DNA from: Thiomicrorhabdus indica
Lineage (GTDB): Bacteria; Pseudomonadota; Gammaproteobacteria; Thiomicrospirales; Thiomicrospiraceae
Assembly: GCF_004293625.1 (NCBI RefSeq)
Contig: NZ_CP033040.1
Coordinates: 2,185,001 to 2,249,000, forward strand
Reading direction: 5' to 3'
Length of the DNA: 64,000 nt
Shown here in pieces: positions 1 to 64,000 of this stretch. The translations under genes were made by a program, and so were the position numbers. The notes beneath the pieces are model-generated. The model saw only the letters and a list, made by a program, of their open reading frames with translations, did no database searches and was not told the origin of the DNA. Numbering within the stretch: position 1 is the stretch's first letter; each line of letters starts with the position of its first letter.

Positions 1-977
<977 letters not shown>

Positions 978-1216
978 AATCTTGCTAGATATATTTAAAT
1001 TCCGTCTCCGGATATAAACACTCGGAATTGACAAGTTTGCATGATAAATAAATAAATTTATTACCAGTTACATATTTGTCAGTTTTCGAGATTTTTTATG
1101 CGTACTCACTTAAGAAGTTTCCACATAAATTATCTCTGAATTACCATATTTTTAAAGAACTTATCCACAACCTAGTCACTGTTGATTTCAAACCGTGACT
1201 CGTTGGTAGGCCGCGT
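978..1216 (-). other. rRNA operon leader
   Basis: About 240 bases between the proximal rrn promoter and the mature 16S 5' end. The stretch is AT-rich, holds a boxA-like antitermination element (1148-1160) and no open reading frame that I would support. The part next to 16S should pair with sequence downstream of the 16S 3' end for RNase III processing, but that partner is outside the window. Confidence 0.8.
1148..1160 (-). promoter_or_regulatory. boxA-like rRNA antitermination element
   Basis: On the minus strand it reads GTTCTTTAAAAAT, close to the boxA core of gammaproteobacterial rRNA leaders (TGCTCTTTAACAA in E. coli). It sits about 170 nt upstream of mature 16S, the expected place for NusB/NusE-dependent antitermination. 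Confidence 0.7.
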
Positions 1217-1245
1217 ATTCTAGAGAAGCTAAAATCTTTTGTCAA
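1217..1245 (-). promoter_or_regulatory. rrn promoter P2 (proximal)
   Basis: On the minus strand: TTGACA (1245-1240), a 17-base spacer, TAGAAT (1222-1217), then the discriminator ACGCGGCC. This is a near-consensus sigma-70 promoter with a GC-rich discriminator, as expected of a stringently controlled stable-RNA promoter. The sequence upstream is T/A-rich, which could act as an UP element. Confidence 0.85.
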
Positions 1246-1426
1246 ATGTTTTTTCAAACTTTTTTCAAAAAATTTTCATCACATTCAAACCAGAATCGCG
1301 ATGGTTAACTGCTTGCTTTTAAAATTCAATCAAGAAACAAAATCCTCAATCAAATCAAACAATTAACACCAATTTTTTTCATCTCTGAGAAGGCTTTGTT
1401 TCCGCTGCCCCTCAAGACAGGTGCGT

Positions 1427-1454
1427 ATTCTAGGGATTTCTAAAATGAACGCAA
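1427..1454 (-). promoter_or_regulatory. rrn promoter P1 (distal)
   Basis: On the minus strand: TTGCGT (1454-1449), a 16-base spacer and TAGAAT (1432-1427) followed by ACGCACC. The -10 plus discriminator start (GTATTCTAG on the plus strand) is the same as in the proximal promoter, so the two look like a tandem P1/P2 pair. An A/T-rich tract (about 1460-1500) lies upstream. Confidence 0.7.
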
Positions 1455-1507
1455 GTCTTTTTTTACAAAATATTGAAAAAAGTTTAAATTAATTTCAACT
1501 CCATTAC

Positions 1508-1559
1508 TTACCCACAAAAACATCCTCTTTATACAAACTTATCCACAGATTTATTCACA
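1508..1559 (+). promoter_or_regulatory. Cluster of DnaA-box-like sites upstream of the rRNA promoters
   Basis: TTATCCACA at 1539-1547 is a perfect DnaA box. TTATTCACA at 1551-1559 fits TTWTNCACA, and TTACCCACA at 1508-1516 is one base off. All share one orientation. A further perfect TTATCCACA lies at 1161-1169 in the rRNA leader. The sites are visible; their use by DnaA is inference. Nothing else gene-like is seen in 1455-1706 apart from a CCGGCCGG palindrome at 1602 and a hairpin at 1647-1676. Confidence 0.45.
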
Positions 1560-1646
1560 AAATACGCTTTAAACTCTTTTTATTCCCCTAACCAATCCTG
1601 ACCGGCCGGTAAATGAATCCATTCATTAGGCTTCCATAAACCAAAT

Positions 1647-1676
1647 AACCCATTTTGAATGTTTTCAAAACGGGTT
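1647..1676 (-). terminator. Possible terminator of the maf-rng-yhdP unit
   Basis: An inverted repeat (AACCC[G/A]TTTTGAA arms, one G-T pair) lies about 30 nt beyond the yhdP stop codon on the minus strand. The following T-tract is weak (TATTTGG), so it may be an inefficient terminator or an mRNA 3'-end hairpin. Confidence 0.45.
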
Positions 1677-1706
1677 TATATAAAGTCGCTAAGTTTTAAA
1701 TGCTTA

Positions 1707-4700
1707 TTATTGAATCGTCACAGGTATCAACTTTGGCTCTTTCCAAGGTCCAGAAATTTTATATTTAAATGTCACTAACTCTTCATTCACTTTTGGAAGT
1801 ACCTTCATTAAAGTATACACAGCAATAGCTGCAAAGGGATTCACTGCACCGGCAGCAGCAGCTATAGTTGGAATTGAACTGCCTAGCGATGGTGTGACTT
1901 GCGCACGCATATCAAATGTTTCATTTTTTAGAGAGAGCAAACCATTTACTTCAACCTGTGCGGAAGGCGCATTTACATTTAAGCTTTTTAGTTTGACAGT
2001 TTGATGATCGAATTCACCTTTTGCATTAATCTCATCAAATACGAATCCTTTCGTTGTTATATCTTTTAAATCTAGTTTTAATCTACGCATAATCGATTCA
2101 ACACTTAACAAGCCTAACAATCTTGCTAAACCTGGCTCAACGTCCTCAATAACACCATCTTTTACTTTAAAGTCCACCGGTCCTTTTAATTTCTGAGAAT
2201 CAAAACAGGCTAAATCTCCTTGCCAACTGAGCTGCAACTTCCCTTTTACCTCTTTTCCAGTAAACCCTTTATTAATTCCTAAATAATTGGTGAGAGCTTG
2301 AACCTTAGATGATGTCAAAAATAGGACTAACGAACTAACCGCACGATCACTTCTAAAAGAGTAAGCACCTGAAATATGACCTGCACTCTCTCCCAAGGTT
2401 CCATTAATTCCAGTTGCTAAGTAACCCTCACTATGCGGAGACAACTTAAAATTTAAATCCTTTAACCAATAATCTTTAAAACGAAGTTGCTTTGCAGAAA
2501 AATAAATTTCAGGAATATCTTGCGCAACAACGGATTCTGAACAAATTAGTGAAATGTCTTTTTTACTTTTATTTGGATTCAATTCAATCGTTCCAACTTG
2601 AACATTTAGACTTGAATCTGCTTTTTTAACAATTGCAATATCGGCTTTAGGACCTACTAACCGGAAAACCAATTCCTCTTCTCTGGGCTGCCAGCTTAAC
2701 TGAGATTTAGGAAACTCATAGGAATCAAAGCTAAGCTTTTCAATCTCAAGACGACTATTTCCCCAATTTACAACATAACTAGAATCATTAGATTCCTTTA
2801 AATAGCTTTGCTGAAACTGCTTTGAATACTTCCACCATTCATCAATCGAAAACTGATGAATAAACCCTTTTATGGTTAAATAATCACTGAATTGACCATC
2901 AAAATTCTCCCATGCAGATAAATGGTCTGCTTGATTCGCCAGCAACACTGTTCCATTTATTGTTTTCTTACCTGATTGGTCTGAAACTTGAATCGCTGCT
3001 AAACCGGTAGATTCAGACTGAAAATTTAAGATCAGTTTGTTTTCTTCAACAATGCCTTTAACCGTTAAAGGCGCGTTCAAATCATTTTTTGAAAGCGGCG
3101 AAGGCATACCACTAGCGGACTTATGCCAATTTACCCTCCCCAAAACAGAAATATCCAATTCTGCTTGATAAGGAATGTCTACATTCGCAGACCACGCAAC
3201 AGGGTCAATAAACAGTAACTCATTTTGATCAACCGCCTCACCTGCAATCTCAAGACCTAAGCTTGCTTGATCACCATCTAATTTAATATCGACAGGCCCA
3301 TTTAAGGTTTGCCCTTGCAAATACCCCTTTACAGACTCTCTTTGAATCTGAATTTGTCCCTGTATAGCTGAAATTTTTGGCAAATCATAAATAAGTGCTC
3401 CAACCTGCTTCAATTCAATAGCAATATCAACTTGCGACACTTTCTCTTTATAACCAGACACCGGAACCCAAATCGATTGGATATCAAACACGCCTTCACC
3501 AGTCAATATTAAAGACTCACTCAAAAAGTCATTAAATTTTTGTGTTTTTACAAGAGGAGACGCTTGAAGATACTCAACAGCCGATTTTATTTCACCTTCA
3601 GCTTGGCCAGAAATTTCAACCGCTATATCTTTTTCCCGCAAATCCGAAATGGCCACGCTCACTTGTTTTGCAAACAATTCTTCGTTTAAAGCAACCTTAG
3701 CAGTTGTGAAATTCAAACCAAATTCTTGCAACAAAAAATTAACATCAAAATTCTGTAGGCTCTTCCAATTTGAATCAAAGTTAAGTTGCGCAGACTTGAT
3801 GACACCAGACATTTCAAATCCATGACCATTAGTCAAAAACTCTTCAAATGGTGCATCAATAGAAATACGAGCCTTTAGAGCCTCGCCATCTATTTGACTA
3901 TTCTTCAACCATTTCTGAAGAGGCTGCCCCATCCATACATATGGCAAATACTCCATGACAATCTTGGCACGATTCGATTCAAAGCTAGAATCAAACGATA
4001 TCTTTGAGTTATTCATTCGAGCACTGTTGATCGCTAGATCAAACTCATCAATCGCTAGATGGAATGGCTGCACACGCCAGTGTGTCGGTGAACGCCAATC
4101 TATAACAATTGATGAGGTCGGCTGAATTTTAATCGCATCCTTATGAACTCGAGTATCAACTAACCAAACCGGCTTAGATGTCTGCAAAATAACCTCAGAA
4201 CCTGTTTTATCAAAAGTCAGTTCTTCTATCGCTAAACTAGGAAAATCGGTTAATGGCACCGCTAATTCTTTCAAATAGAAATGTAAATTTTTCAGTTCAA
4301 GAGTTTGCCAGTTAAGTTTGCCAGAAAGATTTTGGATGGATAAATGCGCTGTTTTTCCGAAAAGGTTAGCTATTTTAGGATCACTAATGAGTGCCTGCGT
4401 AATCACTTTAAAAGGTTCAATATTTAAGCTTTTCGCATCGAAGTCAATAAAATCATCATCAACTTTCAACTCAATTGGCGAAATCGACTCTAAATATTTT
4501 TGATCTAACTGAAGGCCTAACAGTTGAATATGCCAATCATCTTGACCTACAAAAAGCACATCATTTTCTAGAACCCATTCAAGCTTTGCTCCCGCAGAAT
4601 TTGGAAGAAGCTCATCATTTTGAGGCCAGTCGAATGAGCTACCGTTCAAGTTCATTTCTATTTTTGACAGCTTTGAATTTTGAAAGTTTGCTTTTGCTTC

Positions 4701-5456
4701 AACAAGAACATCTCCTTTGGGAAGAATAGCCTGCCATTCTTCAGGTAACAGAGATACCAACCCTTGAATCTTTACCGGCCGGTAAGAAACCAAATTTAAT
4801 CGACCATCTCCAATTCCCCCAAAAGAATTTTGACTGGCGTTTAACGTTAAACTAAATGGTTCATAATCCAACACCTCACCATATTTCATACCAAACTCTG
4901 ATACTAATGAAATCCTTGAAGATTTGGCCAATTCAAAACTTTTTAAATGTATACCGGCCGGGTATTCTTGCTGAAGAGTAAGCCGAACATCTTTAATCGA
5001 AACTTGTTTCCACAAGCTTCGAATAGTGGATGGGATTAATAGTTTTTGATGTAAATCTTCTCGACTAACCGAAAGTTGAGCCAGCTTACTTTCGGAAGAG
5101 TTTACAAACGATGAGCGCTTCTCAAGCGAAGCATTTTCAACATAAAGATAGTCACCAGCCGCAGCCGCAGGAAGTGCAAAAGAAAAAAGATTGATATCGG
5201 CTGACAGTTTTTCAGCGTCAAAGTGAAAACGCTCTGAGTTAAGAGAAACATTTTTCGCTTCAAATTCAAAACCGAGCCAATGTTGGTCGAGCGCCAAAGA
5301 TTCATAGCTCAATTCCACGCCAATGAAACTTTTAACGGCAGAGGTAAATTGTTCAGGAGCATATTGAAGCCAAGTCAAAAAACCACGAGTAATCAGTAAA
5401 TACACAATAAATAGTGCAAAAATGACCTCTAAAAATCTGTATGTGAACTTAACCAA
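1707..5456 (-). CDS. yhdP: YhdP family AsmA-like envelope lipid transport protein
   Basis: The 1249-residue protein matches the length of E. coli YhdP (about 1266). It has one N-terminal membrane anchor (about residues 9-32, FALFIVYLLIT) and a very long periplasmic, beta-rich body. The C-terminal AsmA-like part (about 1080-1249) carries the family-typical FxxDxxxxKGEF region and a short hydrophobic segment near ITAAAGAVNPFAA-type residues. Family knowledge: YhdP, TamB and YdbH are bridge-like proteins that move phospholipid from inner to outer membrane. Gene order maf-rng-yhdP is the same as in E. coli. The start is TTG with AGAGG eight bases upstream; the next in-frame ATG would remove the anchor. 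A 90-nt gap with a hairpin separates it from rng. It carries two of the CCGGCCGG palindromes (4775, 4954). Confidence 0.88.
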   Translation of the reverse strand: MVKFTYRFLEVIFALFIVYLLITRGFLTWLQYAPEQFTSAVKSFIGVELSYESLALDQHWLGFEFEAKNVSLNSERFHFDAEKLSADINLFSFALPAAAAGDYLYVENASLEKRSSFVNSSESKLAQLSVSREDLHQKLLIPSTIRSLWKQVSIKDVRLTLQQEYPAGIHLKSFELAKSSRISLVSEFGMKYGEVLDYEPFSLTLNASQNSFGGIGDGRLNLVSYRPVKIQGLVSLLPEEWQAILPKGDVLVEAKANFQNSKLSKIEMNLNGSSFDWPQNDELLPNSAGAKLEWVLENDVLFVGQDDWHIQLLGLQLDQKYLESISPIELKVDDDFIDFDAKSLNIEPFKVITQALISDPKIANLFGKTAHLSIQNLSGKLNWQTLELKNLHFYLKELAVPLTDFPSLAIEELTFDKTGSEVILQTSKPVWLVDTRVHKDAIKIQPTSSIVIDWRSPTHWRVQPFHLAIDEFDLAINSARMNNSKISFDSSFESNRAKIVMEYLPYVWMGQPLQKWLKNSQIDGEALKARISIDAPFEEFLTNGHGFEMSGVIKSAQLNFDSNWKSLQNFDVNFLLQEFGLNFTTAKVALNEELFAKQVSVAISDLREKDIAVEISGQAEGEIKSAVEYLQASPLVKTQKFNDFLSESLILTGEGVFDIQSIWVPVSGYKEKVSQVDIAIELKQVGALIYDLPKISAIQGQIQIQRESVKGYLQGQTLNGPVDIKLDGDQASLGLEIAGEAVDQNELLFIDPVAWSANVDIPYQAELDISVLGRVNWHKSASGMPSPLSKNDLNAPLTVKGIVEENKLILNFQSESTGLAAIQVSDQSGKKTINGTVLLANQADHLSAWENFDGQFSDYLTIKGFIHQFSIDEWWKYSKQFQQSYLKESNDSSYVVNWGNSRLEIEKLSFDSYEFPKSQLSWQPREEELVFRLVGPKADIAIVKKADSSLNVQVGTIELNPNKSKKDISLICSESVVAQDIPEIYFSAKQLRFKDYWLKDLNFKLSPHSEGYLATGINGTLGESAGHISGAYSFRSDRAVSSLVLFLTSSKVQALTNYLGINKGFTGKEVKGKLQLSWQGDLACFDSQKLKGPVDFKVKDGVIEDVEPGLARLLGLLSVESIMRRLKLDLKDITTKGFVFDEINAKGEFDHQTVKLKSLNVNAPSAQVEVNGLLSLKNETFDMRAQVTPSLGSSIPTIAAAAGAVNPFAAIAVYTLMKVLPKVNEELVTFKYKISGPWKEPKLIPVTIQ

Positions 5457-5479
5457 TTGAGAAACCTCTCACTTATGCC

Positions 5480-5537
5480 CTTAGCATGCTAAGAATGATC
5501 GTTAGAGTTTCCATTTGTTTGGAATGGGAACATCTAA
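5480..5537 (-). other. Intercistronic hairpins between rng and yhdP
   Basis: A perfect 14-base palindrome (CTTAGCATGCTAAG, 5480-5493) and a longer imperfect hairpin (5501-5537, arms GTTAGA/TCTAAC continued by GTTTCCATT/AATGGGAAC). Neither has a T-tract, so a processing or stabilising role in the polycistronic mRNA is more likely than termination. Confidence 0.45.
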
Positions 5538-5546
5538 CGTAATCAA

Positions 5547-7016
5547 TTACATCATCACAACATCATATTGCTCGGCCGCATAAGAACTTTCCGCTTGAAA
5601 ACGAATACTCTTATTTAAAAATGCCTCAAGCTCCGCAACACTGCTCGACTCTTCATCCATAATTTGTGAGACCACTGATTCTGCAGCAATCACTCGATAC
5701 TGTAATGCATCAAATGAACGCGCCATTCGGGTAATTTCACGGAAAATTTCATAAGCCACCGTTTCAGCCGTTTTGACAGAACCTCGTCCACTACAGACAG
5801 GACAAGGCTCACACAAGGTTCGCTCTAAACTTTCACGCGTGCGTTTGCGCGTCATTTCCACCAAACCAAGACTTGAAATACTACTTATTGACGTTTTAAC
5901 ACGATCCTTCGCTAACTCTTTTTCTAAAGCGGACAAAACATGCTGCTGGTGTTGCTTATCTTCCATATCAATAAAATCAAGAATGATAATACCACCTAAG
6001 TTTCTCAACCGAAGCTGACGAGCAATGGCCTGCGTGGCTTCAAGATTAGTTCGGTAAATTGTCTCTTCTAAATTCTTATGTCCGACAAAGGCCCCAGTAT
6101 TGACATCAATGGTGGTCATTGCTTCTGTTTGATCAATAATCAAATAGCCGCCTGACTTCAAATTCACTCGTTTGTGCAGAGCGGTTTGAATCTCCTCTTC
6201 AATATTATATAAATCAAAGATCGGTCGCTCACCTTGGTACAAGCCCAAACGATTCAAACACTCAGGGACATACATTTCTACGAATCCCTGCATTTTCTTC
6301 AAGGTTTCTGTGGAATCCACACGAATTTTTTCAATCTGATCCATTGGAACATCGCGAAGAATCCTCAAATAAAGCGGTAAATCTTCATAAATAATAGTTG
6401 GCTTTCTTGATGCACGCGTTTTCTCTTGAATATCCCCCCAAAGGCGTTGCAGATACATCATGTCAGCACGCATTTCATGAAAGTCTACGCCTTCAGCAAC
6501 GGTGCGGACAATAAACCCACCTTCAGATGATTCAAATTCTGGAATCTGTTTAACAACTTCTCGCAAACGTTCACGTTCTTCTGATGAATCAATTTTCTGA
6601 GAAACACCGAGCGTTTTTTCAATTGGCATGTAAACCAGCATTCTAGATGGAATCGTCACTTGCATCGTAATCCGAGCACCTTTACTTCCTAAAGGGTCCT
6701 TAACGACTTGCACCATAATCTTTTGTCCAGGATGCAAGAGTTTTGCAATATCCTCACATTGCTCATCCTCACACCCCAAAGCCTGATGACACACATCCGA
6801 AACATGCAAAAACGCGGCACGTTCAAGCCCAATGTTAATAAATGCTGCTTGCATACCCGGCAAAACTCGATCCACTTTACCCATATAGATATTGCCAACT
6901 AAACCACGCTTGTTCGCTCGCTCCACCCAAACTTCTTGCAAAACGCCATTTTCTACCCAAGCAACCCGAGTTTCATTTGGAGTAACATTGACTAAAATTT
7001 TTTCTTCATTGTGCAT
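5547..7016 (-). CDS. rng: Ribonuclease G
   Basis: RNase E/G family endoribonuclease that matures the 16S 5' end and cleaves AU-rich single-stranded RNA in the cytoplasm. The 489-residue protein aligns end to end with E. coli Rng (489), including the N-terminal ILVNVTPNETRVAW and the C-terminal QYDVVMM. An S1 domain fills about residues 38-125 (GNIYMGKVDRVLPGMQAAF). The metal-binding region is TTIDVNTGAFVGHKN and GIIILDFIDMED (two Asp), followed by the zinc-link CEPCPVC. I chose the ATG at 7016, with AAAGG eight bases upstream, rather than an in-frame ATG ten codons earlier that has no Shine-Dalgarno site. Middle gene of maf-rng-yhdP. Confidence 0.97.
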   Translation of the reverse strand: MHNEEKILVNVTPNETRVAWVENGVLQEVWVERANKRGLVGNIYMGKVDRVLPGMQAAFINIGLERAAFLHVSDVCHQALGCEDEQCEDIAKLLHPGQKIMVQVVKDPLGSKGARITMQVTIPSRMLVYMPIEKTLGVSQKIDSSEERERLREVVKQIPEFESSEGGFIVRTVAEGVDFHEMRADMMYLQRLWGDIQEKTRASRKPTIIYEDLPLYLRILRDVPMDQIEKIRVDSTETLKKMQGFVEMYVPECLNRLGLYQGERPIFDLYNIEEEIQTALHKRVNLKSGGYLIIDQTEAMTTIDVNTGAFVGHKNLEETIYRTNLEATQAIARQLRLRNLGGIIILDFIDMEDKQHQQHVLSALEKELAKDRVKTSISSISSLGLVEMTRKRTRESLERTLCEPCPVCSGRGSVKTAETVAYEIFREITRMARSFDALQYRVIAAESVVSQIMDEESSSVAELEAFLNKSIRFQAESSYAAEQYDVVMM

Positions 7017-7078
7017 CGTTGTAGCCTTTATTTTATGTGTGCACACATAAGTTTTTTATTTTTATTTAACTCTTCGAA

Positions 7079-7663
7079 TCAATAATTCAAATTATAAAAT
7101 TCTGTTTGCTTCAATAATTGTTCAAGCTCATAAACCGGTAACCCCATCACCGCATGGTAGCTGCCTTTTATTTCTGTAATCCACCGAGCCGCATAGCCCT
7201 GAATCGCATAAGCACCCGCCTTATCATAAGCCTCATCCGTCAGCAAATAACGTTCAACGTCTTCTGGCTCAAGAGCACAAAAGCTCACTTCAGTTTTATT
7301 GACGGCCACATGAATAGTATCATTATGCGCTAAGGCGACAGCTGAATAAACTGCGTGAGTTTGATTGGATAATGTTTGCAATATTTCGCGAGCATCTTCT
7401 TGATCTTTAGGCTTACCCATCACTTTATTTTCACAGAAAATTAATGTATCACCTGCAATCACGTAACCGGCCGGTGAAACACCGTGCTGCTGAATTGCCG
7501 ACTGTGCTTTTTGTTCAGCCAAGCGTGCGACCAATTCTCTCGGCGGTGCTATAGAGTCGATTGACTCATCAATTTCAGCAGAAACCACATCAAACTGAAT
7601 CCCCATCATATTTAAAATCTCTTGACGACGAGGGGAGTTGGAAGCGAGATAAACCCTTTTCAA
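7079..7663 (-). CDS. maf: Maf family nucleoside triphosphate pyrophosphatase (YhdE type)
   Basis: Hydrolyses dTTP/UTP and modified nucleotides to monophosphates, a cytosolic house-cleaning enzyme. At 194 residues it matches YhdE (197). Visible motifs are the N-terminal YLASNSPRRQEIL (substrate loop), AGDTLIFCENKVMGKP with the catalytic Asp, and DKAGAYAIQGYAARWI followed by GSYHAVMGLP. The start is TTG with AGG seven bases upstream. First gene of the maf-rng-yhdP unit, as in E. coli. The gap to rng is about 60 nt. It contains a CCGGCCGG palindrome (7467) encoding AGY. Confidence 0.95.
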   Translation of the reverse strand: MKRVYLASNSPRRQEILNMMGIQFDVVSAEIDESIDSIAPPRELVARLAEQKAQSAIQQHGVSPAGYVIAGDTLIFCENKVMGKPKDQEDAREILQTLSNQTHAVYSAVALAHNDTIHVAVNKTEVSFCALEPEDVERYLLTDEAYDKAGAYAIQGYAARWITEIKGSYHAVMGLPVYELEQLLKQTEFYNLNY

Positions 7664-7702
7664 AACAAAACCTATCAGAACCGAAAAATAAATTAATACG
7701 CC

Positions 7703-7729
7703 ATTCTACCCTCTCCTTCGGTAGAATGT
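7703..7729. promoter_or_regulatory. Inverted repeat between divergent maf and HIT-like genes
   Basis: CATTCTACC (7703-7711) and GGTAGAATG (7721-7729) form a perfect 9-base inverted repeat with a 9-base loop. Each arm contains TAGAAT, the -10 form that recurs in this genome, pointing outward toward the gene on its side. It could be a pair of divergent -10 elements or an operator; no good -35 is visible. Confidence 0.4.
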
Positions 7730-7786
7730 TGCGAGCTTAAGAGTTCATTCATAAGTTTTTAAAATTTGTGCAAAATAAAGGTTGAA

Positions 7787-8233
7787 ATGGTGATAGATAT
7801 GGAGCTTGGTAAAGAGCTAGACAAAGTTGTTGAAGATCATAGACCAGAAAACTTACAGGAATTGTTTTCAGCAATTCATGTCGCAGAATTACCATTCTTC
7901 TCGATACTGGTAAAGCCGACCGCAATTCCTTGGATAATCTTCATCCCTAAAGCACCTCTCACCAACACCAGCGCAATGCTTATGCTGAACGGTCAGATTT
8001 TAAAAATAGCGAATGGCTTACAAGCGCAAGGCCGTGGCCATTACAACTTTGCTAAGATTGGCAACAAAAGTGAATGGCTGCACTTTCACCTAGTTTTTCG
8101 AAATGAAAACGATGAAGCTTGGCCTGATCCCATTTGGTGTCATGAACCACTCACCGAGAATGAACGCATGGCGCAAGCTCTGGTAAAACAAATCAAAATC
8201 GTTTTACAAGATGGGGATGACACGGGAATTTAA
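7787..8233 (+). CDS. HIT-like superfamily protein
   Basis: The 148-residue protein has the pattern of the HIT-like nucleotide-binding proteins of proteobacteria annotated as diadenosine tetraphosphate hydrolases. An early IPWIIFIPKA strand is followed by NFAKIGNKSEWLHFHLVFR and then DEAWPDPIWC. In the family the signature is H-x-H-x-H; here only two histidines are visible (LHFHLV), with valine at the third place, so activity is uncertain. The start is the ATG at 7787 with AAAGG five bases upstream. An upstream in-frame TTG lacks a good site, and ATG 7799 is a possible alternative. It ends 24 bases before a convergent gene. Confidence 0.75.
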   Translation: MVIDMELGKELDKVVEDHRPENLQELFSAIHVAELPFFSILVKPTAIPWIIFIPKAPLTNTSAMLMLNGQILKIANGLQAQGRGHYNFAKIGNKSEWLHFHLVFRNENDEAWPDPIWCHEPLTENERMAQALVKQIKIVLQDGDDTGI

Positions 8234-8257
8234 TCAAAACTTTAGCACATGCTTCAA

Positions 8258-8920
8258 TCAAGATGATTTTCTCAGCCACTGGTATGACTTTGGAGTTTGT
8301 GCATATAATTTAAACGCAATAAAAAAGAATACAGCAATAAACATCTCTAAAACTTCCTCTATATGCGAAGCGTGTTGAGTAAACCAATTGCTGATTTCAA
8401 AGCCAACCCCATGCAGTTTACGCTCCAAACCATCTAACGTCTTAGAAGCCACAACACACCCAATCCCTAGATAAATACCAACCATGTAAGCCTCCGGCTT
8501 TAACACACTTTTTAGCAACGGCATAAAGTGATGATAAAGCGTCCGAGCCACCGCATAGATTAAGATCAATAACACCAAGCCCCCAATTACCTTCTGCAAA
8601 ATCGGCACTTGATCTGACACCAAAAATTTACTCTTTAAAATCCCAATTTCTGTAAAACGCTTATCAAAGTCCAGCTCTCGAAGAGTAAACATAAAAAGAA
8701 TCATTAAAAAATAATGATATTTTTTTGCATAATCCCAAGTAAATTTCTTGAAAACATATGCCAAGACCAACAAATAACTGACGGCGGCGACAATTTCAAT
8801 CGGACCACTTTCGCTTAACATAGACTTCGATAATTCATTCGGGGCAGCTAAGATAGCGCCAACCATTAACAGCAAAAGAAAGATGGCTGATAGGTATAAT
8901 TTTTTTGCATTTGATGTCAT
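8258..8920 (-). CDS. Multi-pass membrane protein of unknown function
   Basis: I do not recognise this 220-residue protein. It has about six hydrophobic segments (first LYLSAIFLLLLMVGAILA, last EMFIAVFFFIAFKLY). Charged residues cluster next to or within them: LRELDFDKRF after segment three, TLDGLERKLHGVG after segment five, and HIEEVLEMF at the start of segment six. This pattern of conserved-looking Glu, Asp, His and Lys at membrane faces is typical of intramembrane enzymes or ion carriers, but I cannot assign one. The start is the ATG at 8920 with GGAAG just upstream; the longer frame to 9001 lacks a ribosome site. No clear partner nearby. Confidence 0.7.
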   Translation of the reverse strand: MTSNAKKLYLSAIFLLLLMVGAILAAPNELSKSMLSESGPIEIVAAVSYLLVLAYVFKKFTWDYAKKYHYFLMILFMFTLRELDFDKRFTEIGILKSKFLVSDQVPILQKVIGGLVLLILIYAVARTLYHHFMPLLKSVLKPEAYMVGIYLGIGCVVASKTLDGLERKLHGVGFEISNWFTQHASHIEEVLEMFIAVFFFIAFKLYAQTPKSYQWLRKSS

Positions 8921-9046
8921 AGACTTCCTTCTAAAAAGTAAATTGCTAATGCATATATAGTTGAAAACAAAGAGCAAGGATAATAACTTTTGGTAACTCA
9001 AACCGCTAAAGGTAAATGCTTTCCATCCTTTTCAATGGCACTTGAA

Positions 9047-9778
9047 TCAAGATTCGTAGATTTCTGAGATCCAAGAAGCTTGTCGATATTTGTCATAGGG
9101 GCCATTCATCACATCTTTCGGATCAGGTTTACCATGAAAAAGAACAATACTGACTCCGTGTGGGTAAGGCACACTACCTTTGGGTAAGAAGGTTTGAAAA
9201 TGCCTCCGCAATAGCTTTCCTAAACGACCAAAGGAGTACTTAGTCTTGGCATTCAAATCAATTTTATATGATTTGATAAGTGTTTTCGGATAGATAACTG
9301 CATCTTTAAAGACATATTCAATCCAGTCTTGGTCACCATGCATCTGCTCAACAATCCAAGATTTCTGCACCCAAAAAGAGTCCCAAATAAAACTATATTG
9401 GTTGGCGGTAAAACACATCACCGAACTGTTATAGCGCTTTTCGTTAATATCAGATGCTATGCAAAACCTTTCGCTGTGCTCAACCAGAGCATCTAACGGG
9501 CCCGTAATAACAATATCCAAATCAAGAAATAAAACTCTGTCCTCAGCAGACAACCCCAAAAAACCTTTCTGAAAAATTAACAGCTTATACCACCACCCTT
9601 GTAAACCAATGTCCGCAAGATTCTCAATCAAGACTTCATCATCAATTCCTTGAGAATTTTCAGTCATGCAATGAAACTCAAAAGGGATATTGAGGTTATT
9701 TTTGACCATTTTATAAAGACGGTTCACGTAATCGGGGCCGTACTTAGTTCCCCATTTTAAGCAAATAACATGAAGCAT
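9047..9778 (-). CDS. Glycosyltransferase (nucleotide-diphospho-sugar transferase fold)
   Basis: This 243-residue protein has a GT-A-like N-terminus (MLHVICLKWGTKYG) and a DxD metal/nucleotide-sugar motif in VLFLDLDIVITGPLD at about residues 82-96. It continues with the SSVMCF and DQDWIEYVF segments and HGKPDP near the end. The pattern resembles GT8-like transferases found in surface-polysaccharide loci. It is cytosolic, with no membrane span. It sits at the downstream end of a minus-strand run with a polysialyltransferase-like gene and an O-antigen ligase-like gene, so a role in the lipopolysaccharide outer core or capsule is likely. Donor and acceptor cannot be read from the sequence. Confidence 0.75.
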   Translation of the reverse strand: MLHVICLKWGTKYGPDYVNRLYKMVKNNLNIPFEFHCMTENSQGIDDEVLIENLADIGLQGWWYKLLIFQKGFLGLSAEDRVLFLDLDIVITGPLDALVEHSERFCIASDINEKRYNSSVMCFTANQYSFIWDSFWVQKSWIVEQMHGDQDWIEYVFKDAVIYPKTLIKSYKIDLNAKTKYSFGRLGKLLRRHFQTFLPKGSVPYPHGVSIVLFHGKPDPKDVMNGPYDKYRQASWISEIYES

Positions 9779-9793
9779 ATCTCATCCATAAAA

Positions 9794-10828
9794 TTAAGAG
9801 ATTAAATCTTGTAAAACACTGTCCATCGGATCACTCTCATCGACCAGAGCCTCAATGAGAACCCTTTGCTTAAGAAGCTTAACGGATAACAGAGCTGTAG
9901 AGGGAGCTGAAACTACACAGCTAAACGATAATATCGGCAACATCAATTCCAACGGCAAGTTTGAAGGTAGTAAATCAATCGAACTTGCTTGCAACCTCGA
10001 TACACCATTCTTTAACCATTCAAAATCAGAGACATCCCTAGGATGTTTTTTGACCGCTATATTTTGCCAATCAGAAGTATTTAGATAATCAATATATTGC
10101 TGTCGCAAAGCCTTACCTAAGTTTGATGGATGAGGCAAAATCACCAGCAAGTCGAAAGATTTTTGTAACAATAACTCTTCTTCAGCTGACACAAACTCAT
10201 TTAGCAAAGGTCTTAAATTAGAACTTGAATAATATTCCAGAGGAATTTTATGCACATCCACATTTTGATTAAGAAGCTTGCACGCCTTTTCGGGTTTCAG
10301 CAGCCAACCCTCAGTGATCCAATCACTGGCACCAACAGTGACTGGGTGTTTCCAATCAACCGGATACATTAAACGCTTAATCCAAGAATCTAAAACTCGA
10401 TCTCGCCAGGTCCGAGAACGCTGGCGACAAGTGTAACTAAATAAACCCTCATCTAAATAAATCCCTTTAACGCTAGGTTTATACCTTACCGCTTCCGTCA
10501 TAACGCATTGAAACTCAATCCTGCGATCGCTTCCCACAAACACTTGATCAGGTTTTAGTTTCGCAATAATTTTCTGAATATCTTGAATTTCATCCAAACG
10601 TCTTCGCCATTTTTGCCAAGCCCCTTTATATTTTCCATGAAACCCCCAAGCCTGCTTAAAGGGCGAATTTTCTAATTTAGCCAATGCTTGTAAAAATGGG
10701 TTTTCCTGACCATAAGTAAAATCGACGTACAACAAATAGCTCTCTTCATCTTGGCGATCTGTAGCAAACACAAAGCTATTCAGAAAATTCCATGGTGTTG
10801 CAACAATATAAACGGAACAAATACTCAC
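9794..10828 (-). CDS. Polysialyltransferase-like / GT52-like glycosyltransferase
   Basis: At 344 residues, it opens with SVYIVATPWNFLNSFVFA, an N-terminal strand and helix. The middle shows PDQVFVGSDRRIEFQC, then IYLDEGLFSYTCR (the DEG-Y element seen in bacterial sialyl- and polysialyltransferase-like proteins). Later come HPSNLG, KKHPRD and VSAPSTALLS, which match a GT-B nucleotide-sugar site. The start is GTG with AGAGGA upstream. It lies 15 bases from the downstream glycosyltransferase and 10 from the upstream ligase-like gene, so it is co-transcribed. The family call is from motif pattern only and the sugar is unknown. Confidence 0.6.
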   Translation of the reverse strand: MSICSVYIVATPWNFLNSFVFATDRQDEESYLLYVDFTYGQENPFLQALAKLENSPFKQAWGFHGKYKGAWQKWRRRLDEIQDIQKIIAKLKPDQVFVGSDRRIEFQCVMTEAVRYKPSVKGIYLDEGLFSYTCRQRSRTWRDRVLDSWIKRLMYPVDWKHPVTVGASDWITEGWLLKPEKACKLLNQNVDVHKIPLEYYSSSNLRPLLNEFVSAEEELLLQKSFDLLVILPHPSNLGKALRQQYIDYLNTSDWQNIAVKKHPRDVSDFEWLKNGVSRLQASSIDLLPSNLPLELMLPILSFSCVVSAPSTALLSVKLLKQRVLIEALVDESDPMDSVLQDLIS

Positions 10829-10838
10829 TAAAATCCTC

Positions 10839-12098
10839 TTAGCTTGCTGCCATACGATTGATAGATAATAATTTCCCTGTCATCAGAGCCATTAAAATTA
10901 AAAACGGCATGGTGCTTTGATTCAAATGGAACATAGTAATGCTCAAGAAAAAGTCCAGATATAAAAATACACTCACTGCACCAGCAACCGCAAGCGATTT
11001 CACTTCCAAATTACAAGAAACTAAACGTTTTGAAAAAAATCGTAAAAATGCCCACATCATGACTACTAGAGCGATAAATCCAACGACACCATGAAACGCT
11101 AAAGCTTGCAGGTATTGATTGTGCAAATGCTCGTAATGAATAAGCTCTGGAGTAATTGCTGCTTCACGAATTAAACGCTGCAACTCTGGCAGATAATTAA
11201 CTTCCCCAAATCCAAGCAACGGGTTTTCAAGAAATAAACGCCAACCTAATTGCCACATTTCAAAGCGTAACCCTAAAGAAGTGTTGGGATCATCCTCTAA
11301 AAAATAACTCTGTAAACTCTGTATGGTTAATAGCACTCTATGTTGAAAGGGTGTATCAAAAAAAAGAACAAACAATGTAATCAAAATTACAAAGGCTGCG
11401 GCACCCCAATAAAGTAAAGCCTGTTTTTGATAGATTTTCGCGAAGTGAAACAACACAAAAAAAAGTGCAAATGGTATCGCAACCCAACCGCCACGAGAAC
11501 CACTTAGAATAGAAATCATCACGCCTGCTAAAAAGCCAAGCAGTAAAAAAATTGACCAACCCCATTTAGCCTTGACTTGCAAACCTTGTGCCCAAATAGT
11601 ACCGGCCAGACTCACAAAACCAAACAGCAAGGATACATTCCCATAATACAGGGGGTGATCAAAAACATCGGTAGAAAGTCGACCTTCAAAATTATAGTTA
11701 CCGCCGCTCCATAGTGCATAAACTAGGTTACTAATGGAAGCGATAGCAACCATTCCCCAAAAATACTCAATTCGAAACGGCATCCTAGACAAGAACAGGA
11801 TAATGAGGCTAAAAAACAGAAATTTTACAGGCTCTTCAAGTAAAGATACCTGCTCAGAATGCACCACAAAACCCAATAGAAAAGAAAGAAAATAAAACAC
11901 AAGCGTGCCAGAAATCCAAAGCTCTTCCCTAGAAAATTGCCCCCGTATTGACTTACCTTGCTTAGCAATAAAAACAAAACTTGCCAACAACAAGACCAAC
12001 GGTAGTAAATTGAGCATTCTATCAAATGTAAAAAACACAGCACCGTACAGGAGCAATAGAGCCTGAAACGCAAACGAAAGGACTCTTTGAGCTGGCAT
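10839..12098 (-). CDS. O-antigen ligase / Wzy-type polymerase family membrane protein
   Basis: The 419-residue protein has about ten to twelve membrane segments and the Wzy_C/WaaL architecture. A large periplasmic loop follows SGSRGGWVAIP (about residue 205) and contains LGFGEVNYLPEL and YEHLHNQYLQAL, whose His-Asn-Gln is the usual ligase signature. It would join O-antigen or another lipid-linked glycan to lipid A-core on the periplasmic side, or polymerise it. The start is taken at the ATG at 12098, two codons inside a TTG-started frame; spacing to AGGAAA is long, so the start is uncertain. First gene of the minus-strand run, diverging from the 12166 gene. Confidence 0.8.
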   Translation of the reverse strand: MPAQRVLSFAFQALLLLYGAVFFTFDRMLNLLPLVLLLASFVFIAKQGKSIRGQFSREELWISGTLVFYFLSFLLGFVVHSEQVSLLEEPVKFLFFSLIILFLSRMPFRIEYFWGMVAIASISNLVYALWSGGNYNFEGRLSTDVFDHPLYYGNVSLLFGFVSLAGTIWAQGLQVKAKWGWSIFLLLGFLAGVMISILSGSRGGWVAIPFALFFVLFHFAKIYQKQALLYWGAAAFVILITLFVLFFDTPFQHRVLLTIQSLQSYFLEDDPNTSLGLRFEMWQLGWRLFLENPLLGFGEVNYLPELQRLIREAAITPELIHYEHLHNQYLQALAFHGVVGFIALVVMMWAFLRFFSKRLVSCNLEVKSLAVAGAVSVFLYLDFFLSITMFHLNQSTMPFLILMALMTGKLLSINRMAAS

Positions 12099-12165
12099 TA
12101 TCAAAATAAAAAAGTTTCCTAAGGTAAAATGAATCCCTCAATCGTCAAACAGGAAATCATAAAAC

Positions 12166-13038
12166 GTGTCATTAAAAAAAGAATTTGCAAAAATGTTCTT
12201 TCCTTGGAAAAACTGGGCAACAGTTCAATGGAGGTACTATTTCGGTTCTTATACTTCTTCGCCAAGTAAAGGGGTTATTGCATCCCTGACCTCTTATCCG
12301 GCACGCTTTAAAAGCTTGCATTTAACGCTTAAGTCACTGGCTCAACAAAAGGTATCCGCGGAGAAAATTCTTTTATGGATTGCCCATGAAGACAAAGCAC
12401 TGCTGCCAAAAAATGTTCTAAAGCTTGAAGAACAAGGCTTAGTTGAAATTCAATTTACCGAAGATACGAGATCCTATAAAAAAATAATTCCGGCTTTAGA
12501 AAGTTTTTCCAAAAAAACTATTATCACATTTGATGACGATGTATTTTATCCTCAAAACGCCATTTCAATGTTATTAGCGTTGCATGAAAGACACCCTACA
12601 AAAGTCATTGCTAACCGTACACATACAATTACCACAGATCCGGCCGGTAACATTTCGTCTTACCAACAATGGCAAAAAAATGCTCAAAATCTTGAATGTA
12701 CTCACCACACCTTCCAAACAGGTGTCGGCGGAGTGCTCTATCCACCGAATGTTTTCCTTCCTGAAGTCACAAATAAAACACTCTTTAAACAACTTACACC
12801 GCATGGCGATGATATTTGGCTTTACTGGATGATGCGTTTAAATGGTAAGGTTGCACTCAAAACAGACAATGATTTTGAATTTTACCACTGGCCATTCTCA
12901 CAAAAATTTGCACTCTATAAACAAAATGTCCGACAAGATGGTAATGATATCCAAATTCAAGCCATGCTCAAACATTTCGGCAATCCGTTGGCCATGCCTA
13001 TTGAAGCAAACACTTCTCACGAAGATAAAATCGCTTGA
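12166..13038 (+). CDS. Glycosyltransferase, GT-A fold
   Basis: At 290 residues, GVIASLTSYPARFKSLHLTLKSLAQQ is the typical opening of a family of LPS-locus transferases. The metal motif is TIITFDDDVFYPQNA (about residues 123-137), and GGVLYPPNVF and PHGDDIWLYWMMRL follow, giving the second acidic cluster. Start is GTG with AGGAAA nine bases upstream. It is the only plus-strand gene in this part of the cluster. Its 3' end overlaps the 3' end of the convergent glycosyltransferase gene by 22 bases. It carries a CCGGCCGG palindrome (12640). Acceptor unknown. Confidence 0.78.
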   Translation: MSLKKEFAKMFFPWKNWATVQWRYYFGSYTSSPSKGVIASLTSYPARFKSLHLTLKSLAQQKVSAEKILLWIAHEDKALLPKNVLKLEEQGLVEIQFTEDTRSYKKIIPALESFSKKTIITFDDDVFYPQNAISMLLALHERHPTKVIANRTHTITTDPAGNISSYQQWQKNAQNLECTHHTFQTGVGGVLYPPNVFLPEVTNKTLFKQLTPHGDDIWLYWMMRLNGKVALKTDNDFEFYHWPFSQKFALYKQNVRQDGNDIQIQAMLKHFGNPLAMPIEANTSHEDKIA

Positions 13039-14102
13039 TACACCCGATAATTGCCTACCACCATTTGGCTAACAGAAAATTTTTCTCTCATCAATTTCTG
13101 AGCATTATCAGCAAACTGGCGGCGAAGGGCTTCATCTTCAATCACACGCATGATGGCATTTTGCAAACTCATTGTTTCTGCCGGTGGAACTAACAAACCA
13201 TTCACGTTATCCTCCACCGCTTCAGGAATCCCACCAACAGCGCTAGCAACTATTGGCACACCTTGCTGAGAAGCTTGCAGCAAAGAGACTCCTAGCCCTT
13301 CCATTAAGGCCGGGTGCACCACTAAATCCAAACAACCAAACAGCGCCGGCATATCTTGCACAAATCCTGCGAATTGCACTGTATCTTGCAACTTCAAACG
13401 CTCAATTTCCATTTCCAGTTCTTGGCGGTATTTTCCCTGCCCAAAGAAAATTACTTTGATATTCGGATGCGTCTTTAATAATTCAGGCAAAATTTGAAGT
13501 AGATACTTATGCCCTTTTCTTTCAATCAATTGCGCGACCACGCCAATCACGAACGCATTTTCAGTCAGATTAAATCGTTGTTGAAATTTTTGAGCATGAC
13601 AACTGGAAGTGGCATCATCAGCCAAGGCACTTCGCACCGTAATGACATGCAACTTTGATAAACCCTGCGATAAAAGCACTTCTCGAATCCCGTCTGATAT
13701 GGTAATTACCTTTTGATAAAGACCATATTTCCACTTTGTCACCCAGCGACTTTCTGGGTTATCCACACGACGAGAAATCACCGCTGGGACTTTTGCAAGT
13801 TTTGCAGCAAGTCCACCAAATACATCTGCCCCCCGGCGGCTGTGAATATGCACCAAATCAGGCTGCACCGACTGAATCACTTTTTTGATTCGCCAAATGA
13901 GACCAATATCCAAGTCTCCACCGGCCGGTATCTCTATCACCTCAAAGCCTTGTGACTGCATTTCTTTGGCAATCGCACTGCCTCTGGTGGCCAATAAAAC
14001 ATTTTCCACGCCAAAGTCGTCACGCAATCCGCGCATAATGAACGTGACTTGCTTGGCACCGCCATAAAGGTGCTTACCTAATTCAATATGCACAATTCTC
14101 AT
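13017..14102 (-). CDS. Glycosyltransferase family 4 (LPS core type)
   Basis: This 361-residue GT-B protein has the N-terminal glycine-rich acceptor loop ELGKHLYGGAKQV and the second-domain strands VIGVVAQLIERKGHKYLL. It also has the donor-binding region HPALMEGLGVSLLQASQQGVP. The family EX7E motif appears as EX7Q (Glu to Gln at the second place), a variation worth noting. The ATG at 14102 overlaps the stop of the upstream heptosyltransferase gene as ATGA, so the two are translationally coupled; longer starts would run into that gene. Convergent overlap with 12166-13038 at the 3' end. Confidence 0.85.
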   Translation of the reverse strand: MRIVHIELGKHLYGGAKQVTFIMRGLRDDFGVENVLLATRGSAIAKEMQSQGFEVIEIPAGGDLDIGLIWRIKKVIQSVQPDLVHIHSRRGADVFGGLAAKLAKVPAVISRRVDNPESRWVTKWKYGLYQKVITISDGIREVLLSQGLSKLHVITVRSALADDATSSCHAQKFQQRFNLTENAFVIGVVAQLIERKGHKYLLQILPELLKTHPNIKVIFFGQGKYRQELEMEIERLKLQDTVQFAGFVQDMPALFGCLDLVVHPALMEGLGVSLLQASQQGVPIVASAVGGIPEAVEDNVNGLLVPPAETMSLQNAIMRVIEDEALRRQFADNAQKLMREKFSVSQMVVGNYRVYQAILSS

Positions 14103-15157
14103 TGCAATTTCTGCCATTCATTCGCCACAAGTTCTGGGGTAAGAGATTGCATGCAATCAAACCGGCCTTCGCAGGTCGGATTGCGACGACATGGCGAGCA
14201 ATCCATTTTTTGATATAACACCTTAGACTTTCCAGACCGTGTATCCGAATAAGGTAAAGTCGAACCAAAAAGAGCGAGAGTCGGTTTATTTTCAGCAATT
14301 CCCATATGCGTCAGTCCGGTATCAACACCAATCACGCCACTCGAATGACGAATCACCGCAATAGCTTCTTGTATCGAAGTTTTGCCAACCAAATTCACCA
14401 CATTTTCTGGCATGGACTGCATTAAATCTTCTGCCGCTTCAATATCACCTGGCCCACCTAAAACGGCAATCTTAAAAGACTCTTTTTCACCGGCCGGTAC
14501 TTGTGCCCCTAGGGGTAGAATCTTCGTGAGCTGTTGCCAAGATTTATTAAACCAATGTTTTTGAGGCCGAGTAGTAAAAGGGCAAAACACCATATAATTT
14601 TCACCGAGTAGCGATTGAATATTTGCCCAATTAGGCGTATTCAGTTTTGAAGGCAAATTCATCGAAAAATCAAGGCGCATATCCCCCAAAAATTGTGCCA
14701 TCGCTTGATATTCAGAACTGATCAACTCGCCATCCACAGCACTGCCGTCAACAACTTTATCCATCCACCTCTGCGATCCTTCACGAGAATTCAGTCCGAA
14801 TTTACGCCAAGCCTCAGACCATTTAACAATCGCCCCACTTTTCGCCAAACCTTGTAAATCAATCGCCAAATCAAACTTTTTTGCACGTATATCACGTTTA
14901 AACGCTCGAATTTCTTGCCAAAGTGACCACCATTGAAAAGTTTTAAACGCTTTTTTCCACTTTCCTTTGGGGACAACAATTATCTCATCCAATAAATCAT
15001 GTCCTTGCAAAACATCTGCAAATTCAGGTTGGACAACCCAGCTAATCTTCGCGTCAGGGTAAAGTGATTTAAGAGACTGAAGAATAGGCGAAGCCATAAC
15101 AATATCGCCCATTGCACTCATACGAACTACTAGAATTTTTTTTACAGATGCACTCAT
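14099..15157 (-). CDS. Glycosyltransferase family 9 (lipopolysaccharide heptosyltransferase)
   Basis: At 352 residues, the opening KKILVVRMSAMGDIVMASPIL is the hallmark of ADP-heptose:LPS heptosyltransferases (WaaC/WaaF/WaaQ). DLAIDLQGLAKSGAIVKW resembles WaaC. The donor site is VIGVDTGLTHMGIA, followed by LFGSTLP and the Cys-rich tail CSPCRRNPTCEGRFDCM common in GT9. It adds L-glycero-D-manno-heptose to the inner core at the cytosolic face. This fits hldE and gmhA, which make the donor, a few kilobases away on the other strand. It overlaps the downstream GT4 gene by four bases. WaaC versus WaaF cannot be settled by eye. Confidence 0.9.
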   Translation of the reverse strand: MSASVKKILVVRMSAMGDIVMASPILQSLKSLYPDAKISWVVQPEFADVLQGHDLLDEIIVVPKGKWKKAFKTFQWWSLWQEIRAFKRDIRAKKFDLAIDLQGLAKSGAIVKWSEAWRKFGLNSREGSQRWMDKVVDGSAVDGELISSEYQAMAQFLGDMRLDFSMNLPSKLNTPNWANIQSLLGENYMVFCPFTTRPQKHWFNKSWQQLTKILPLGAQVPAGEKESFKIAVLGGPGDIEAAEDLMQSMPENVVNLVGKTSIQEAIAVIRHSSGVIGVDTGLTHMGIAENKPTLALFGSTLPYSDTRSGKSKVLYQKMDCSPCRRNPTCEGRFDCMQSLTPELVANEWQKLQ

Positions 15158-15182
15158 AATGCCAAGATAACCACGAGGAATT

Positions 15183-15211
15183 TTTAATCAATTAGGAATG
15201 ATGGCTATAAT
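15183..15211 (+). promoter_or_regulatory. Putative promoter of the msbA-lpxL-hldE-gmhA unit
   Basis: A perfect TATAAT (15206-15211) is preceded at 17 bases by a weak -35 (TTTAAT). It lies in the intergenic gap between the divergent heptosyltransferase gene and msbA, 58 bases before the msbA start. Confidence 0.5.
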
Positions 15212-15268
15212 ACCGGTTTCAATCTGCTAAACGATACAAATTTACGTCCAACACCAAAAAGGTTTCCC

Positions 15269-17005
15269 TTGATTGCCGACCCGAAAACCATCGCACTTTA
15301 TAAGCGTTTATTAACCTATATCCGCCCCTATTGGAAGGCTGTGGCGATTACGATTGTTGCACTATTTATCACTGCGGCTATGACACCGTTGCTACCCGCA
15401 CTTTTAAAAGATGTCGTGGATGAGAGTTTGATTGCAAAAAATGAAGAAGCGATTACAACCATCCCTTTGTTGATTATTTTGATTTTTATGGTTCGAGGAT
15501 TTGCCGAATATGCCAGTAAAGTCGCTGGAGAATGGGTTGCCCACAAAGCTATTCAAGCCATTCGTTCAGAATTATTTGCCAAAATCCAACGCCTGAGTGA
15601 AACCACTCATCGCGAATATACCGAAGGCAAACTTCTCTCAAAAATCACCTATGACGTACCGCAAGTAGGCGCTACACTTAGCCAAGCTTGGATTGTCATC
15701 ATTAAAGAATCTTTGATTGTTTCAGGGTTACTAGGCTTTTTGTTTTACACCACGTGGCAACTCACCCTATTGATTATCGTCATCGCTCCGATTGTCGCCC
15801 TTGTCTTTAACCGCGCCAGTAAACTCATGCGCAAATCCAATAAGAATATTCAAGCCAGTATGGGCGTTTTGACTCAACGATTAGGAGAGAGTCTTAAAGG
15901 TCATAAAGAAATCAAAATGTATGGTGCACAATCGTATGAACAAGCCCGATTTGATGACGCCTCGGAAACTTTCCGTAAACACACCATGAAATCTGCTCGG
16001 GTTGCAGCGGCAAACGTACCAGTCATACAATTAATTGCTTCAGTATCCCTGGCGGGAGTCATTTATGTCGCTTCAGTCATGTCTGCCAACGACCAGTTAA
16101 CCACGGGTGAGTTTATTGCCTTTATCACCGCCATGGTGATGATATTCGACCCAATTCGTCGTTTGACCAATATCAACGCGACCATTCAACGCGGTATGGC
16201 CGCTGCAGAAAGTATTTTTGACGTTCTAGACCATCGAGAAGAACCCAATTCTGGCACTCAGAAACTTGAAAACAAACTATTGCCAATCTATTTTAAAAAT
16301 ATTGAGTTTGCGTATGGTCATGAACGTTTATTTAAAGACTTTTCATTAACAATACCGGCCGGTAAAAGTTTAGCTCTAGTTGGCTCCTCAGGAAGTGGAA
16401 AAACCACTTTGGTTAATTTGCTTACCCGATTTTATGACCCTAAAGACGGCGAAATTTTAATTGGAAACCAAAATATTCATAATGTAGAAACAACCTCTTT
16501 ACGTGACCAAATCGCTTATGTCAGCCAAAACGTTGTCCTGTTTAATGACACCATTGCCGCAAATATCGCCTATGGAAAATCAGGCATTCCAGAGGAAGAC
16601 ATTATTAAGGCTGCCCAAAACGCACACGCTTGGGAATTTATTGAAAGTTTACCGGCCGGCTTGGATACGATGATTGGTGAAAATGGTGCCAGTCTCTCCG
16701 GTGGTCAACGTCAACGCATTGCTATCGCTCGTGCGTTTCTAAAGAATGCCCCGATTCTAATTTTAGACGAAGCAACTTCCGCACTGGACAACGAAAGCGA
16801 ACGACAAATTCAATTGGCGATGGAGCAACTCAAACAAAACCGTACGGTCATTATGATTGCACACCGTTTAACCACCATTGAAAATGCCGACCACATCATT
16901 GTATTAGATCACGGCAAGTTAATAGAACAAGGAACACATCAACATTTACTCGGTAAAAAAGGCTACTACGCAACACTTTATCAAACGGGAAATCTCTCTG
17001 AATGA
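15269..17005 (+). CDS. msbA: Lipid A-core flippase, ABC transporter MsbA
   Basis: A 578-residue half-transporter with six membrane helices (about 1-310) and an ATPase domain. Walker A is GSSGSGKTT from residue 372, followed by the Q-loop YVSQNVVLFNDTIAANIAYG, the signature LSGGQRQRIA, Walker B ILILDEATSALD and the H-loop AHRLTT. It flips lipid A-core across the inner membrane. Length agrees with E. coli MsbA (582). The start is TTG with AAAAAGG six bases upstream; the next ATG falls inside the first helix. Its stop overlaps the next gene's start (ATGA), showing coupling with the acyltransferase. Two CCGGCCGG palindromes (16355, 16652) encode PAG in the ATPase part. Confidence 0.95.
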   Translation: MIADPKTIALYKRLLTYIRPYWKAVAITIVALFITAAMTPLLPALLKDVVDESLIAKNEEAITTIPLLIILIFMVRGFAEYASKVAGEWVAHKAIQAIRSELFAKIQRLSETTHREYTEGKLLSKITYDVPQVGATLSQAWIVIIKESLIVSGLLGFLFYTTWQLTLLIIVIAPIVALVFNRASKLMRKSNKNIQASMGVLTQRLGESLKGHKEIKMYGAQSYEQARFDDASETFRKHTMKSARVAAANVPVIQLIASVSLAGVIYVASVMSANDQLTTGEFIAFITAMVMIFDPIRRLTNINATIQRGMAAAESIFDVLDHREEPNSGTQKLENKLLPIYFKNIEFAYGHERLFKDFSLTIPAGKSLALVGSSGSGKTTLVNLLTRFYDPKDGEILIGNQNIHNVETTSLRDQIAYVSQNVVLFNDTIAANIAYGKSGIPEEDIIKAAQNAHAWEFIESLPAGLDTMIGENGASLSGGQRQRIAIARAFLKNAPILILDEATSALDNESERQIQLAMEQLKQNRTVIMIAHRLTTIENADHIIVLDHGKLIEQGTHQHLLGKKGYYATLYQTGNLSE

Positions 17006-17937
17006 CGACAGATCCAACTTTTGACAAACGCTTTTTAACGCCCAAATATTGGGGAATATGGCTGGGCATCGGTTGTTTGAAACTACTTAGCTGGCTTCCC
17101 TATTCAGCCAAATTCGCCACCGGCCGGTTAATTGGGCGTTTAATGTATCGAATTGCCCGAAAAAGACGCAAAATTGCTGAGAAAAATCTTGAAATCGCTT
17201 TTCCAGAAAAAACGCCTGCTCAGCGCCAACGGCTTTGCAAACAACATTTTGAATCACTCGGCATGAGTTTTTCCGAAATGGCATTAGTTTGGTACGGTGA
17301 CCACAAAACAAACCATGCAAATGCCTTTGAAAGATCACTTGTGGAATTCACCGGCCGGGAACATTTGGAATCCGCACTGTCTAAAGACAAAGGGGTTTTG
17401 TTACTTTCGCCGCACTTTACCACGCTTGAACTGACCGGATTATTCCTTTCCTTCTTGACCCATTATCATGCTGTCTACCGCCCTCATAACAACCCTTTGA
17501 TGGATTATTTAATTGCCAAAGGTCGCAGCATTCAATTTGATAATGGTGAAACCGTGGAACCGGTTGCCAATTCAAACACTCGAAAAATGCTCAAAATATT
17601 GAAATCAGGTGAAGCCATGACCCTTCTGCCCGATCAAAAATATCGTGCGAAAGGCACTGTTCAAGTGCCTCTTTTTAGCAAAAATTGTCCAAGTAATCCG
17701 GCAACCTCCAAAATCGCAAAACTGACTCAATGTTTGGTCGTCCCACTGTTTACACGCAGAATTCAAACCGATCAGGGAGTTCGCTATCAAGTCGAATTTT
17801 TACCGGCACTCGAAAACTTTCCAAGCGGTGATGACATTGCAGATACTGCAAGACTTCATCGACTCTATGAAACCGCGATACGCATGACTCCAGAACAATA
17901 TCTCTGGGTCCACAATCGCTGGGATTTAAAACTTTAG
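17002..17937 (+). CDS. lpxL: Lipid A biosynthesis late acyltransferase (LpxL/HtrB family)
   Basis: At 311 residues, it has an N-terminal membrane anchor (IWLGIGCLKLLSWLPY) and a cluster of basic residues (RIARKRRKIAEKNL). The catalytic H-X4-E is at SPHFTTLEL (His138, Glu143). The DQKYRAKGTVQVPLFSK segment and WVHNRWDLK near the C-terminus complete the LpxL pattern. It adds the secondary lauroyl-type chain to Kdo2-lipid A at the inner face of the membrane. The start overlaps the msbA stop, so lipid A acylation and export are co-expressed. LpxL rather than LpxM or LpxP is a best guess. Two CCGGCCGG palindromes (17120, 17351). Confidence 0.9.
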   Translation: MTTDPTFDKRFLTPKYWGIWLGIGCLKLLSWLPYSAKFATGRLIGRLMYRIARKRRKIAEKNLEIAFPEKTPAQRQRLCKQHFESLGMSFSEMALVWYGDHKTNHANAFERSLVEFTGREHLESALSKDKGVLLLSPHFTTLELTGLFLSFLTHYHAVYRPHNNPLMDYLIAKGRSIQFDNGETVEPVANSNTRKMLKILKSGEAMTLLPDQKYRAKGTVQVPLFSKNCPSNPATSKIAKLTQCLVVPLFTRRIQTDQGVRYQVEFLPALENFPSGDDIADTARLHRLYETAIRMTPEQYLWVHNRWDLKL

Positions 17938-17945
17938 GATTTACC

Positions 17946-19403
17946 ATGCTCGATTTTTCAAACGCTAGGATTTTAGTCATTGGAGACGTCATGCTTGACC
18001 AATATTGGTCTGGCCCAAGTGAGCGCGTTTCCCCAGAAGCGCCTGTTCCAGTGGTAAAAATTAAAAACGATGAAGTTCGCTTAGGAGGTGCTGCAAACGT
18101 CGCCTTAAACTTGAAAGCTTTGGGGGCTCAGGTTGAAATCGCAGGCGTTATTGGAAAAGATAGTGCTGGTGAAGAATTAACCAATGCACTGAATCAGTAT
18201 GGAATTTCAACTCACTTTTATCTTGGCAGTACTCCAACCATTCGTAAATTGCGCATATTGAGCCGGCATCAACAACTACTGCGCATGGACTTTGAAGAAA
18301 CACTCCCACCGGAAGATAGCCTAATCTTTACAACTCAAACCCTGCCCTTGCTTAAGAACTTTGATCTCGTGTTAATTTCCGACTACGGCAAAGGATGTCT
18401 AAATGAAGTTCAAAGACTCATTCAAAAATCGAATGAACTTCAAATTAAAACCTTTATCGACCCGAAAGGTGATTGCTACGAGAAATACCGTGGAGCAACC
18501 TTAATCAAACCGAATCAGTCTGAATTTTGCCAAATCACAGGCAGCTTCAATGATGAAAATGACTTTGACATCAAAGCAGCACACCTCATCGAGAAACTAA
18601 AAATTGAACACCTTTTAGTCACCCGAAGTGAGCATGGCATGGCACTGTTCGGTAAAACCAATACACCTTACAAAATCGCGACTCGCGCTCAAGACGTCTA
18701 TGATGTCACTGGTGCCGGAGATACCGTGATTGCTACCTTAGCAGCTGCTTTTGCAAACGGAAAAAACCTCCAAGAATCTGTAAATTTGGCCAATATGGCC
18801 GCCGGCATTGTCGTCGCTAAAGTCGGAACTGCAACGGCATCCATAGCAGAACTGAATGACCAATTTTCTCAATCGCAACGTCATCAAGGCTATGTCTCTC
18901 CTTCCAAAGAGCAGCTTAAGGAATTGGTTGAGCAGGCACAACAGCAGGGACAAAAAGTGGTCTTTACCAATGGTTGCTTTGATATCTTGCACTCTGGACA
19001 TGTTCGCTATTTAGATGAGGCAGCCAAACAAGGAGACAAACTGATTATCGCCGTCAACACTGATGAGTCGGTGCAAACCCTTAAAGGTCCATCGCGTCCA
19101 ATTATTCCTTTAGAAAACCGTATGGAACTTCTCGCGTCTTTGAGTTTTGTCGATTGGGTTGTGCCATTTTCAGAAGAAACGCCACGTGACCTGATTTGCT
19201 ACTTACAACCCGATGTTTTAGTGAAAGGTGGCGACTATCAACCGCATGAAATTGCTGGCTGTGATTGTGTATGGGAAAATGGTGGAGAGGTGAAAATTTT
19301 AAGCTTTTGGGACGGTTTTTCCACCAGCAATATTGTTGAACGCATTCAAACTAGCTTGGATGACAATCGCTCAAGTCAAAATAATGCTAAAGGTGATGCA
19401 TAA
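17946..19403 (+). CDS. hldE: Bifunctional heptose 7-phosphate kinase / heptose 1-phosphate adenylyltransferase
   Basis: At 485 residues, it fuses a ribokinase-fold kinase (about 1-320) and a nucleotidyltransferase (about 340-475). The kinase has GDVMLDQYWSG near the N-terminus, VRLGGAANVALNL, and the anion hole VTGAGDTVIATLAAA. The transferase has FTNGCFDILHSGHVRYL and FSTSNIVERI. It makes D-beta-D-heptose 1,7-bisphosphate and later ADP-heptose for the LPS inner core. It follows the acyltransferase after 8 bases and shares one base with gmhA (TAATG), so heptose precursor genes are coupled. Length equals E. coli HldE (477) within a few residues. Confidence 0.96.
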   Translation: MLDFSNARILVIGDVMLDQYWSGPSERVSPEAPVPVVKIKNDEVRLGGAANVALNLKALGAQVEIAGVIGKDSAGEELTNALNQYGISTHFYLGSTPTIRKLRILSRHQQLLRMDFEETLPPEDSLIFTTQTLPLLKNFDLVLISDYGKGCLNEVQRLIQKSNELQIKTFIDPKGDCYEKYRGATLIKPNQSEFCQITGSFNDENDFDIKAAHLIEKLKIEHLLVTRSEHGMALFGKTNTPYKIATRAQDVYDVTGAGDTVIATLAAAFANGKNLQESVNLANMAAGIVVAKVGTATASIAELNDQFSQSQRHQGYVSPSKEQLKELVEQAQQQGQKVVFTNGCFDILHSGHVRYLDEAAKQGDKLIIAVNTDESVQTLKGPSRPIIPLENRMELLASLSFVDWVVPFSEETPRDLICYLQPDVLVKGGDYQPHEIAGCDCVWENGGEVKILSFWDGFSTSNIVERIQTSLDDNRSSQNNAKGDA

Positions 19404-19966
19404 TGTCGTTAAATTTTACGAAAATTGCCGAAGAACATCAATTGGCTATCGATTCGGTTATTGAACAACAAGATAAAATCGAACAAGCCACTGGACAGAT
19501 TATCCATGCACTCAAAAATAACAAGAAAGTCTTATGGTGCGGTAATGGAGGCAGTGCAGCAGAAGCACAACACATGGCTGCAGAGTTGATGGTGAGATAT
19601 GTAAAAAACCGCCAACCTTTGGCTTCGCTTGCACTGACCAACGACACCTCGATTTTAACCGCCCACCCCAATGATTACGAATTTGAAACAGTGTTTTCAA
19701 GGCAGGTTCAGGGGCTTGGACAAATCGGGGATATATTAATCGGTATGACGACTTCTGGTAAAAGCCAAAATGTACTTCAAGCTTTTCGGGTAGCTAAAGA
19801 AAAAGGGATTTTTACGATTGCGCTGGTAGGTCAAAACAGCAAACAGATAGAAGCCGATAGCGATTTAGTCATTACAGTCAAAAGTAATAAAACTGCTCGT
19901 ATTCAAGAAGGCCACACATTTATTAACCATTTGATATGTGAGCTGTTAGATTTGGCATTCGACTAG
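19403..19966 (+). CDS. gmhA: Phosphoheptose isomerase
   Basis: The 187-residue SIS-domain protein converts sedoheptulose 7-phosphate to D-glycero-D-manno-heptose 7-phosphate, the first step of ADP-heptose synthesis. Motifs are VLWCGNGGSAAEAQHMAAELMV (phosphosugar site), GMTTSGKSQNV, and the C-terminal GHTFINHLICELLD. Last gene of the msbA-lpxL-hldE-gmhA unit; a strong terminator follows ten bases after the stop. Confidence 0.95.
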   Translation: MSLNFTKIAEEHQLAIDSVIEQQDKIEQATGQIIHALKNNKKVLWCGNGGSAAEAQHMAAELMVRYVKNRQPLASLALTNDTSILTAHPNDYEFETVFSRQVQGLGQIGDILIGMTTSGKSQNVLQAFRVAKEKGIFTIALVGQNSKQIEADSDLVITVKSNKTARIQEGHTFINHLICELLDLAFD

Positions 19967-19972
19967 AAACTA

Positions 19973-20011
19973 AAAAAGCCGCCAATCAATTGTTGATTTA
20001 GCGGCTTTTCT
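19973..20011. terminator. Bidirectional terminator between gmhA and the zinc-finger gene
   Basis: Stem AAAAGCCGC / GCGGCTTTT with an inner AATCAA/TTGATT stem, with A-tract and T-tract on either side. It serves gmhA on the plus strand and, from the other side, the zinc-finger/ilvE unit. Confidence 0.8.
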
Positions 20012-20029
20012 GTTTATCAGCTTGGCAGA

Positions 20030-20239
20030 TTAATGACTAGCCGGTGCATTTGGATCAAAATCCGTCAGGATATACTCCGCACCACAATATGGACACTTCG
20101 CTTTACCTGTTTTTTCAATCGGCAAATAGACTTTTGGATGCGAGTTCCACTGACTCATTTCAGGGGTTGGGCAATGCAAAGGTAAATCCTTATGCGTGAC
20201 CTCATACACCTTTTTGCTATTGGTTGAGTTTGATGCCAT
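20030..20239 (-). CDS. CHCC-type zinc-finger domain protein
   Basis: This 69-residue protein carries PLHCPTPEMSQWNSHPKVYL and KCPYCGAEYIL: Cys, His and a CPYC pair make the zf-CHCC site also seen in the NDUFS6-type subunit of mitochondrial complex I. Proteobacterial relatives are common, small and without assigned function. It lies 29 bases downstream of ilvE on the same strand, with an AAGGAGAG-like ribosome site in between, so it is probably co-transcribed with ilvE. Confidence 0.85.
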   Translation of the reverse strand: MASNSTNSKKVYEVTHKDLPLHCPTPEMSQWNSHPKVYLPIEKTGKAKCPYCGAEYILTDFDPNAPASH

Positions 20240-20268
20240 CTGGCTCTCCTTGGTAGCGTTAAATTTGA

Positions 20269-21198
20269 TTAACCAGCAACGTTAGTCAGCCATTCCATGT
20301 GCTGTGGTGAGCGACCATGAACAATATCAAAATACTGTGATTGCAGCTTTTCAGTAATTGGGCCTCGAGAACCTTCCCCGATTGGACGATTATCTAACAT
20401 ACGAATCGGCGTCACTTCTGCAGCCGTACCGGTAAAGAAAGCTTCGTCACAAATATACACTTCGTCACGTGTAATACGCTTTTCACGCACTTCAATGCCA
20501 TTTTCTTTCGCAAGCTGCATAATGGTTTTACGAGTAATTCCGTCCAAACAACAAGTCAGCTCAGGAGTGTACAGAACACCTTCCTTCACCATAAAGAAGT
20601 TTTCACCAGAGCCTTCAGCAACATATCCATCTACATCCAACAGCAAGGCTTCATCACAACCATTTGACGTCGCTTCTTGAAGTGCCAACATCGAATTCAT
20701 ATATTGACCATTCGACTTGGCTTTCGTCATGGTGACATTCACATGGTGACGCGTGTAAGAAGAAGTGGCAATTTTAATGCCTTTAGTCAAATTCTCCTCA
20801 CCCATATAAGCGCCCCATTCCCATGCAGCAACCATGACATGTGTTTTCAGATTATCAGCACGTAAGCCCATTCCTTCTGAGCCATAAAACACCATTGGAC
20901 GGATATAAGCTGATTTTAGATCATTTTCTCGAACGGCTGCGCGTTGCGCCTCATTAATCATGTCTTTATCATAAGGCATCGACATATTCATGATTTTTGC
21001 AGAATTAAACAGACGATCAGTATGTGCGTCAAGACGGAAAATCGACGTTCCCTGTTCTGCTTCATAGGCTCGAACGCCCTCAAAGACTCCCAGGCCATAG
21101 TGTAAAGTGTGTGTCAAAACATGAACCTTTGCATCCCGCCAAGGAACCATTTCACCGTCTAACCAAATCAGGCCATCTCTATCCGACATAGTTTGCAT
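20269..21198 (-). CDS. ilvE: Branched-chain amino acid aminotransferase
   Basis: Class IV PLP aminotransferase of about 309 residues, the same length as E. coli IlvE. Motifs are IWLDGEMVPWRDAKVHVLTH at the start and AKSNGQYMNSMLALQEA, which contains the PLP lysine. GYVAEGSGENFF and FTGTAAEVTPI bind the cofactor phosphate. It interconverts Val, Leu and Ile with their keto acids. I set the start at the ATG at 21198 with GGAG eight bases upstream; the longer open frame (to 21294) lacks homology, and the ATG at 21189 is too far from the site. It diverges from argD across a 357-base gap. Confidence 0.96.
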   Translation of the reverse strand: MQTMSDRDGLIWLDGEMVPWRDAKVHVLTHTLHYGLGVFEGVRAYEAEQGTSIFRLDAHTDRLFNSAKIMNMSMPYDKDMINEAQRAAVRENDLKSAYIRPMVFYGSEGMGLRADNLKTHVMVAAWEWGAYMGEENLTKGIKIATSSYTRHHVNVTMTKAKSNGQYMNSMLALQEATSNGCDEALLLDVDGYVAEGSGENFFMVKEGVLYTPELTCCLDGITRKTIMQLAKENGIEVREKRITRDEVYICDEAFFTGTAAEVTPIRMLDNRPIGEGSRGPITEKLQSQYFDIVHGRSPQHMEWLTNVAG

Positions 21199-21555
21199 CG
21201 AATCATCTCCAAATAATTCACAAAAATTTAAACCGTCAATTTTAGCGAATTTAAGAAAAAGATGATATGAGAATTTTGAGGTTATCAATTTCACATCGAA
21301 AATTTAGAAACAAACATTTGGAAAAACCTTACATTGAAAATACACCTCAGTAAGTTTATCCACAATGACTTGAAATTTTAGTGTGGTTGGCTAAAATCAA
21401 TTCTTTGTATTAATATTTACCGGCCGGCAACCATCTGAAAACGTATTTATAAGTGCTTACTCCATTCGACTTAAGCGTTTACAAATACCTTTTCAAGGTT
21501 GCTTTTTTATTTTTGGTCTTCGCAAACACATTTGCATTTTGATTAAGGAAAATTC
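21199..21555. other. Intergenic region between divergent ilvE and argD
   Basis: 357 bases without a supported gene. It holds a perfect DnaA-box sequence (TTATCCACA, 21356-21364), a CCGGCCGG palindrome (21420-21427) and, at the right edge, the argD ribosome site (AAGGA before 21556). I could not pick convincing -35/-10 pairs or ArgR boxes by eye. Confidence 0.6.
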
Positions 21556-22728
21556 ATGTCAGACCATTTAATGAACACTTATGCGCGCCTACCTGTGCAA
21601 TTCAAGAAAGGTAAAGGTGCTATCTTGAAAGACAAGCAAGGTATCAACTACCTTGATGCTCTAAGCGGAATTGCTGTTTGTAGCCTAGGGCACTCTCACC
21701 CAGCCATTAGTGAAGCAATTTGTAAACAGAGCCAGAAGATCTTACATACATCCAACCTTTATCAAATTGGAAAACAGCGAAAGCTTGCAGAAAAGCTTTT
21801 CAAGCTTTCAGGTATGGAACGTGTATTCTTTTGCAACTCTGGGGCTGAAGCCAATGAAACCGCGATTAAAATTGCGCGTAAATTCGCCAATGACCAAGGG
21901 ATCACTCACCCCAAAATCATTGTTATGGAAAACAGTTTTCATGGCCGAACGCTCGCAACACTCTCTGCAACTGGCAACGATAAAGTTCATGCAGGCTTCT
22001 CCCCTTTAGTGGAAGGATTTGTACGTGTGCCATTCGACAATGTCGAGGCTATTAAAGACCTTCAAGATGATAAAGATATTGTCGCGATTTTAGTTGAACC
22101 GATTCAAGGTGAAGGCGGTGTTCATGTTCCTCAAAAGGGTTACTTAAAATCCTTACGTGAAATTTGCGATCAAAACAACTGGTTGTTAATGTGTGATGAA
22201 ATTCAAACGGGTATTGGGCGAACTGGTAAATGGTTTGCACATCAGCATTGTGATATTACCCCTGATGTAATGACACTTGCCAAAGCACTAGGCAATGGCG
22301 TTCCAATTGGTGCTTGTTTAGCAGCAGGAAAAGCGGCCAATGTTTTAGCACCAGGAAATCATGGCACCACATTTGGCGGCAACCCTCTAGCTTGCGCAGC
22401 AGCACTTGCGGTCATTGATGTATTAACCATTCACAACCATATTGACCTTGTCGCAAAAAAAGGTGACATACTACTGCAACGATTCAAGGATGAACTTGAA
22501 GGCATTGAAGGCGTTGTTGATATTCGTGGTCGTGGTTACATGATTGGAATTCAACTTAACCGTAACTGTGGTGATTTGGTTATTCAAGCACTAGAAAAAC
22601 GCCTACTAATCAATGTCACACGAGGTGATACCGTCCGCTTATTACCAACATTTGTTATGAGCCAAGAGCAAACAGATGAACTGGTAACGACTTTAACTCA
22701 ATTAATTAAGGACTTTCTTAAAGCTTAA
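21556..22728 (+). CDS. argD: Acetylornithine aminotransferase
   Basis: At 390 residues, a class III PLP aminotransferase. FFCNSGAEANETAIKIARK and NSFHGRTLATLSATG come in the N-half, MCDEIQTGIGRTGKWFA holds the PLP Asp, and TLAKALGNGVPIGACLA the PLP lysine, followed by HGTTFGGNPLACAAAL. It converts N-acetylglutamate semialdehyde to N-acetylornithine in arginine synthesis and may also act in lysine synthesis. argF follows after 15 bases, a two-gene arginine unit. Confidence 0.95.
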   Translation: MSDHLMNTYARLPVQFKKGKGAILKDKQGINYLDALSGIAVCSLGHSHPAISEAICKQSQKILHTSNLYQIGKQRKLAEKLFKLSGMERVFFCNSGAEANETAIKIARKFANDQGITHPKIIVMENSFHGRTLATLSATGNDKVHAGFSPLVEGFVRVPFDNVEAIKDLQDDKDIVAILVEPIQGEGGVHVPQKGYLKSLREICDQNNWLLMCDEIQTGIGRTGKWFAHQHCDITPDVMTLAKALGNGVPIGACLAAGKAANVLAPGNHGTTFGGNPLACAAALAVIDVLTIHNHIDLVAKKGDILLQRFKDELEGIEGVVDIRGRGYMIGIQLNRNCGDLVIQALEKRLLINVTRGDTVRLLPTFVMSQEQTDELVTTLTQLIKDFLKA

Positions 22729-22743
22729 GAAAGCAAATTTTCT

Positions 22744-23649
22744 ATGACTGTAAGACATTTTTTAACGCTTAAAGACCTGAATCGCGATGAGTTAACGACC
22801 ATCTTAAAGCGAGGCATTGAACTCAAAAAAATGCAGAAATCCGGTGAAATTTTTGAACCTTTAAAAAATCAAACACTGGCAATGATCTTTGAAAAATCCT
22901 CGACTCGTACTCGTATTTCCTTTGAAACAGGGATGACGCAGTTAGGAGGCCATGCATTGTTTTTATCACCACGAGACACCCAACTAGGGCGAGGTGAACC
23001 GATTGAAGATAGCGCGCGCGTTATTTCTAGCATGGTCGATGGCATCATGATTCGTACCTTTGACCATGAAACCGTTGAAACCATGGCAAAGTATTCAAAC
23101 GTGCCGATAATCAATGCTCTAACAGATGATTATCATCCATGTCAGTTATTGGCGGATATGCAGACCTACTATGAGCACCGAGGTAGCATTGAAGGCAAAA
23201 CCGTGACGTGGATTGGTGATGGCAATAATATGTGCCACTCTTATATGAATGCCGCATCACAATACGGCTTTAAGCTTAATATTGCCTGTCCTGAAAACTA
23301 TGATCCGCTAGATCGCATTATGAAAGAGAATGCCGACCACTGTGAAATCATTCGAAACCCACTAGAAGCCGCTAAAAACAGTGACTTAATTGTGACGGAT
23401 GTATGGGCAAGTATGGGACAAGAAGACGAACAACGTTTAAGAGAAATCGCCTTTGCAGATTACCAAGTCAACAAAGCGGTAATGGATGCTGCAAATCCAG
23501 ATGCACTCTTTATGCATTGTTTACCGGCTCACCGAGGTGAAGAAGTTACCGCCGATGTAATTGATGCACCAGACAGTGTGGTGTGGGATGAAGCCGAAAA
23601 CCGGCTCCATGCACAAAAAGCACTACTTGAGTTCTTAATGGCAAAGTAA
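22744..23649 (+). CDS. argF: Ornithine carbamoyltransferase
   Basis: At 301 residues. The carbamoyl-phosphate site is [12 protein letters not shown], with [11 protein letters not shown] in the hinge region and ornithine-binding DVWASMGQE and [11 protein letters not shown]. It makes citrulline from ornithine and carbamoyl phosphate in the cytosol. Co-transcribed with argD; a strong terminator follows. Confidence 0.96.
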
Positions 23650-23670
23650 AACCTCTTTTGCTACACACAT

Positions 23671-23699
23671 AAAAAAATCCCGCAATGCGGGATTTTTTA
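23671..23699. terminator. Bidirectional terminator after argF
   Basis: Stem AATCCCGCA/TGCGGGATT flanked by A7 and T6. It lies between the convergent argF and the lipoprotein gene and fits rho-independent termination in both directions. Confidence 0.88.
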
Positions 23700-23719
23700 T
23701 AGTTAGAAATTTTCACAAA

Positions 23720-25618
23720 CTATGGAGCAATCGCATCCGCAGGATCTGTTAAATCAACTGATGCAAACCCTAAACCGCCCTTTGTTGTTACACTAACTTT
23801 TAGAACACCTTCTTCCACTTCAGTATTTTCATCGCTTGGTTTAATTCTAAATGAAAATTGAGTGTAAGTATTCGTATTAGGAATAGGGTAAGTAGGCTTT
23901 TCCAAAACTTCTCCAATTCCCCCATTATCAACATCGATAGTACTACCTGTTGCAGTTGAAGAGTGGATGACTCTTGAACATGAATCATATTCAAATCTTG
24001 AATTAGTCGGCAAAGCAAATCTTGCTCCATTTGAATCTTCACACAAGACGGCACCATCTTCAATCATAGCCCAGAAAGTTGTTGTCCCTTGTAGATTTAA
24101 AGCCTGACCATTAACATTCAAACAGATACTTGTATCAAGTTTTCCATTGTTATTCAGACAACTCTCAAAATTTGTAGTATCTGTGACCTGATACAAATGA
24201 ACAGCTGGGTTATCTTGAGGCATTATTAAAGTAATATTATTAAACACATAAGTCAGAGACGAAGTACAAGAATCATGATCGCAGGTAACTCCGTCATACT
24301 GACCATTTCCATTTGGTTGTCCATCACTATCTTCATCCAAACCTGTAAATACACCATCTCGAATTACATCACCATCTAAATCACCTGTAAAAGAACCTGT
24401 TTCGTCATAGTCAAAATACTTTTCATCTTTACTTAAAAAACCACTTGCCGTTTGACTGTAACGCCCATTTTCATCGTCATCACGAAAAGCATTCGGTAAA
24501 TCATCAAAAATCTCTCCTTCATCATACAAACCATTGCTGTTCGAATCATAAAAAGTTTCATGGCCAACCGCATAGGCAAGAATTGTTACACGATGATCAT
24601 CTGGGCGATACTCTTGACTTTCCCAAGTAACAGAACAGCCACTATTTACTGTCTGACAACTTGCATCGATTTTTCCACCTTCTGCAGTAAAGTAAACAGA
24701 AGTTTTATCTGGTACAGGGTTGTTGAATTGGTCTGCCAAACGAATATTCAACTGCGTCGTCACACCATCAAGCATCCAAGCACCATCTGGTGATAAATCA
24801 ACTGCAGTCAAAGAGAAACTATTTTGGTCTGGAATACCTGTAGTAATAGTTAAGTTACTTGAAAAAGTACTTCTACTTCCGTCCCTTGATAAACTGGCTT
24901 TTACAACCACTGACCCAGGCACTGTACCAGAATTAACAGTGGTTGAAACCTCTCCATTTACATCTGAAATAGAAATGTTTCTCGAAAGTGTCAAACCTCC
25001 CAATTCAGACTCCAATGAGAAAAAAACTTCCTCATCTTCAACAGCATTTCCATCTGTATCAACAACTCTAAAGGTCACTACTGCAGTTTCACCATAACCT
25101 ATCCCCCCAACACCTTTTAAAGAAATAATATCTTTACTGGTACCAACAAATTCAACAGAGCCACCTTCAACTGATTCTGCAGAAAATACAAACTCAAAAT
25201 TTAATGACGCACTCTCACCAGTTTCTGATTGAAGAGTGATTGTGCCGACACTTGCACCAGAAGTTAAACCCTCAGGAGGTAACACTGAAAAACGGGCTAT
25301 TCCATTAGCGTCGGTTTTAATTGGTGATTGGCTTACGGTTCCGACAGATGAATCGACAGTGATTATTTTGTTAGAAAACCCTTCTAAAGAAGATAACTGA
25401 ACAGTTCCATTTAAATGACTGCCAGAAGAAATCGATGTTGTCTCTTGAGCCGTTACAGAATCTGAAATACAGAAGCTTAAGCCCTCCTCGCTTACACAAG
25501 CACTACCCGTAACGCCATCAGCATTTACGCCATCCTCCTCTGTAGGCCCTCCACAACCTTGCAGAGTTAGCATAGAAATAACCAACAGGCCAATATAGAG
25601 TTTCAATTTATTTATCAT
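23720..25618 (-). CDS. Large lipoprotein with Ig-like (Big) domains and Asp/Asn-rich loops
   Basis: At 632 residues. A lipoprotein signal is clear: a hydrophobic stretch and lipobox LTLQGC with Cys22. Two to three bacterial Ig-like (invasin/Big_1-type) repeats follow, seen in phrases such as SPIKTDANGIARFSVLPPE and VDTDGNAVEDEEVFFSLES. About residues 355-455 hold many D-x-D/N-x-D/N-G loops (DSNSNGLYDEGEIFDD, DLDGDVIRDG, DEDSDGQPNGNG), resembling calcium-binding repeats. Likely an outer-membrane surface or adhesion protein. Its ATG directly follows the recR stop (TAAATG), and its Shine-Dalgarno (GAGGTGG) lies within recR, so it is tied to the dnaX-ybaB-recR mRNA. That is an odd partner. Confidence 0.75.
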   Translation of the reverse strand: MINKLKLYIGLLVISMLTLQGCGGPTEEDGVNADGVTGSACVSEEGLSFCISDSVTAQETTSISSGSHLNGTVQLSSLEGFSNKIITVDSSVGTVSQSPIKTDANGIARFSVLPPEGLTSGASVGTITLQSETGESASLNFEFVFSAESVEGGSVEFVGTSKDIISLKGVGGIGYGETAVVTFRVVDTDGNAVEDEEVFFSLESELGGLTLSRNISISDVNGEVSTTVNSGTVPGSVVVKASLSRDGSRSTFSSNLTITTGIPDQNSFSLTAVDLSPDGAWMLDGVTTQLNIRLADQFNNPVPDKTSVYFTAEGGKIDASCQTVNSGCSVTWESQEYRPDDHRVTILAYAVGHETFYDSNSNGLYDEGEIFDDLPNAFRDDDENGRYSQTASGFLSKDEKYFDYDETGSFTGDLDGDVIRDGVFTGLDEDSDGQPNGNGQYDGVTCDHDSCTSSLTYVFNNITLIMPQDNPAVHLYQVTDTTNFESCLNNNGKLDTSICLNVNGQALNLQGTTTFWAMIEDGAVLCEDSNGARFALPTNSRFEYDSCSRVIHSSTATGSTIDVDNGGIGEVLEKPTYPIPNTNTYTQFSFRIKPSDENTEVEEGVLKVSVTTKGGLGFASVDLTDPADAIAP

Positions 25619-26230
25619 TTATTCATCCACCTCTTTTCGATACAAAAACGCTTGGGTTAAAGTACCGGGATCGAGGTACTCCAGCTCTGCGCCAAATGGT
25701 ATGCCTTGCGCCAATCGAGTAACTTTGACAGCATTCTGTTTTGCTATCTGCTGGAGGTAATGTGCAGTGACTTCACCTTCCACCGTCGGGTTTGTTGCAA
25801 TAATCAGCTCGTTCACTACACCTTCATGCAAACGATTTTCCAAAACATCCAAGCCCAACTCTTCAGGGCCAATCCCATCAATTGGAGATAAATGCCCCAT
25901 TAACACATGATATTTTCCTTTAAAAACGCCAGAAGATTCAAAACTTAAAATATCCGCCGGGGTCTCTACAACACAAACAACCGTATCATCGCGCCGGTCA
26001 TCCGAACAAATCGGACAAACCTCTAACTCCGTTAAAGTCCGGCACGTTTGACAATGTCCAATGTTTTCCAAAGCCGCTAAAATGGTTGTCGCCAAATGCT
26101 TTGCACCCGACTGATCTCGTTCAAGCAGGTAATAGGCCATGCGCTGGGCAGACTTACCGCCAACACCTGGCAAAACTTTTAATGACTCTATGAGTTCGAG
26201 AATTAATGGACTTTGCACAAACAATTCCAA
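25619..26230 (-). CDS. recR: Recombination mediator protein RecR
   Basis: At 203 residues: the helix-hairpin-helix LPGVGGKSAQRMAYYLL, a C4 zinc finger CQTCRTLTELEVCPIC (about residues 57-72), a Toprim domain (VCVVETPADILSFE) and the GIPFGAELEYLDPGTL tail. With RecO and RecF it loads RecA on gapped DNA. It follows ybaB after five bases, in the conserved dnaX-ybaB-recR order, and abuts the lipoprotein gene downstream. Confidence 0.97.
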   Translation of the reverse strand: MELFVQSPLILELIESLKVLPGVGGKSAQRMAYYLLERDQSGAKHLATTILAALENIGHCQTCRTLTELEVCPICSDDRRDDTVVCVVETPADILSFESSGVFKGKYHVLMGHLSPIDGIGPEELGLDVLENRLHEGVVNELIIATNPTVEGEVTAHYLQQIAKQNAVKVTRLAQGIPFGAELEYLDPGTLTQAFLYRKEVDE

Positions 26231-26235
26231 TTCAA

Positions 26236-26565
26236 TTAGAAGGGCATTTTCATACCGGCCGGTAAATTCATACCAGATGTTAAACCACCCATTTTCTCTT
26301 GAGTGACATCTTCAACCCGACGCGAAGCACTGTTCACCGCTGCGGCAAAAAGATCTTCCAGCATCTCTTTGTCATCCATAATAGAATCGTCAATTTCAAC
26401 TTTCACCAACTCATGCTTTCCTGTCATGATAACTTTTACCATGCCACCACCGGCTTGACCTTCGACTTCCATCTCAGCAATTTCCTGTTGCGCTTTTTGC
26501 ATATTCTCTTGCATCTCTTGCGCTTGCTTCATTAGATTTCCAATACCACCTTTTCCACCAAACAT
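26236..26565 (-). CDS. ybaB: YbaB/EbfC family nucleoid-associated protein
   Basis: At 109 residues, exactly the length of E. coli YbaB. The N-terminus [15 protein letters not shown] and a coiled segment (about 12-38) lead to [17 protein letters not shown] and the C-terminal MPAG-like tail, here LPAGMKMPF, spelled by a CCGGCCGG palindrome (26255). It binds DNA as a dimer. Located between dnaX and recR. Confidence 0.95.
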
Positions 26566-26704
26566 GGGTCTTCCTTTGTTGTAAAATTAATTAATAAAAC
26601 CTGTTTACAAGTTCATATCGCAAACAGAAATCATATCTTTAATGCTCAAAATCATATCAAGCATTACTGAATTTGTCTTTGTTGAAAATAACTTTCTGAA
26701 AATT

Positions 26705-29296
26705 TTACTCTTTAACCGAGAAAGTGTTCTCCAATACCTGCATATCAAACGCTCCGACCAACTGTTGTAAAGCTGAGTCTGACAGCAAGGACTGTTTGGC
26801 ATTTTCAAGCTTTTGCTGGGACTGTCTTTCAAGAAATTGACTAGGAGTCTCTGATAAATTTTCTTGCGCAATCGGCCAAGCTTGCCATTCAACAGTTGAT
26901 TTACAATATTGACTAAGAGCTTGTGCGATTTCTTGTTTTATCGAGTCAACATGAGGATAGTCATGTTCAGGCATTAGCGCCAAATTAAAACTTTCACCGG
27001 CCGGTAATAAAATGGAATTCAAGGCCACTTCTCGCTTCATCCCTGAAAATTTTAACACCTCAATCCATTGCATCCATTTAGTTAAATTCTGGGAAGGCGT
27101 AAGACTTTGCTCAAAGTCGGTCAAGCTATTAAAACCAATGTTTTCTGGCACTCTTGTATCTGTGGCTGAGTTAATCCTTTCTATGCCCGTAGAATTCACA
27201 TCTGTCGCCACTTCTCGAGTCTCTTGGACTCCTTCAACACTATTTTTTACCGGCCGGCCAGTGTTTTCAGCAGCTTCAGTTTTATCGGAGTTTTCAACCC
27301 AAGGAACATCATAAAACTGCGATAAGTCTTCAGACTGATTCATTTCTGCTTGAAGAACCTCTTGGGAAGCATTTTGCTGCATCGCCTGCGTTGAAAGAGC
27401 TGATTCTTCGATGTCATTTTGGGTGTGATTAGACTGCCCCCTACCATCATCTGTGCTATCAACAGCTTTTGCTTTCGGTAGATCTTCCAACGAATTTAAA
27501 TGGTGATCCTCGGCCTTATTTGTTGATAACTGATTTTCGCCTTCCCAAGGTAAATCAACTTTTTCTTCAAGGAAGGAGCCATTTTGCGGCTCAGCTATTT
27601 CATCATTTTGCGATTGAAAACGATCTGGAACTTGATTTAAGGAATGGCTTGATTCCGAAGATGAGTCAGTCGTTTTAAACTCTCTCAAACCCACACTTAC
27701 CTTGGAATCACTTTTAGCATGAGAAGAGTCGTCAGACTTAGCTGATGCAGGAGCTTGCAATGCCTGTAAACGCGCTTGCAACATTTCAGAATGGTTCACC
27801 GGTTGAGGCTGAACGACCTCTTCAACAGGTGTTTTTAAAATTTCAGAGTTTTCACTTAGCTCAACTTTTTTTTTTGCAGCACTTGAAACCAAAGATCGAG
27901 CAGAACTAAGGTGACTCATAGCGTCATTAATTCCCATGTCTTGAATCATTGATGGTTCATCAGGACGGATTCCTGATGCCAATCCAGAATCTAAAGAGTC
28001 TTTACTGGGGTTCGCCCCTGTATTTGAGCTTTGAACATTTGGACCTTGCGCCCCTTGATACGCATGAACCGAAGGTTTTTCTGACGTGATAACAGGCCCT
28101 TGCTGGCTTATGGTAGAACTCAAACTTTGGTTAGTTTGGACAGTCTCCATTTGGGTAGAAGGCGTTGATTTTCCAAATCCATGAGAGTCTGGAGTATGCA
28201 CTTCTTGTACCGCCTTGGGAGAAAAGGCCAACATTCTCATCAGCCCCATTTCAAAGCCAATTCGGATATCCGGAGATAGCAACATATCTTGCTTGGTCAG
28301 CAAAGCAATTTGATAAAGCATTTGCACTCTTTCCGCCGATAAACTCTCAGCAAAGGCGGTCAAAGTTTCATCTGGCAGCCCAGAATTTAAATTCACGTCT
28401 TGAAAGACCTGATGATAACTAATCGCATGTAAAGCCTCAATCAATTGAGTCAAAAGGGCTTGGTAATCTACCCCCATTGCGCCAATATCCATGATGACCG
28501 CTTTTAAATCCTCAGATGCATAGTCGGCAAGAGCCTCTAAAACTCGGATAGTAAACTGTTGATCCACCAAGCCCAGCATTGTCTGCACCGACTCAAATTG
28601 AATCGCTCCACCACTGTAAGCAATGGCTTGATCCAGTAAACTTAATGCATCTCGCGCAGAGCCATCCGCACTTTTCGCAATCAACCCCAAAGCGGATTCT
28701 TCAAATTTCAAAGACTCCTGTGATAACACATAAGCTAGGTGACTCTGAATCTGCTCAATCGTTAAACGCATTAAATTAAACTGCAAGCAACGCGACAAAA
28801 CCGTAATGGGTAGCTTGTGCGGATCGGTTGTCGCCAAGATAAATTTCACATGCTCTGGAGGCTCTTCCAATGTTTTGAGTAACGCATTGAAACTGCTTTT
28901 TGAAAGCATGTGCACTTCATCAATCAGATATACCTTGAAACGGCCTTGTGTGGCTGCAAATTGCACGTTATCCAAAATTTCACGTGTATCATCTACTTTG
29001 GTTTTTGAAGCCGCGTCCACCTCAATCAAATCAATGAATTTACCTTCATCAATGGCTCGACAGTTATCACAGACACCACAAGGCGTTGAACTGATTCCTT
29101 GCTCGCAATTCAGAGCCTTGGCAAAAATGCGTGCAATCGTGGTTTTCCCCACTCCGCGCGTGCCCGTAAATAGATAAGCATGATGTAAACGGTTTTGATC
29201 CAAAGCATTTGCCAACGCTTGCATCACATGTTGCTGCCCGACTAATTCAGCAAATTTCTTTGGACGCCATTTACGCGCCAAAACCGTATAACTCAT
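26705..29296 (-). CDS. dnaX: DNA polymerase III subunits tau and gamma
   Basis: The 863-residue tau is longer than E. coli (643) because of a Ser/Gln-rich middle (about residues 375-700). The clamp-loader AAA+ part has FTGTRGVGKTTIARIFAKAL (Walker A), the four-Cys zinc module NCEQGISSTPCGVCDNC, LIDEVHMLS (Walker B) and sensor 1 ATTDPHKLP. The C-terminal region should contact DnaB and alpha. An A10 run (27866-27875) encodes Lys475-477. After a -1 shift the next codons are AGT TGA; after a +1 shift, AAG TTG AGC TAA. Slippage there would give a gamma form of about 478 residues. Start ATG at 29296. First protein gene of dnaX-ybaB-recR. Two CCGGCCGG palindromes (26997, 27250). Confidence 0.96.
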   Translation of the reverse strand: MSYTVLARKWRPKKFAELVGQQHVMQALANALDQNRLHHAYLFTGTRGVGKTTIARIFAKALNCEQGISSTPCGVCDNCRAIDEGKFIDLIEVDAASKTKVDDTREILDNVQFAATQGRFKVYLIDEVHMLSKSSFNALLKTLEEPPEHVKFILATTDPHKLPITVLSRCLQFNLMRLTIEQIQSHLAYVLSQESLKFEESALGLIAKSADGSARDALSLLDQAIAYSGGAIQFESVQTMLGLVDQQFTIRVLEALADYASEDLKAVIMDIGAMGVDYQALLTQLIEALHAISYHQVFQDVNLNSGLPDETLTAFAESLSAERVQMLYQIALLTKQDMLLSPDIRIGFEMGLMRMLAFSPKAVQEVHTPDSHGFGKSTPSTQMETVQTNQSLSSTISQQGPVITSEKPSVHAYQGAQGPNVQSSNTGANPSKDSLDSGLASGIRPDEPSMIQDMGINDAMSHLSSARSLVSSAAKKKVELSENSEILKTPVEEVVQPQPVNHSEMLQARLQALQAPASAKSDDSSHAKSDSKVSVGLREFKTTDSSSESSHSLNQVPDRFQSQNDEIAEPQNGSFLEEKVDLPWEGENQLSTNKAEDHHLNSLEDLPKAKAVDSTDDGRGQSNHTQNDIEESALSTQAMQQNASQEVLQAEMNQSEDLSQFYDVPWVENSDKTEAAENTGRPVKNSVEGVQETREVATDVNSTGIERINSATDTRVPENIGFNSLTDFEQSLTPSQNLTKWMQWIEVLKFSGMKREVALNSILLPAGESFNLALMPEHDYPHVDSIKQEIAQALSQYCKSTVEWQAWPIAQENLSETPSQFLERQSQQKLENAKQSLLSDSALQQLVGAFDMQVLENTFSVKE
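27866..27875 (-). promoter_or_regulatory. A10 slippery run in dnaX (predicted gamma-producing frameshift site)
   Basis: Ten consecutive A on the coding strand, framed GCA AAA AAA AAA GTT GAG. Both alternative frames stop at once (TGA two codons on, TAA three codons on). E. coli dnaX uses ribosomal -1 frameshifting at A6G; Thermus dnaX uses transcriptional slippage on A9. I see no Shine-Dalgarno-like stimulator just upstream, which favours transcriptional slippage here. Confidence 0.7.
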
Positions 29297-29439
29297 AGAC
29301 CTATCCCTGAGAAAAACAATAATTTATGTATGAAATTGAGACGTTATTCTAACGTGAAGAGAGGCTAAAATAGCAGTTAATTACAAGCAATCTTAAAGGA
29401 GATGGATAATTTAGAAATTAAATGAGGTGCTTAATAAAT

Positions 29440-29549
29440 GGTGGCAACTCTATCCGCCTGACCTTGGCGCACGCATCAGCTAGTACCGTTGCTTCCTTCC
29501 GGACCTGGCGGGGTTTCCAACCTAGCGTCGCAAGGGGACGAATAGAATC
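29440..29549 (-). ncRNA. ffs: Signal recognition particle 4.5S RNA
   Basis: On the minus strand, the apical SRP loop is unmistakable: CCAGGTCCGGAAGGAAGCA (about 29507-29489), the Ffh-binding GGAA tetraloop with its symmetric and asymmetric bulges. The distal strand (GCGTGCGCCAAGGTCAGG) and the closing helix (CTATTCG pairing with CGGATAG) follow. The size of about 110 nt fits the short gammaproteobacterial type. End positions are set by the closing helix and may be off by several bases. It lies directly upstream of dnaX on the same strand. Confidence 0.95.
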
Positions 29550-29563
29550 ACCATAATGTAATT

Positions 29564-29592
29564 TATCTAAAAGAGTATCAGATAAATGGCAA
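29564..29592 (-). promoter_or_regulatory. Putative ffs promoter
   Basis: On the minus strand, TTGCCA (29592-29587), a 17-base spacer and TAGATA (29569-29564). A start about seven bases on would leave a short 5' leader before the mature SRP RNA. Confidence 0.5.
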
Positions 29593-29816
29593 GAGCCTGA
29601 TTACCAGAATAAATCAAAGTAACCTCGAGCAACATCCAATTGACTAATCAATGCCAATCAGGACATAGCCACTCTCTCACGATGCGCATTCTATAACCCG
29701 ACTACAGTTTTGTCAAAACTAAACTCGAACACACCTTTCTGCTTTCTGTAAAAGACCTTTTGACGGCTGGCAGTAACTCATACACAATAGACATAAACAC
29801 CTATCACAGAGATTCT

Positions 29817-30650
29817 ATGGACTTCTTCACAGATAACTTATTTTTCTTTATCTCCAAAGTGGCCTGGGCACTCCTAAGCCCCAGCAACCTGTTAATTTTC
29901 TTGTTTATCCTAGGAACTGTTTTTGTAATTTTAGGCCGTCGAAGTGCCGCATTAAAAATGCTTATTCCCACAAGCGTTGTTGCATTGATGATTTCAATCT
30001 ACCCAGTCAGTGATTGGCTCATAGAGCCTTTAGAAAAACGTTTTCTTGCACCTGAAACTTTACCGGACACAGTAGACGGGATCATTATTTTAGGGGGTGG
30101 AGAAGATGTTTCCGTCGGTATCAGTTGGAATTCAAAAGAAATTGGATTAGCTGGAGACCGGTTCATCAGCACTCAGGAGCTGGCACAAATCTATCCAAAA
30201 GCTCCGATTATTTTTACCGGTGGAGTAGGACAACTGACCATGCACAGCCATCTACAAATGCAGCTAAGCACTCAAAACTCACCGCTTGGTTCTCAGATTT
30301 TACAAGGCTTAGGCATCGAGCCTGAACGGCTTGTTGTCGAGCGTTTATCGCGAAATACCTTTGAAAACTTTAAAAACATCCAACCGTTATTACCCAATTC
30401 AACCGGCCGGTATCTATTAGTCACTTCTGCATATCACATGCCCCGTTCCGTAGGCATTGCTCGAAAACTACGGATTAACGTAATTCCTTACCCTGCGGAT
30501 TATCGCTCTACTCACGAAAATTTTAGAAGGATTGATTTTGACTTTTATGGACATTTACAAGCACTGGAACCCGCTTGGAAAGAATGGATTGGCTTAACAG
30601 CGTATTACTGGACAGGCAAAACTAGTGAGTGGTTTCCGAAAGAAAACTAA
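29817..30650 (+). CDS. ElyC/SanA/YdcF family membrane protein (DUF218)
   Basis: At 277 residues, two N-terminal membrane segments (about 15-32 and 40-57) are followed by a periplasmic DUF218 domain. Motifs are VDGIIILGGGEDVS, PIIFTGGVG, VVERLSRNTFENF and LLVTSAYHMPRSVGIARK. In E. coli the close relative ElyC affects peptidoglycan precursor and lipid-carrier metabolism. I use the ATG at 29817; an upstream in-frame TTG adds a polar stretch without a ribosome site. It carries a CCGGCCGG palindrome (30403) and ends before a palindromic element, convergent with hemN. Confidence 0.85.
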   Translation: MDFFTDNLFFFISKVAWALLSPSNLLIFLFILGTVFVILGRRSAALKMLIPTSVVALMISIYPVSDWLIEPLEKRFLAPETLPDTVDGIIILGGGEDVSVGISWNSKEIGLAGDRFISTQELAQIYPKAPIIFTGGVGQLTMHSHLQMQLSTQNSPLGSQILQGLGIEPERLVVERLSRNTFENFKNIQPLLPNSTGRYLLVTSAYHMPRSVGIARKLRINVIPYPADYRSTHENFRRIDFDFYGHLQALEPAWKEWIGLTAYYWTGKTSEWFPKEN

Positions 30651-30679
30651 CTTTCCCAAGTCAGACGTATCAAATCTAA

Positions 30680-30781
30680 GTACCTGTGTTGAGTTTTAAA
30701 AAGATGCTGTAAACCCATCCTTGAGGCGCTCGGCGCAGAACTTCCTATTCTGCGACGCTTTTTAAAACTCAACACAGGCAC
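30680..30781. repeat. Palindromic element with nested hairpin between elyC-like gene and hemN
   Basis: Two 21-base perfect inverted arms (30683-30703 and 30758-30778, beginning CCTGTGTTGAG and carrying TTTTAAAAAG), extending with one mismatch by a further GT at the ends. Inside, CGCAGAA/TTCTGCG (about 30735-30755) makes a second hairpin. The right arm joins the inner hairpin directly, while the left has about 30 extra bases. It could serve as a bidirectional terminator for the convergent genes, or be a small palindromic mobile element. Confidence 0.75.
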
Positions 30782-30809
30782 GTCGCCAACAAAAGTTTTG
30801 GAAAAGAAC

Positions 30810-32192
30810 TTAAATCACCTTCGAAAAACGGTTCTGCATATCCGGCTTCAAATAAGCATCAAATACCATACAGATGTTTCGAATCAACAAACGGCCTTTA
30901 GGGGTTACAAATATATCTTTGCCATCCAGCGTAATCAAACCGTCTTCAACCATCGGTGCGAGGTTCTGAATCTCTTTAGCAAAATACTCATCAAAATGAA
31001 TCTGCCATTGCTGATTTATCACTTCAAAATTCAAATGAAAGTGCGAAATCAAACGGGTAATCACATCTCGTCGCAATTCATCATCTTCGGTCAGTTGCAC
31101 TCCTCGAAAAACGGCTAATTCACCCGAATCAATCGCTTCATAATATTCTGCCAAACTTTTACGATTTTGCGCATAGGTATTGTTTACCAAAGAAATTGAG
31201 GTTGCCCCCATTCCCACCAAATCACATTCCGCATGGGTTGAGTAACCCTGAAAATTTCGATATAGGGTTTCATTGCGCTGAGCCACCGCAAGTTCATCGT
31301 CGGGCTTCGCAAAGTGATCCATTCCTATGTAGACATAACCTGCTTGCAAAAGACGCTCAGTCGCAGCATGCAGAATGGCCAACTTTTCGTCTGGATTTGG
31401 CATATCTGCTTCATTCATTTTCTTTTGAGTTGGGAATAAACTTGGCATGTGTGCATAATTGAAAATCGAAAATCGATCCGGTTGTGCTTCTAGCACTCGA
31501 TCCAATGTACGGATAAACCCTCTCTCAGTTTGATGTGGCAAACCATAAATCAAATCGACATTGACCGACAAAAATCCAGCTTCACGCGCACCTTCCAACA
31601 CCTCAAAAGTTTCTGCCTGCGTTTGAATACGATTCACCGCTTTTTGGACTTTTTCATCGAAGTCTTGCACCCCCAAACTCATTCGGTTAAAGCCAAGTTC
31701 GCGCATCAACAACACGGATTCTCGATTAGCCTCTCGAGGGTCAATTTCAATTGAGTATTCTCCGGAATCATCATCATACAAATTAAAATGCTGACGAGTT
31801 TTATCCATCAGAGCACGCATTTCATCATTATTAATAAAGGTCGGAGTACCACCACCCCAGTGCAGCTGTTCGACTTTTCGGCTTGAATCAAACAATTTGG
31901 ATTGCATTTCAATTTCTTTAAACAGACGATCCAAATATGGTGTAGTTTTTGAACGGTCGCGCGTCCAGACTTTATTACAGGCACAAAAAAAACAAACCGT
32001 GTCGCAAAACGGAATATGGAAATACAACGACAAGCCACGATCAGACTCATTACTTCGTTTAGCCGCCGCTGCATAGTCGCTCATTCCAAACGACTCATCA
32101 AACTGCAACGCAGTTGGGTAAGACGTGTAACGAGGTCCTGTTTGGTTATAGCGCTTAATTAACGCTTCATCGAATTGAATTGCCTGTTGCAT
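30810..32192 (-). CDS. hemN: Oxygen-independent coproporphyrinogen III dehydrogenase
   Basis: A 460-residue radical SAM enzyme of anaerobic/microaerobic heme synthesis that oxidatively decarboxylates coproporphyrinogen III. SLYFHIPFCDTVCFFCACNK carries the CX3CX2C cluster site plus the extra Cys of true HemN. GGGTPTF, SIEIDPRE, FNRMSLGVQDFD and YGLPHQT follow, and the C-terminal HemN domain ends in IRNICMVFDAYL. Length matches E. coli HemN (457). Monocistronic by context. Confidence 0.96.
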   Translation of the reverse strand: MQQAIQFDEALIKRYNQTGPRYTSYPTALQFDESFGMSDYAAAAKRSNESDRGLSLYFHIPFCDTVCFFCACNKVWTRDRSKTTPYLDRLFKEIEMQSKLFDSSRKVEQLHWGGGTPTFINNDEMRALMDKTRQHFNLYDDDSGEYSIEIDPREANRESVLLMRELGFNRMSLGVQDFDEKVQKAVNRIQTQAETFEVLEGAREAGFLSVNVDLIYGLPHQTERGFIRTLDRVLEAQPDRFSIFNYAHMPSLFPTQKKMNEADMPNPDEKLAILHAATERLLQAGYVYIGMDHFAKPDDELAVAQRNETLYRNFQGYSTHAECDLVGMGATSISLVNNTYAQNRKSLAEYYEAIDSGELAVFRGVQLTEDDELRRDVITRLISHFHLNFEVINQQWQIHFDEYFAKEIQNLAPMVEDGLITLDGKDIFVTPKGRLLIRNICMVFDAYLKPDMQNRFSKVI

Positions 32193-32358
32193 CGCCCGAT
32201 TCCTCTCATTATCTTCAGTCGCGAGAATCCTAAAACATTTGGTTTAAAATCAAGTTAATCGAGCACAAGAAATACAAATACAGACATATGAAATCCATCG
32301 TTAGCCTTAAATTAAGCCAAATGCTTTGCAATTCTTTTCTGGTAAACCCACTTCCACC

Positions 32359-33576
32359 TTAATTCAAGCTCGACAAAGTTTGCGACGCCCATCCATTGGC
32401 AGACATATAGCTGTTGGAAATCGCCATAATATCCATACTTTCAAAACCAGCCATCAAGACTTGGGTATTTCCTTGCTCCATAGAACGAGCAATAAACAAA
32501 CCTTTACCCATCGAACCTTTCTGATCCGTTAAAGCAACTTTAACTTCATCCGACAAAGGAAGTTCATCAACAATATCAACCATTGGTTCTTTCAAAAACG
32601 CATTCAACGTTGAGAAAAGCCCGACCATGAAATAGCGCTCTGCCTGATCTTTTTGATTGATCGCTTCTGCCACCATCTCTAAAAACTTTGCTCGAACCAG
32701 AGCCGTCATCAATAATTCTTCTGGAACATCATCCACTTCCGACATCATCAACATATTGACCCAAAATTTCAGACGCTTAAGCCCCATGAAATTGACCGCA
32801 TCTTTCAAGGATTCCACAACGTAAGGCAATTCATTCTGAGGGTGATTAATAGCGGATAGCAGTTTATGCGTCAATCCAACATCAGCACCAATCGTTTCTG
32901 CCAAAGCGCTAAATTCCACATCAGGATTATTCACTTCGGCCAAAAGTTTTAACATTGCCAGTTTGTTGCTGGAAATTTCTTTCTTCGTGGAGACAACTGG
33001 ATTAGTGAAAAAATACCCTTGAAATAGCTTTGCACCTTTATCTCTTAGGGTTTGGAACAACCCTTCTGAATCAACTTCTGTCACGACCACTTCCAGACTT
33101 TTATCGTGTAATTTAGTCAAAATGGTATTAAAAACATCGCTACTCGCTGTCTTTTGGTTGATTTTCACAAGCTTTGCAATCGATAAAAGCTTGTCATGCG
33201 CTTCTGTCTGCTCATAATTTTGCATGGCAATTTTCACACCAGCCTGCATCATCTCTTTAATCGATTCCAAGGCTTCTTTGTGCGCCAGTAAATCCACATT
33301 CACCTCAACATAGAGATTCGAAATCGGTTCAATATTGGGTAATAAGTCTAATTTCAACATTTCAAGTGGCGCTTGATAAAAAACAGGCTTGTTTGACGTT
33401 AATTTGTCAAAACCAATATTTTCAGTCACACCTTGCCATAAAGACTTCGCTTCATCATGCCAATCTTGAAGCGTCAACTTCGCACCTTGCACCGGCGTAA
33501 CACTCAATTGATAAGCAAACAGCGTTTGCGTCGCATCTAAAATAGGTAATTTATTTAGCAGTAAGTTGTGATGCAT
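32359..33576 (-). CDS. HDOD protein with degenerate EAL domain
   Basis: At 405 residues, it has the layout of the YuxH/CdgJ group, an N-terminal EAL-like half and a C-terminal HDOD half (about 200-395). The EAL half lacks the catalytic set: the place of DDFG reads MQNYEQTEA, though the final KLFQGYFFTNP is kept. It should not hydrolyse c-di-GMP. HDOD proteins of this type act in signalling, often for motility. Single gene with 635 bases of non-coding DNA upstream. Confidence 0.85.
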   Translation of the reverse strand: MHHNLLLNKLPILDATQTLFAYQLSVTPVQGAKLTLQDWHDEAKSLWQGVTENIGFDKLTSNKPVFYQAPLEMLKLDLLPNIEPISNLYVEVNVDLLAHKEALESIKEMMQAGVKIAMQNYEQTEAHDKLLSIAKLVKINQKTASSDVFNTILTKLHDKSLEVVVTEVDSEGLFQTLRDKGAKLFQGYFFTNPVVSTKKEISSNKLAMLKLLAEVNNPDVEFSALAETIGADVGLTHKLLSAINHPQNELPYVVESLKDAVNFMGLKRLKFWVNMLMMSEVDDVPEELLMTALVRAKFLEMVAEAINQKDQAERYFMVGLFSTLNAFLKEPMVDIVDELPLSDEVKVALTDQKGSMGKGLFIARSMEQGNTQVLMAGFESMDIMAISNSYMSANGWASQTLSSLN

Positions 33577-33812
33577 ATTTCACCCTCTGATTTTTTCTTC
33601 TTCTACTTTATGTTTTCTCGTGAAACTTCAAATAAGGACATAAAAACTGAAATGAGATTTTTTGTAATCTTCTACCCAATACGGTTGGATTTATCCTAAT
33701 CCAATTTTCACAATGTTAGAACGAAAAAGTAAACAAAAGCAAAACAGACTTGATTGAAAACTATTTACCGGCCGGTAAAGTTTGTTGAATTTACTGTTAA
33801 ATAAGAAATAAA

Positions 33813-33846
33813 AAACCCCAAAGTTGATATCCAACATTTGGGGTTA
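33813..33846 (-). terminator. Rho-independent terminator, now distant from the Spy-like gene
   Basis: CCCCAAA-GTTG / CAAC-A-TTTGGGG stem with a one-base bulge, followed on the minus strand by TTTTTTATTTC. The nearest upstream minus-strand gene is the Spy-like gene (stop at 34213). Removing the 263-bp MITE-like element would put the hairpin about 100 bases from that stop. Confidence 0.65.
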
Positions 33847-33867
33847 ATTTATCAGCCAATGATTTAA

Positions 33868-34130
33868 GGAGCCTCTGATTGAATCAGACTAAAATTCTGC
33901 GAGACTTCTAGTCCGATTATTTTAGGCGTGGCACACCGACCTTTGTTATTCTAAGATTAAGGGTCATAACAACAAAGAATCATGCTAGAAGACTCGCCCA
34001 CAGGGGCTTAGCCAAATTAGTCATCTCTGCGTTGTGAAGTATTGCAAGGTCTAGACATTCCTGCAACTTCACGCCTTGACCTGAAAAATTTGGCGTTGCC
34101 AAAAATTGATCCGATTCGATCAGAGAATCC
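33868..34130. mobile_element. MITE-like element (263 bp), IS5-type ends suspected
   Basis: The ends are inverted repeats: left GGAGCCTCTGATTGAATCAG, right (reverse complement) GGATTCTCTGATCGAATCGG, 16 of 20 identical. They are flanked on both sides by TTAA (33864-33867 and 34131-34134), which fits a 4-bp duplication of the YTAR type used by IS5-group elements. The interior has more paired segments: GCGAGACTTCTAG with CTAGAAGACTCGC, GCCAAATT with AATTTGGC, and TGAAGT/ACTTCA. No transposase frame is present, so it would need a helper in trans. Confidence 0.65.
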
Positions 34131-34212
34131 TTAAGAGTTTGTTTCAAAAATCGCGAAGTACTTTTACACAAAGTTAAAATTTTTCGCGTTCATCATCAAT
34201 AATGAACTGAAA

Positions 34213-34698
34213 TCATTTATAGGCCTTATTTTTCATGCCTTTTAGAAATTCTGGGTAAATTTCATTTATCAACTTTGTGTATTGCTCATTATTGAGTTGC
34301 GACTTCACAAACTGATGACATTTAATCTTCCCATTCGCTAACTTATTTCGCAATGCTTGAATCTCATCATTGCGTGCTTGCAATTGCTTCCAACTCGCCC
34401 CTTTCAAGGCATCATCATGCGACTGGCTCTCTAAGCTTAGAATCTGTTTTGACAATTTTGCTCCGCCCGGTGCCTTTTCATTTTTAAACTTATTAAACGC
34501 TTTACACTGCTCGGCAGATAACCCCAGCTTGCTCTCACTATTTAGCACCACCGGCAAAAGGTTTGGCATATAAGTGGTGTGTAACGTCACTTGAATGTTT
34601 TGTGGTGTTTGTGTCGGCACTTCACAGATACCGGCCTGAGCCTGGCCCATTGCCAAAACTAAACCAGATGTCATTGCGATTTTAAGTAGTGATTTCAT
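34213..34698 (-). CDS. Small periplasmic protein, Spy/CpxP-like
   Basis: At 161 residues, a signal peptide (about 1-22, ending AQA) is followed by a helical, charged body with LSAEQCKAFNKFKNEK and LNNEQYTKLINEIYPEFL. These resemble the LTxxQ motifs of Spy/CpxP periplasmic chaperones. Two to three Cys residues are present. The assignment is tentative. It diverges from the mop/mod region; its own promoter should lie in 34699-34850. Confidence 0.55.
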   Translation of the reverse strand: MKSLLKIAMTSGLVLAMGQAQAGICEVPTQTPQNIQVTLHTTYMPNLLPVVLNSESKLGLSAEQCKAFNKFKNEKAPGGAKLSKQILSLESQSHDDALKGASWKQLQARNDEIQALRNKLANGKIKCHQFVKSQLNNEQYTKLINEIYPEFLKGMKNKAYK

Positions 34699-34848
34699 TT
34701 TTTCTCCAAATGTCTTACAGAGTGAACAATTAATGTTTGAATTTTTTGAAATAGTAGCACAGCAAAACCTAGTTATAAATTTTTTCTATACATAAATCAA
34801 TTTTTCAAAAATCACTAGAATCTGAATTGGCAACAGACCCTAATCAAA

Positions 34849-34877
34849 TTGACTTTCATACCAAAGACTCATAGAAT
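34849..34877 (+). promoter_or_regulatory. Promoter reading toward mop/mod genes
   Basis: TTGACT (34849-34854), a 17-base spacer, TAGAAT (34872-34877). The predicted start near 34884 abuts the 24-bp ModE-like operator. Confidence 0.65.
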
Positions 34878-34884
34878 TCAAAAC

Positions 34885-34908
34885 CATTATTTCTTTAAAG
34901 TAATAACG
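34885..34908. promoter_or_regulatory. ModE-like operator, site 1 (mop/mod)
   Basis: CATTAT-N12-ATAACG, 24 bases in all. It matches the soxA-promoter site (42179) at 18 of 24 positions. It lies at about +1 to +24 of the 34849 promoter, where a repressor would block transcription. Resemblance to the E. coli modA operator (CGTTAT...ATAACG) is from memory. Confidence 0.55.
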
Positions 34909-35005
34909 TAAAAATCCCGTGTTAATTCTACGCATTAAGCTCAACTTAACACTTATCTACAGTAAATAAAATCCTAAAATATTTGAAAAATATCGCCGTT
35001 ATGAA

Positions 35006-35034
35006 TTGAATTGATTTAATGAATTTTTTATATT
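35006..35034 (+). promoter_or_regulatory. Second possible promoter of mop
   Basis: TTGAAT (35006-35011), a 17-base spacer, TATATT (35029-35034), about 120 bases before the mop start. Confidence 0.45.
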
Positions 35035-35162
35035 CTCGCTGCTATCAAAAAGACAAATGCATTAATAAGTATTAAAGAGAATGAATAATGCACTTTATGA
35101 CCTCTTTTTAAACTCAAAATTTGTTATTCAAATATCAAAACCAATCCAATGGAGAATAAACT

Positions 35163-35372
35163 ATGAAATTTAGCGCACGTAACCAAGTAAAAGGTACTGT
35201 AAAAGCGATCAACAAAGGTGCTGTCAATACTGAAGTTGTGATTGAAATCGCATCAGGTGTTGAGATTGTTTCTATCATTACCAACACGTCAACAGATAGC
35301 TTAGGACTTGAAGTGGGCAAAGAAGCTTATGCGGTTGTTAAGGCTTCAAACGTTATGGTCGCAGTAGACTAA
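35163..35372 (+). CDS. mop: Molbindin (single TOBE/Mop domain molybdate-binding protein)
   Basis: At 69 residues, KFSARNQVKGTVKAINKGAVNTEV is the classic start of Mop domains, followed by SIITNTSTDSLGLEVGKEAYAVVKASNVMVAV. Such proteins form hexamers that store molybdate or tungstate in the cytosol. It heads the mod region. The ModC encoded downstream lacks this domain, so the free Mop may supply the molybdate-sensing or storage part. A terminator-like hairpin follows, so Mop is probably made in excess over the transporter. Confidence 0.95.
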   Translation: MKFSARNQVKGTVKAINKGAVNTEVVIEIASGVEIVSIITNTSTDSLGLEVGKEAYAVVKASNVMVAVD

Positions 35373-35423
35373 GACGAAAAAATTAACCGGCCGGTAACCT
35401 TTACAACCACCAGCCAGTTAACA

Positions 35424-35457
35424 TAAAAAAACTCCAAGGGGAATTTGGAGTTTTTTT
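35424..35457 (+). terminator. Terminator or attenuator after mop
   Basis: ACTCCAA/TTGGAGT stem, A6 before and T7 after. It lies between mop and the porin gene, so it may end a mop-only transcript while some readthrough reaches the transporter genes. Confidence 0.72.
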
Positions 35458-35542
35458 CGTACAACGATATGTACAAAAGTAAATATTACTTTATTTACAT
35501 AACCTTTTAAATCCTTAAATTTACTTAGAAAATACAAAACCT

Positions 35543-36892
35543 ATGAAAACTTTATCCCCCAACATTCAAATTCTGTTTTTGAGTTCAGGTCTGTTTTTGT
35601 CAAATTTAGCGCACGCAAACACTGAGTTATTTGTTGAAATCCGTGAGCGCGCGGAACATCAAGAAAATCTCAATGACAAATTTTATGGCAACCATCCAAA
35701 AGTCGGCGAAGCTTCAGATAGCTATCTTCTTAGTCGGATTCGAGTCGGTCTTGACCACCAATTTTCTGAACATCTAAAAGGCCGTATTAGCCTGCAAGAC
35801 AGCCGAGTATTGGGCTGGGGCTTTGACGATAAAAATTGGGTCAATAGCGAATTTGGCGGTATTGAAAACAATCCTCAATCCGATCCAATGGAGTTGGGTG
35901 AAACTTGGCTGCAATATCAAGCGGGAGCTGTAACGACAAAAGTCGGTCGCCAAGCGATCTTTTATGGCAATAAACGTGTTTTTGGCCCTGGGGCTTGGAA
36001 AAACTCCGGCAAATGGGTTTGGGATGCCGCAAAGGTTCGTTTCAAACACGAAAAACACTGGGTGGATGCATTTTATGGCAAAACCATGCTACATGATCCA
36101 AACGAATTCAGCCTAGAACATGGACACGGCTTCACTGGAAAAGGGCTTTATGGCCACTTAAAAGCATCTGAAAACTTGGTCATCGAGCCAATGTTGTTCA
36201 CTAAATTCAATGATGACAGTAATGACTATTTAGAAAAAGACCTTTACTACTACGGAACCAGAGCAGTTTTCAAAGATTATGGCTTTAAAGTCGATGCAAC
36301 CTACCTTCTACAAAAAGGCGATATTCTGAAAACAACTTCGAAGAGCGTCGATGTCGATGCCTATGGTTACAATCTGGACATCAATTACCGACTCTCTCCA
36401 AAATGGATGCTTGGTGCGACCCATGCTTTTGCAACCGGTGACGACAAATCAACACCAGAAAACGAGCGTTTTGATGGAGCCTATGGCGCATCAGATAAAT
36501 ACTATGGCCGAATGAATTTAATGGGGTGGTCGAATATAGCGGATTATGGATTTTTACTGAACTATCGCCCACACCGTGATTGGGAATTCCAAGCAGAATA
36601 TCACCAATTTTATGCCGATGTCGTTGAAGATTCATGGCGTGCTTATAAAGCCGCTACTGCAACTGCTGCCAACAACCCTCTAAAATCATCAAGCGATCAC
36701 TACGGCAATGAAATCGACCTGACCGCCGTTTATAAAATGAATAAACAGTGGAACTTCCAAGCTGGATTAGGTGTCTTTATGCCAGGAGAGGCCATTAAAC
36801 AATCCGTTGCCAACGGCACAAAATTCTTAACGGATGACACGGCTTATTCCGGTTTTTTTCAAGTGCAATATAAATTTAAACACGCTCTATAA
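35543..36892 (+). CDS. Outer-membrane porin of the alginate-export (AlgE-like) family
   Basis: At 449 residues, it has a signal peptide (about 1-25, cut after AHA), then ELFVEIRERAEHQENLND and many alternating amphipathic strands typical of a beta barrel. VGRQAIFYGNKRVFGPGAWKNSG is the family's conserved stretch, and the protein ends with the aromatic-rich strand YSGFFQVQYKFKHAL. The family includes AlgE and other anion-selective channels. Placement 11 bases before modA and after mop suggests that it lets molybdate or a related oxyanion through the outer membrane. That function is inference; no binding loop can be read by eye. Confidence 0.8.
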   Translation: MKTLSPNIQILFLSSGLFLSNLAHANTELFVEIRERAEHQENLNDKFYGNHPKVGEASDSYLLSRIRVGLDHQFSEHLKGRISLQDSRVLGWGFDDKNWVNSEFGGIENNPQSDPMELGETWLQYQAGAVTTKVGRQAIFYGNKRVFGPGAWKNSGKWVWDAAKVRFKHEKHWVDAFYGKTMLHDPNEFSLEHGHGFTGKGLYGHLKASENLVIEPMLFTKFNDDSNDYLEKDLYYYGTRAVFKDYGFKVDATYLLQKGDILKTTSKSVDVDAYGYNLDINYRLSPKWMLGATHAFATGDDKSTPENERFDGAYGASDKYYGRMNLMGWSNIADYGFLLNYRPHRDWEFQAEYHQFYADVVEDSWRAYKAATATAANNPLKSSSDHYGNEIDLTAVYKMNKQWNFQAGLGVFMPGEAIKQSVANGTKFLTDDTAYSGFFQVQYKFKHAL

Positions 36893-36903
36893 GAGACATA
36901 TTT

Positions 36904-37647
36904 ATGAAAACTCTATCTAGATTATTACACAAACTTATGGGAGCAACGCTGGTTGGTGCCCTTTTCTCTTTCAGCCAAATCGTCACTGCGGCCGATTTGT
37001 TAATTGTTGCGGGTGGCGGCTACAAAAAACCGATGCAAGCTGTCATTCATGACTATCAAAAAAACTCTGGTAAAGCGGTCGATGCCAGCTACGGTAATAT
37101 GCGTCAAATTTTGGCTCAGGCCAAGGCCTCAGGAAAAATTGCACTGGTGGTAGGTGATGAGAAGTTTTTGAATCAAACGGATCTATTCTCCGCTTACCAA
37201 CCGATTGGTAAAGGTAAATTGGTCATCGCTTGGGCAAAAGGCAGCCCTGCCATTAAAACGACCAAAGACTTAACCAACCCTGAAATCAGCCGTATTGCTC
37301 ATCCACATGCTAAAAAAGCGATTTACGGACGTGCGGCAATCGAATGGTTGACTTCTAACAAGCTACAAAACCCTTTAAGTGAAGTGTTAATGCAAGCTTC
37401 GACCGTCCCGCAAGTCTCTTCATACCTTGTCGCACGAGAAGTTGATGCAGGCTTTATTAATCTCACCGATGCCATTGGTTTAGGCGACCGTATTGGGGGC
37501 TACACACTTTTAGACAGTGGTTACAGCCCGATTAAAATAGTTGCTGGAACGCTTAAAGGGCACGAGAACAATTTGGAACTCAAGGCGTTTAAAGCCTTTT
37601 TACAAAGTGAACAAGCCAAAACCTTGTTTACCCAATTTGGTCTATAA
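36904..37647 (+). CDS. modA: Molybdate ABC transporter, periplasmic binding protein
   Basis: At 247 residues, a signal peptide (about 1-30, ending VTAA) is followed by DLLIVAGGGYKKPMQAVIHDYQKNSG. This is a ModA-type fold, although the usual A-A-S-L oxyanion loop reads AGGGYK here. Later segments include GKGKLVIAWAKG, KKAIYGRAAIEWL and DAGFINLTDAIG. It binds the oxyanion in the periplasm and delivers it to ModB. The divergent binding loop leaves tungstate or another oxyanion possible. Second in porin-modA-modB-modD-modC. Confidence 0.85.
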   Translation: MKTLSRLLHKLMGATLVGALFSFSQIVTAADLLIVAGGGYKKPMQAVIHDYQKNSGKAVDASYGNMRQILAQAKASGKIALVVGDEKFLNQTDLFSAYQPIGKGKLVIAWAKGSPAIKTTKDLTNPEISRIAHPHAKKAIYGRAAIEWLTSNKLQNPLSEVLMQASTVPQVSSYLVAREVDAGFINLTDAIGLGDRIGGYTLLDSGYSPIKIVAGTLKGHENNLELKAFKAFLQSEQAKTLFTQFGL

Positions 37648-37716
37648 ATCACCTATGTTTTATCAGATGTGTCAGCAATGACTCAGTTATTAATACGTTA
37701 TTAACAGGTCATTAAT

Positions 37717-38379
37717 ATGTCATGTTCACTTGGACCTTTATGGATCAGTTTAAAGGTTATGTTGCTCAGCGGTGTTCTACTAATCATTATTGGTTTACCC
37801 CTAGCATGGCTACTGAGTCGTCCAAAATGGCGAGGGCAAGGAATGCTTGAAATCTTTGTCACCTTGCCACTGGTATTCCCTCCTATTGCCATCGGTTTTT
37901 TTCTTTTACTTTTACTGGGGCGTGATGGATGGCTGAACCAGATGCTTCCGGCCGGCTTTCAATTTGAATTGATTTTTTCCTTTAGCGCGTTATTGATTGC
38001 CAGTGTCATTGCAGGACTGCCGTTAATGATTAAACCCATTCAAGCAGCATGGCAAAGCGAAACGACTTACTTGGTAGAAGCCTCTTATGGTTTGGGTAAA
38101 TCACCTTGGCAAACCTTTTGGGCAATTACTTTACCCAGTATTGCACCTGCAGTTGCCGCTGGCTTAACGCTTGGCGTTGGACGCGGCATGGGCGAAGTCG
38201 GTATGAGTTTAATGCTTGGCGGCAATTTGATTGGACAAACCGATACCCTATCACTTGCTATTTATAACTCAGTTTTAGATGGCGATTTTAACTGCGCAAT
38301 GCAATTTACTTGGATTTTAGCGGTGATTGCAATGAGCCTATTTATAGTTCTACGTCGCTTAGGGCGCAAAAATTACTAA
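37717..38379 (+). CDS. modB: Molybdate ABC transporter, permease
   Basis: At 220 residues, it has five membrane helices and the permease EAA loop (EASYGLGKSPWQTFWAITLPS) followed by GLTLGVGRGMGEVGMSLMLGGN, which is diagnostic for ModB. It forms the homodimeric channel. It lies 69 bases after modA and just before modD. One CCGGCCGG palindrome (37948). Confidence 0.93.
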   Translation: MSCSLGPLWISLKVMLLSGVLLIIIGLPLAWLLSRPKWRGQGMLEIFVTLPLVFPPIAIGFFLLLLLGRDGWLNQMLPAGFQFELIFSFSALLIASVIAGLPLMIKPIQAAWQSETTYLVEASYGLGKSPWQTFWAITLPSIAPAVAAGLTLGVGRGMGEVGMSLMLGGNLIGQTDTLSLAIYNSVLDGDFNCAMQFTWILAVIAMSLFIVLRRLGRKNY

Positions 38380-38399
38380 CCCAATTAAAGAGAAACTCT

Positions 38400-39248
38400 A
38401 TGATTTTTTTTCAAACCCACGAAATCGAAGCTTGGATTAATGAAGATGCACCTTTGGTTGATTTAACCAGTCACTTGCTTGGCGTTGAAGAACAGCCTTC
38501 AGAATTGACCATTCGCACTCGCCACACAACTCGCCTAACCATGATGGAAGAAGCGGCACGCATTTTTGAAATCTTAGGCGCAAAAGTTGTGCACTGCGCC
38601 CAATCTGGGCATGACGTCGAAAGTGGCGCCATTATTTTTCAAGCCGTTGGTCGTGCCGATGTCCTGCATCGCGGCTGGAAAGTAGCGATGAATTTATTGG
38701 AATATTTGTGCGGAGTCGCCACACTCACCGCCAATATGGTCAAACAAGTCGAAGCCGTCAGACAGATTCCGTTACTCGTAACACGCAAACATATTCCAGG
38801 GATGAAAAAGGCCATGACCAAAGCAATTCTCAATGGCGGCGCTCATCCACATCGTTTAGGTTTATCCGAAACCATTTTGGTCTTTGACAATCATCTAAAT
38901 GTTATTGGCGGAAGAGAAACTCTCAACCACAAAATTCCCGCAATGCAGGCTGCAGCCTGTGAAAAGAAAATTTCCGTGGAATGTGACACTTACGCTCAAG
39001 CTTTGCAAGCTGCGAACGCCGGTGCCGATATGATTCAATTTGATAAGGTACCGGTTGATGAACTCATTGAATGGAATCTAAACCTGAAACAACAATTTCC
39101 AACAGTAAAAGTTCTGATTGCCGGCGGGGTGAATCCAGACAATGTTCAAGACTATGCCAAATCCGGCGTCGACGGCATTGTTTTAAGCTCTGTCTATCAT
39201 GCAAAACCGGCAGACCTAGGCGTCAATATCCAACGACTAAGCGATTAA
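38400..39248 (+). CDS. modD: ModD protein (quinolinate phosphoribosyltransferase-like)
   Basis: At 282 residues, it belongs to the nicotinate-nucleotide pyrophosphorylase fold but to the ModD branch found in mod operons. Segments are DLTSHLLGVEEQPSELTIRTR, VLHRGWKVAMNLLEYLCG, TRKHIPGMKKAMTKAILNGG and PHRLGLSETILVFDNH. Its role in molybdate uptake is not established. The start is the ATG at 38400 with AAAGAGA upstream; a longer frame from 38310 overlaps modB. Position between modB and modC. Confidence 0.9.
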   Translation: MIFFQTHEIEAWINEDAPLVDLTSHLLGVEEQPSELTIRTRHTTRLTMMEEAARIFEILGAKVVHCAQSGHDVESGAIIFQAVGRADVLHRGWKVAMNLLEYLCGVATLTANMVKQVEAVRQIPLLVTRKHIPGMKKAMTKAILNGGAHPHRLGLSETILVFDNHLNVIGGRETLNHKIPAMQAAACEKKISVECDTYAQALQAANAGADMIQFDKVPVDELIEWNLNLKQQFPTVKVLIAGGVNPDNVQDYAKSGVDGIVLSSVYHAKPADLGVNIQRLSD

Positions 39249-39280
39249 CACCCTGCACAAAATAGAATTTAGAAACTTTT

Positions 39281-39997
39281 ATGAACAGTTCTACACATTT
39301 AACACCACAATCATTGCATTTCATGCTCAAAGGAACTCTACAAAGTGCTATGGGCGCTTTAGCCGTAGAGTGGTCTGCAACCATTGAAGCAAACCAAACT
39401 ATTTTGCTGACAGGCGAATCTGGTAGCGGTAAAACCACATTAATGCGTGCTTTAGCAGGCTTACCGAGTCAATTAAGTGGAAAGGTTCAGTGGGGACAAG
39501 AACTTTGGCAAACCCAACAAAAAATTCACCGACCGGTATATAAACGCCCTATTGGCATGATGTGGCAGCAGTATGCACTGTTTCCACATCAAACCGTTGG
39601 TCAACAGTTGCTATTTGCTCATAAAAGCAAAGAACGTGCACAAGCCTTACTCAAAGCCGTTGGCTTGAGCCGATTAACAGAGCGCTATCCACATCAGCTC
39701 TCCGGTGGCCAGCAACAACGTCTAGCATTAGCCCGAACCTTAATGCGTTCACCCTCTTTGTTATTATTGGATGAACCCTTAAGTGCGCTGGATATTGATA
39801 CGCGTGAAGAAATTTTAGAATGGTTAAGAGTCGAACGCGCACAACACCCGTTTAGCATGATCGTCACTAGCCATGACCCCAAAGATTGGCAATTATTTGA
39901 CCCACAAAAATGGCGGATTAAAGACGCAAATTTATTCATGGATCAAAGCAATCAAAAAGCCGACCAGACACAGGTCATGCGTGAAAAAATCGCTTAA
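39281..39997 (+). CDS. modC: Molybdate ABC transporter, ATP-binding protein (short form)
   Basis: At 238 residues, Walker A is TGESGSGKTTLMRALAG, then QQYALFPHQTVGQQL (Q-loop), HQLSGGQQQRLALARTL (signature), LLLLDEPLSALD (Walker B) and VTSHDPKD. The usual ModC has about 350 residues with a C-terminal TOBE/Mop regulatory domain; here the protein ends after the ATPase part. The free-standing Mop at the head of the region may compensate. Last gene of the mod run; 567 bases of non-coding DNA follow. Confidence 0.93.
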   Translation: MNSSTHLTPQSLHFMLKGTLQSAMGALAVEWSATIEANQTILLTGESGSGKTTLMRALAGLPSQLSGKVQWGQELWQTQQKIHRPVYKRPIGMMWQQYALFPHQTVGQQLLFAHKSKERAQALLKAVGLSRLTERYPHQLSGGQQQRLALARTLMRSPSLLLLDEPLSALDIDTREEILEWLRVERAQHPFSMIVTSHDPKDWQLFDPQKWRIKDANLFMDQSNQKADQTQVMREKIA

Positions 39998-40454
39998 ATA
40001 CGGATGCAAAATTTTACCGGCCGGTTATTTTTCTTAACCAAACCTTCACTATTTAAGATCCAATGAAGATCTAAAATTTTAATAAAGCCCAATCTAAGTA
40101 CACCAAACTAAACTATCGTGAACGAATCAACCAAACATAAATCTGATTGGCACTTTAGACCTAACCTCTCTATATCCAGTCAACTACCCTACGGCAATCA
40201 AAAAAAGACAAGCATTTGCTAACAGTCAACTCACTTAACAAGGGTTTGCTACCCAAAGATTTCCTTAACTCATCTCGTCACGAAAACTCATAAAAATCTA
40301 GTTTTATCGCAACAGCTCAGTCTATTAGGCAGATTCATACTCTTAAAATGAGCGGAAAACCTCTACCAACCCAATATGAGATTTTTAAAACAAAACTCTT
40401 CCCGATTCATCTCACATTATTGACCATTAACAAAGACAAAGAATGACAACCACT

Positions 40455-40482
40455 TTTACCAAAGTGAAATTTTAACTAGAAT
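40455..40482 (+). promoter_or_regulatory. Putative promoter of the sigma-54 activator gene
   Basis: TTTACC (40455-40460), a 16-base spacer, TAGAAT (40477-40482). The operator at 40485 begins two bases after the -10. Confidence 0.5.
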
Positions 40483-40516
40483 ATCGTTATGTATTAAAAA
40501 ACATATTGATATTCTA
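40477..40516. promoter_or_regulatory. 40-bp palindrome containing ModE-like operator, site 2
   Basis: Two 16-base arms (40477-40492 and 40501-40516; 14 of 16 paired) around an 8-base centre. Within it, 40485-40508 reads CGTTAT-N12-ATATTG and matches the soxA-promoter operator at 18 of 24 positions. It covers the -10 and start of the activator gene promoter, so the gene is likely repressed or autoregulated through it. Confidence 0.6.
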
Positions 40517-40564
40517 GATTAACTAAAATGTAACAAAACAATTCAACTAGACGGATGCCAGAAC

Positions 40565-41950
40565 ATGATTAATAACAAACTTCGCCTTCTAATCCCAAGT
40601 ACTATTGAATCGGAATTCAGGCAACTTACCTTAAAAAACAATATTAAATTTGAAATTCTTATTTTTGACTCAAGTGAAATCAACGCATTAAACCCATCTA
40701 CTACTCGAAATGTTGACTTACTTTGGCTTTGCTCCCAATCACCAAATTTTAATGAACACTGGCAGGAAGGCCTCAAACTTAATCCACAGCTACAAATCAT
40801 TATCAGTCTTAAGCTTGGTCAAACTGAGACAGCAATCAATGCCTTTCACCGTGGAGCCTTTGATGTAGTCATAAAACCTTTTAATCACATTCAAATCGAC
40901 AATACTCTCAGTCGTGCTTATGATTTTCTCCAACACCGTGAACGAATTTGGCAACAACAAAGTCAAGAAATTCATCAATCCACTGACTCTCAAAGCCTAC
41001 CTATCTCAGAAAGTCCAGCCATGAAACGAACCTTGCAGCGTATTCATCAAGTACTTAATCATCCCGTACCTGTACTTCTAATGGGCGAAACGGGAACTGG
41101 AAAAAGCGTGCTTGCCAATTATCTGCATAAACAAAGCGAGCGTAATCAACAAAAATTTTTAACCGTTAATTGCGGAGCTCTAAGCCCTACTCTGCTTGAG
41201 TCAGAATTATTTGGCCATGAAAAAGGGGCATTTACAGGTGCAGCTCATCGCAGAACAGGCCTGCTTGAAGCTGCTGATGGCGGAACTCTTTTTCTAGACG
41301 AAATAAACAGCGCATCCCCCGAATTACAAGTCCGTCTTTTACAATTTATACAAGAAAAAACATTACTCAGAGTAGGTGCACGCACAGAAGTTCAGGTCGA
41401 TGTACAATTGATCTTTGCAACCAATCAAAGCTTACAACCTCTCGTTAAAAGTGGACATTTTCGAGAAGATCTATTTTTCCGATTAAATATATACCCTATT
41501 GAGATCCCATCATTGAGGAATCGAATTGAGGACATCTCATATTTAGCCGCCCGTTTTTTATTCAAACACTCTCCAAAACTAAAAAAACAAGTGCAATCAT
41601 GTGCACCTGGGGTTTTGGATATCCTTCAAAGCTACCATTGGCCAGGAAATGTTAGAGAACTTGAAAACGTCATTCAAAGAATTCTAATTTCATGCCAAGG
41701 AAATCGGGTTGAGTTACATGATCTTCCCCCAGAAATTTTCACTACTCAACAAAAGAATTTTTCAACGAGCAATGAAAAACACTCTTCTCATTTTTCACCA
41801 CATCCTCTATTTCCAGAGCAAGCAACCTTAGAAGAAATTGAACAACTTTGGATTATCCAAACACTTGAACGATTTCAAGGCAATAAATCGGCAGCTTCAA
41901 AGGCTTTAGGCATTAATCCAACGACGCTATGGCGTAAATTACGAAGTTAA
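40565..41950 (+). CDS. Sigma-54-dependent transcriptional activator, NtrC-like with degenerate receiver
   Basis: At 461 residues, the N-terminus (1-120) has the size and end of a receiver domain (AFDVVIKPFNH, with the conserved Lys). The phospho-acceptor strand reads VDLLWLCSQSP, with no Asp in the usual place, and the N-terminal acidic pair is missing. The AAA+ domain has GETGTGKS (from 174), GAFTGA (221-226, the sigma-54 contact loop), GGTLFLDEI (Walker B) and the arginine-finger region FREDLFFRLN. The C-terminus carries a Fis-type helix-turn-helix (KSAASKALGINPTTLWRKL). It sits directly upstream of a promoter with a good -24 element driving soxA, so it very likely activates soxAX. The signal is unlikely to be phosphorylation. 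Confidence 0.92.
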   Translation: MINNKLRLLIPSTIESEFRQLTLKNNIKFEILIFDSSEINALNPSTTRNVDLLWLCSQSPNFNEHWQEGLKLNPQLQIIISLKLGQTETAINAFHRGAFDVVIKPFNHIQIDNTLSRAYDFLQHRERIWQQQSQEIHQSTDSQSLPISESPAMKRTLQRIHQVLNHPVPVLLMGETGTGKSVLANYLHKQSERNQQKFLTVNCGALSPTLLESELFGHEKGAFTGAAHRRTGLLEAADGGTLFLDEINSASPELQVRLLQFIQEKTLLRVGARTEVQVDVQLIFATNQSLQPLVKSGHFREDLFFRLNIYPIEIPSLRNRIEDISYLAARFLFKHSPKLKKQVQSCAPGVLDILQSYHWPGNVRELENVIQRILISCQGNRVELHDLPPEIFTTQQKNFSTSNEKHSSHFSPHPLFPEQATLEEIEQLWIIQTLERFQGNKSAASKALGINPTTLWRKLRS

Positions 41951-41987
41951 AAACCATGAATCCGCTAGTCATTACAACGCAAAAAAC

Positions 41988-42017
41988 ATTGCTTTATGCA
42001 ATCTAAAGTTGCAACTT
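41988..42017. promoter_or_regulatory. Candidate upstream activator sequence for the sigma-54 activator
   Basis: ATTGC-N5-GCAAT (41988-42002) is followed by the perfect 12-base palindrome AAGTTGCAACTT (42006-42017), and TTGCAAT continues to the right. The block lies about 150-180 bases upstream of the -24/-12 promoter, a usual enhancer distance for NtrC-type proteins with Fis-type DNA-binding domains. Confidence 0.45.
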
Positions 42018-42165
42018 GCAATCACAAAATTAACTTGTTCAAAGGGAACTCATCATAAAACCATATTCATAACCAGTCCCCTCAAACCCAATAAAAACCA
42101 TAACATATTGAATTTAATAATCTTTTAGTAAAGTAACAGTGACTTAAAACCTTATATCGATTCAA

Positions 42166-42182
42166 TTGGCACGATTCTCGTT
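42166..42182 (+). promoter_or_regulatory. Sigma-54 (-24/-12) promoter of soxA
   Basis: TTGGCACG-N4-TCGTT against the consensus TTGGCACG-N4-TTGCW. The -24 half is perfect; the -12 half keeps the G but has T for C. Start predicted near 42194. Confidence 0.6.
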
Positions 42183-42202
42183 ATATCCTAAAAGACATAA
42201 CG
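42179..42202. promoter_or_regulatory. ModE-like operator, site 3 (soxA promoter)
   Basis: CGTTAT-N12-ATAACG with perfect 6-base arms; the outer 8 bases on each side (CGTTATAT and ACATAACG) are, as I recall it, the same as in the E. coli modA operator. It overlaps the -12 element and the predicted start, so a bound protein should block sigma-54 polymerase. Confidence 0.6.
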
Positions 42203-42245
42203 TATTCAAAAAATTGAAATTGTGAAAAAAGAGGAATAATTCAAG

Positions 42246-43112
42246 ATGAAACTATTCAACCCCAACTTAAAGTTGATTCTAGCAATCGGGCTAAGCTTAC
42301 CGGTAATAGCTGGAGTGAGTGCACATAACTTTGTACAAGCTTCAGACGATACAAAATTTTCTGAATATCGAGATTCTTTGGCCGATGGAAATCCAGGTGA
42401 ATTTTGGGTTGATGACGGCGAAGAACTTTTTTTTCAAAAAAATGGGCCAAAAAACGCAAGTCTAGAAAAATGTGACTTTGGACTCGGTCCAGGCGTGCTT
42501 GAAGGTGCTTACGCACAATTACCACGCTATTTCGCTGACACAGATAAAGTCGAAACACTTGAAAGCCGTTTAATGACCTGCATGAAAACCCTGCAAGGAC
42601 TCAACGATCAGGATATTGAAGACCACTATTTACAAATTCATTACCTCAATGCGGCCGAAGAAGACAGCCGAGTCTCCCCTTTGTCTCAGCTAGCGACCTT
42701 CGTGGCCTCAAAGTCAAATGGCCTGAAATTTCAAATTTCTCTTGAACATCCAAAGGAAAAACATAGCTATGAGCTCGGAAAAAAAACGTTTTGGCATCGA
42801 ATGGGCTCAATGGACCTTTCTTGCGCGCACTGCCATGCCGCTCCTGGTCGCATACTAAGAGGGGTTGAACTGCCAATTATGACTAACCCCGAAAGGGCTG
42901 GAAAAGTAATGGGGGCATTTCCTGCCTATGTGAATAAAGACGGTAACGTCAGAACGCAATGGTGGAGAAACCAAAGATGCATACTTGCAATGCGCTTACC
43001 TTGGCTGAAAACAGGCTCAGAAATTGACGCTGCCCTAATTCTATATCAAGTCAAAAAAGCATCTCAAAGCGAAGAAAAAATCTCCGTACCAGGCATTAAG
43101 CCTCGAGCTTAA
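42246..43112 (+). CDS. soxA: L-cysteine S-thiosulfotransferase subunit SoxA (mono-heme type)
   Basis: At 288 residues, it has a signal peptide (about 1-32). SoxA features are CDFGLGPGVLEGAYAQLPRY, the heme site CAHCH (193-197) in GSMDLSCAHCHAAPGRILRG, and the presumed active-site Cys245 in NQRCILAMRLPW. The first heme site of di-heme SoxA is absent; single cysteines at 76 and 112 probably form a disulfide instead. With SoxX it joins thiosulfate to the SoxY carrier Cys in the periplasm. Preceded by a sigma-54 promoter; soxX follows after 47 bases. Gene order A-X without YZB beside it is unusual. Confidence 0.92.
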   Translation: MKLFNPNLKLILAIGLSLPVIAGVSAHNFVQASDDTKFSEYRDSLADGNPGEFWVDDGEELFFQKNGPKNASLEKCDFGLGPGVLEGAYAQLPRYFADTDKVETLESRLMTCMKTLQGLNDQDIEDHYLQIHYLNAAEEDSRVSPLSQLATFVASKSNGLKFQISLEHPKEKHSYELGKKTFWHRMGSMDLSCAHCHAAPGRILRGVELPIMTNPERAGKVMGAFPAYVNKDGNVRTQWWRNQRCILAMRLPWLKTGSEIDAALILYQVKKASQSEEKISVPGIKPRA

Positions 43113-43159
43113 GTGAGACAAAACTCTCAACCATGACCAAATAAGGAATTTAAAGAAAA

Positions 43160-43843
43160 ATGAACAAAAGAACAATTGCAAAACTCTGCTTTGGATTAAT
43201 TGCCATTCTTACAAGCATCGCCTCCGCACAGGAAGACGATAGTAAAGATCGCGGCAAGTCAATTTCCGAGTCGGAATTTTTATCCGCAGTAAAGTCCAGT
43301 TTTAAAGTAAATAACGATGCCGAGTGGAAACGCTTCACAGATCCAACACTAACGATTTGCAACAAAACAATGGATCGTCCCAGCGGGGCTCAAGTGAAGC
43401 AGATTCTACAACGAGAAAAATCCTCCATTACACTTCCAAAACATGGCAATTACATGGGAAATTGGGAAAAAGGAAAAATTTGGGTAGAAGGAGCACACGG
43501 TGGTCGCATAGGCTTACCGGGCTTTGCGGATGCTGACAATCCTGCTAAACCCAATGGTGCCAACTGTTATGCCTGTCATGCTGTCGATCCAAACTTCCCA
43601 CAAAATGGCAACATGGGGCCAAGTCTCACCAATTTTGGCAAGATTCGTGGTCAAAGCACTGCAATTCAAAAATACACTTATGAATACATTTTTAATGCTA
43701 AGGCATTTAATCCATGCTCTCTAATGCCTCGATTCGGTCATGGCGAAGGCCATTTACTAACAGCTGAGCAAATTGCCGATGTCGTAGCCTTCTTACTAGA
43801 CCCAAAATCTCCAGTAAACCTTCCTAAAAGGGATACACCTTAG
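43160..43843 (+). CDS. soxX: SoxX monoheme cytochrome c subunit
   Basis: At 227 residues, a signal peptide (cut near SASA, residue 23) is followed by the SoxX N-terminal extension (TLTICNKTMDRPSG) and one heme site CYACH (136-140). MGPSLTNFGKIRG follows, and Met189 in SLMPRFGH is the likely axial ligand. LTAEQIADVVAFLLDPKSPVN closes the domain. It is the electron-accepting partner of SoxA in thiosulfate oxidation. Second gene of the operon. The next gene is 90 bases away. Confidence 0.93.
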   Translation: MNKRTIAKLCFGLIAILTSIASAQEDDSKDRGKSISESEFLSAVKSSFKVNNDAEWKRFTDPTLTICNKTMDRPSGAQVKQILQREKSSITLPKHGNYMGNWEKGKIWVEGAHGGRIGLPGFADADNPAKPNGANCYACHAVDPNFPQNGNMGPSLTNFGKIRGQSTAIQKYTYEYIFNAKAFNPCSLMPRFGHGEGHLLTAEQIADVVAFLLDPKSPVNLPKRDTP

Positions 43844-43933
43844 GCGCTGAATGAGCATTTATCAACATAACATCGATTAAATCCAAAATTGGAAAGCTTC
43901 GGTAATAACTTCAACAAGTAAAAGAAGAAAACT

Positions 43934-44947
43934 ATGCAATCTAACGATCTAGTAAACACTGTACGTCGTGACTTAATTAAGCGTTTTTTTGGAATCACTG
44001 CAGCGGTTGCAGTGGGAAATGTACCATTACAGGTTCTTGCATACCAAAAAGACGATTTCTTTGTGCCTGATGTGACCCCAATCAAAATTAGTGACCATAT
44101 CTATGCTTTATATGCAAGAGGCGCTTGGCCAACTGCTGAAAACCAAGGTTTTTTTGCAAATATTTATCTAGTGGACACATCCGCAGGAATCGTTGTTTTA
44201 GACACGGGAACATCGGTTCACATTGGCAGAATGGCGATTCGTGCAATAAAACAACATTTTAATAAGAGCGTAGTTGCCATATTTAACAGTCACTATCATG
44301 GTGATCACTGGCTTGGTAACCAAGCTTTTAAAGAAGCATTTCCAAATGCACCAATTTATGCTCATCCTGAGGCTAAAACCGCCATTCAAAATGCCATCGG
44401 TGACGAGTGGCTTCATCAGATGATGAATGCCACTTCGGGAGCTGTCAAAGGAACTCAAGTCGTTGCACCCACAGAAGGGGTTGAACATAACCAGTTGTTT
44501 GAGTTTGGTAATGTGAAACTTAAGGTCCATAGCTACGGACAAGCCCACTCTCCTGTAGATATTATGATTGAAATCGTCAATGACAAAGCCCTCTATGTAG
44601 GTGACATTATTATGGAAAACCGTATCGGCAACCCGAGCGAAACTTCTTTTAAAGGTTATATATCCACCCTTAATGAGATTGATCAGAACCTTAAAGGCTA
44701 TCTATTAATGCCTGGTCACGGCAAGCCGGGGAAAACGGCTTTACTTAAGAGTTACCAAGAAATCATGAATGGCATTTACGAGAATGCAGTTAATGGTGTC
44801 GAACAAGGGCTAAGTATTAGTGAAACCAAAGATTTAGCCTTAAAAGACCCTAGAATCAAAAAACATGCACAAACAACGGCTGGGTTTGAAGAGTTTGGAA
44901 AATTTGTCAGTGTGGCATACACACAAGCAGAACTAGAACTCTTTTAA
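43934..44947 (+). CDS. Periplasmic metallo-beta-lactamase-fold hydrolase, SoxH-like
   Basis: At 337 residues. The N-terminus has a twin-arginine signal (VRRDLIKRFFGITAAVAVG), so it is probably exported folded with its metals. The metal site is NSHYHGDHWLGN (HxHxDH), with HSYGQAHSPVD, YVGDIIMENR and MPGHGKPG giving the further ligands. The family includes SoxH, found near sox genes and suspected to act on sulfur-carrier thiol adducts; the substrate is not known. Position after soxAX supports a role in periplasmic sulfur chemistry. No SoxB homolog is visible here. Confidence 0.82.
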   Translation: MQSNDLVNTVRRDLIKRFFGITAAVAVGNVPLQVLAYQKDDFFVPDVTPIKISDHIYALYARGAWPTAENQGFFANIYLVDTSAGIVVLDTGTSVHIGRMAIRAIKQHFNKSVVAIFNSHYHGDHWLGNQAFKEAFPNAPIYAHPEAKTAIQNAIGDEWLHQMMNATSGAVKGTQVVAPTEGVEHNQLFEFGNVKLKVHSYGQAHSPVDIMIEIVNDKALYVGDIIMENRIGNPSETSFKGYISTLNEIDQNLKGYLLMPGHGKPGKTALLKSYQEIMNGIYENAVNGVEQGLSISETKDLALKDPRIKKHAQTTAGFEEFGKFVSVAYTQAELELF

Positions 44948-44979
44948 TGTTACCAACAATCGATTAATAGGAATATGTC

Positions 44980-45459
44980 ATGAAAAATATAAATTTTAAT
45001 GCACTTTTTTTGGCATCGGCTATCACATTCACCATGCTTTCGAGTAACACAGTGTTTGCAGACGAACTAGAGAAAGTTGTCTATCACGTAGACTTTTCAC
45101 AAGCAGATCGTTTTTCTGCAACACTCACTTCAGTGAACAACATGTTAGTTGAATACGAAAATGCCTTTAAAGACTATGAAGTGAGTATTGTATTTGTGGG
45201 ACTAGGTGCCCGCTTTGTAACGGATACCGAAAAAGCAGGTACCAGCGAAAAACTGAATCAACGACGAAAAGAGCTCAGCGCCCGTTTAAAGAATCTTCAC
45301 GACATGAAAGAAGTCAAACTTTCGGTGTGTAATAACACATTAAAAGACTTTGGCCTGAAGGACAGTGAACTCTACCAAGGCGTCGAAACAGTTCCTTCTG
45401 GGGTCGTCCACCTTGCATCCTTACAAAAAAATGGAGCGGCTTATTTAAAAATCCAATAA
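44980..45459 (+). CDS. Periplasmic DsrE-family protein
   Basis: At 159 residues, a signal peptide (about 1-27, ending VFA) precedes a DsrE-like fold: KVVYHVDFSQADRFSATLTSVNNML, VSIVFVGLGARFV, then VKLSVCNNTLKDFGLKDSEL with a single Cys in the position where DsrE/TusD-type sulfur carriers have their active cysteine. ETVPSGVVHLASLQKNGAAYLKI ends the domain. Probably accepts or hands on sulfane sulfur in the periplasm. It lies 32 bases after the SoxH-like gene. Confidence 0.82.
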   Translation: MKNINFNALFLASAITFTMLSSNTVFADELEKVVYHVDFSQADRFSATLTSVNNMLVEYENAFKDYEVSIVFVGLGARFVTDTEKAGTSEKLNQRRKELSARLKNLHDMKEVKLSVCNNTLKDFGLKDSELYQGVETVPSGVVHLASLQKNGAAYLKIQ

Positions 45460-45704
45460 TTGGATTGTTCAAGAATATTAATAAAAGAACAGAAATACTA
45501 ATTTATAAAAACTTCCATAAAAATTATATAAACCTTTTCATTTTGGCTTTGGAGGAAGCCATTGCCGATGATTTCGGCACTTAGCAGAACCAAGCTCCCG
45601 AAAAGATTAAACTTCTCGAAGTTGAAATACACAAGAGAAATTTTAAGCTGCGGATGGCAAGGTTTTGCTCTTTTTATTTACTTTATCAGAGGAGATAACC
45701 TAGA
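45460..45704. other. Gap between dsrE-like and rhodanese genes
   Basis: 245 bases. No strong terminator or promoter seen. A frame with two stops (about 45560-45690) reads like the start of a coiled segment but is too broken to call. AGGAGAT precedes the rhodanese ATG. Confidence 0.5.
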
Positions 45705-46265
45705 ATGAAAAAAACACTGCTAACAAGCTCAGTGCTGATGCTTAGCCTTTCAGTTTCAGCCGCACCAACGCCTAACGACCCAAAAAAACAAACACCACAA
45801 GGGCTTTATGTTGATTCTAAAGAAGCCTACGAAATGCTTCAAACAGACCCTACTGCAATTCTAGTTGACGTACGCACACCTGAAGAATGGCAATTTGTTG
45901 GTCACACTCATTTAGCAAAGATAATGATTCCTTCTGTACTGTTTGACTACACGCAATACGATGAAAAAAAGTTACGTTATAAATCCGTCTCCAACAGCCA
46001 GTTTATTTCACAATTTGAGGAAGCAGCCGCAAAACTCAACGCAAGTGAAGAATCCAAATATATTTTAATGTGTCGCTCCGGCTCATCAAGAGCACAACCC
46101 GCAGCCAAAATGCTTGACCAGTACGGCTATAAAAACATCTATGTAATGACCGATGGTTTCGAAGGTTCCAAAACCAAACGAGGAGACAAGAAAGGATTCC
46201 GACTCGAAAATGGATGGAAAAATTCGAACTTACCTTGGACTTATAAAATCCAAATACCAAAGTAA
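45705..46265 (+). CDS. Periplasmic rhodanese-domain protein
   Basis: At 186 residues, a signal peptide (about 1-20, ending VSA) precedes one rhodanese domain. LVDVRTPEEWQFVGH marks the N-terminal side, and the active loop is MCRSGSSRAQPA with catalytic Cys. YKNIYVMTDGFEGSKTKRGDKKGFRLENGWKNSNLPW continues to the end. It would move sulfane sulfur between thiols or cyanide in the periplasm. It follows the SoxAX/SoxH/DsrE genes on the same strand; its terminator lies in the end of rlmKL. Confidence 0.88.
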   Translation: MKKTLLTSSVLMLSLSVSAAPTPNDPKKQTPQGLYVDSKEAYEMLQTDPTAILVDVRTPEEWQFVGHTHLAKIMIPSVLFDYTQYDEKKLRYKSVSNSQFISQFEEAAAKLNASEESKYILMCRSGSSRAQPAAKMLDQYGYKNIYVMTDGFEGSKTKRGDKKGFRLENGWKNSNLPWTYKIQIPK

Positions 46266-46333
46266 TAATCTGTAAAAACTGATATTCAATTTGATATTTA
46301 TTTTCATGTCGCTCTCCACCTGGTCTACAGGTT

Positions 46334-48583
46334 TTACCCAGCTTTGTCTGGGCTTTTTTTATGTGGGCGAATTAACCAAACCTGATGAATTTTTTGATTC
46401 CGTTTAAAATCTTCCGGCATAGTTTTGCGCGTAATATCTTCAACATCAAATTGCATCTCGACCAATTCATCAAGCTTAAATTTTCTTAAGTTATTTGAAA
46501 ATACCATCACGCCATTTGGTGTTAGCAACTGCATGGCTTTGCGAATCATCCAACCATGATCACGTTGGATATCCAACACCCCTTCCATTTTCTTCGAGGA
46601 AGAGAAAGAAGGAGGGTCCATAAAAATCACATCAAACTGTTTCTTTTCACCGGCCGATTTATCTGCTTCTTCTGCCAACCACGCAATGACATCTGCACGC
46701 TCAAGCATATGTTTTCGGTCATCAATTTGATTCGCCCAGAAATTATTCTGCGCCCAGAAAAGATACGTTTTCGACATATCCACACTTAAGCTGCTTTTTG
46801 CACCCTTTGCAGCGGCAATTGCTGTGGCCGAAGCGGTATAACAGAACAAATTCAAAAGAGATTTTCCCTTGGACAATTCCGCTACTTTGGCTCGAACATC
46901 GCGATGGTCTAAGAACAATCCTGTATCCAGGTAATCCTGGAAATTGACTCGTAACTTCACGCCATTTTCAATGACCGTGAAGTATTCTTTCGACTCATCC
47001 ATACGTTCATATTGACTCGCCCCTTTTTGACGTTCGCGTACCTTAAAAATGATTTTACCGGCCGGTAATTCCATCACATCCGGCAACACCGACATGGCTT
47101 CATGCAAACGTTTTTTTGCTTTCTGTCGGTCCACCGTCTTAGGTGGCGCATATTCATTGACCACCAGCCATTCGCCTTCTTCGAGAGTTTGATAATAATC
47201 AATCGCTAGAGAGTATTCCGGCATATCTGCATCATAAACACGGTAACAATACGCTTTCGTTCTGTTCGCCCATTTTCGAAGCTGTTTCAAGTTTTTTCGC
47301 AACCGGTTGGCAAACATCTGAGCACCTTCAGAATTTGCCAAATCAGGAAACGTTTTTTGCACCTGCTCTGCAATGTCAGCACCGCCTTTAATCGCAGGTT
47401 CTCGATGAAACTCTTTGGCAATATCAAATCGCAACAACTTACATTCCAAAGGCCCATTGGCAAATTCATGAGAGCGCTTAGCTTTAATGCCCAAATACAT
47501 CCCTAACTCGGAATTACAAGTCAAAATCGCCGCTTGCCAACCGTCAAATTCTGCCTTGAGGTAATTACCCAAATGTTGATAAAGCTCTTTAACCTCTTCA
47601 ATCTCCCCCAAACGCTCTCCATAAGGAGGGTTGCTAATCACTAAGCCCGTTTGCCAATCGCCCCATTTTCTGCCCTGTTCAACGGTCATCTGTTTAATTT
47701 CGATAGAGTCTGCATAACCGGCATTTTCAATGGCTTCTTGCGCAATATCCAACGATTTATGGGAGGCATCTGAACCATAAATATCCGGAAGGTTTCGCAA
47801 CCCTTCCGACTCACGATGCTGCGCCTCAGTAATTAAATCTTGCCAAATCTGCGGTTGATGCATTTTCCAATGATTAAGCAACATCTGGTCAGCTTTTTCC
47901 AACCCCGGCGCCAGATCAGATGCCATCATCGCTGCTTCCACCAAAAATGTTCCCGACCCACACATCGGGTCATACAAACACCCTCCATTTGAAGCAATTT
48001 CTGGCCAACCCGCTCGCATTAACAAAGCCGCGGCAACATTCTCTTTTAAAGGAGCTGTTACCTGTTGTCCTTCTCGGTAACCACGTTGGTGAAGACTGTA
48101 ACCAATCAAATCGATACTAAGCGTTAAACGGTTTCGGTTTAAATGCCCGTGAACTCTCAAATCAGGTGAGTAACGATCAACTTCAGGACGCGAACCAGAA
48201 AAATCTCGAAAATAGTCAACAATGCCATCTTTAATTTTTAAGGCACCATAATGGCTATGATCGATACCTAATCCTTTTCCTGAAAAAGACACGGCGAATG
48301 TGCCTTCTGCACTCATATGTTTTTTCCAGTCGACTTTGGCAATTGTCGGCGTCAAATCATCTTGACTGTCTAGTTTGGTATCCAATACCACCAAAAATAT
48401 CCGATTCGCTAAACGTGACCATAAACAACAGCGATAAAGCGTTTCAATATCGGCTTGAAATGCAATTCCTCGAGGCTGAGCTTTAACCTCAGTTGCCCCC
48501 AAAGACATAAATTCTTCACGGCAAAGCTCATTTAAACCACCAGCAGTAGTGGCAAAACAACTTAATGACTTCATATTCAACAT
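46334..48583 (-). CDS. rlmL: Bifunctional 23S rRNA methyltransferase RlmKL
   Basis: At 749 residues. The N-terminal RlmL half (THUMP, then LYDPMCGSGTFLVEAA and ISNPPYGERLG) makes m2G2445. The C-terminal RlmK half (FCYTASATAIAAAKGA and VIFMDPPSFSSSKKM) makes m7G2069. Length is close to E. coli (702). The start is the ATG at 48583 with GAGAG eight bases upstream; the ATG at 48574 matches the E. coli N-terminus and is an alternative. Convergent with the rhodanese gene. One CCGGCCGG palindrome (47058). Confidence 0.95.
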   Translation of the reverse strand: MLNMKSLSCFATTAGGLNELCREEFMSLGATEVKAQPRGIAFQADIETLYRCCLWSRLANRIFLVVLDTKLDSQDDLTPTIAKVDWKKHMSAEGTFAVSFSGKGLGIDHSHYGALKIKDGIVDYFRDFSGSRPEVDRYSPDLRVHGHLNRNRLTLSIDLIGYSLHQRGYREGQQVTAPLKENVAAALLMRAGWPEIASNGGCLYDPMCGSGTFLVEAAMMASDLAPGLEKADQMLLNHWKMHQPQIWQDLITEAQHRESEGLRNLPDIYGSDASHKSLDIAQEAIENAGYADSIEIKQMTVEQGRKWGDWQTGLVISNPPYGERLGEIEEVKELYQHLGNYLKAEFDGWQAAILTCNSELGMYLGIKAKRSHEFANGPLECKLLRFDIAKEFHREPAIKGGADIAEQVQKTFPDLANSEGAQMFANRLRKNLKQLRKWANRTKAYCYRVYDADMPEYSLAIDYYQTLEEGEWLVVNEYAPPKTVDRQKAKKRLHEAMSVLPDVMELPAGKIIFKVRERQKGASQYERMDESKEYFTVIENGVKLRVNFQDYLDTGLFLDHRDVRAKVAELSKGKSLLNLFCYTASATAIAAAKGAKSSLSVDMSKTYLFWAQNNFWANQIDDRKHMLERADVIAWLAEEADKSAGEKKQFDVIFMDPPSFSSSKKMEGVLDIQRDHGWMIRKAMQLLTPNGVMVFSNNLRKFKLDELVEMQFDVEDITRKTMPEDFKRNQKIHQVWLIRPHKKSPDKAG
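46337..46360 (+). terminator. Terminator of the sox/rhodanese unit, inside the rlmKL 3' end
   Basis: CCCAG/CTGGG stem with a 6-base loop and T7. It overlaps the last codons of the convergent rlmKL gene (which ends at 46334). Confidence 0.72.
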
Positions 48584-48735
48584 AGGGACGACTCTCAAAA
48601 CGGATTTGCTGGCAAGATGCCATAAAAAAAATTGCCTCTCATTTTACTGGTTTTTCACTGTTACTTTGAGGCTCTTTCAGTAGAATAGTTGCTCAACAGG
48701 CTTGTACTTAACAAATATTCAACGGATTGACTCTT

Positions 48736-50001
48736 ATGTTTCGAGCAAAAAAACGATTCTTTTTTGACCTACCTCTTATAACGGTTTTCATGGCAAGTGT
48801 TTTAACGTTGGCAGTGCAAAGCTCAACAGTACAAGCTCAATCTAATTCAAATGTGGCTCAACAAGGCTTCGAAAAATGGCTAAGTGGTTTTAAGCAAAGA
48901 GCTTTACAGGAAGGCATTTCAAACAGAACACTTGAACAAGCATTTGAAGACGTTTATGTTAGCGACAAAGTTCTCTCCTCTGATCGAAAGCAGCCAGAAT
49001 TTCGTCGCACATTTTTTCAATACTTAAATAGTGCTGTCTCAACCACTCGCGTTTCTCAAGGCCTAGCTCAATTCCGTCGCTACCAACGACTGTTAAAGTC
49101 AGTTGAAAAAAAATATGGTATCCCAGCAGAGGTACTTGCTGCATTTTGGGGGATGGAAACCAACTATGGTGGTTACACAGGCAATCTACCTATTATCCAG
49201 TCTTTGGCAACACTTGCTTACGATCCAAGAAGAAGCGTCTTTTTTTCAAAAGAGTTAATTGCTGCGCTGAAGATTCTCGACCGTGGACATGTCAACTTAT
49301 CAGATATGAAAGGCTCATGGGCAGGAGCAATGGGACAAGTTCAATTCATGCCAAGTAACTATTTAAAATACGCCATTGATGGAGATGGCAATGGCAAAAT
49401 CAATCTCTGGAAAAGCCTTCCAGATGCATTCCACTCAGCCGGTAACTTTTTACAGTCACTTGGTTGGAATCCGGATGAAACCTGGGGATACGAGGTACAG
49501 CTTCCCAAAAATTTTGATTACGCGCTTGCCGATGGAAAAATTGAAAAATCTATCTCACAATGGAGAGCTTTAGGTGTCAAAGGCAAAGACCCAAGCGGAA
49601 AAACCAAACCAGGGCACCGTGCGCGCCTGATTTTACCGAGTGATTACCGCGGCCCCGCATTTTTAGTGTTTGATAACTTCAAAGTCATCAAACGTTGGAA
49701 CAACTCTAACAATTACGCTTTAGCAGTCGGCTATCTTTCCCAGAGAATCAAGCAAGGCCCAAAGCTGTCAAAATCCCAACCTGCCAATGACAAAAACTTA
49801 AGCTTAACGGAACTAAAAGAACTCCAAAACAGTCTTAACCGTTTGGGCTATTCAGCTGGAACCGCCGATGGAATTGCGGGGAGTAAAACCCGCAGTGCCT
49901 TGAGAGCATTCCAAAAATCACAAAAACTTCCGGCCGATGGCCATCCATCGGTGCAAGTTTTGGAAAAATTGCGACAACTGTTGCAATCTGCCGAGCGCTA
50001 A
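48736..50001 (+). CDS. Lytic murein transglycosylase (MltB family) with peptidoglycan-binding domain
   Basis: At 421 residues, it has an N-terminal signal peptide or anchor (ITVFMASVLTLAVQ), the SLT_2 catalytic domain with Glu141 in FWGMETNYGGYTGN, MGQVQFMPSNYLKYAIDGDG and LGWNPDETWGYEV. A C-terminal peptidoglycan-binding domain (about 355-420) includes LNRLGYSAGTADGIAGSKTRSALRAFQ. It cleaves the glycan strand to 1,6-anhydro ends in the periplasm. No lipobox Cys is seen, so it may be soluble, like MltB-type paralogs with this layout. The start is the ATG at 48736; a TTG three codons earlier is possible. Confidence 0.9.
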   Translation: MFRAKKRFFFDLPLITVFMASVLTLAVQSSTVQAQSNSNVAQQGFEKWLSGFKQRALQEGISNRTLEQAFEDVYVSDKVLSSDRKQPEFRRTFFQYLNSAVSTTRVSQGLAQFRRYQRLLKSVEKKYGIPAEVLAAFWGMETNYGGYTGNLPIIQSLATLAYDPRRSVFFSKELIAALKILDRGHVNLSDMKGSWAGAMGQVQFMPSNYLKYAIDGDGNGKINLWKSLPDAFHSAGNFLQSLGWNPDETWGYEVQLPKNFDYALADGKIEKSISQWRALGVKGKDPSGKTKPGHRARLILPSDYRGPAFLVFDNFKVIKRWNNSNNYALAVGYLSQRIKQGPKLSKSQPANDKNLSLTELKELQNSLNRLGYSAGTADGIAGSKTRSALRAFQKSQKLPADGHPSVQVLEKLRQLLQSAER

Positions 50002-50015
50002 ACCGAGACCGACCT

Positions 50016-52064
50016 GTGAAAAACAAACCTTCCAACATTGATAATATACTTGAAGTTTTTGACAAGGTCCTTAGCTCAACGCCAATCCTTATCTTTGCAT
50101 TAGACTCAGATGGATACTTTACCTTTTCTCGTGGCTCACGTTTACAACAACTCGGGCTTGAAAATAGCCAAAAACCTGGCTCGCACTATTCTGATGTATA
50201 TACCACCAACCCAACAATGATGGAACATATACAACGCGCTTTAAATGGTCAGGAATTTGAATGCCAAACACAAATAAATGGACACTTTTTTCATGTGTAT
50301 TATCGGCAGACAAACAATAACCAAGTAGTTGGAATTGCGCTTGATGAAGCTGAACTCATCTCTACTCGTGAAGAAAAAGACAAACTGTTTAATCAATTAC
50401 TCATTGCCTATGAGATTTCACGCGAAGGCATGTGGTCATGGAATTTAAGAACCAATACAATTGAATACAATAGACGATGGCGAGAAATTTTTGAGTACAC
50501 GGGGTCAGAGCCCAGCAACCAATTAGAATACTTCACAAATCGAGTCCACCCAGATGACTTACCGCAAGTTTGGCAATCTGTTGAGCAGGCTGTTCAACAA
50601 GGCACAACTTTCGAGCATCAGTACCAAATCCTTACTCCATCTGGAACGAAAGTGCTCCAAGACCGTGGTCGCGTGGTTTACTGGGACTTAGAAGGTGAAC
50701 CTCTTTATATGACAGGTTCAGTTAATGACATCACTGAGCAATTCAATGCACAAAAACAACTTGAGCAAAAAGCTTCAACCGATGAGTTAACCGGTCTTAG
50801 CAATCGTTTTGGCAGCCTACAAGCTTGGGATCAGTGGAAGAATCAGAAAAGCGAGAATTTTAAAGCCGTTTTTGCACTCATCGATTTTGACCATTTCCAA
50901 CCTCTCAACCACGTTCTGGGTTACAACATTGGTAACCGGATTCTGAACCATTTTGCACACCAACTCCAACAATCACTCCCCACCAATGTTCATATCGCTC
51001 GCATAGGAGGCGATGAATTTTTAGTTATGGCACCCAACTTTTCTTTGTCAACTTTAGAAAGTTTATTAAGAAAATTCTCAGACACCTTCCTCACATCTTT
51101 TCAAGAAGATTTAATCGGTGCAAAACTTCAATTTTCATGTGGATTTTCCAAACACCCTAAAGATGGTGATGATTTCATTACACTTTTCAGACGTGCAGAA
51201 GCAGCACTCCATGAAGCCAAAAAATCCGGTAGGAATTGTTTTAGACGCTTCGATATTGAGTTTGAGAATGCTACGTCCAAACGCTATGCTTTGATCAATA
51301 AGCTACAAACCGCTTTAGAACACCAACAATTGTATTACCAGTTGCAACCCCAATTTAATATTGTTCATAGCCGTTTTAGCGGAGCTGAAGTGTTGATTCG
51401 TTGGCATGATCATGAGTTAGGATTGATTTCTCCAGTCGATTTCATACCTCTGGCTGAACAATCACAACTTATCACTCCAATCACCTATTGGTTGATTGAT
51501 AAAGTTCTCAGCGACATTCGTTCTTTGAACCAAAAACTCAAAACTTCCTTAAAATACTCAATCAACATCCCTGCCCAATTTCTATACGAGCAAGACTTAA
51601 TTACATGGATTCAAAATCGCTTTAACCACTATAAAATTCATCCTAAACAGATTTGTTTTGAAGTAACCGAATCACAATTAATTGCCGACTCATCTACTCA
51701 ATGGCTCTCAAATATTGAATGCCTAAGGCAACTTGGGATTGAATTTGCCGTGGATGATTTTGGAACAGGCTACTCCAATCTCTCACAACTCAAAAAATTG
51801 GATTTCAACTTACTCAAGATTGATAAGTCCTTTATCGATGCCTTAACAGATAAAGACGATAAAACAGGCCATGCACTAGTCAAAGCCATGATTGGACTCG
51901 CCCAAACACTAAAGCTAGATTTAATTGCCGAAGGTGTTGAAAGCCCAAACCAAGTAATTTGGCTTGAAGCACTCGGCTGCCAAGTGTTCCAAGGCTATTA
52001 TTTCTCCCCACCTCTCAATACTGAAGAGTTCCTGAGTCTTGTGATCGAAACAAACTCCCACTAA
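50016..52064 (+). CDS. PAS-GGDEF-EAL c-di-GMP signalling protein
   Basis: At 682 residues. Two PAS-like sensor domains (about 12-115 and 120-240; the second shows HPDDLPQVWQSVEQA and YMTGSVNDITEQ) precede a GGDEF domain (GGDEF at 331-335, DELTGLSNRFG at its start) and an EAL domain (E458-V-L, N in YSINIP, DDFGTGYSN at 580, AEGVES and QGYYFSPPL). Both catalytic sets look intact, so it could make or degrade c-di-GMP; the inhibitory RxxD site is not seen. No membrane span. The GTG start lies 14 bases after the transglycosylase stop. A signalling partner is the HD-GYP gene 132 bases downstream. Confidence 0.93.
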   Translation: MKNKPSNIDNILEVFDKVLSSTPILIFALDSDGYFTFSRGSRLQQLGLENSQKPGSHYSDVYTTNPTMMEHIQRALNGQEFECQTQINGHFFHVYYRQTNNNQVVGIALDEAELISTREEKDKLFNQLLIAYEISREGMWSWNLRTNTIEYNRRWREIFEYTGSEPSNQLEYFTNRVHPDDLPQVWQSVEQAVQQGTTFEHQYQILTPSGTKVLQDRGRVVYWDLEGEPLYMTGSVNDITEQFNAQKQLEQKASTDELTGLSNRFGSLQAWDQWKNQKSENFKAVFALIDFDHFQPLNHVLGYNIGNRILNHFAHQLQQSLPTNVHIARIGGDEFLVMAPNFSLSTLESLLRKFSDTFLTSFQEDLIGAKLQFSCGFSKHPKDGDDFITLFRRAEAALHEAKKSGRNCFRRFDIEFENATSKRYALINKLQTALEHQQLYYQLQPQFNIVHSRFSGAEVLIRWHDHELGLISPVDFIPLAEQSQLITPITYWLIDKVLSDIRSLNQKLKTSLKYSINIPAQFLYEQDLITWIQNRFNHYKIHPKQICFEVTESQLIADSSTQWLSNIECLRQLGIEFAVDDFGTGYSNLSQLKKLDFNLLKIDKSFIDALTDKDDKTGHALVKAMIGLAQTLKLDLIAEGVESPNQVIWLEALGCQVFQGYYFSPPLNTEEFLSLVIETNSH

Positions 52065-52196
52065 TAAAAAAGCAAATGTCACTTCACCCCCAAACTTGAT
52101 TCAATAAAACTTTTACCGAAACCTTACGAGTTATAATTTTAGATTCGTGATATTGAAATAACTTCTTTATTTAAATGACACAGGAGAACTTAATTC

Positions 52197-54839
52197 ATGC
52201 TTCGCTTTGTTCTACCTGTGACACTTCTCTTTGCAATCGCCATCGGCTATTTCATCTTTCAATACAACCTAAACATCAACGCAAGCCTAAAAGCTGACTA
52301 TCAGCGGCAAATCGATCGACACCAAGAAATCATTCATGGATACCAAATCAATAGTGATGTCACATTCGAAAACCTTGTGATGCAAAAAGATGTTTTAAGC
52401 ATACTTAACCAAGCACAAAACACCTCCAAAGATCAATTCATTCAACTTCATAATCAGCTGCATGCACTTCTGGCAAATAAATATGAAAGCCTAAAAAAAA
52501 TCGCAAAAATTCGGCAACTGCATTTTCATATGCCAGATGGTCGAAGCTTTTTACGAATGCACCGGCCGGGTAAATTTGGAGACCTGTTGTTTGATTTTCG
52601 CTACTCTGTCAAAAAAGCCAATATCGAAAAGAAGCGTTCTCATGGTTTTGAAGAGGGACGAATTTTTAATGGATACAGATTTGTTTACCCCATTATCGAC
52701 CATAACCAACATTTAGGCAGTGTCGAAATCAGCTTATCGATGAAAGCTTTCACAGACTCATTATCCAAAGTTTATGAAGGCACCTATTGCTTTATGCTTG
52801 ATGCCAATATTGTTGGGGAAAAAGTCTTTGCAGATGAAAAATCTAATTATCGTCAAAGCCCTTTTGGCGAACACTACGCTATGGATAAAAAAGTCGATAA
52901 CGAGTTGTGCACGCGCCTAAACCCCCATATTGATGAACTCTCAACCGATGATGACTTACTGATTCACTTAAAAAGCTTTAAACCTTACAGCGAGATGATT
53001 GGTGGTTTTTTTAGATTTGACGGCTTTATCAGTCATTTCGTGCCTTTACAGAATATCGAACAAGAAACAGTCGCTTATTTATTCAGTGTTCAGCGAAATG
53101 AAGAAATTACGTCCTTACGTAACCGATTCATTTACAACCTTATGTTGTCAATCCTAGTATTTATTGCCACTGTAGTTGCAATTATTGCCCTTAATAAACG
53201 CCATCAGGAACTTAAAACGCATGCTGAGGAGCTTAAAACCACCGTTCTCGATCTCACTGAAAATTATGAAAATCTAATGAAAGAACAAACCTACATAAAA
53301 GGACTACTCGAAACGATTTTCAATGTTATTGACCACCTCAATCGTCTGGGTAAGGTTGACAAGCTGCTATACGCGAGTTGCGAAAACTTGATGCATTACG
53401 ACAACTATCGCTTTGTTCATATTCATACTTTTAACAATCAGATTAATGTCGACATTTCACAAATTGCTCAAAAAGATGGTCTAAAAACTCCAGAACTTAA
53501 AGAGTTTTATGAAAACATTGAACAAGAGGCATCAATCCAAACGGTTTTAAAGCATGGTGAACTTATTACAGTTGACAACTTACAAAATAAAGACTTTGCT
53601 CAGCCCATCATTGACTATTTGCAATCACGCGAACTAAGTCACGCGACTTTTTTGCCAATCCAAAACAAAGATAGTCATACCTATGGCTTTATGATACTGC
53701 TCACCACTCAGGAGCAAATACCGGAAGAACGTACACTTCTCAAAAAACTTGGAACCACCATTTCCCAATCCGTCACGACTCTTAACCGTCGAGATACCTA
53801 TGAACATCAATTATTAGAAAAAACTAAAAACTATAAGTTCATACTATTTGAAATCGTCGACCTGTTAGAAAAACGCCATGTCCTGACCGCTGGACGATCA
53901 ATTAGAGTGTCAAAATATTCAAAGAAAATTGCAACCGCGCTAAACCTCGATGCCAAAAATATCGCAACCCTTGTTGATGCCGCCATGCTCCATGATATAG
54001 GCAATATTAAAACTCCAGACAATATTCTATTAAAAGCCGGAATACTCACCCCACAAGAGAGAAACATGGTAGAAAACCATGTAATGTATGGAGCCAAGCT
54101 CTTTGAGCGTTTACCTGGCTTCCAACAGATATATGAAACAATTTTGCATCATCATGAATATTTTGATGGTTCTGGCTACCCAAATGGCATCAGTGGTGAA
54201 GAAATACCTTTGCTCTCTCGAATTATTGCTGTAGCGGATGCCTTTGAGGCGATGACTTCCTGTTGGATTTATAAACCCTCCATTCCCGCTAATAAAGCAA
54301 TTAGTGAACTCGAAAAACATAAAGGGAGTCAATTCGATCCAGTAATTGTCAATATTGCTAGCCATGTATTGAAAGATGAACCTCTAGACCACCTTAAACG
54401 AAGCCTGCCGACTTCTGGAACAGAGCTTCAAAGACTGCAATATTTGTTATGCGATGAAAATACCGGATTGTTTGATGTTCGTTACCTTGACATGTTAGCT
54501 TTGTCGGAGTTTCGAGGAATGAAAATTGAAGCAATGCAAATTGTTACCATTGCAAGCCTATTGGAGCAGACTCATCAGCAACACTCTGAAACCATGAACA
54601 TGTTGGGCAAGATATTTAAAAAATTCTATACCAATGACTTGAGCTTTTTTGTTGAGCCGAATTATCTGATATTGATTCATTTAGAAAGCTACGATGAAAA
54701 TCTTCAATCCGCATTATTACAACGGCTCGAATCAGATAAACATATCCATTTAGATATAGAAACGATTGTCACTGACAATCTCAAAGAGCACCTACAAAAA
54801 CTACAACCAATATTAGCAAGCGCAAGACAGCGCCAATAA
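52197..54839 (+). CDS. Membrane-bound HD-GYP c-di-GMP phosphodiesterase
   Basis: At 880 residues. A first membrane helix (4-24), a periplasmic sensor (about 25-310, double-Cache-like), a second helix (about 312-335), a coiled link, and a GAF-like domain (about 370-530) precede the HD-GYP domain. That domain shows His599-Asp600 in MLHDIGNIKTP, VENHVMYGAKL, HHHEYFDGSGYP (651-662) and VADAFEAMTS. The metal-binding set looks complete. A C-terminal tail of about 150 residues with no named domain follows. It should hydrolyse c-di-GMP to pGpG or GMP. Ribosome site AGGAGA. One CCGGCCGG palindrome (52562). Confidence 0.93.
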   Translation: MLRFVLPVTLLFAIAIGYFIFQYNLNINASLKADYQRQIDRHQEIIHGYQINSDVTFENLVMQKDVLSILNQAQNTSKDQFIQLHNQLHALLANKYESLKKIAKIRQLHFHMPDGRSFLRMHRPGKFGDLLFDFRYSVKKANIEKKRSHGFEEGRIFNGYRFVYPIIDHNQHLGSVEISLSMKAFTDSLSKVYEGTYCFMLDANIVGEKVFADEKSNYRQSPFGEHYAMDKKVDNELCTRLNPHIDELSTDDDLLIHLKSFKPYSEMIGGFFRFDGFISHFVPLQNIEQETVAYLFSVQRNEEITSLRNRFIYNLMLSILVFIATVVAIIALNKRHQELKTHAEELKTTVLDLTENYENLMKEQTYIKGLLETIFNVIDHLNRLGKVDKLLYASCENLMHYDNYRFVHIHTFNNQINVDISQIAQKDGLKTPELKEFYENIEQEASIQTVLKHGELITVDNLQNKDFAQPIIDYLQSRELSHATFLPIQNKDSHTYGFMILLTTQEQIPEERTLLKKLGTTISQSVTTLNRRDTYEHQLLEKTKNYKFILFEIVDLLEKRHVLTAGRSIRVSKYSKKIATALNLDAKNIATLVDAAMLHDIGNIKTPDNILLKAGILTPQERNMVENHVMYGAKLFERLPGFQQIYETILHHHEYFDGSGYPNGISGEEIPLLSRIIAVADAFEAMTSCWIYKPSIPANKAISELEKHKGSQFDPVIVNIASHVLKDEPLDHLKRSLPTSGTELQRLQYLLCDENTGLFDVRYLDMLALSEFRGMKIEAMQIVTIASLLEQTHQQHSETMNMLGKIFKKFYTNDLSFFVEPNYLILIHLESYDENLQSALLQRLESDKHIHLDIETIVTDNLKEHLQKLQPILASARQRQ

Positions 54840-54841
54840 CT

Positions 54842-54870
54842 CAAAAACACCGCCATGAACCGGTATTTTT
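54842..54870. terminator. Weak terminator after the HD-GYP gene
   Basis: AACACCG/CGGTATT arms with T5 on the plus strand, between convergent HD-GYP and lspA. Stem is short and imperfect. Confidence 0.4.
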
Positions 54871-54900
54871 CAATCTCTAACTGAACTATTTCGCTAAGAC

Positions 54901-55392
54901 TTACTTAGCAACACTCTCTTTATCTTTTTTCAAAAAAAACTCACTAAATATCAATAAAGCGGCACCCAAGGAGATAGCGATATCAGCAACATTGAAAGTG
55001 GCATAGTGCCAAGCACCAATATAGAAATCAATAAAGTCTGTCACACGCCCTTCTAATATTCGGTCAATCACATTGCCAATTGCGCCACCAATTACCAAAT
55101 TTAGGGCCACGACTTCAGTCGTGATTTTGGCAGGTAACTTCTTAAGCCACCACAACATAAACACTGTCATTCCAAATGCCAAAACCACAAAAAACCAACG
55201 TTGCCAACCGCCCATATCGGCCAAGAAACTAAAGGCCGCGCCATAGTTATAGGCCAACGTCCAGTTCAAATGATCTATCACTGGAACCGGCTCACCAAAG
55301 GTTAAATTTGTCACCGCAAGGTATTTAGTGATGTGATCAAAAATGATTACCAGAACAGCAATCCATAAGGTTTTTAAAGCCGTTGAAGTCAT
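54901..55392 (-). CDS. lspA: Lipoprotein signal peptidase (signal peptidase II)
   Basis: At 163 residues, four membrane helices, LAYNYGAAFSFLAD, and the two catalytic Asp in IGGAIGNVIDR and FNVADIAISLGA. It removes prolipoprotein signal peptides at the lipobox Cys. In most gammaproteobacteria it overlaps or directly follows ileS; here a 464-base repeat-bearing gap separates them. Confidence 0.96.
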   Translation of the reverse strand: MTSTALKTLWIAVLVIIFDHITKYLAVTNLTFGEPVPVIDHLNWTLAYNYGAAFSFLADMGGWQRWFFVVLAFGMTVFMLWWLKKLPAKITTEVVALNLVIGGAIGNVIDRILEGRVTDFIDFYIGAWHYATFNVADIAISLGAALLIFSEFFLKKDKESVAK

Positions 55393-55513
55393 TAGTTATC
55401 CATAAACTTAATAATAAAAAACCACGCAAGTTTTCACTTCGTGGCTTGTTCTACATTCTAAAAATCACACATAAACAGGACGCTTTAAAAGACACAGCAA
55501 GTTCATCCATGAA

Positions 55514-55860
55514 TACTCGGAGTATTGTTTCAACCATTTTCTACTTAATTCGCAAGATAGTGTGTGCCACTTCTAGGCAAAAAATGTGAGCTTACGATGA
55601 GTAAGTGACCATTTTTTAACACCGAAATGTTTCATCAGATTGTCGAAATAAGTCTGGAAATTTTTAAAACCGTCGAGAGAAGTTCAAAACGAGGCGAAAG
55701 CTGCCAAAATTCTCGTAGCATGGTTTCAAACATTTTCTACTTAATTCGCAAGATAGTGTGTGTCACTTCTAGGCAAAAAATGTGAGCTTACGATGAGTAA
55801 GTGACCATTTTTTAACACCAAAGTGACCCACTAGCTTGATGAAGTCAGTCTGAAAATTAA
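55514..55860. repeat. Tandem ~200-bp direct repeat with hairpin between ileS and lspA
   Basis: Copy A (about 55514-55660) and copy B (about 55711-55857) are nearly identical over roughly 100 bases (55534-55620 against 55732-55818) and recognisably similar beyond. Each has the inverted repeat AAAAAATG ... CATTTTTT (55580-55616 and 55778-55813) with an inner CTTAC-GATGA-GTAAG stem-loop. The gap holds no supported gene. Confidence 0.8.
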
Positions 55861-58703
55861 GCGAAGTGGCGTGTTTCTCCACTACCCTCGGTATTATCCA
55901 CACAACGCTGACAAAGATCTTCATGCCCTTCTATTGAACCCACTTCTTCACGGTGATGCCAACAACGAGCACATTTTGCATGTTCAGTTGCTGTCGCTTC
56001 AACCCATAGGCCTGCCATTTCAGATTCAATCGCCGCATCCGTTTTTTCACCGGCCGGTAAGACTTTCGCCTCTGAAGTAATTAACACAAAACGTAACTCT
56101 TCACTCAGTTTGGCAATTTCTGCATATAACGTATCTTCAGCATACAAAGTGACTTGAGCCGTTAGCGACCCTTTAATAACTTTTTCATTACGTAAACCTT
56201 CTAACTGTTTTGATACCGCAGAACGCACTTCCATCATTTTCGCCCAGTAGGCTGAATTCATTTCTGTGCTTTCATCCAGAGCCGTTAGCGCAGTGTACCA
56301 TTCAGAAACAAACACTGTTTTGGTACGCTCTCCAGGGATTTCACGCCAAAGTTCTTCGGCAGTAAAACTCAAGATTGGTGCAATCCAACGCGTCATCGCT
56401 TCAACGATATGATACAAAGCCGTTTGCGCAGAACGACGCGCAAGACCATCGGATTTACACGTATATTGACGGTCTTTAATCACATCCAAATAGAAAGCAC
56501 CTAACTCAATCGAACAGAAATGCGTTACTTTTTGGTAAATATCCAAGAAATTGTAGCTTTCATAAGCTTCAAGGATTTCTTCTTGAAGTTTAGCCGCAAA
56601 ACCAATTGCCCACTTATCCAAGGGTAATAAGTCATCATATGCCACCATGTCGGTTACAGGATTAAAGCCATTGATGTTTGCCAACAAGAAACGCCCTGTA
56701 TTACGAATACGGCGATAGGCATCCGCGGTACGACTAATGATTTCGTCTGATACCGTCATTTCATAGCGGTAGTCCGCCGCAGAAATCCATAAACGTAGAA
56801 TATCGGCACCATATTTATTGGAAATATCTTGCGGTGCAATCACATTTCCTTTCGATTTCGACATTTTCTTACCGTCTTTATCCACGGTAAAACCATGCGT
56901 CAAAACTTGTTTGTACGGTGCTTCACCATCAGTTGCCAGTGCCGTCAACAGTGAGGATTGGAACCAACCACGGTGTTGGTCAGAACCTTCTAAATACAAA
57001 TCTGCCGGTGCAGAAAGTTCTTCACGTTCTTTTAAAACCGTTTGATGTGAAATCCCTGAATCAAACCATACATCTAAAATGTCCGTAACCTGCTCATAGT
57101 TTTCCGCATCATCGCCCAAGAACTCTGCAACGTCTAAGTCATACCAAGCATCAATTGATTTCTCTTCAACCATTTCGGCGACTTTTTGCATTAACTCAAC
57201 CGTGTTTGGATGCATTTCACCGGTAACCTTATGAATAAAGATGGTGATTGGCACACCCCAGAAACGCTGACGCGAAATACACCAATCAGGTCGTCCTTCA
57301 ATCATGCCTTCAATTCTGTTTTGTCCCCATTCAGGCACCCACTCCACTGCTGGAATCGCTTTTATCGCATTATCACGCAAACCGGCAGCTTCCATCGAAA
57401 TAAACCATTGCGGTGTAGCACGGAAAATCAATGGCGTTTTGGTACGCCAACAGTGAGGATAACTGTGTTCAATAATTTCAATATGCACCAAGGAATGATG
57501 CTCTTTCAGAACTTCTAACACATGGTCATCGACTTTCAGAACATTTTCGCCCTCGAAAATAGGCGTACCAGCTACATAGTTCCCGTTGTTATCGACTGGG
57601 CAATCCACTTCAAGGTCATACTTTTTACCGACCTCGAAATCTTCCACACCATGCCCCGGAGCTGTATGGACACAGCCTGTACCGGCATCCGTTGTGACAT
57701 GCTCACCCAAAATCAATGGCACAATGCGCTCATAGAACGGATGCTGCAGACGAATCAAATCAAACTGCTCACCACGACCATAAGCAATCACTTTGTACTT
57801 ATCAAAGCCCCAACGATCCATGGCGTCTTTAATCATCGCTTCAGCTAAGAACAAACGTTCTGGACCATGTTCGCCCTCAACTTGTACCACAGAGTATTCA
57901 AGCTCGGGATTAATCGAGACAGCTTGGTTCGCCGGCAAAGTCCATGGCGTTGTCGTCCAAATCACTACCGAAAGAGGCCCTTCTCCAGTATGGTCTTCAA
58001 CATGATGACAACGTTCAAAGAAAGCCGCTTCATCAACCACCTTGAATCGCACATCGATCGATTTAGAGCGCTTGTTTTCGTATTCGACTTCTGCTTCTGC
58101 CAAAGCCGAACGACCACCAACCGACCAATAAACCGGCTTGGTGCCTTTGACTAAGTGACCGTTTTCAATGATTTTTGCCAAAGCACGGATTTCATCAGCT
58201 TCAAATTTAAAGTCTTTAGTTAGGTAAGGTTTTTTCCAATCCGCCATCACACCTAAACGCTGGAAATCAGCCATTTGGCCATCAACCTGCTTTTGAGCAT
58301 AATTACGACATTCTTGGCGAAATTCAGTCGCGCCAATTTTCTGGCCAACCTTGCCTTTTTTCTTTTCAACATTCAGCTCAATCGGCAAACCGTGACAATC
58401 CCAACCCGGTACAAACGGAGCATCAAAACCGCTCAACCCTTTGGATTTGACAATCATGTCTTTCAAGACCTTGTTGACCGCGTGACCAATGTGAATATTG
58501 CCGTTCGCATATGGAGGTCCGTCGTGCAAAATAAACTTTGGACGACCGGCCATATGCTCACGCACTGTTTGGTAAAGGTCATCACTTAACCACTGCTCAA
58601 CCTGTTTCGGCTCACGGTTAGGTAGATTCCCTCGCATAGGGAAATCAGTCTCCGGAAGGTTCAAGGTCGGCTTGTAATCTTTTTGGTTGTTGTCTTTGCT
58701 CAT
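55857..58703 (-). CDS. ileS: Isoleucyl-tRNA synthetase
   Basis: At 948 residues, close to E. coli IleS (938). HIGH appears in [22 protein letters not shown] in [11 protein letters not shown], the editing (CP1) insert in the N-half (TTPWTLPAN), and a C-terminal zinc site CARCWHH...CQRCVDN. The start is the ATG at 58703 with GAGAG seven bases upstream; an in-frame codon at 58745 is upstream of any site and would overlap ribF. Second gene of ribF-ileS(-lspA). One CCGGCCGG palindrome (56050). Confidence 0.97.
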
Positions 58704-58741
58704 GCAATAACTCTCTTCACAATTAGCGGTTAGACCGCGGC

Positions 58742-59680
58742 TCAAAGTTTGAAAAATTCTCTTGCTTTTATAGCATCTTGAGCAATTTGCGCCTGCAGTT
58801 GCTCAAGACCATTAAATTTCATTTCGGGGCGAATAAACTTTCGTAAAATCACATCAATATGGTGGCCATATAAATCTTCAGACCAATCAAACAAATGCAC
58901 TTCAATTGATGGACGTATGCCATCCACAGTTGGGCGAAGTCCAAGATTCGCCACCGCCGGCCAAGGCTTATCCGCAATCCCTAAAACCTCTACAGCAAAC
59001 ACCCCATGGACCGGCATCTGAATACGTTTGGGGTTCAAGTTTAGTGTTGGAAAACCTATGGTTCGTCCTAACTTTTGACCATGAATCACTCGACCATTGA
59101 ATGAAAAAGATCGGCCTATCAGGGTTTCAACCGCAGCTAAATCTGGTTTTGATAACTCTGCACGAACTCGAGTGCTACTGACTCGATTGCCATCAAAGAC
59201 ATGAGTGGGCATTTTAACCACGCTAAAGCCACTTTTTTCACCAAAGCTCTGTAAGAACGCAAAATCGCCACCACGTCCTTTTCCAAAATGGAAATCATCC
59301 CCAACAATCAAATGTTTGACATTAAAACCATCAATTAACACAGAGTGCACAAACTCACCGGCTGTTAGGCCCGCAAATTTTTCATTGAAACGCACACAGA
59401 TCACATAGTCGATTTCAGTACGATCAAATGCCTGCAATTTTTCACGCAAATTCATTAGGCGTACTGGGGCTTTCTCAGGTGAAAAAAACTCAATCGGCAG
59501 AGGCTCAAACACCATCACGACACTGGGTAGATTTCGCGTTACAGCCTCATTATGCAAAGCGTTTAACACTTGTTGGTGCCCTAAATGCACGCCATCAAAG
59601 TTACCGATTGTTAGCACACACCCTTTAGCAAGCTTTGCTTGATGAATTGCTAGATTGTGAAGACCGCGAATCAGTTGCAT
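58742..59680 (-). CDS. ribF: Bifunctional riboflavin kinase / FMN adenylyltransferase
   Basis: At 312 residues, [16 protein letters not shown] starts the FAD synthetase domain (N-terminal half), and SSTRVRAEL lies at its end. The kinase half shows [20 protein letters not shown]. It makes FMN and FAD. The N-terminus [11 protein letters not shown] matches E. coli RibF, so the ATG at 59680 is preferred to a TTG three codons upstream. ileS follows 38 bases downstream, the conserved order. Confidence 0.96.
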
Positions 59681-59725
59681 GAATGTCAATAGTTGTTGTG
59701 AATAAAATCAAAAATTTAGCGCGAA

Positions 59726-59731
59726 ATTATA
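59726..59731 (-). promoter_or_regulatory. Possible -10 of the ribF-ileS unit
   Basis: A perfect TATAAT on the minus strand inside an inverted GCGC(T/A)-rich context, about 45 bases before the ribF start. The only -35-like hexamer (TTGCAC) is 20 bases away, so the call is weak. Confidence 0.35.
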
Positions 59732-59744
59732 GCGCAAATAGCGG

Positions 59745-60476
59745 TTACTCTGTGCAATTTCCAATACTGGATATTTCATTTGCAGTTAACGCACGAATTC
59801 CACCGGCCGGTAAACTTTTATCAAGCACAATATCACCTATTCGATAACGATGTAATTTCATAACACGGTTATCACATTTAGCAAACATTCGCTTAATTTG
59901 ATGATATTTACCTTCACTTATAACTACTTTCGCAACATTTGTCTCTATAACCTCTAGTTTGGCCGGTTGCGTCCACTGCTGCTCGTATTCAAAATAGAAA
60001 CCCTTTGCAAAATCATCAATATCGCTGAATTTGAGTGGTTTTTCTAAAGAAACCAAATAATGTTTATTGATTTTTTTCCTAGGTTCAGAAATGGCGCGAG
60101 ACCAAGAGCTGTCATTGGTCAATAACATTAACCCTGAACTCGAACGGTCTAAACGCCCAGCATAATGTAATGTTTCTTTATGCGCGCAAAATTCGTCCGG
60201 TACGAAATCGATCACTGTTTGAAATTGTGTATCTACCGTCGCACTTAACACTCCGACCGGTTTATTTAACATCAAATAACACGCTTCAATTGAATTTAGC
60301 CGTTGGCCATTAATCTCAATTTGATCGAATTGAGACACCATTTGCTGTTTAGACACAGCCGGTTGACGATTAATTTGAATCGCCCCTTTTGCCAGCAATA
60401 ACTGAACCTCTCGCATTGAGATTTGGGCATGATGCGCAATAAACCGATCAAGCCTAGAACGTTTTAACCTTCTCAC
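59745..60476 (-). CDS. rsuA: 16S rRNA pseudouridine synthase, RsuA family
   Basis: At 243 residues, an S4-like RNA-binding N-terminus (RLDRFIAHHAQISMREVQLLL) precedes the catalytic domain with HYAGRLDRSSSGLMLLTND (catalytic Asp), KHYLVSLEKPL, and SEGKYHQIKRMFA. RsuA makes pseudouridine 516 in 16S rRNA. The RluB/E/F group is related, but the short length and tail favour RsuA. It follows murJ after two bases, so the two are co-transcribed. One CCGGCCGG palindrome (59803). Confidence 0.87.
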   Translation of the reverse strand: MRRLKRSRLDRFIAHHAQISMREVQLLLAKGAIQINRQPAVSKQQMVSQFDQIEINGQRLNSIEACYLMLNKPVGVLSATVDTQFQTVIDFVPDEFCAHKETLHYAGRLDRSSSGLMLLTNDSSWSRAISEPRKKINKHYLVSLEKPLKFSDIDDFAKGFYFEYEQQWTQPAKLEVIETNVAKVVISEGKYHQIKRMFAKCDNRVMKLHRYRIGDIVLDKSLPAGGIRALTANEISSIGNCTE

Positions 60477-60478
60477 AA

Positions 60479-62020
60479 TTACGCCTTGCGAATAAACCGT
60501 TTAGGATTAAGGCCTAGCGCTAATAAAGCTGCGCCATAAACACAAATAGCACCAATGACAATCATCATTAACCAACCTAAACGCTGCCAAACGTCAAACT
60601 CTAACCATTCATATGAAAGCGGATCCAGCCAAATAATGAAAACAACCATTGCTAGGTTTGCCAATCCAATTTGAACACTTAGCTTGAACCAACCTGCTTG
60701 TGGTGCAAATACTTTTTGCTTGCGCAAATACCAAAACAACAACCCAGCATTCATAAAGGCAGAAATCGACGTTGCTGCGGCCAAACCAACGTGTGCAAAT
60801 GGGCCAATTAATAACAAGTTAAACACCATATTCGCTACAAGAGCAACAATCGCAACTTTTACAGGGGTTTTCATGTCTTTTCGCGCATAGAAGGCTGGCG
60901 CGAGAATTTTGACCAAAATAAAACCAAGTAAACCAAATGAATAAGCCATTAAGCTCATGCTTGCCATATTTACATCATGATTGGTAAAGGCTCCGTAATG
61001 GAAAAGGCTCACAACTAAGGGCTGCGCCAAAACCAAAAGCCCAAGCATTGCCGGCACACCGATTAAAAACACCAAACGCAAAGCTGAATCTAAATCTTCC
61101 TGAAATCCTTGCCAGTTTTCGTTTGCTGCTTTTTTAGACAGCCCTGGTAACACAACTGTGGCCAAAGCGACTCCAAACACTCCAAGCGGAAACTCCATTA
61201 GGCGGTCAGAATAATATAACCAAGAAACAGATCCCGTCACCAAAAACGATGCAAGAATGGTATCGACCAATAAATTAATTTGTGCAACCGATACCCCAAA
61301 TAACGCAGGAATCATTAAGCGTTTAACCTCACCAACGCCAGGATCAGTTTTACGTGTTGGATGCGGTAAGAGCCCGAGTTTATACAAAAATGGCAAATGA
61401 AACAGTAGCTGTACCACTCCTGCAACCAACACCCCCCAAGCTAACGCCATCACAGGAATTTCAAGCAGCGGTGAAACAAATACAGCAAAAGAAATCAGCA
61501 CTAAATTCAAAAAAACAGGTGTAAAGGCTGGTACGGCAAATTGGCTATAGGTGTTCATAATCGCAGAAGAAAAAGCGACTAGAGAAATCAACAGCAAATA
61601 AGGAAAAGTAATGGCCAGCATATCAGAAGCAAGATTGAACTTTTCAGGGTCATCAATAAAACCCGGTGCAAACACCATCATCCAAAGTGAAGATCCAAAA
61701 ACACCAAAAGCGGTTAGCAATAGCAAAATACCACCGAGTCGAAAAGCAATCGCATCAACCAGTTGCTTGACAGCTTCTTTTCCCCGTTTTTCTTTCGCCT
61801 CCGCCAACACTGGCACGAACGCCTGAGAAAAGGCACCTTCAGCAAACAATCGACGAAAGAAATTGGGAATTTTGAACGCAACGAAAAACGCATCGGCCCC
61901 CGCCGTCGCCCCAAAATATTTAGCGATAATCACATCACGCAAAAACCCTAAAATGCGTGAAATCATGGTCATGCTACCAACGGTTACTGCCGCTTTAATA
62001 ATTCGTTTCAAGGAGGACAC
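60479..62020 (-). CDS. murJ: Lipid II flippase MurJ
   Basis: A 513-residue MOP-family transporter with about 14 membrane helices. Typical MurJ segments are GFLRDVIIAKYFGAT, AFFVAFKIPNFFRRLFAEGAFSQAFVP and EFPLGVFGVALATVVLP. It flips lipid II to the periplasmic side for peptidoglycan synthesis. The start follows an AAGGAGG-like site. Diverges nowhere: rpsT lies upstream on the same strand with its own terminator. Confidence 0.96.
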   Translation of the reverse strand: MSSLKRIIKAAVTVGSMTMISRILGFLRDVIIAKYFGATAGADAFFVAFKIPNFFRRLFAEGAFSQAFVPVLAEAKEKRGKEAVKQLVDAIAFRLGGILLLLTAFGVFGSSLWMMVFAPGFIDDPEKFNLASDMLAITFPYLLLISLVAFSSAIMNTYSQFAVPAFTPVFLNLVLISFAVFVSPLLEIPVMALAWGVLVAGVVQLLFHLPFLYKLGLLPHPTRKTDPGVGEVKRLMIPALFGVSVAQINLLVDTILASFLVTGSVSWLYYSDRLMEFPLGVFGVALATVVLPGLSKKAANENWQGFQEDLDSALRLVFLIGVPAMLGLLVLAQPLVVSLFHYGAFTNHDVNMASMSLMAYSFGLLGFILVKILAPAFYARKDMKTPVKVAIVALVANMVFNLLLIGPFAHVGLAAATSISAFMNAGLLFWYLRKQKVFAPQAGWFKLSVQIGLANLAMVVFIIWLDPLSYEWLEFDVWQRLGWLMMIVIGAICVYGAALLALGLNPKRFIRKA

Positions 62021-62126
62021 CCGACAAGAAAAAACATGATTTTAACAGAGATAATGACAAAGGTTACCGGCCGGTAAGATTTTAAACAGCAACATGAATG
62101 CAAAGCACTCAGTATATTTTGGGTAT

Positions 62127-62160
62127 AAAAAAACCGAAGGCTTTGAAGACTCCGGTTTTG
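62127..62160 (-). terminator. Terminator of rpsT
   Basis: On the minus strand AAAACCG-GAGTCTTC...-CGGTTTT, an imperfect stem ending in T7. It lies about 25 bases after the rpsT stop. Confidence 0.8.
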
Positions 62161-62184
62161 CTTACGCTAATTAAAGCTTGGCAA

Positions 62185-62448
62185 TTATGCCATTGCTTTG
62201 ATGCGAGCGTTGATGCGGCTTTTTGAACGAGCTGCTTTGTTCTTGTGGATGATGCCTTTACGCGCCATGCCATCTAATTTTGATTGGGCAACACGGAACA
62301 ACTCATTTGCTTGTTCTTTGTTACCTTCTGCAATCGCTGCAAGAACTTTTTTAACTGCAGTACGCATATCAGAACGCATTGCTACGTTATGTTGACGATT
62401 TTTTTCGGCTTGACGTGCGCGCTTAGCGGCTTGTGCTGAGTTTGCCAT
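62185..62448 (-). CDS. rpsT: 30S ribosomal protein S20
   Basis: At 87 residues (E. coli 87), Lys/Arg-rich. [18 protein letters not shown] and [18 protein letters not shown] are characteristic. Binds 16S rRNA helices 9 and 44. Monocistronic, with a clear promoter and terminator. It lies upstream of murJ on the same strand. Confidence 0.98.
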
Positions 62449-62792
62449 TTTTAAAACTCCATGGTTTTACGTGTTAACGATCCGTAGACCTATCATTAAC
62501 TATTTCTAATTAACACAACATCGATTCTATTCGTAAACAAAACTCGATGACTACTTGTGATTACATCCACTGAAAAAATTTCAGAGCGCGAATTATCGCA
62601 AAAAAAAGAAAACAAGTCAAGAATTTACGAACATCAAACAAGGATAAACCTTGATAAACCTTTAATAGGCCACTCAAAAAATTGATATTAACCAGATTCA
62701 ATCAACTTTACACCTTAAAATCTCGAATTTAGAAGCTGTTATGCTTTATTCTTACTCATTCGTAATCAAACTTATATAAGACTGTTCATAAA
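62449..62792. other. Intergenic region between divergent rpsT and motA
   Basis: 344 bases. It contains the rpsT promoter (62592-62620) with a leader of about 135 nt that could carry S20 autoregulation. The motA side (62650-62792) is AT-rich; I see no clear sigma-28 (TAAA-N15-GCCGATAA) or sigma-70 promoter. Confidence 0.6.
62592..62620 (-). promoter_or_regulatory. rpsT promoter
   Basis: On the minus strand TTGACT (62620-62615), a 17-base spacer, GATAAT (62597-62592), followed by TCGCGC, a GC-rich discriminator typical of growth-rate-controlled genes. Confidence 0.75.
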
Positions 62793-63590
62793 ATGCATAT
62801 TTCACTTAGCGCACTTTTTGGATTCATTCTCGGTATCGGCTTATTTGCATCAGCAGTGTTCTTTAACACCGACAATTATTTGATGTTTTTCAGCCTTTCA
62901 AGCTTACTCATGGTAATAGGCGGAACCATTGCCGCAGCGATGATTTCCTATGATGGCCGCTATGTCGCACTCGCTTTTAAAGAGATCTTATCGACCATGG
63001 TCTCTTCCAAAGTCAATCCAGTAAAGCTGTATGAAGATGTCGGTGAACTCATTGATTGGTCAAAAATCATTCGTACCCAAGGACTGGTGAAACTTGAACG
63101 TATTATTGAACTGCCAGACGAAGAAACCAGCTTTTTGAATCAATCATTCGTTTTTTTGCTCTCGGGTTACAAGGGCGCACACTTATACAATCTTCTACAA
63201 CACTCTCGTGAATCTATTTACGAGAGCAATATGCGTCCAGCCAAAGTCCTGTTAACGATGGCATCGACGGCACCGGCATTTGGTATGGTCGGAACGCTGG
63301 TGGGTTTAATCATTATGTTGAACTCAATGGAGGGCGATCCTTCCAAAATCGGTGGAGGCCTAGCGGTCGCACTGTTAACGACCCTTTACGGGGTTTTGAT
63401 GGCTCAGCTGGTACTCAAACCGGCGGCTCGAAAACTGGAACACAAACAAGACTTGGAAGCGCAACGCAACCTGATTCTGACAGAAGGAATCGTCTTACTC
63501 TCGGAAGGTGCAACGCCACTGGTGATCCAAGACACAATGAATTCTTATCTCCACCCTAACTTCCAGTTCCGCAAAGTAGCAAAACACTAA
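62793..63590 (+). CDS. motA: Flagellar motor stator protein MotA (PomA-like)
   Basis: At 265 residues, it has four membrane helices: LSALFGFILGIGLFASAV, LFFSLSSLLMVIGGTIAAA (loosely), then after the cytoplasmic loop APAFGMVGTLVGLIIMLNSM and GLAVALLTTLYGVLMAQLVL. The cytoplasmic loop has the charged residues that touch FliG. Partner of MotB, whose gene begins 22 bases on. The lack of a long N-terminal insert fits PomA/MotA of the sodium or proton type; the ion cannot be told. Confidence 0.92.
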   Translation: MHISLSALFGFILGIGLFASAVFFNTDNYLMFFSLSSLLMVIGGTIAAAMISYDGRYVALAFKEILSTMVSSKVNPVKLYEDVGELIDWSKIIRTQGLVKLERIIELPDEETSFLNQSFVFLLSGYKGAHLYNLLQHSRESIYESNMRPAKVLLTMASTAPAFGMVGTLVGLIIMLNSMEGDPSKIGGGLAVALLTTLYGVLMAQLVLKPAARKLEHKQDLEAQRNLILTEGIVLLSEGATPLVIQDTMNSYLHPNFQFRKVAKH

Positions 63591-63611
63591 AGAAGTCATG
63601 GGAGTCCTCAA

Positions 63612-64000
63612 ATGAAGAACGAAATACCCGTTTATGATTACAAGCCGGTCGAGCTCAAAAAGCCTAAAGAAGAAAATGACGAGTGGATGATCACCTATGC
63701 AGATGCCATGACCTTAGTCTTGGGGTTCTTTGTTTTGATCCTATCCATGTCAATGATCAACCAAAATCGATTTGAAGAGGTCTCTGAAGCAATCAACCAG
63801 GGGCTATTAAAGAAAAAAGAGCAGACTGAAATCAGCCCTCTGAAAGATTTACGCGCCAACCTTTCAGAAACTTTATTGGAGTTTCAAGTTTTACCATCTG
63901 AGGCGATTGAAGCCGGTGAGAACTATCTCAAAATCGACCTTCCTGGAAATATCCTATTTAAAACAGGTTCTGCAGATTTGGGATTAAAATCCAGTGAACT
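63612..64000 (+). CDS. motB: Flagellar motor protein MotB, N-terminal part (runs off the window)
   Basis: 129 codons are visible. A short cytoplasmic N-terminus is followed by DEWMITYADAMTLVLGFFVLILSMS, in which the ADAMT Asp is the ion-binding residue of the single helix. A plug/linker follows, and the start of the OmpA-like peptidoglycan-binding domain (KIDLPGNILFKTGSADL). Coupled to motA. The 3' end is beyond the window. Confidence 0.93.
   Translation, partial: MKNEIPVYDYKPVELKKPKEENDEWMITYADAMTLVLGFFVLILSMSMINQNRFEEVSEAINQGLLKKKEQTEISPLKDLRANLSETLLEFQVLPSEAIEAGENYLKIDLPGNILFKTGSADLGLKSSE

Follow-up and report, generated by a model that had tools for sequence, protein, structure and literature searches.

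Transcriptional slippage on a run of nine A's (A9) is established for the dnaX gene of Thermus thermophilus, as described in PMC5009743 and PMC1088944. Escherichia coli dnaX uses −1 programmed ribosomal frameshifting, in a species with a single kind of tRNA-Lys (PMC5009743). A two-ORF form of dnaX, in which tau needs recoding, is reported in PMC3711429 for 17 genes in 12 genera, 12 of them with poly-A, the runs ranging from A7 to A10; the same paper takes a mixed direction of shifting as a sign that realignment is transcriptional. Slippage may correct the frameshifted dnaX of Blochmannia (PMC3017870). The short product gamma is essential in Caulobacter, where it is made by proteolysis, and there was a long dispute over where it fits in the E. 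coli holoenzyme, according to PMC5009743. Selection against A or T runs from a length of nine on is described for a large share of genomes in PMC1088944, which also regards slippage that truncates a protein as hard to recognise by comparison.

The window, that is, the whole 64-kb stretch of DNA analysed here, contains a dnaX gene on its reverse strand (Table 1). The T10 of the forward strand at 27866–27875 reads as A10 in the dnaX mRNA, within the codons GCA AAA AAA AAA GTT GAG CTA AGT (AKKKVELS). Past the run, the sequence is AGT TGA in the −1 frame and TTG AGC TAA in the +1 frame; counted from the codon holding the last A, TGA comes after two codons and TAA after three. The sequence is exactly as a preliminary description of this DNA had claimed, with stops at once in both shifted frames. 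That description also placed the run just after the clamp-loader core. This does not hold directly, since the run, at residue 474, lies beyond the end of domain III (residue 357), inside a long linker that continues until domain V starts at 735; what does hold is that the run, behind a conserved motif, is in the alignment only a few residues away from where E. coli shifts frame. Messages with 9, 11, 8 or 12 A's are predicted to encode proteins of 479, 478, 477 and 480 aa, respectively (52.0–52.4 kDa), in agreement with the ~52-kDa gamma proposed earlier, and tau, read in frame 0, has 863 aa and 95.0 kDa.

Table 1 Features of the dnaX locus (positions counted from the first letter of the window)
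Feature	Position	Strand	Remarks
dnaX (DNA polymerase III tau/gamma)	26705..29296	-	863 aa, single open frame across the A run; NCBIfam NF005942, TIGR02397; Pfam PF13177, PF22608, PF12169, PF12170
A10 slippery run, GCA AAA AAA AAA	27866..27875	-	codons 474–477 of dnaX
TGA, −1 frame	27861..27863	-	would be reached by A11 or A8 mRNA, or if the ribosome shifts by −1
TAA, +1 frame	27856..27858	-	would be reached by A9 or A12 mRNA; spacing from run start identical in 7 relatives
Linker motif SARSLV, residues 465–470	27887..27904	-	just upstream of the run; conserved; motif pattern
Clamp-loader core, domains I–III, residues 1–357	28226..29296	-	common to tau and gamma; Pfam
Tau domain V (alpha-binding), residues 735–855	26732..27094	-	absent from predicted gamma; Pfam

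We propose, with a probability of roughly two in three, that the A10 is a programmed transcriptional-slippage site at which slippage of RNA polymerase makes a ~52-kDa gamma beside the 95-kDa tau. RNA polymerase would add or drop A's on the A10, giving dnaX mRNAs of varied A count. Those with ten A's (or ten plus or minus three) would be translated into tau (863 aa, 95 kDa); the others would meet TGA in the −1 frame or TAA in the +1 frame within two to three codons and would yield gamma, of 477–480 aa and about 52 kDa. Such a gamma would keep the clamp-loader ATPase core and lack the domain for binding the alpha subunit of the polymerase. We infer that slippage occurs, that it is RNA polymerase that slips, and that gamma is made and useful.

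The locus shares its layout with that of T. thermophilus: a sense-strand run of at least nine A's lies between the clamp-loader core and the C-terminal domain of tau, tau occupies one open frame (frame 0), both other frames have near stops, and a shorter gamma is predicted. It differs in having A10 rather than A9, in coming from a gammaproteobacterium and in having one kind of tRNA-Lys, whereas Thermus has two (PMC5009743); the run stands seven-eighths through the gene in Thermus, according to PMC1088944, but at 55% (codon 474 of 863) in the window, where slippage is predicted. With E. coli dnaX it shares the nearby aligned position behind an LAARxxL-like motif, a stop just past the shift (here the −1-frame AGT TGA) and the single tRNA-Lys kind, but it lacks the A_AAA_AAG, the upstream Shine-Dalgarno (SD) sequence and the downstream stem, and has a near +1-frame stop as well. 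The two-ORF genes of PMC3711429 likewise carry a poly-A run in dnaX for which slippage is proposed. There, however, frame 0 gives the short product, whereas in the window frame 0 gives tau and stays open for 863 aa; a layout with frame 0 ending at the run and tau elsewhere is therefore absent. The Blochmannia case (PMC3017870) is also gammaproteobacterial and also involves a homopolymer with proposed transcriptional slippage, but there the frameshifted tract lies in the tau-only region and slippage would restore tau, whereas the window has an intact frame 0 and slippage would shorten the product. The window holds a probable further dnaX slippage site of the Thermus type, the mechanism being known and the members new. 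A search of open-access papers found none on Thiomicrorhabdus dnaX.

The A10 is the sole homopolymer of at least nine in the 64-kb window, and only two A or T runs of at least ten occur in the 2.83-Mb single-contig genome; the other, at C1:1000805, lies within no ORF of 50 aa or more. Runs of at least nine number 28 in the genome, and inside ORFs of at least 80 aa there are nine in the A sense and two in the T sense. When the proteins of 47 window ORFs are codon-randomised and the outcome is extrapolated to the whole genome, ~114 A-sense runs of at least nine and 32 of at least ten are expected. A/T run avoidance is thus real genome-wide, bearing out the earlier remark that runs of ten A's are normally avoided in genes; by the logic of PMC1088944, such avoidance would indicate a slippage-prone polymerase. 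The window alone, with one run against 2.6 expected, is uninformative in this respect. At the eight other A-sense sites, both shifted frames stop within six codons in only one, and that one is at the end of its ORF. In G021, the other member of the genus with A10 in dnaX, that run is the only A10 in a 2.5-Mb genome.

Given the window's DnaX protein and its own codon usage, codon randomisation yields a run of at least nine with P = 0.40, and a run plus both stops within six codons with P = 0.10. The window site by itself proves little, and the case therefore rests on comparison. The same test of run and both stops gave P = 0.002–0.03 for seven A9 genes of relatives, 0.048 for G003 and 0.035 for G021; for carriers of the genera coded g2, g5 and g6, P went from 0.21 down to 0 (the genes of G059, G060 and G067 do not themselves combine the run with both stops within six codons).

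For the family, 62 genomes were sampled and the dnaX stretch was obtained in 58, of which 57 were used. The genes left out were those of G004, G006, G034 and G079 (no match, or a weak match scoring far lower than dnaX genes do) and G001 (partial); G017, in which frame 0 stops at codon 385, was kept. A run of at least nine A's is present in the dnaX linker of 16 of the 57 genes: 10 of 29 in the window's genus, all four in g2, one of eight in g5, one of 11 in g6 and none of five in g28 and g3. As 41 of the 57 genes are without the run, gamma production by this route would not be universal. On a tree of the DnaX core, run presence needs at least six changes within the family. The conservation of the run in relatives, which the preliminary description had named as a check, gave a mixed picture: the nearest clade to the window on this tree (G011, G013, G020, G024 and G026; support 89) has no run, whereas another clade of the genus has it in eight of nine members. 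The window genome itself (G000) sits on a long branch of unsure placement.

The motif upstream of the run (SARSLVGKK-like) is conserved in the genus, its pattern matching 28 of 30 genes; the misses are G001 (partial) and G017 (interrupted). Across the window's genus, the run stands behind this motif, which aligns close to the place where E. coli shifts. The sequence in seven relatives is GGA AAA AAA AA(C/G), with the +1-frame TAA exactly as far from the start of the run as in the window; the −1-frame TGA is at an identical distance in the window and three of these seven. In six genus members with Lys-Lys at the site but no long run, the preceding base is not A, in part a matter of definition. 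Both shifted frames stop within six codons in 10/10 genus carriers, which are kin and not ten independent trials, against a mean of 15.5% of linker positions in the 16 family carriers. Lys-Lys codon choice is informative in the family: linker pairs are AAA AAA in 34 of 43 cases, where the codon usage of the individual genes would predict 16.6, and core pairs in one of six, the count being one of related genes and overlapping pairs.

The survey was extended to 136 genomes of the class outside the family (18 + 60 + 58), drawn from a 140-genome class search and the first search for relatives. The genes of G052, G054, G057, G111, G116 and G142 were left out (weak or no match). The stretches obtained exceed 1400 nt in 124 of the 136; carriers with shorter ones are G102, G164 and G188. 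A run of at least nine A's occurs in the dnaX linker of 18 of these 136 genomes, spread over 18 families, and no T, G or C run of that length was found in the dnaX linkers of the same 136. Two of the carrier genes have 68% and 71% GC; in the gene of 71% GC, AAA makes up a share of 0.00 of the lysine codons elsewhere than at the site. Counted over 118 loci, linker plus tail (72.6 kb) holds 18 A runs, the flanks (180.7 kb) two runs (A or T) and the core (123.9 kb) one, so that run density in dnaX linkers is ~20 times that of flanking DNA. Lys-Lys pairs are AAA AAA in 60 of 91 cases in class linkers (47.1 expected) and in 23 of 35 in class cores. Both shares are 66%; in the class, the linker thus has no lysine codon preference of its own, and this core control removes one line of support. 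All 14 of 14 matching [EQ]KK sites in class linkers have uninterrupted A's, in a set selected by the pattern, which required the next residue to be one with codons that may start with A.

Among the 34 family and class carriers, frame 0 is open past the run in 32. The two others, G102 (A11) and G188 (A9), have a frame 0 that ends right after the run and a −1 frame of ~200 codons. The latter contains tau domain V in G188 (Pfam PF12170, E 5.9e-16); no Pfam match was found for the −1 frame of G102. Both genes resemble the two-ORF kind described in PMC3711429.

Stops in the shifted frames were examined in the 16 class carriers whose frame 0 stays open beyond the run. A +1-frame stop falls within eight codons in 14 of the 16 (5.9 expected, p = 1.2e-5), a −1-frame stop in 12 (8.0 expected, p = 0.024; at six codons p = 0.15), and both in 11 (3.3 expected, p = 1.6e-5). 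For both frames together, the count is 2 against 1.1 expected at a cut-off of four codons (p = 0.3), 6 against 2.2 at six codons (p = 0.012) and 13 against 4.4 at ten. The near-stop excess thus varies with the cut-off, and the −1 frame alone is weak. The closer-than-chance stops are clearest in the +1 frame, where they would be of no use to −1 ribosomal shifting. Such paired stops, together with recurrence across families, offer a way round the difficulty of recognising truncating slippage. Collectively, the recurring runs, the both-frame stops above chance and the predicted loss of domain V lend good support to the reading of the site as gamma-making that the preliminary description had put forward.

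Which machine would slip was assessed from stimulators, heptamers and tRNAs, with E. coli dnaX as the positive control for stimulators; the scan covered the window and 32 further carriers, G059 being left out of one analysis. In principle gamma could be made, much as in E. coli though without stimulators, by −1 ribosomal frameshifting at A_AAA_AAA within the run, which we regard as unlikely. The window run holds two overlapping in-frame A_AAA_AAA heptamers with TGA two codons on, at a site few aligned residues from that of E. coli and behind the LAARxxL-like motif. The only tRNA-Lys found among 49 tRNA places in the genome is of the UUU kind; with a single kind, as in E. coli, the ribosomal route is not disfavoured. 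The energy scan, however, found at the window site neither an upstream SD nor a downstream stem-loop of the E. coli type, as had been stated earlier: the best SD-like stretch reaches −2.7 kcal against −7.4 kcal at 9 bases upstream in the control, and the near hairpin −3.9 kcal, with 90% of same-gene sites at least as strong, against about −19 kcal in the control (−19.1, z −2.7). As 15% of sites in its own gene are at least as strong as the control hairpin, this yardstick is rough. A 16S-like 3' end, TGGATCACCTCCTT, with the usual anti-SD, is present twice in the genome; the 16S 3'-end pattern was matched in four of seven genomes, G000 among them. A_AAA_AAG was not found in frame at the window run, which holds only A_AAA_AAA. 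At the genus site, the run ends in the codon AAC, AAG or AAA, and A_AAA_AAG occurs in two of the nine carriers at the motif; what the carriers have in common is a run length of nine or ten and not the heptamer. This and the enrichment of near +1-frame stops, which a −1 shift does not need, count against the ribosome at this site. On these three grounds, stimulators, heptamer and +1 stops, slippage by RNA polymerase, earlier named the likelier route, is indeed favoured.

Most carriers, like the window, are without a stimulator that stands out in its own gene. Strong near hairpins occur in G032, G058 and G179 (top 1% of same-gene sites) and G115 (top 3%), and SD-like stretches in G067 at six bases and in G102 at three bases from the run. 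G146 (A9) has an SD-like stretch at nine bases together with a fairly strong hairpin of −15.4 kcal (23% of its own sites as strong); some runs may thus serve the ribosome. These seven genes may use the ribosome. A contribution to gamma from both machines at the window site, improbable in our estimate, would agree with an A10 being slippery for either in principle and with the statement in PMC3711429 that, depending on the species, dnaX relies on one or the other. In the purified E. coli system of PMC4363877, however, A9 or A10 gave little truncated product and A11 a robust amount; ribosome sliding on A9 and A10 was thus small there, which also favours RNA polymerase.

It is equally hard to credit that the run has no programmed function, the KKK patch being kept for the protein or the run arising by chance, with slippage as noise. 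The P of 0.40 for the window, the nearest clade without the run, and class core Lys-Lys pairs that are AAA AAA as often as linker pairs all fit such a reading. Against it stand the ~20-fold run enrichment in dnaX linkers over flanks, the runs in genes of 68–71% GC, the uninterrupted A's at all 14 of the pattern-selected [EQ]KK sites, and the both-frame stops above chance. Phase variation, with DNA replication slippage switching a hypermutable tract, was also considered. An A10 is expected to be mutable, and PMC1088944 regards such runs as likely hypermutable by replication slippage. Random switching, though, would leave about two thirds of carriers out of frame; because 32 of 34 keep frame 0 open past the run, this explanation was rejected as next to impossible.

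The frequent, scattered A9–A11 sites in the dnaX linkers of the class are of more interest than the window site. Taken with transcriptional slippage as the preferred reading of the latter, they incline us, by a little, to the view that, across Gammaproteobacteria, RNA polymerase slippage on A9–A11 recurs as an alternative to frameshifting of the E. coli type. Such sites would have been gained and lost many times in the linker, the machines being swapped and the two products kept; in a few lineages the arrangement would be reversed, with tau as the slipped product. No description of recurrent A9 runs in gammaproteobacterial dnaX was found in the open-access literature, among the matches listed and as judged by titles and the starts of abstracts. 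If recurrent selection for a gamma-yielding run is true, it would indicate, on evolutionary grounds, that the short form is important, and the class would offer a natural series of dnaX genes swapping ribosomal for transcriptional slippage.

RNA genes that lie in the window in addition to dnaX, the clamp-loader gene, include the following.

RNA genes in the window
Feature	Position	Strand	Remarks
Small bacterial SRP RNA gene	29448-29544	minus	Rfam RF00169; directly upstream of dnaX
16S rRNA gene	1-977	minus	partial, cut at the window edge

Elsewhere in the same genome (G000), two A9 runs were found at C1:989405 (L143) and C1:989546 (L144), spaced 141 bases apart within a single long ORF, which is incomplete because it is cut by the edge of the stretch examined.

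Whole-genome counts set apart one sub-clade within the window's genus, comprising G001, G012, G017, G023, G028 and G029 (dnaX loci L089, L050, L052, L049, L056 and L053, respectively). Nine-G k-mer matches numbered 152-667 per ~2-Mb genome in these six and 0-18 per genome in the other 56 family members; the excess may represent either a real expansion or an assembly artefact. G/C runs of 7-11 were present at the dnaX loci of all six genomes and at the dnaX locus of none of four control relatives (0/4), and several of them fall within the open dnaX frame (G012, G023, G028 and G029). In G017, a G11 tract stops frame 0 at codon 385, and a different open frame downstream matches the C-terminal part of dnaX.

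Outside the family, frame 0 of dnaX closes immediately behind the A run in two members of the class, G102 (A11, L260) and G188 (A9, L219), each with a long -1 frame. The -1 frame of G188 encodes tau domain V, the alpha-binding C-terminal domain, and tau would therefore be the slipped product in this genome.
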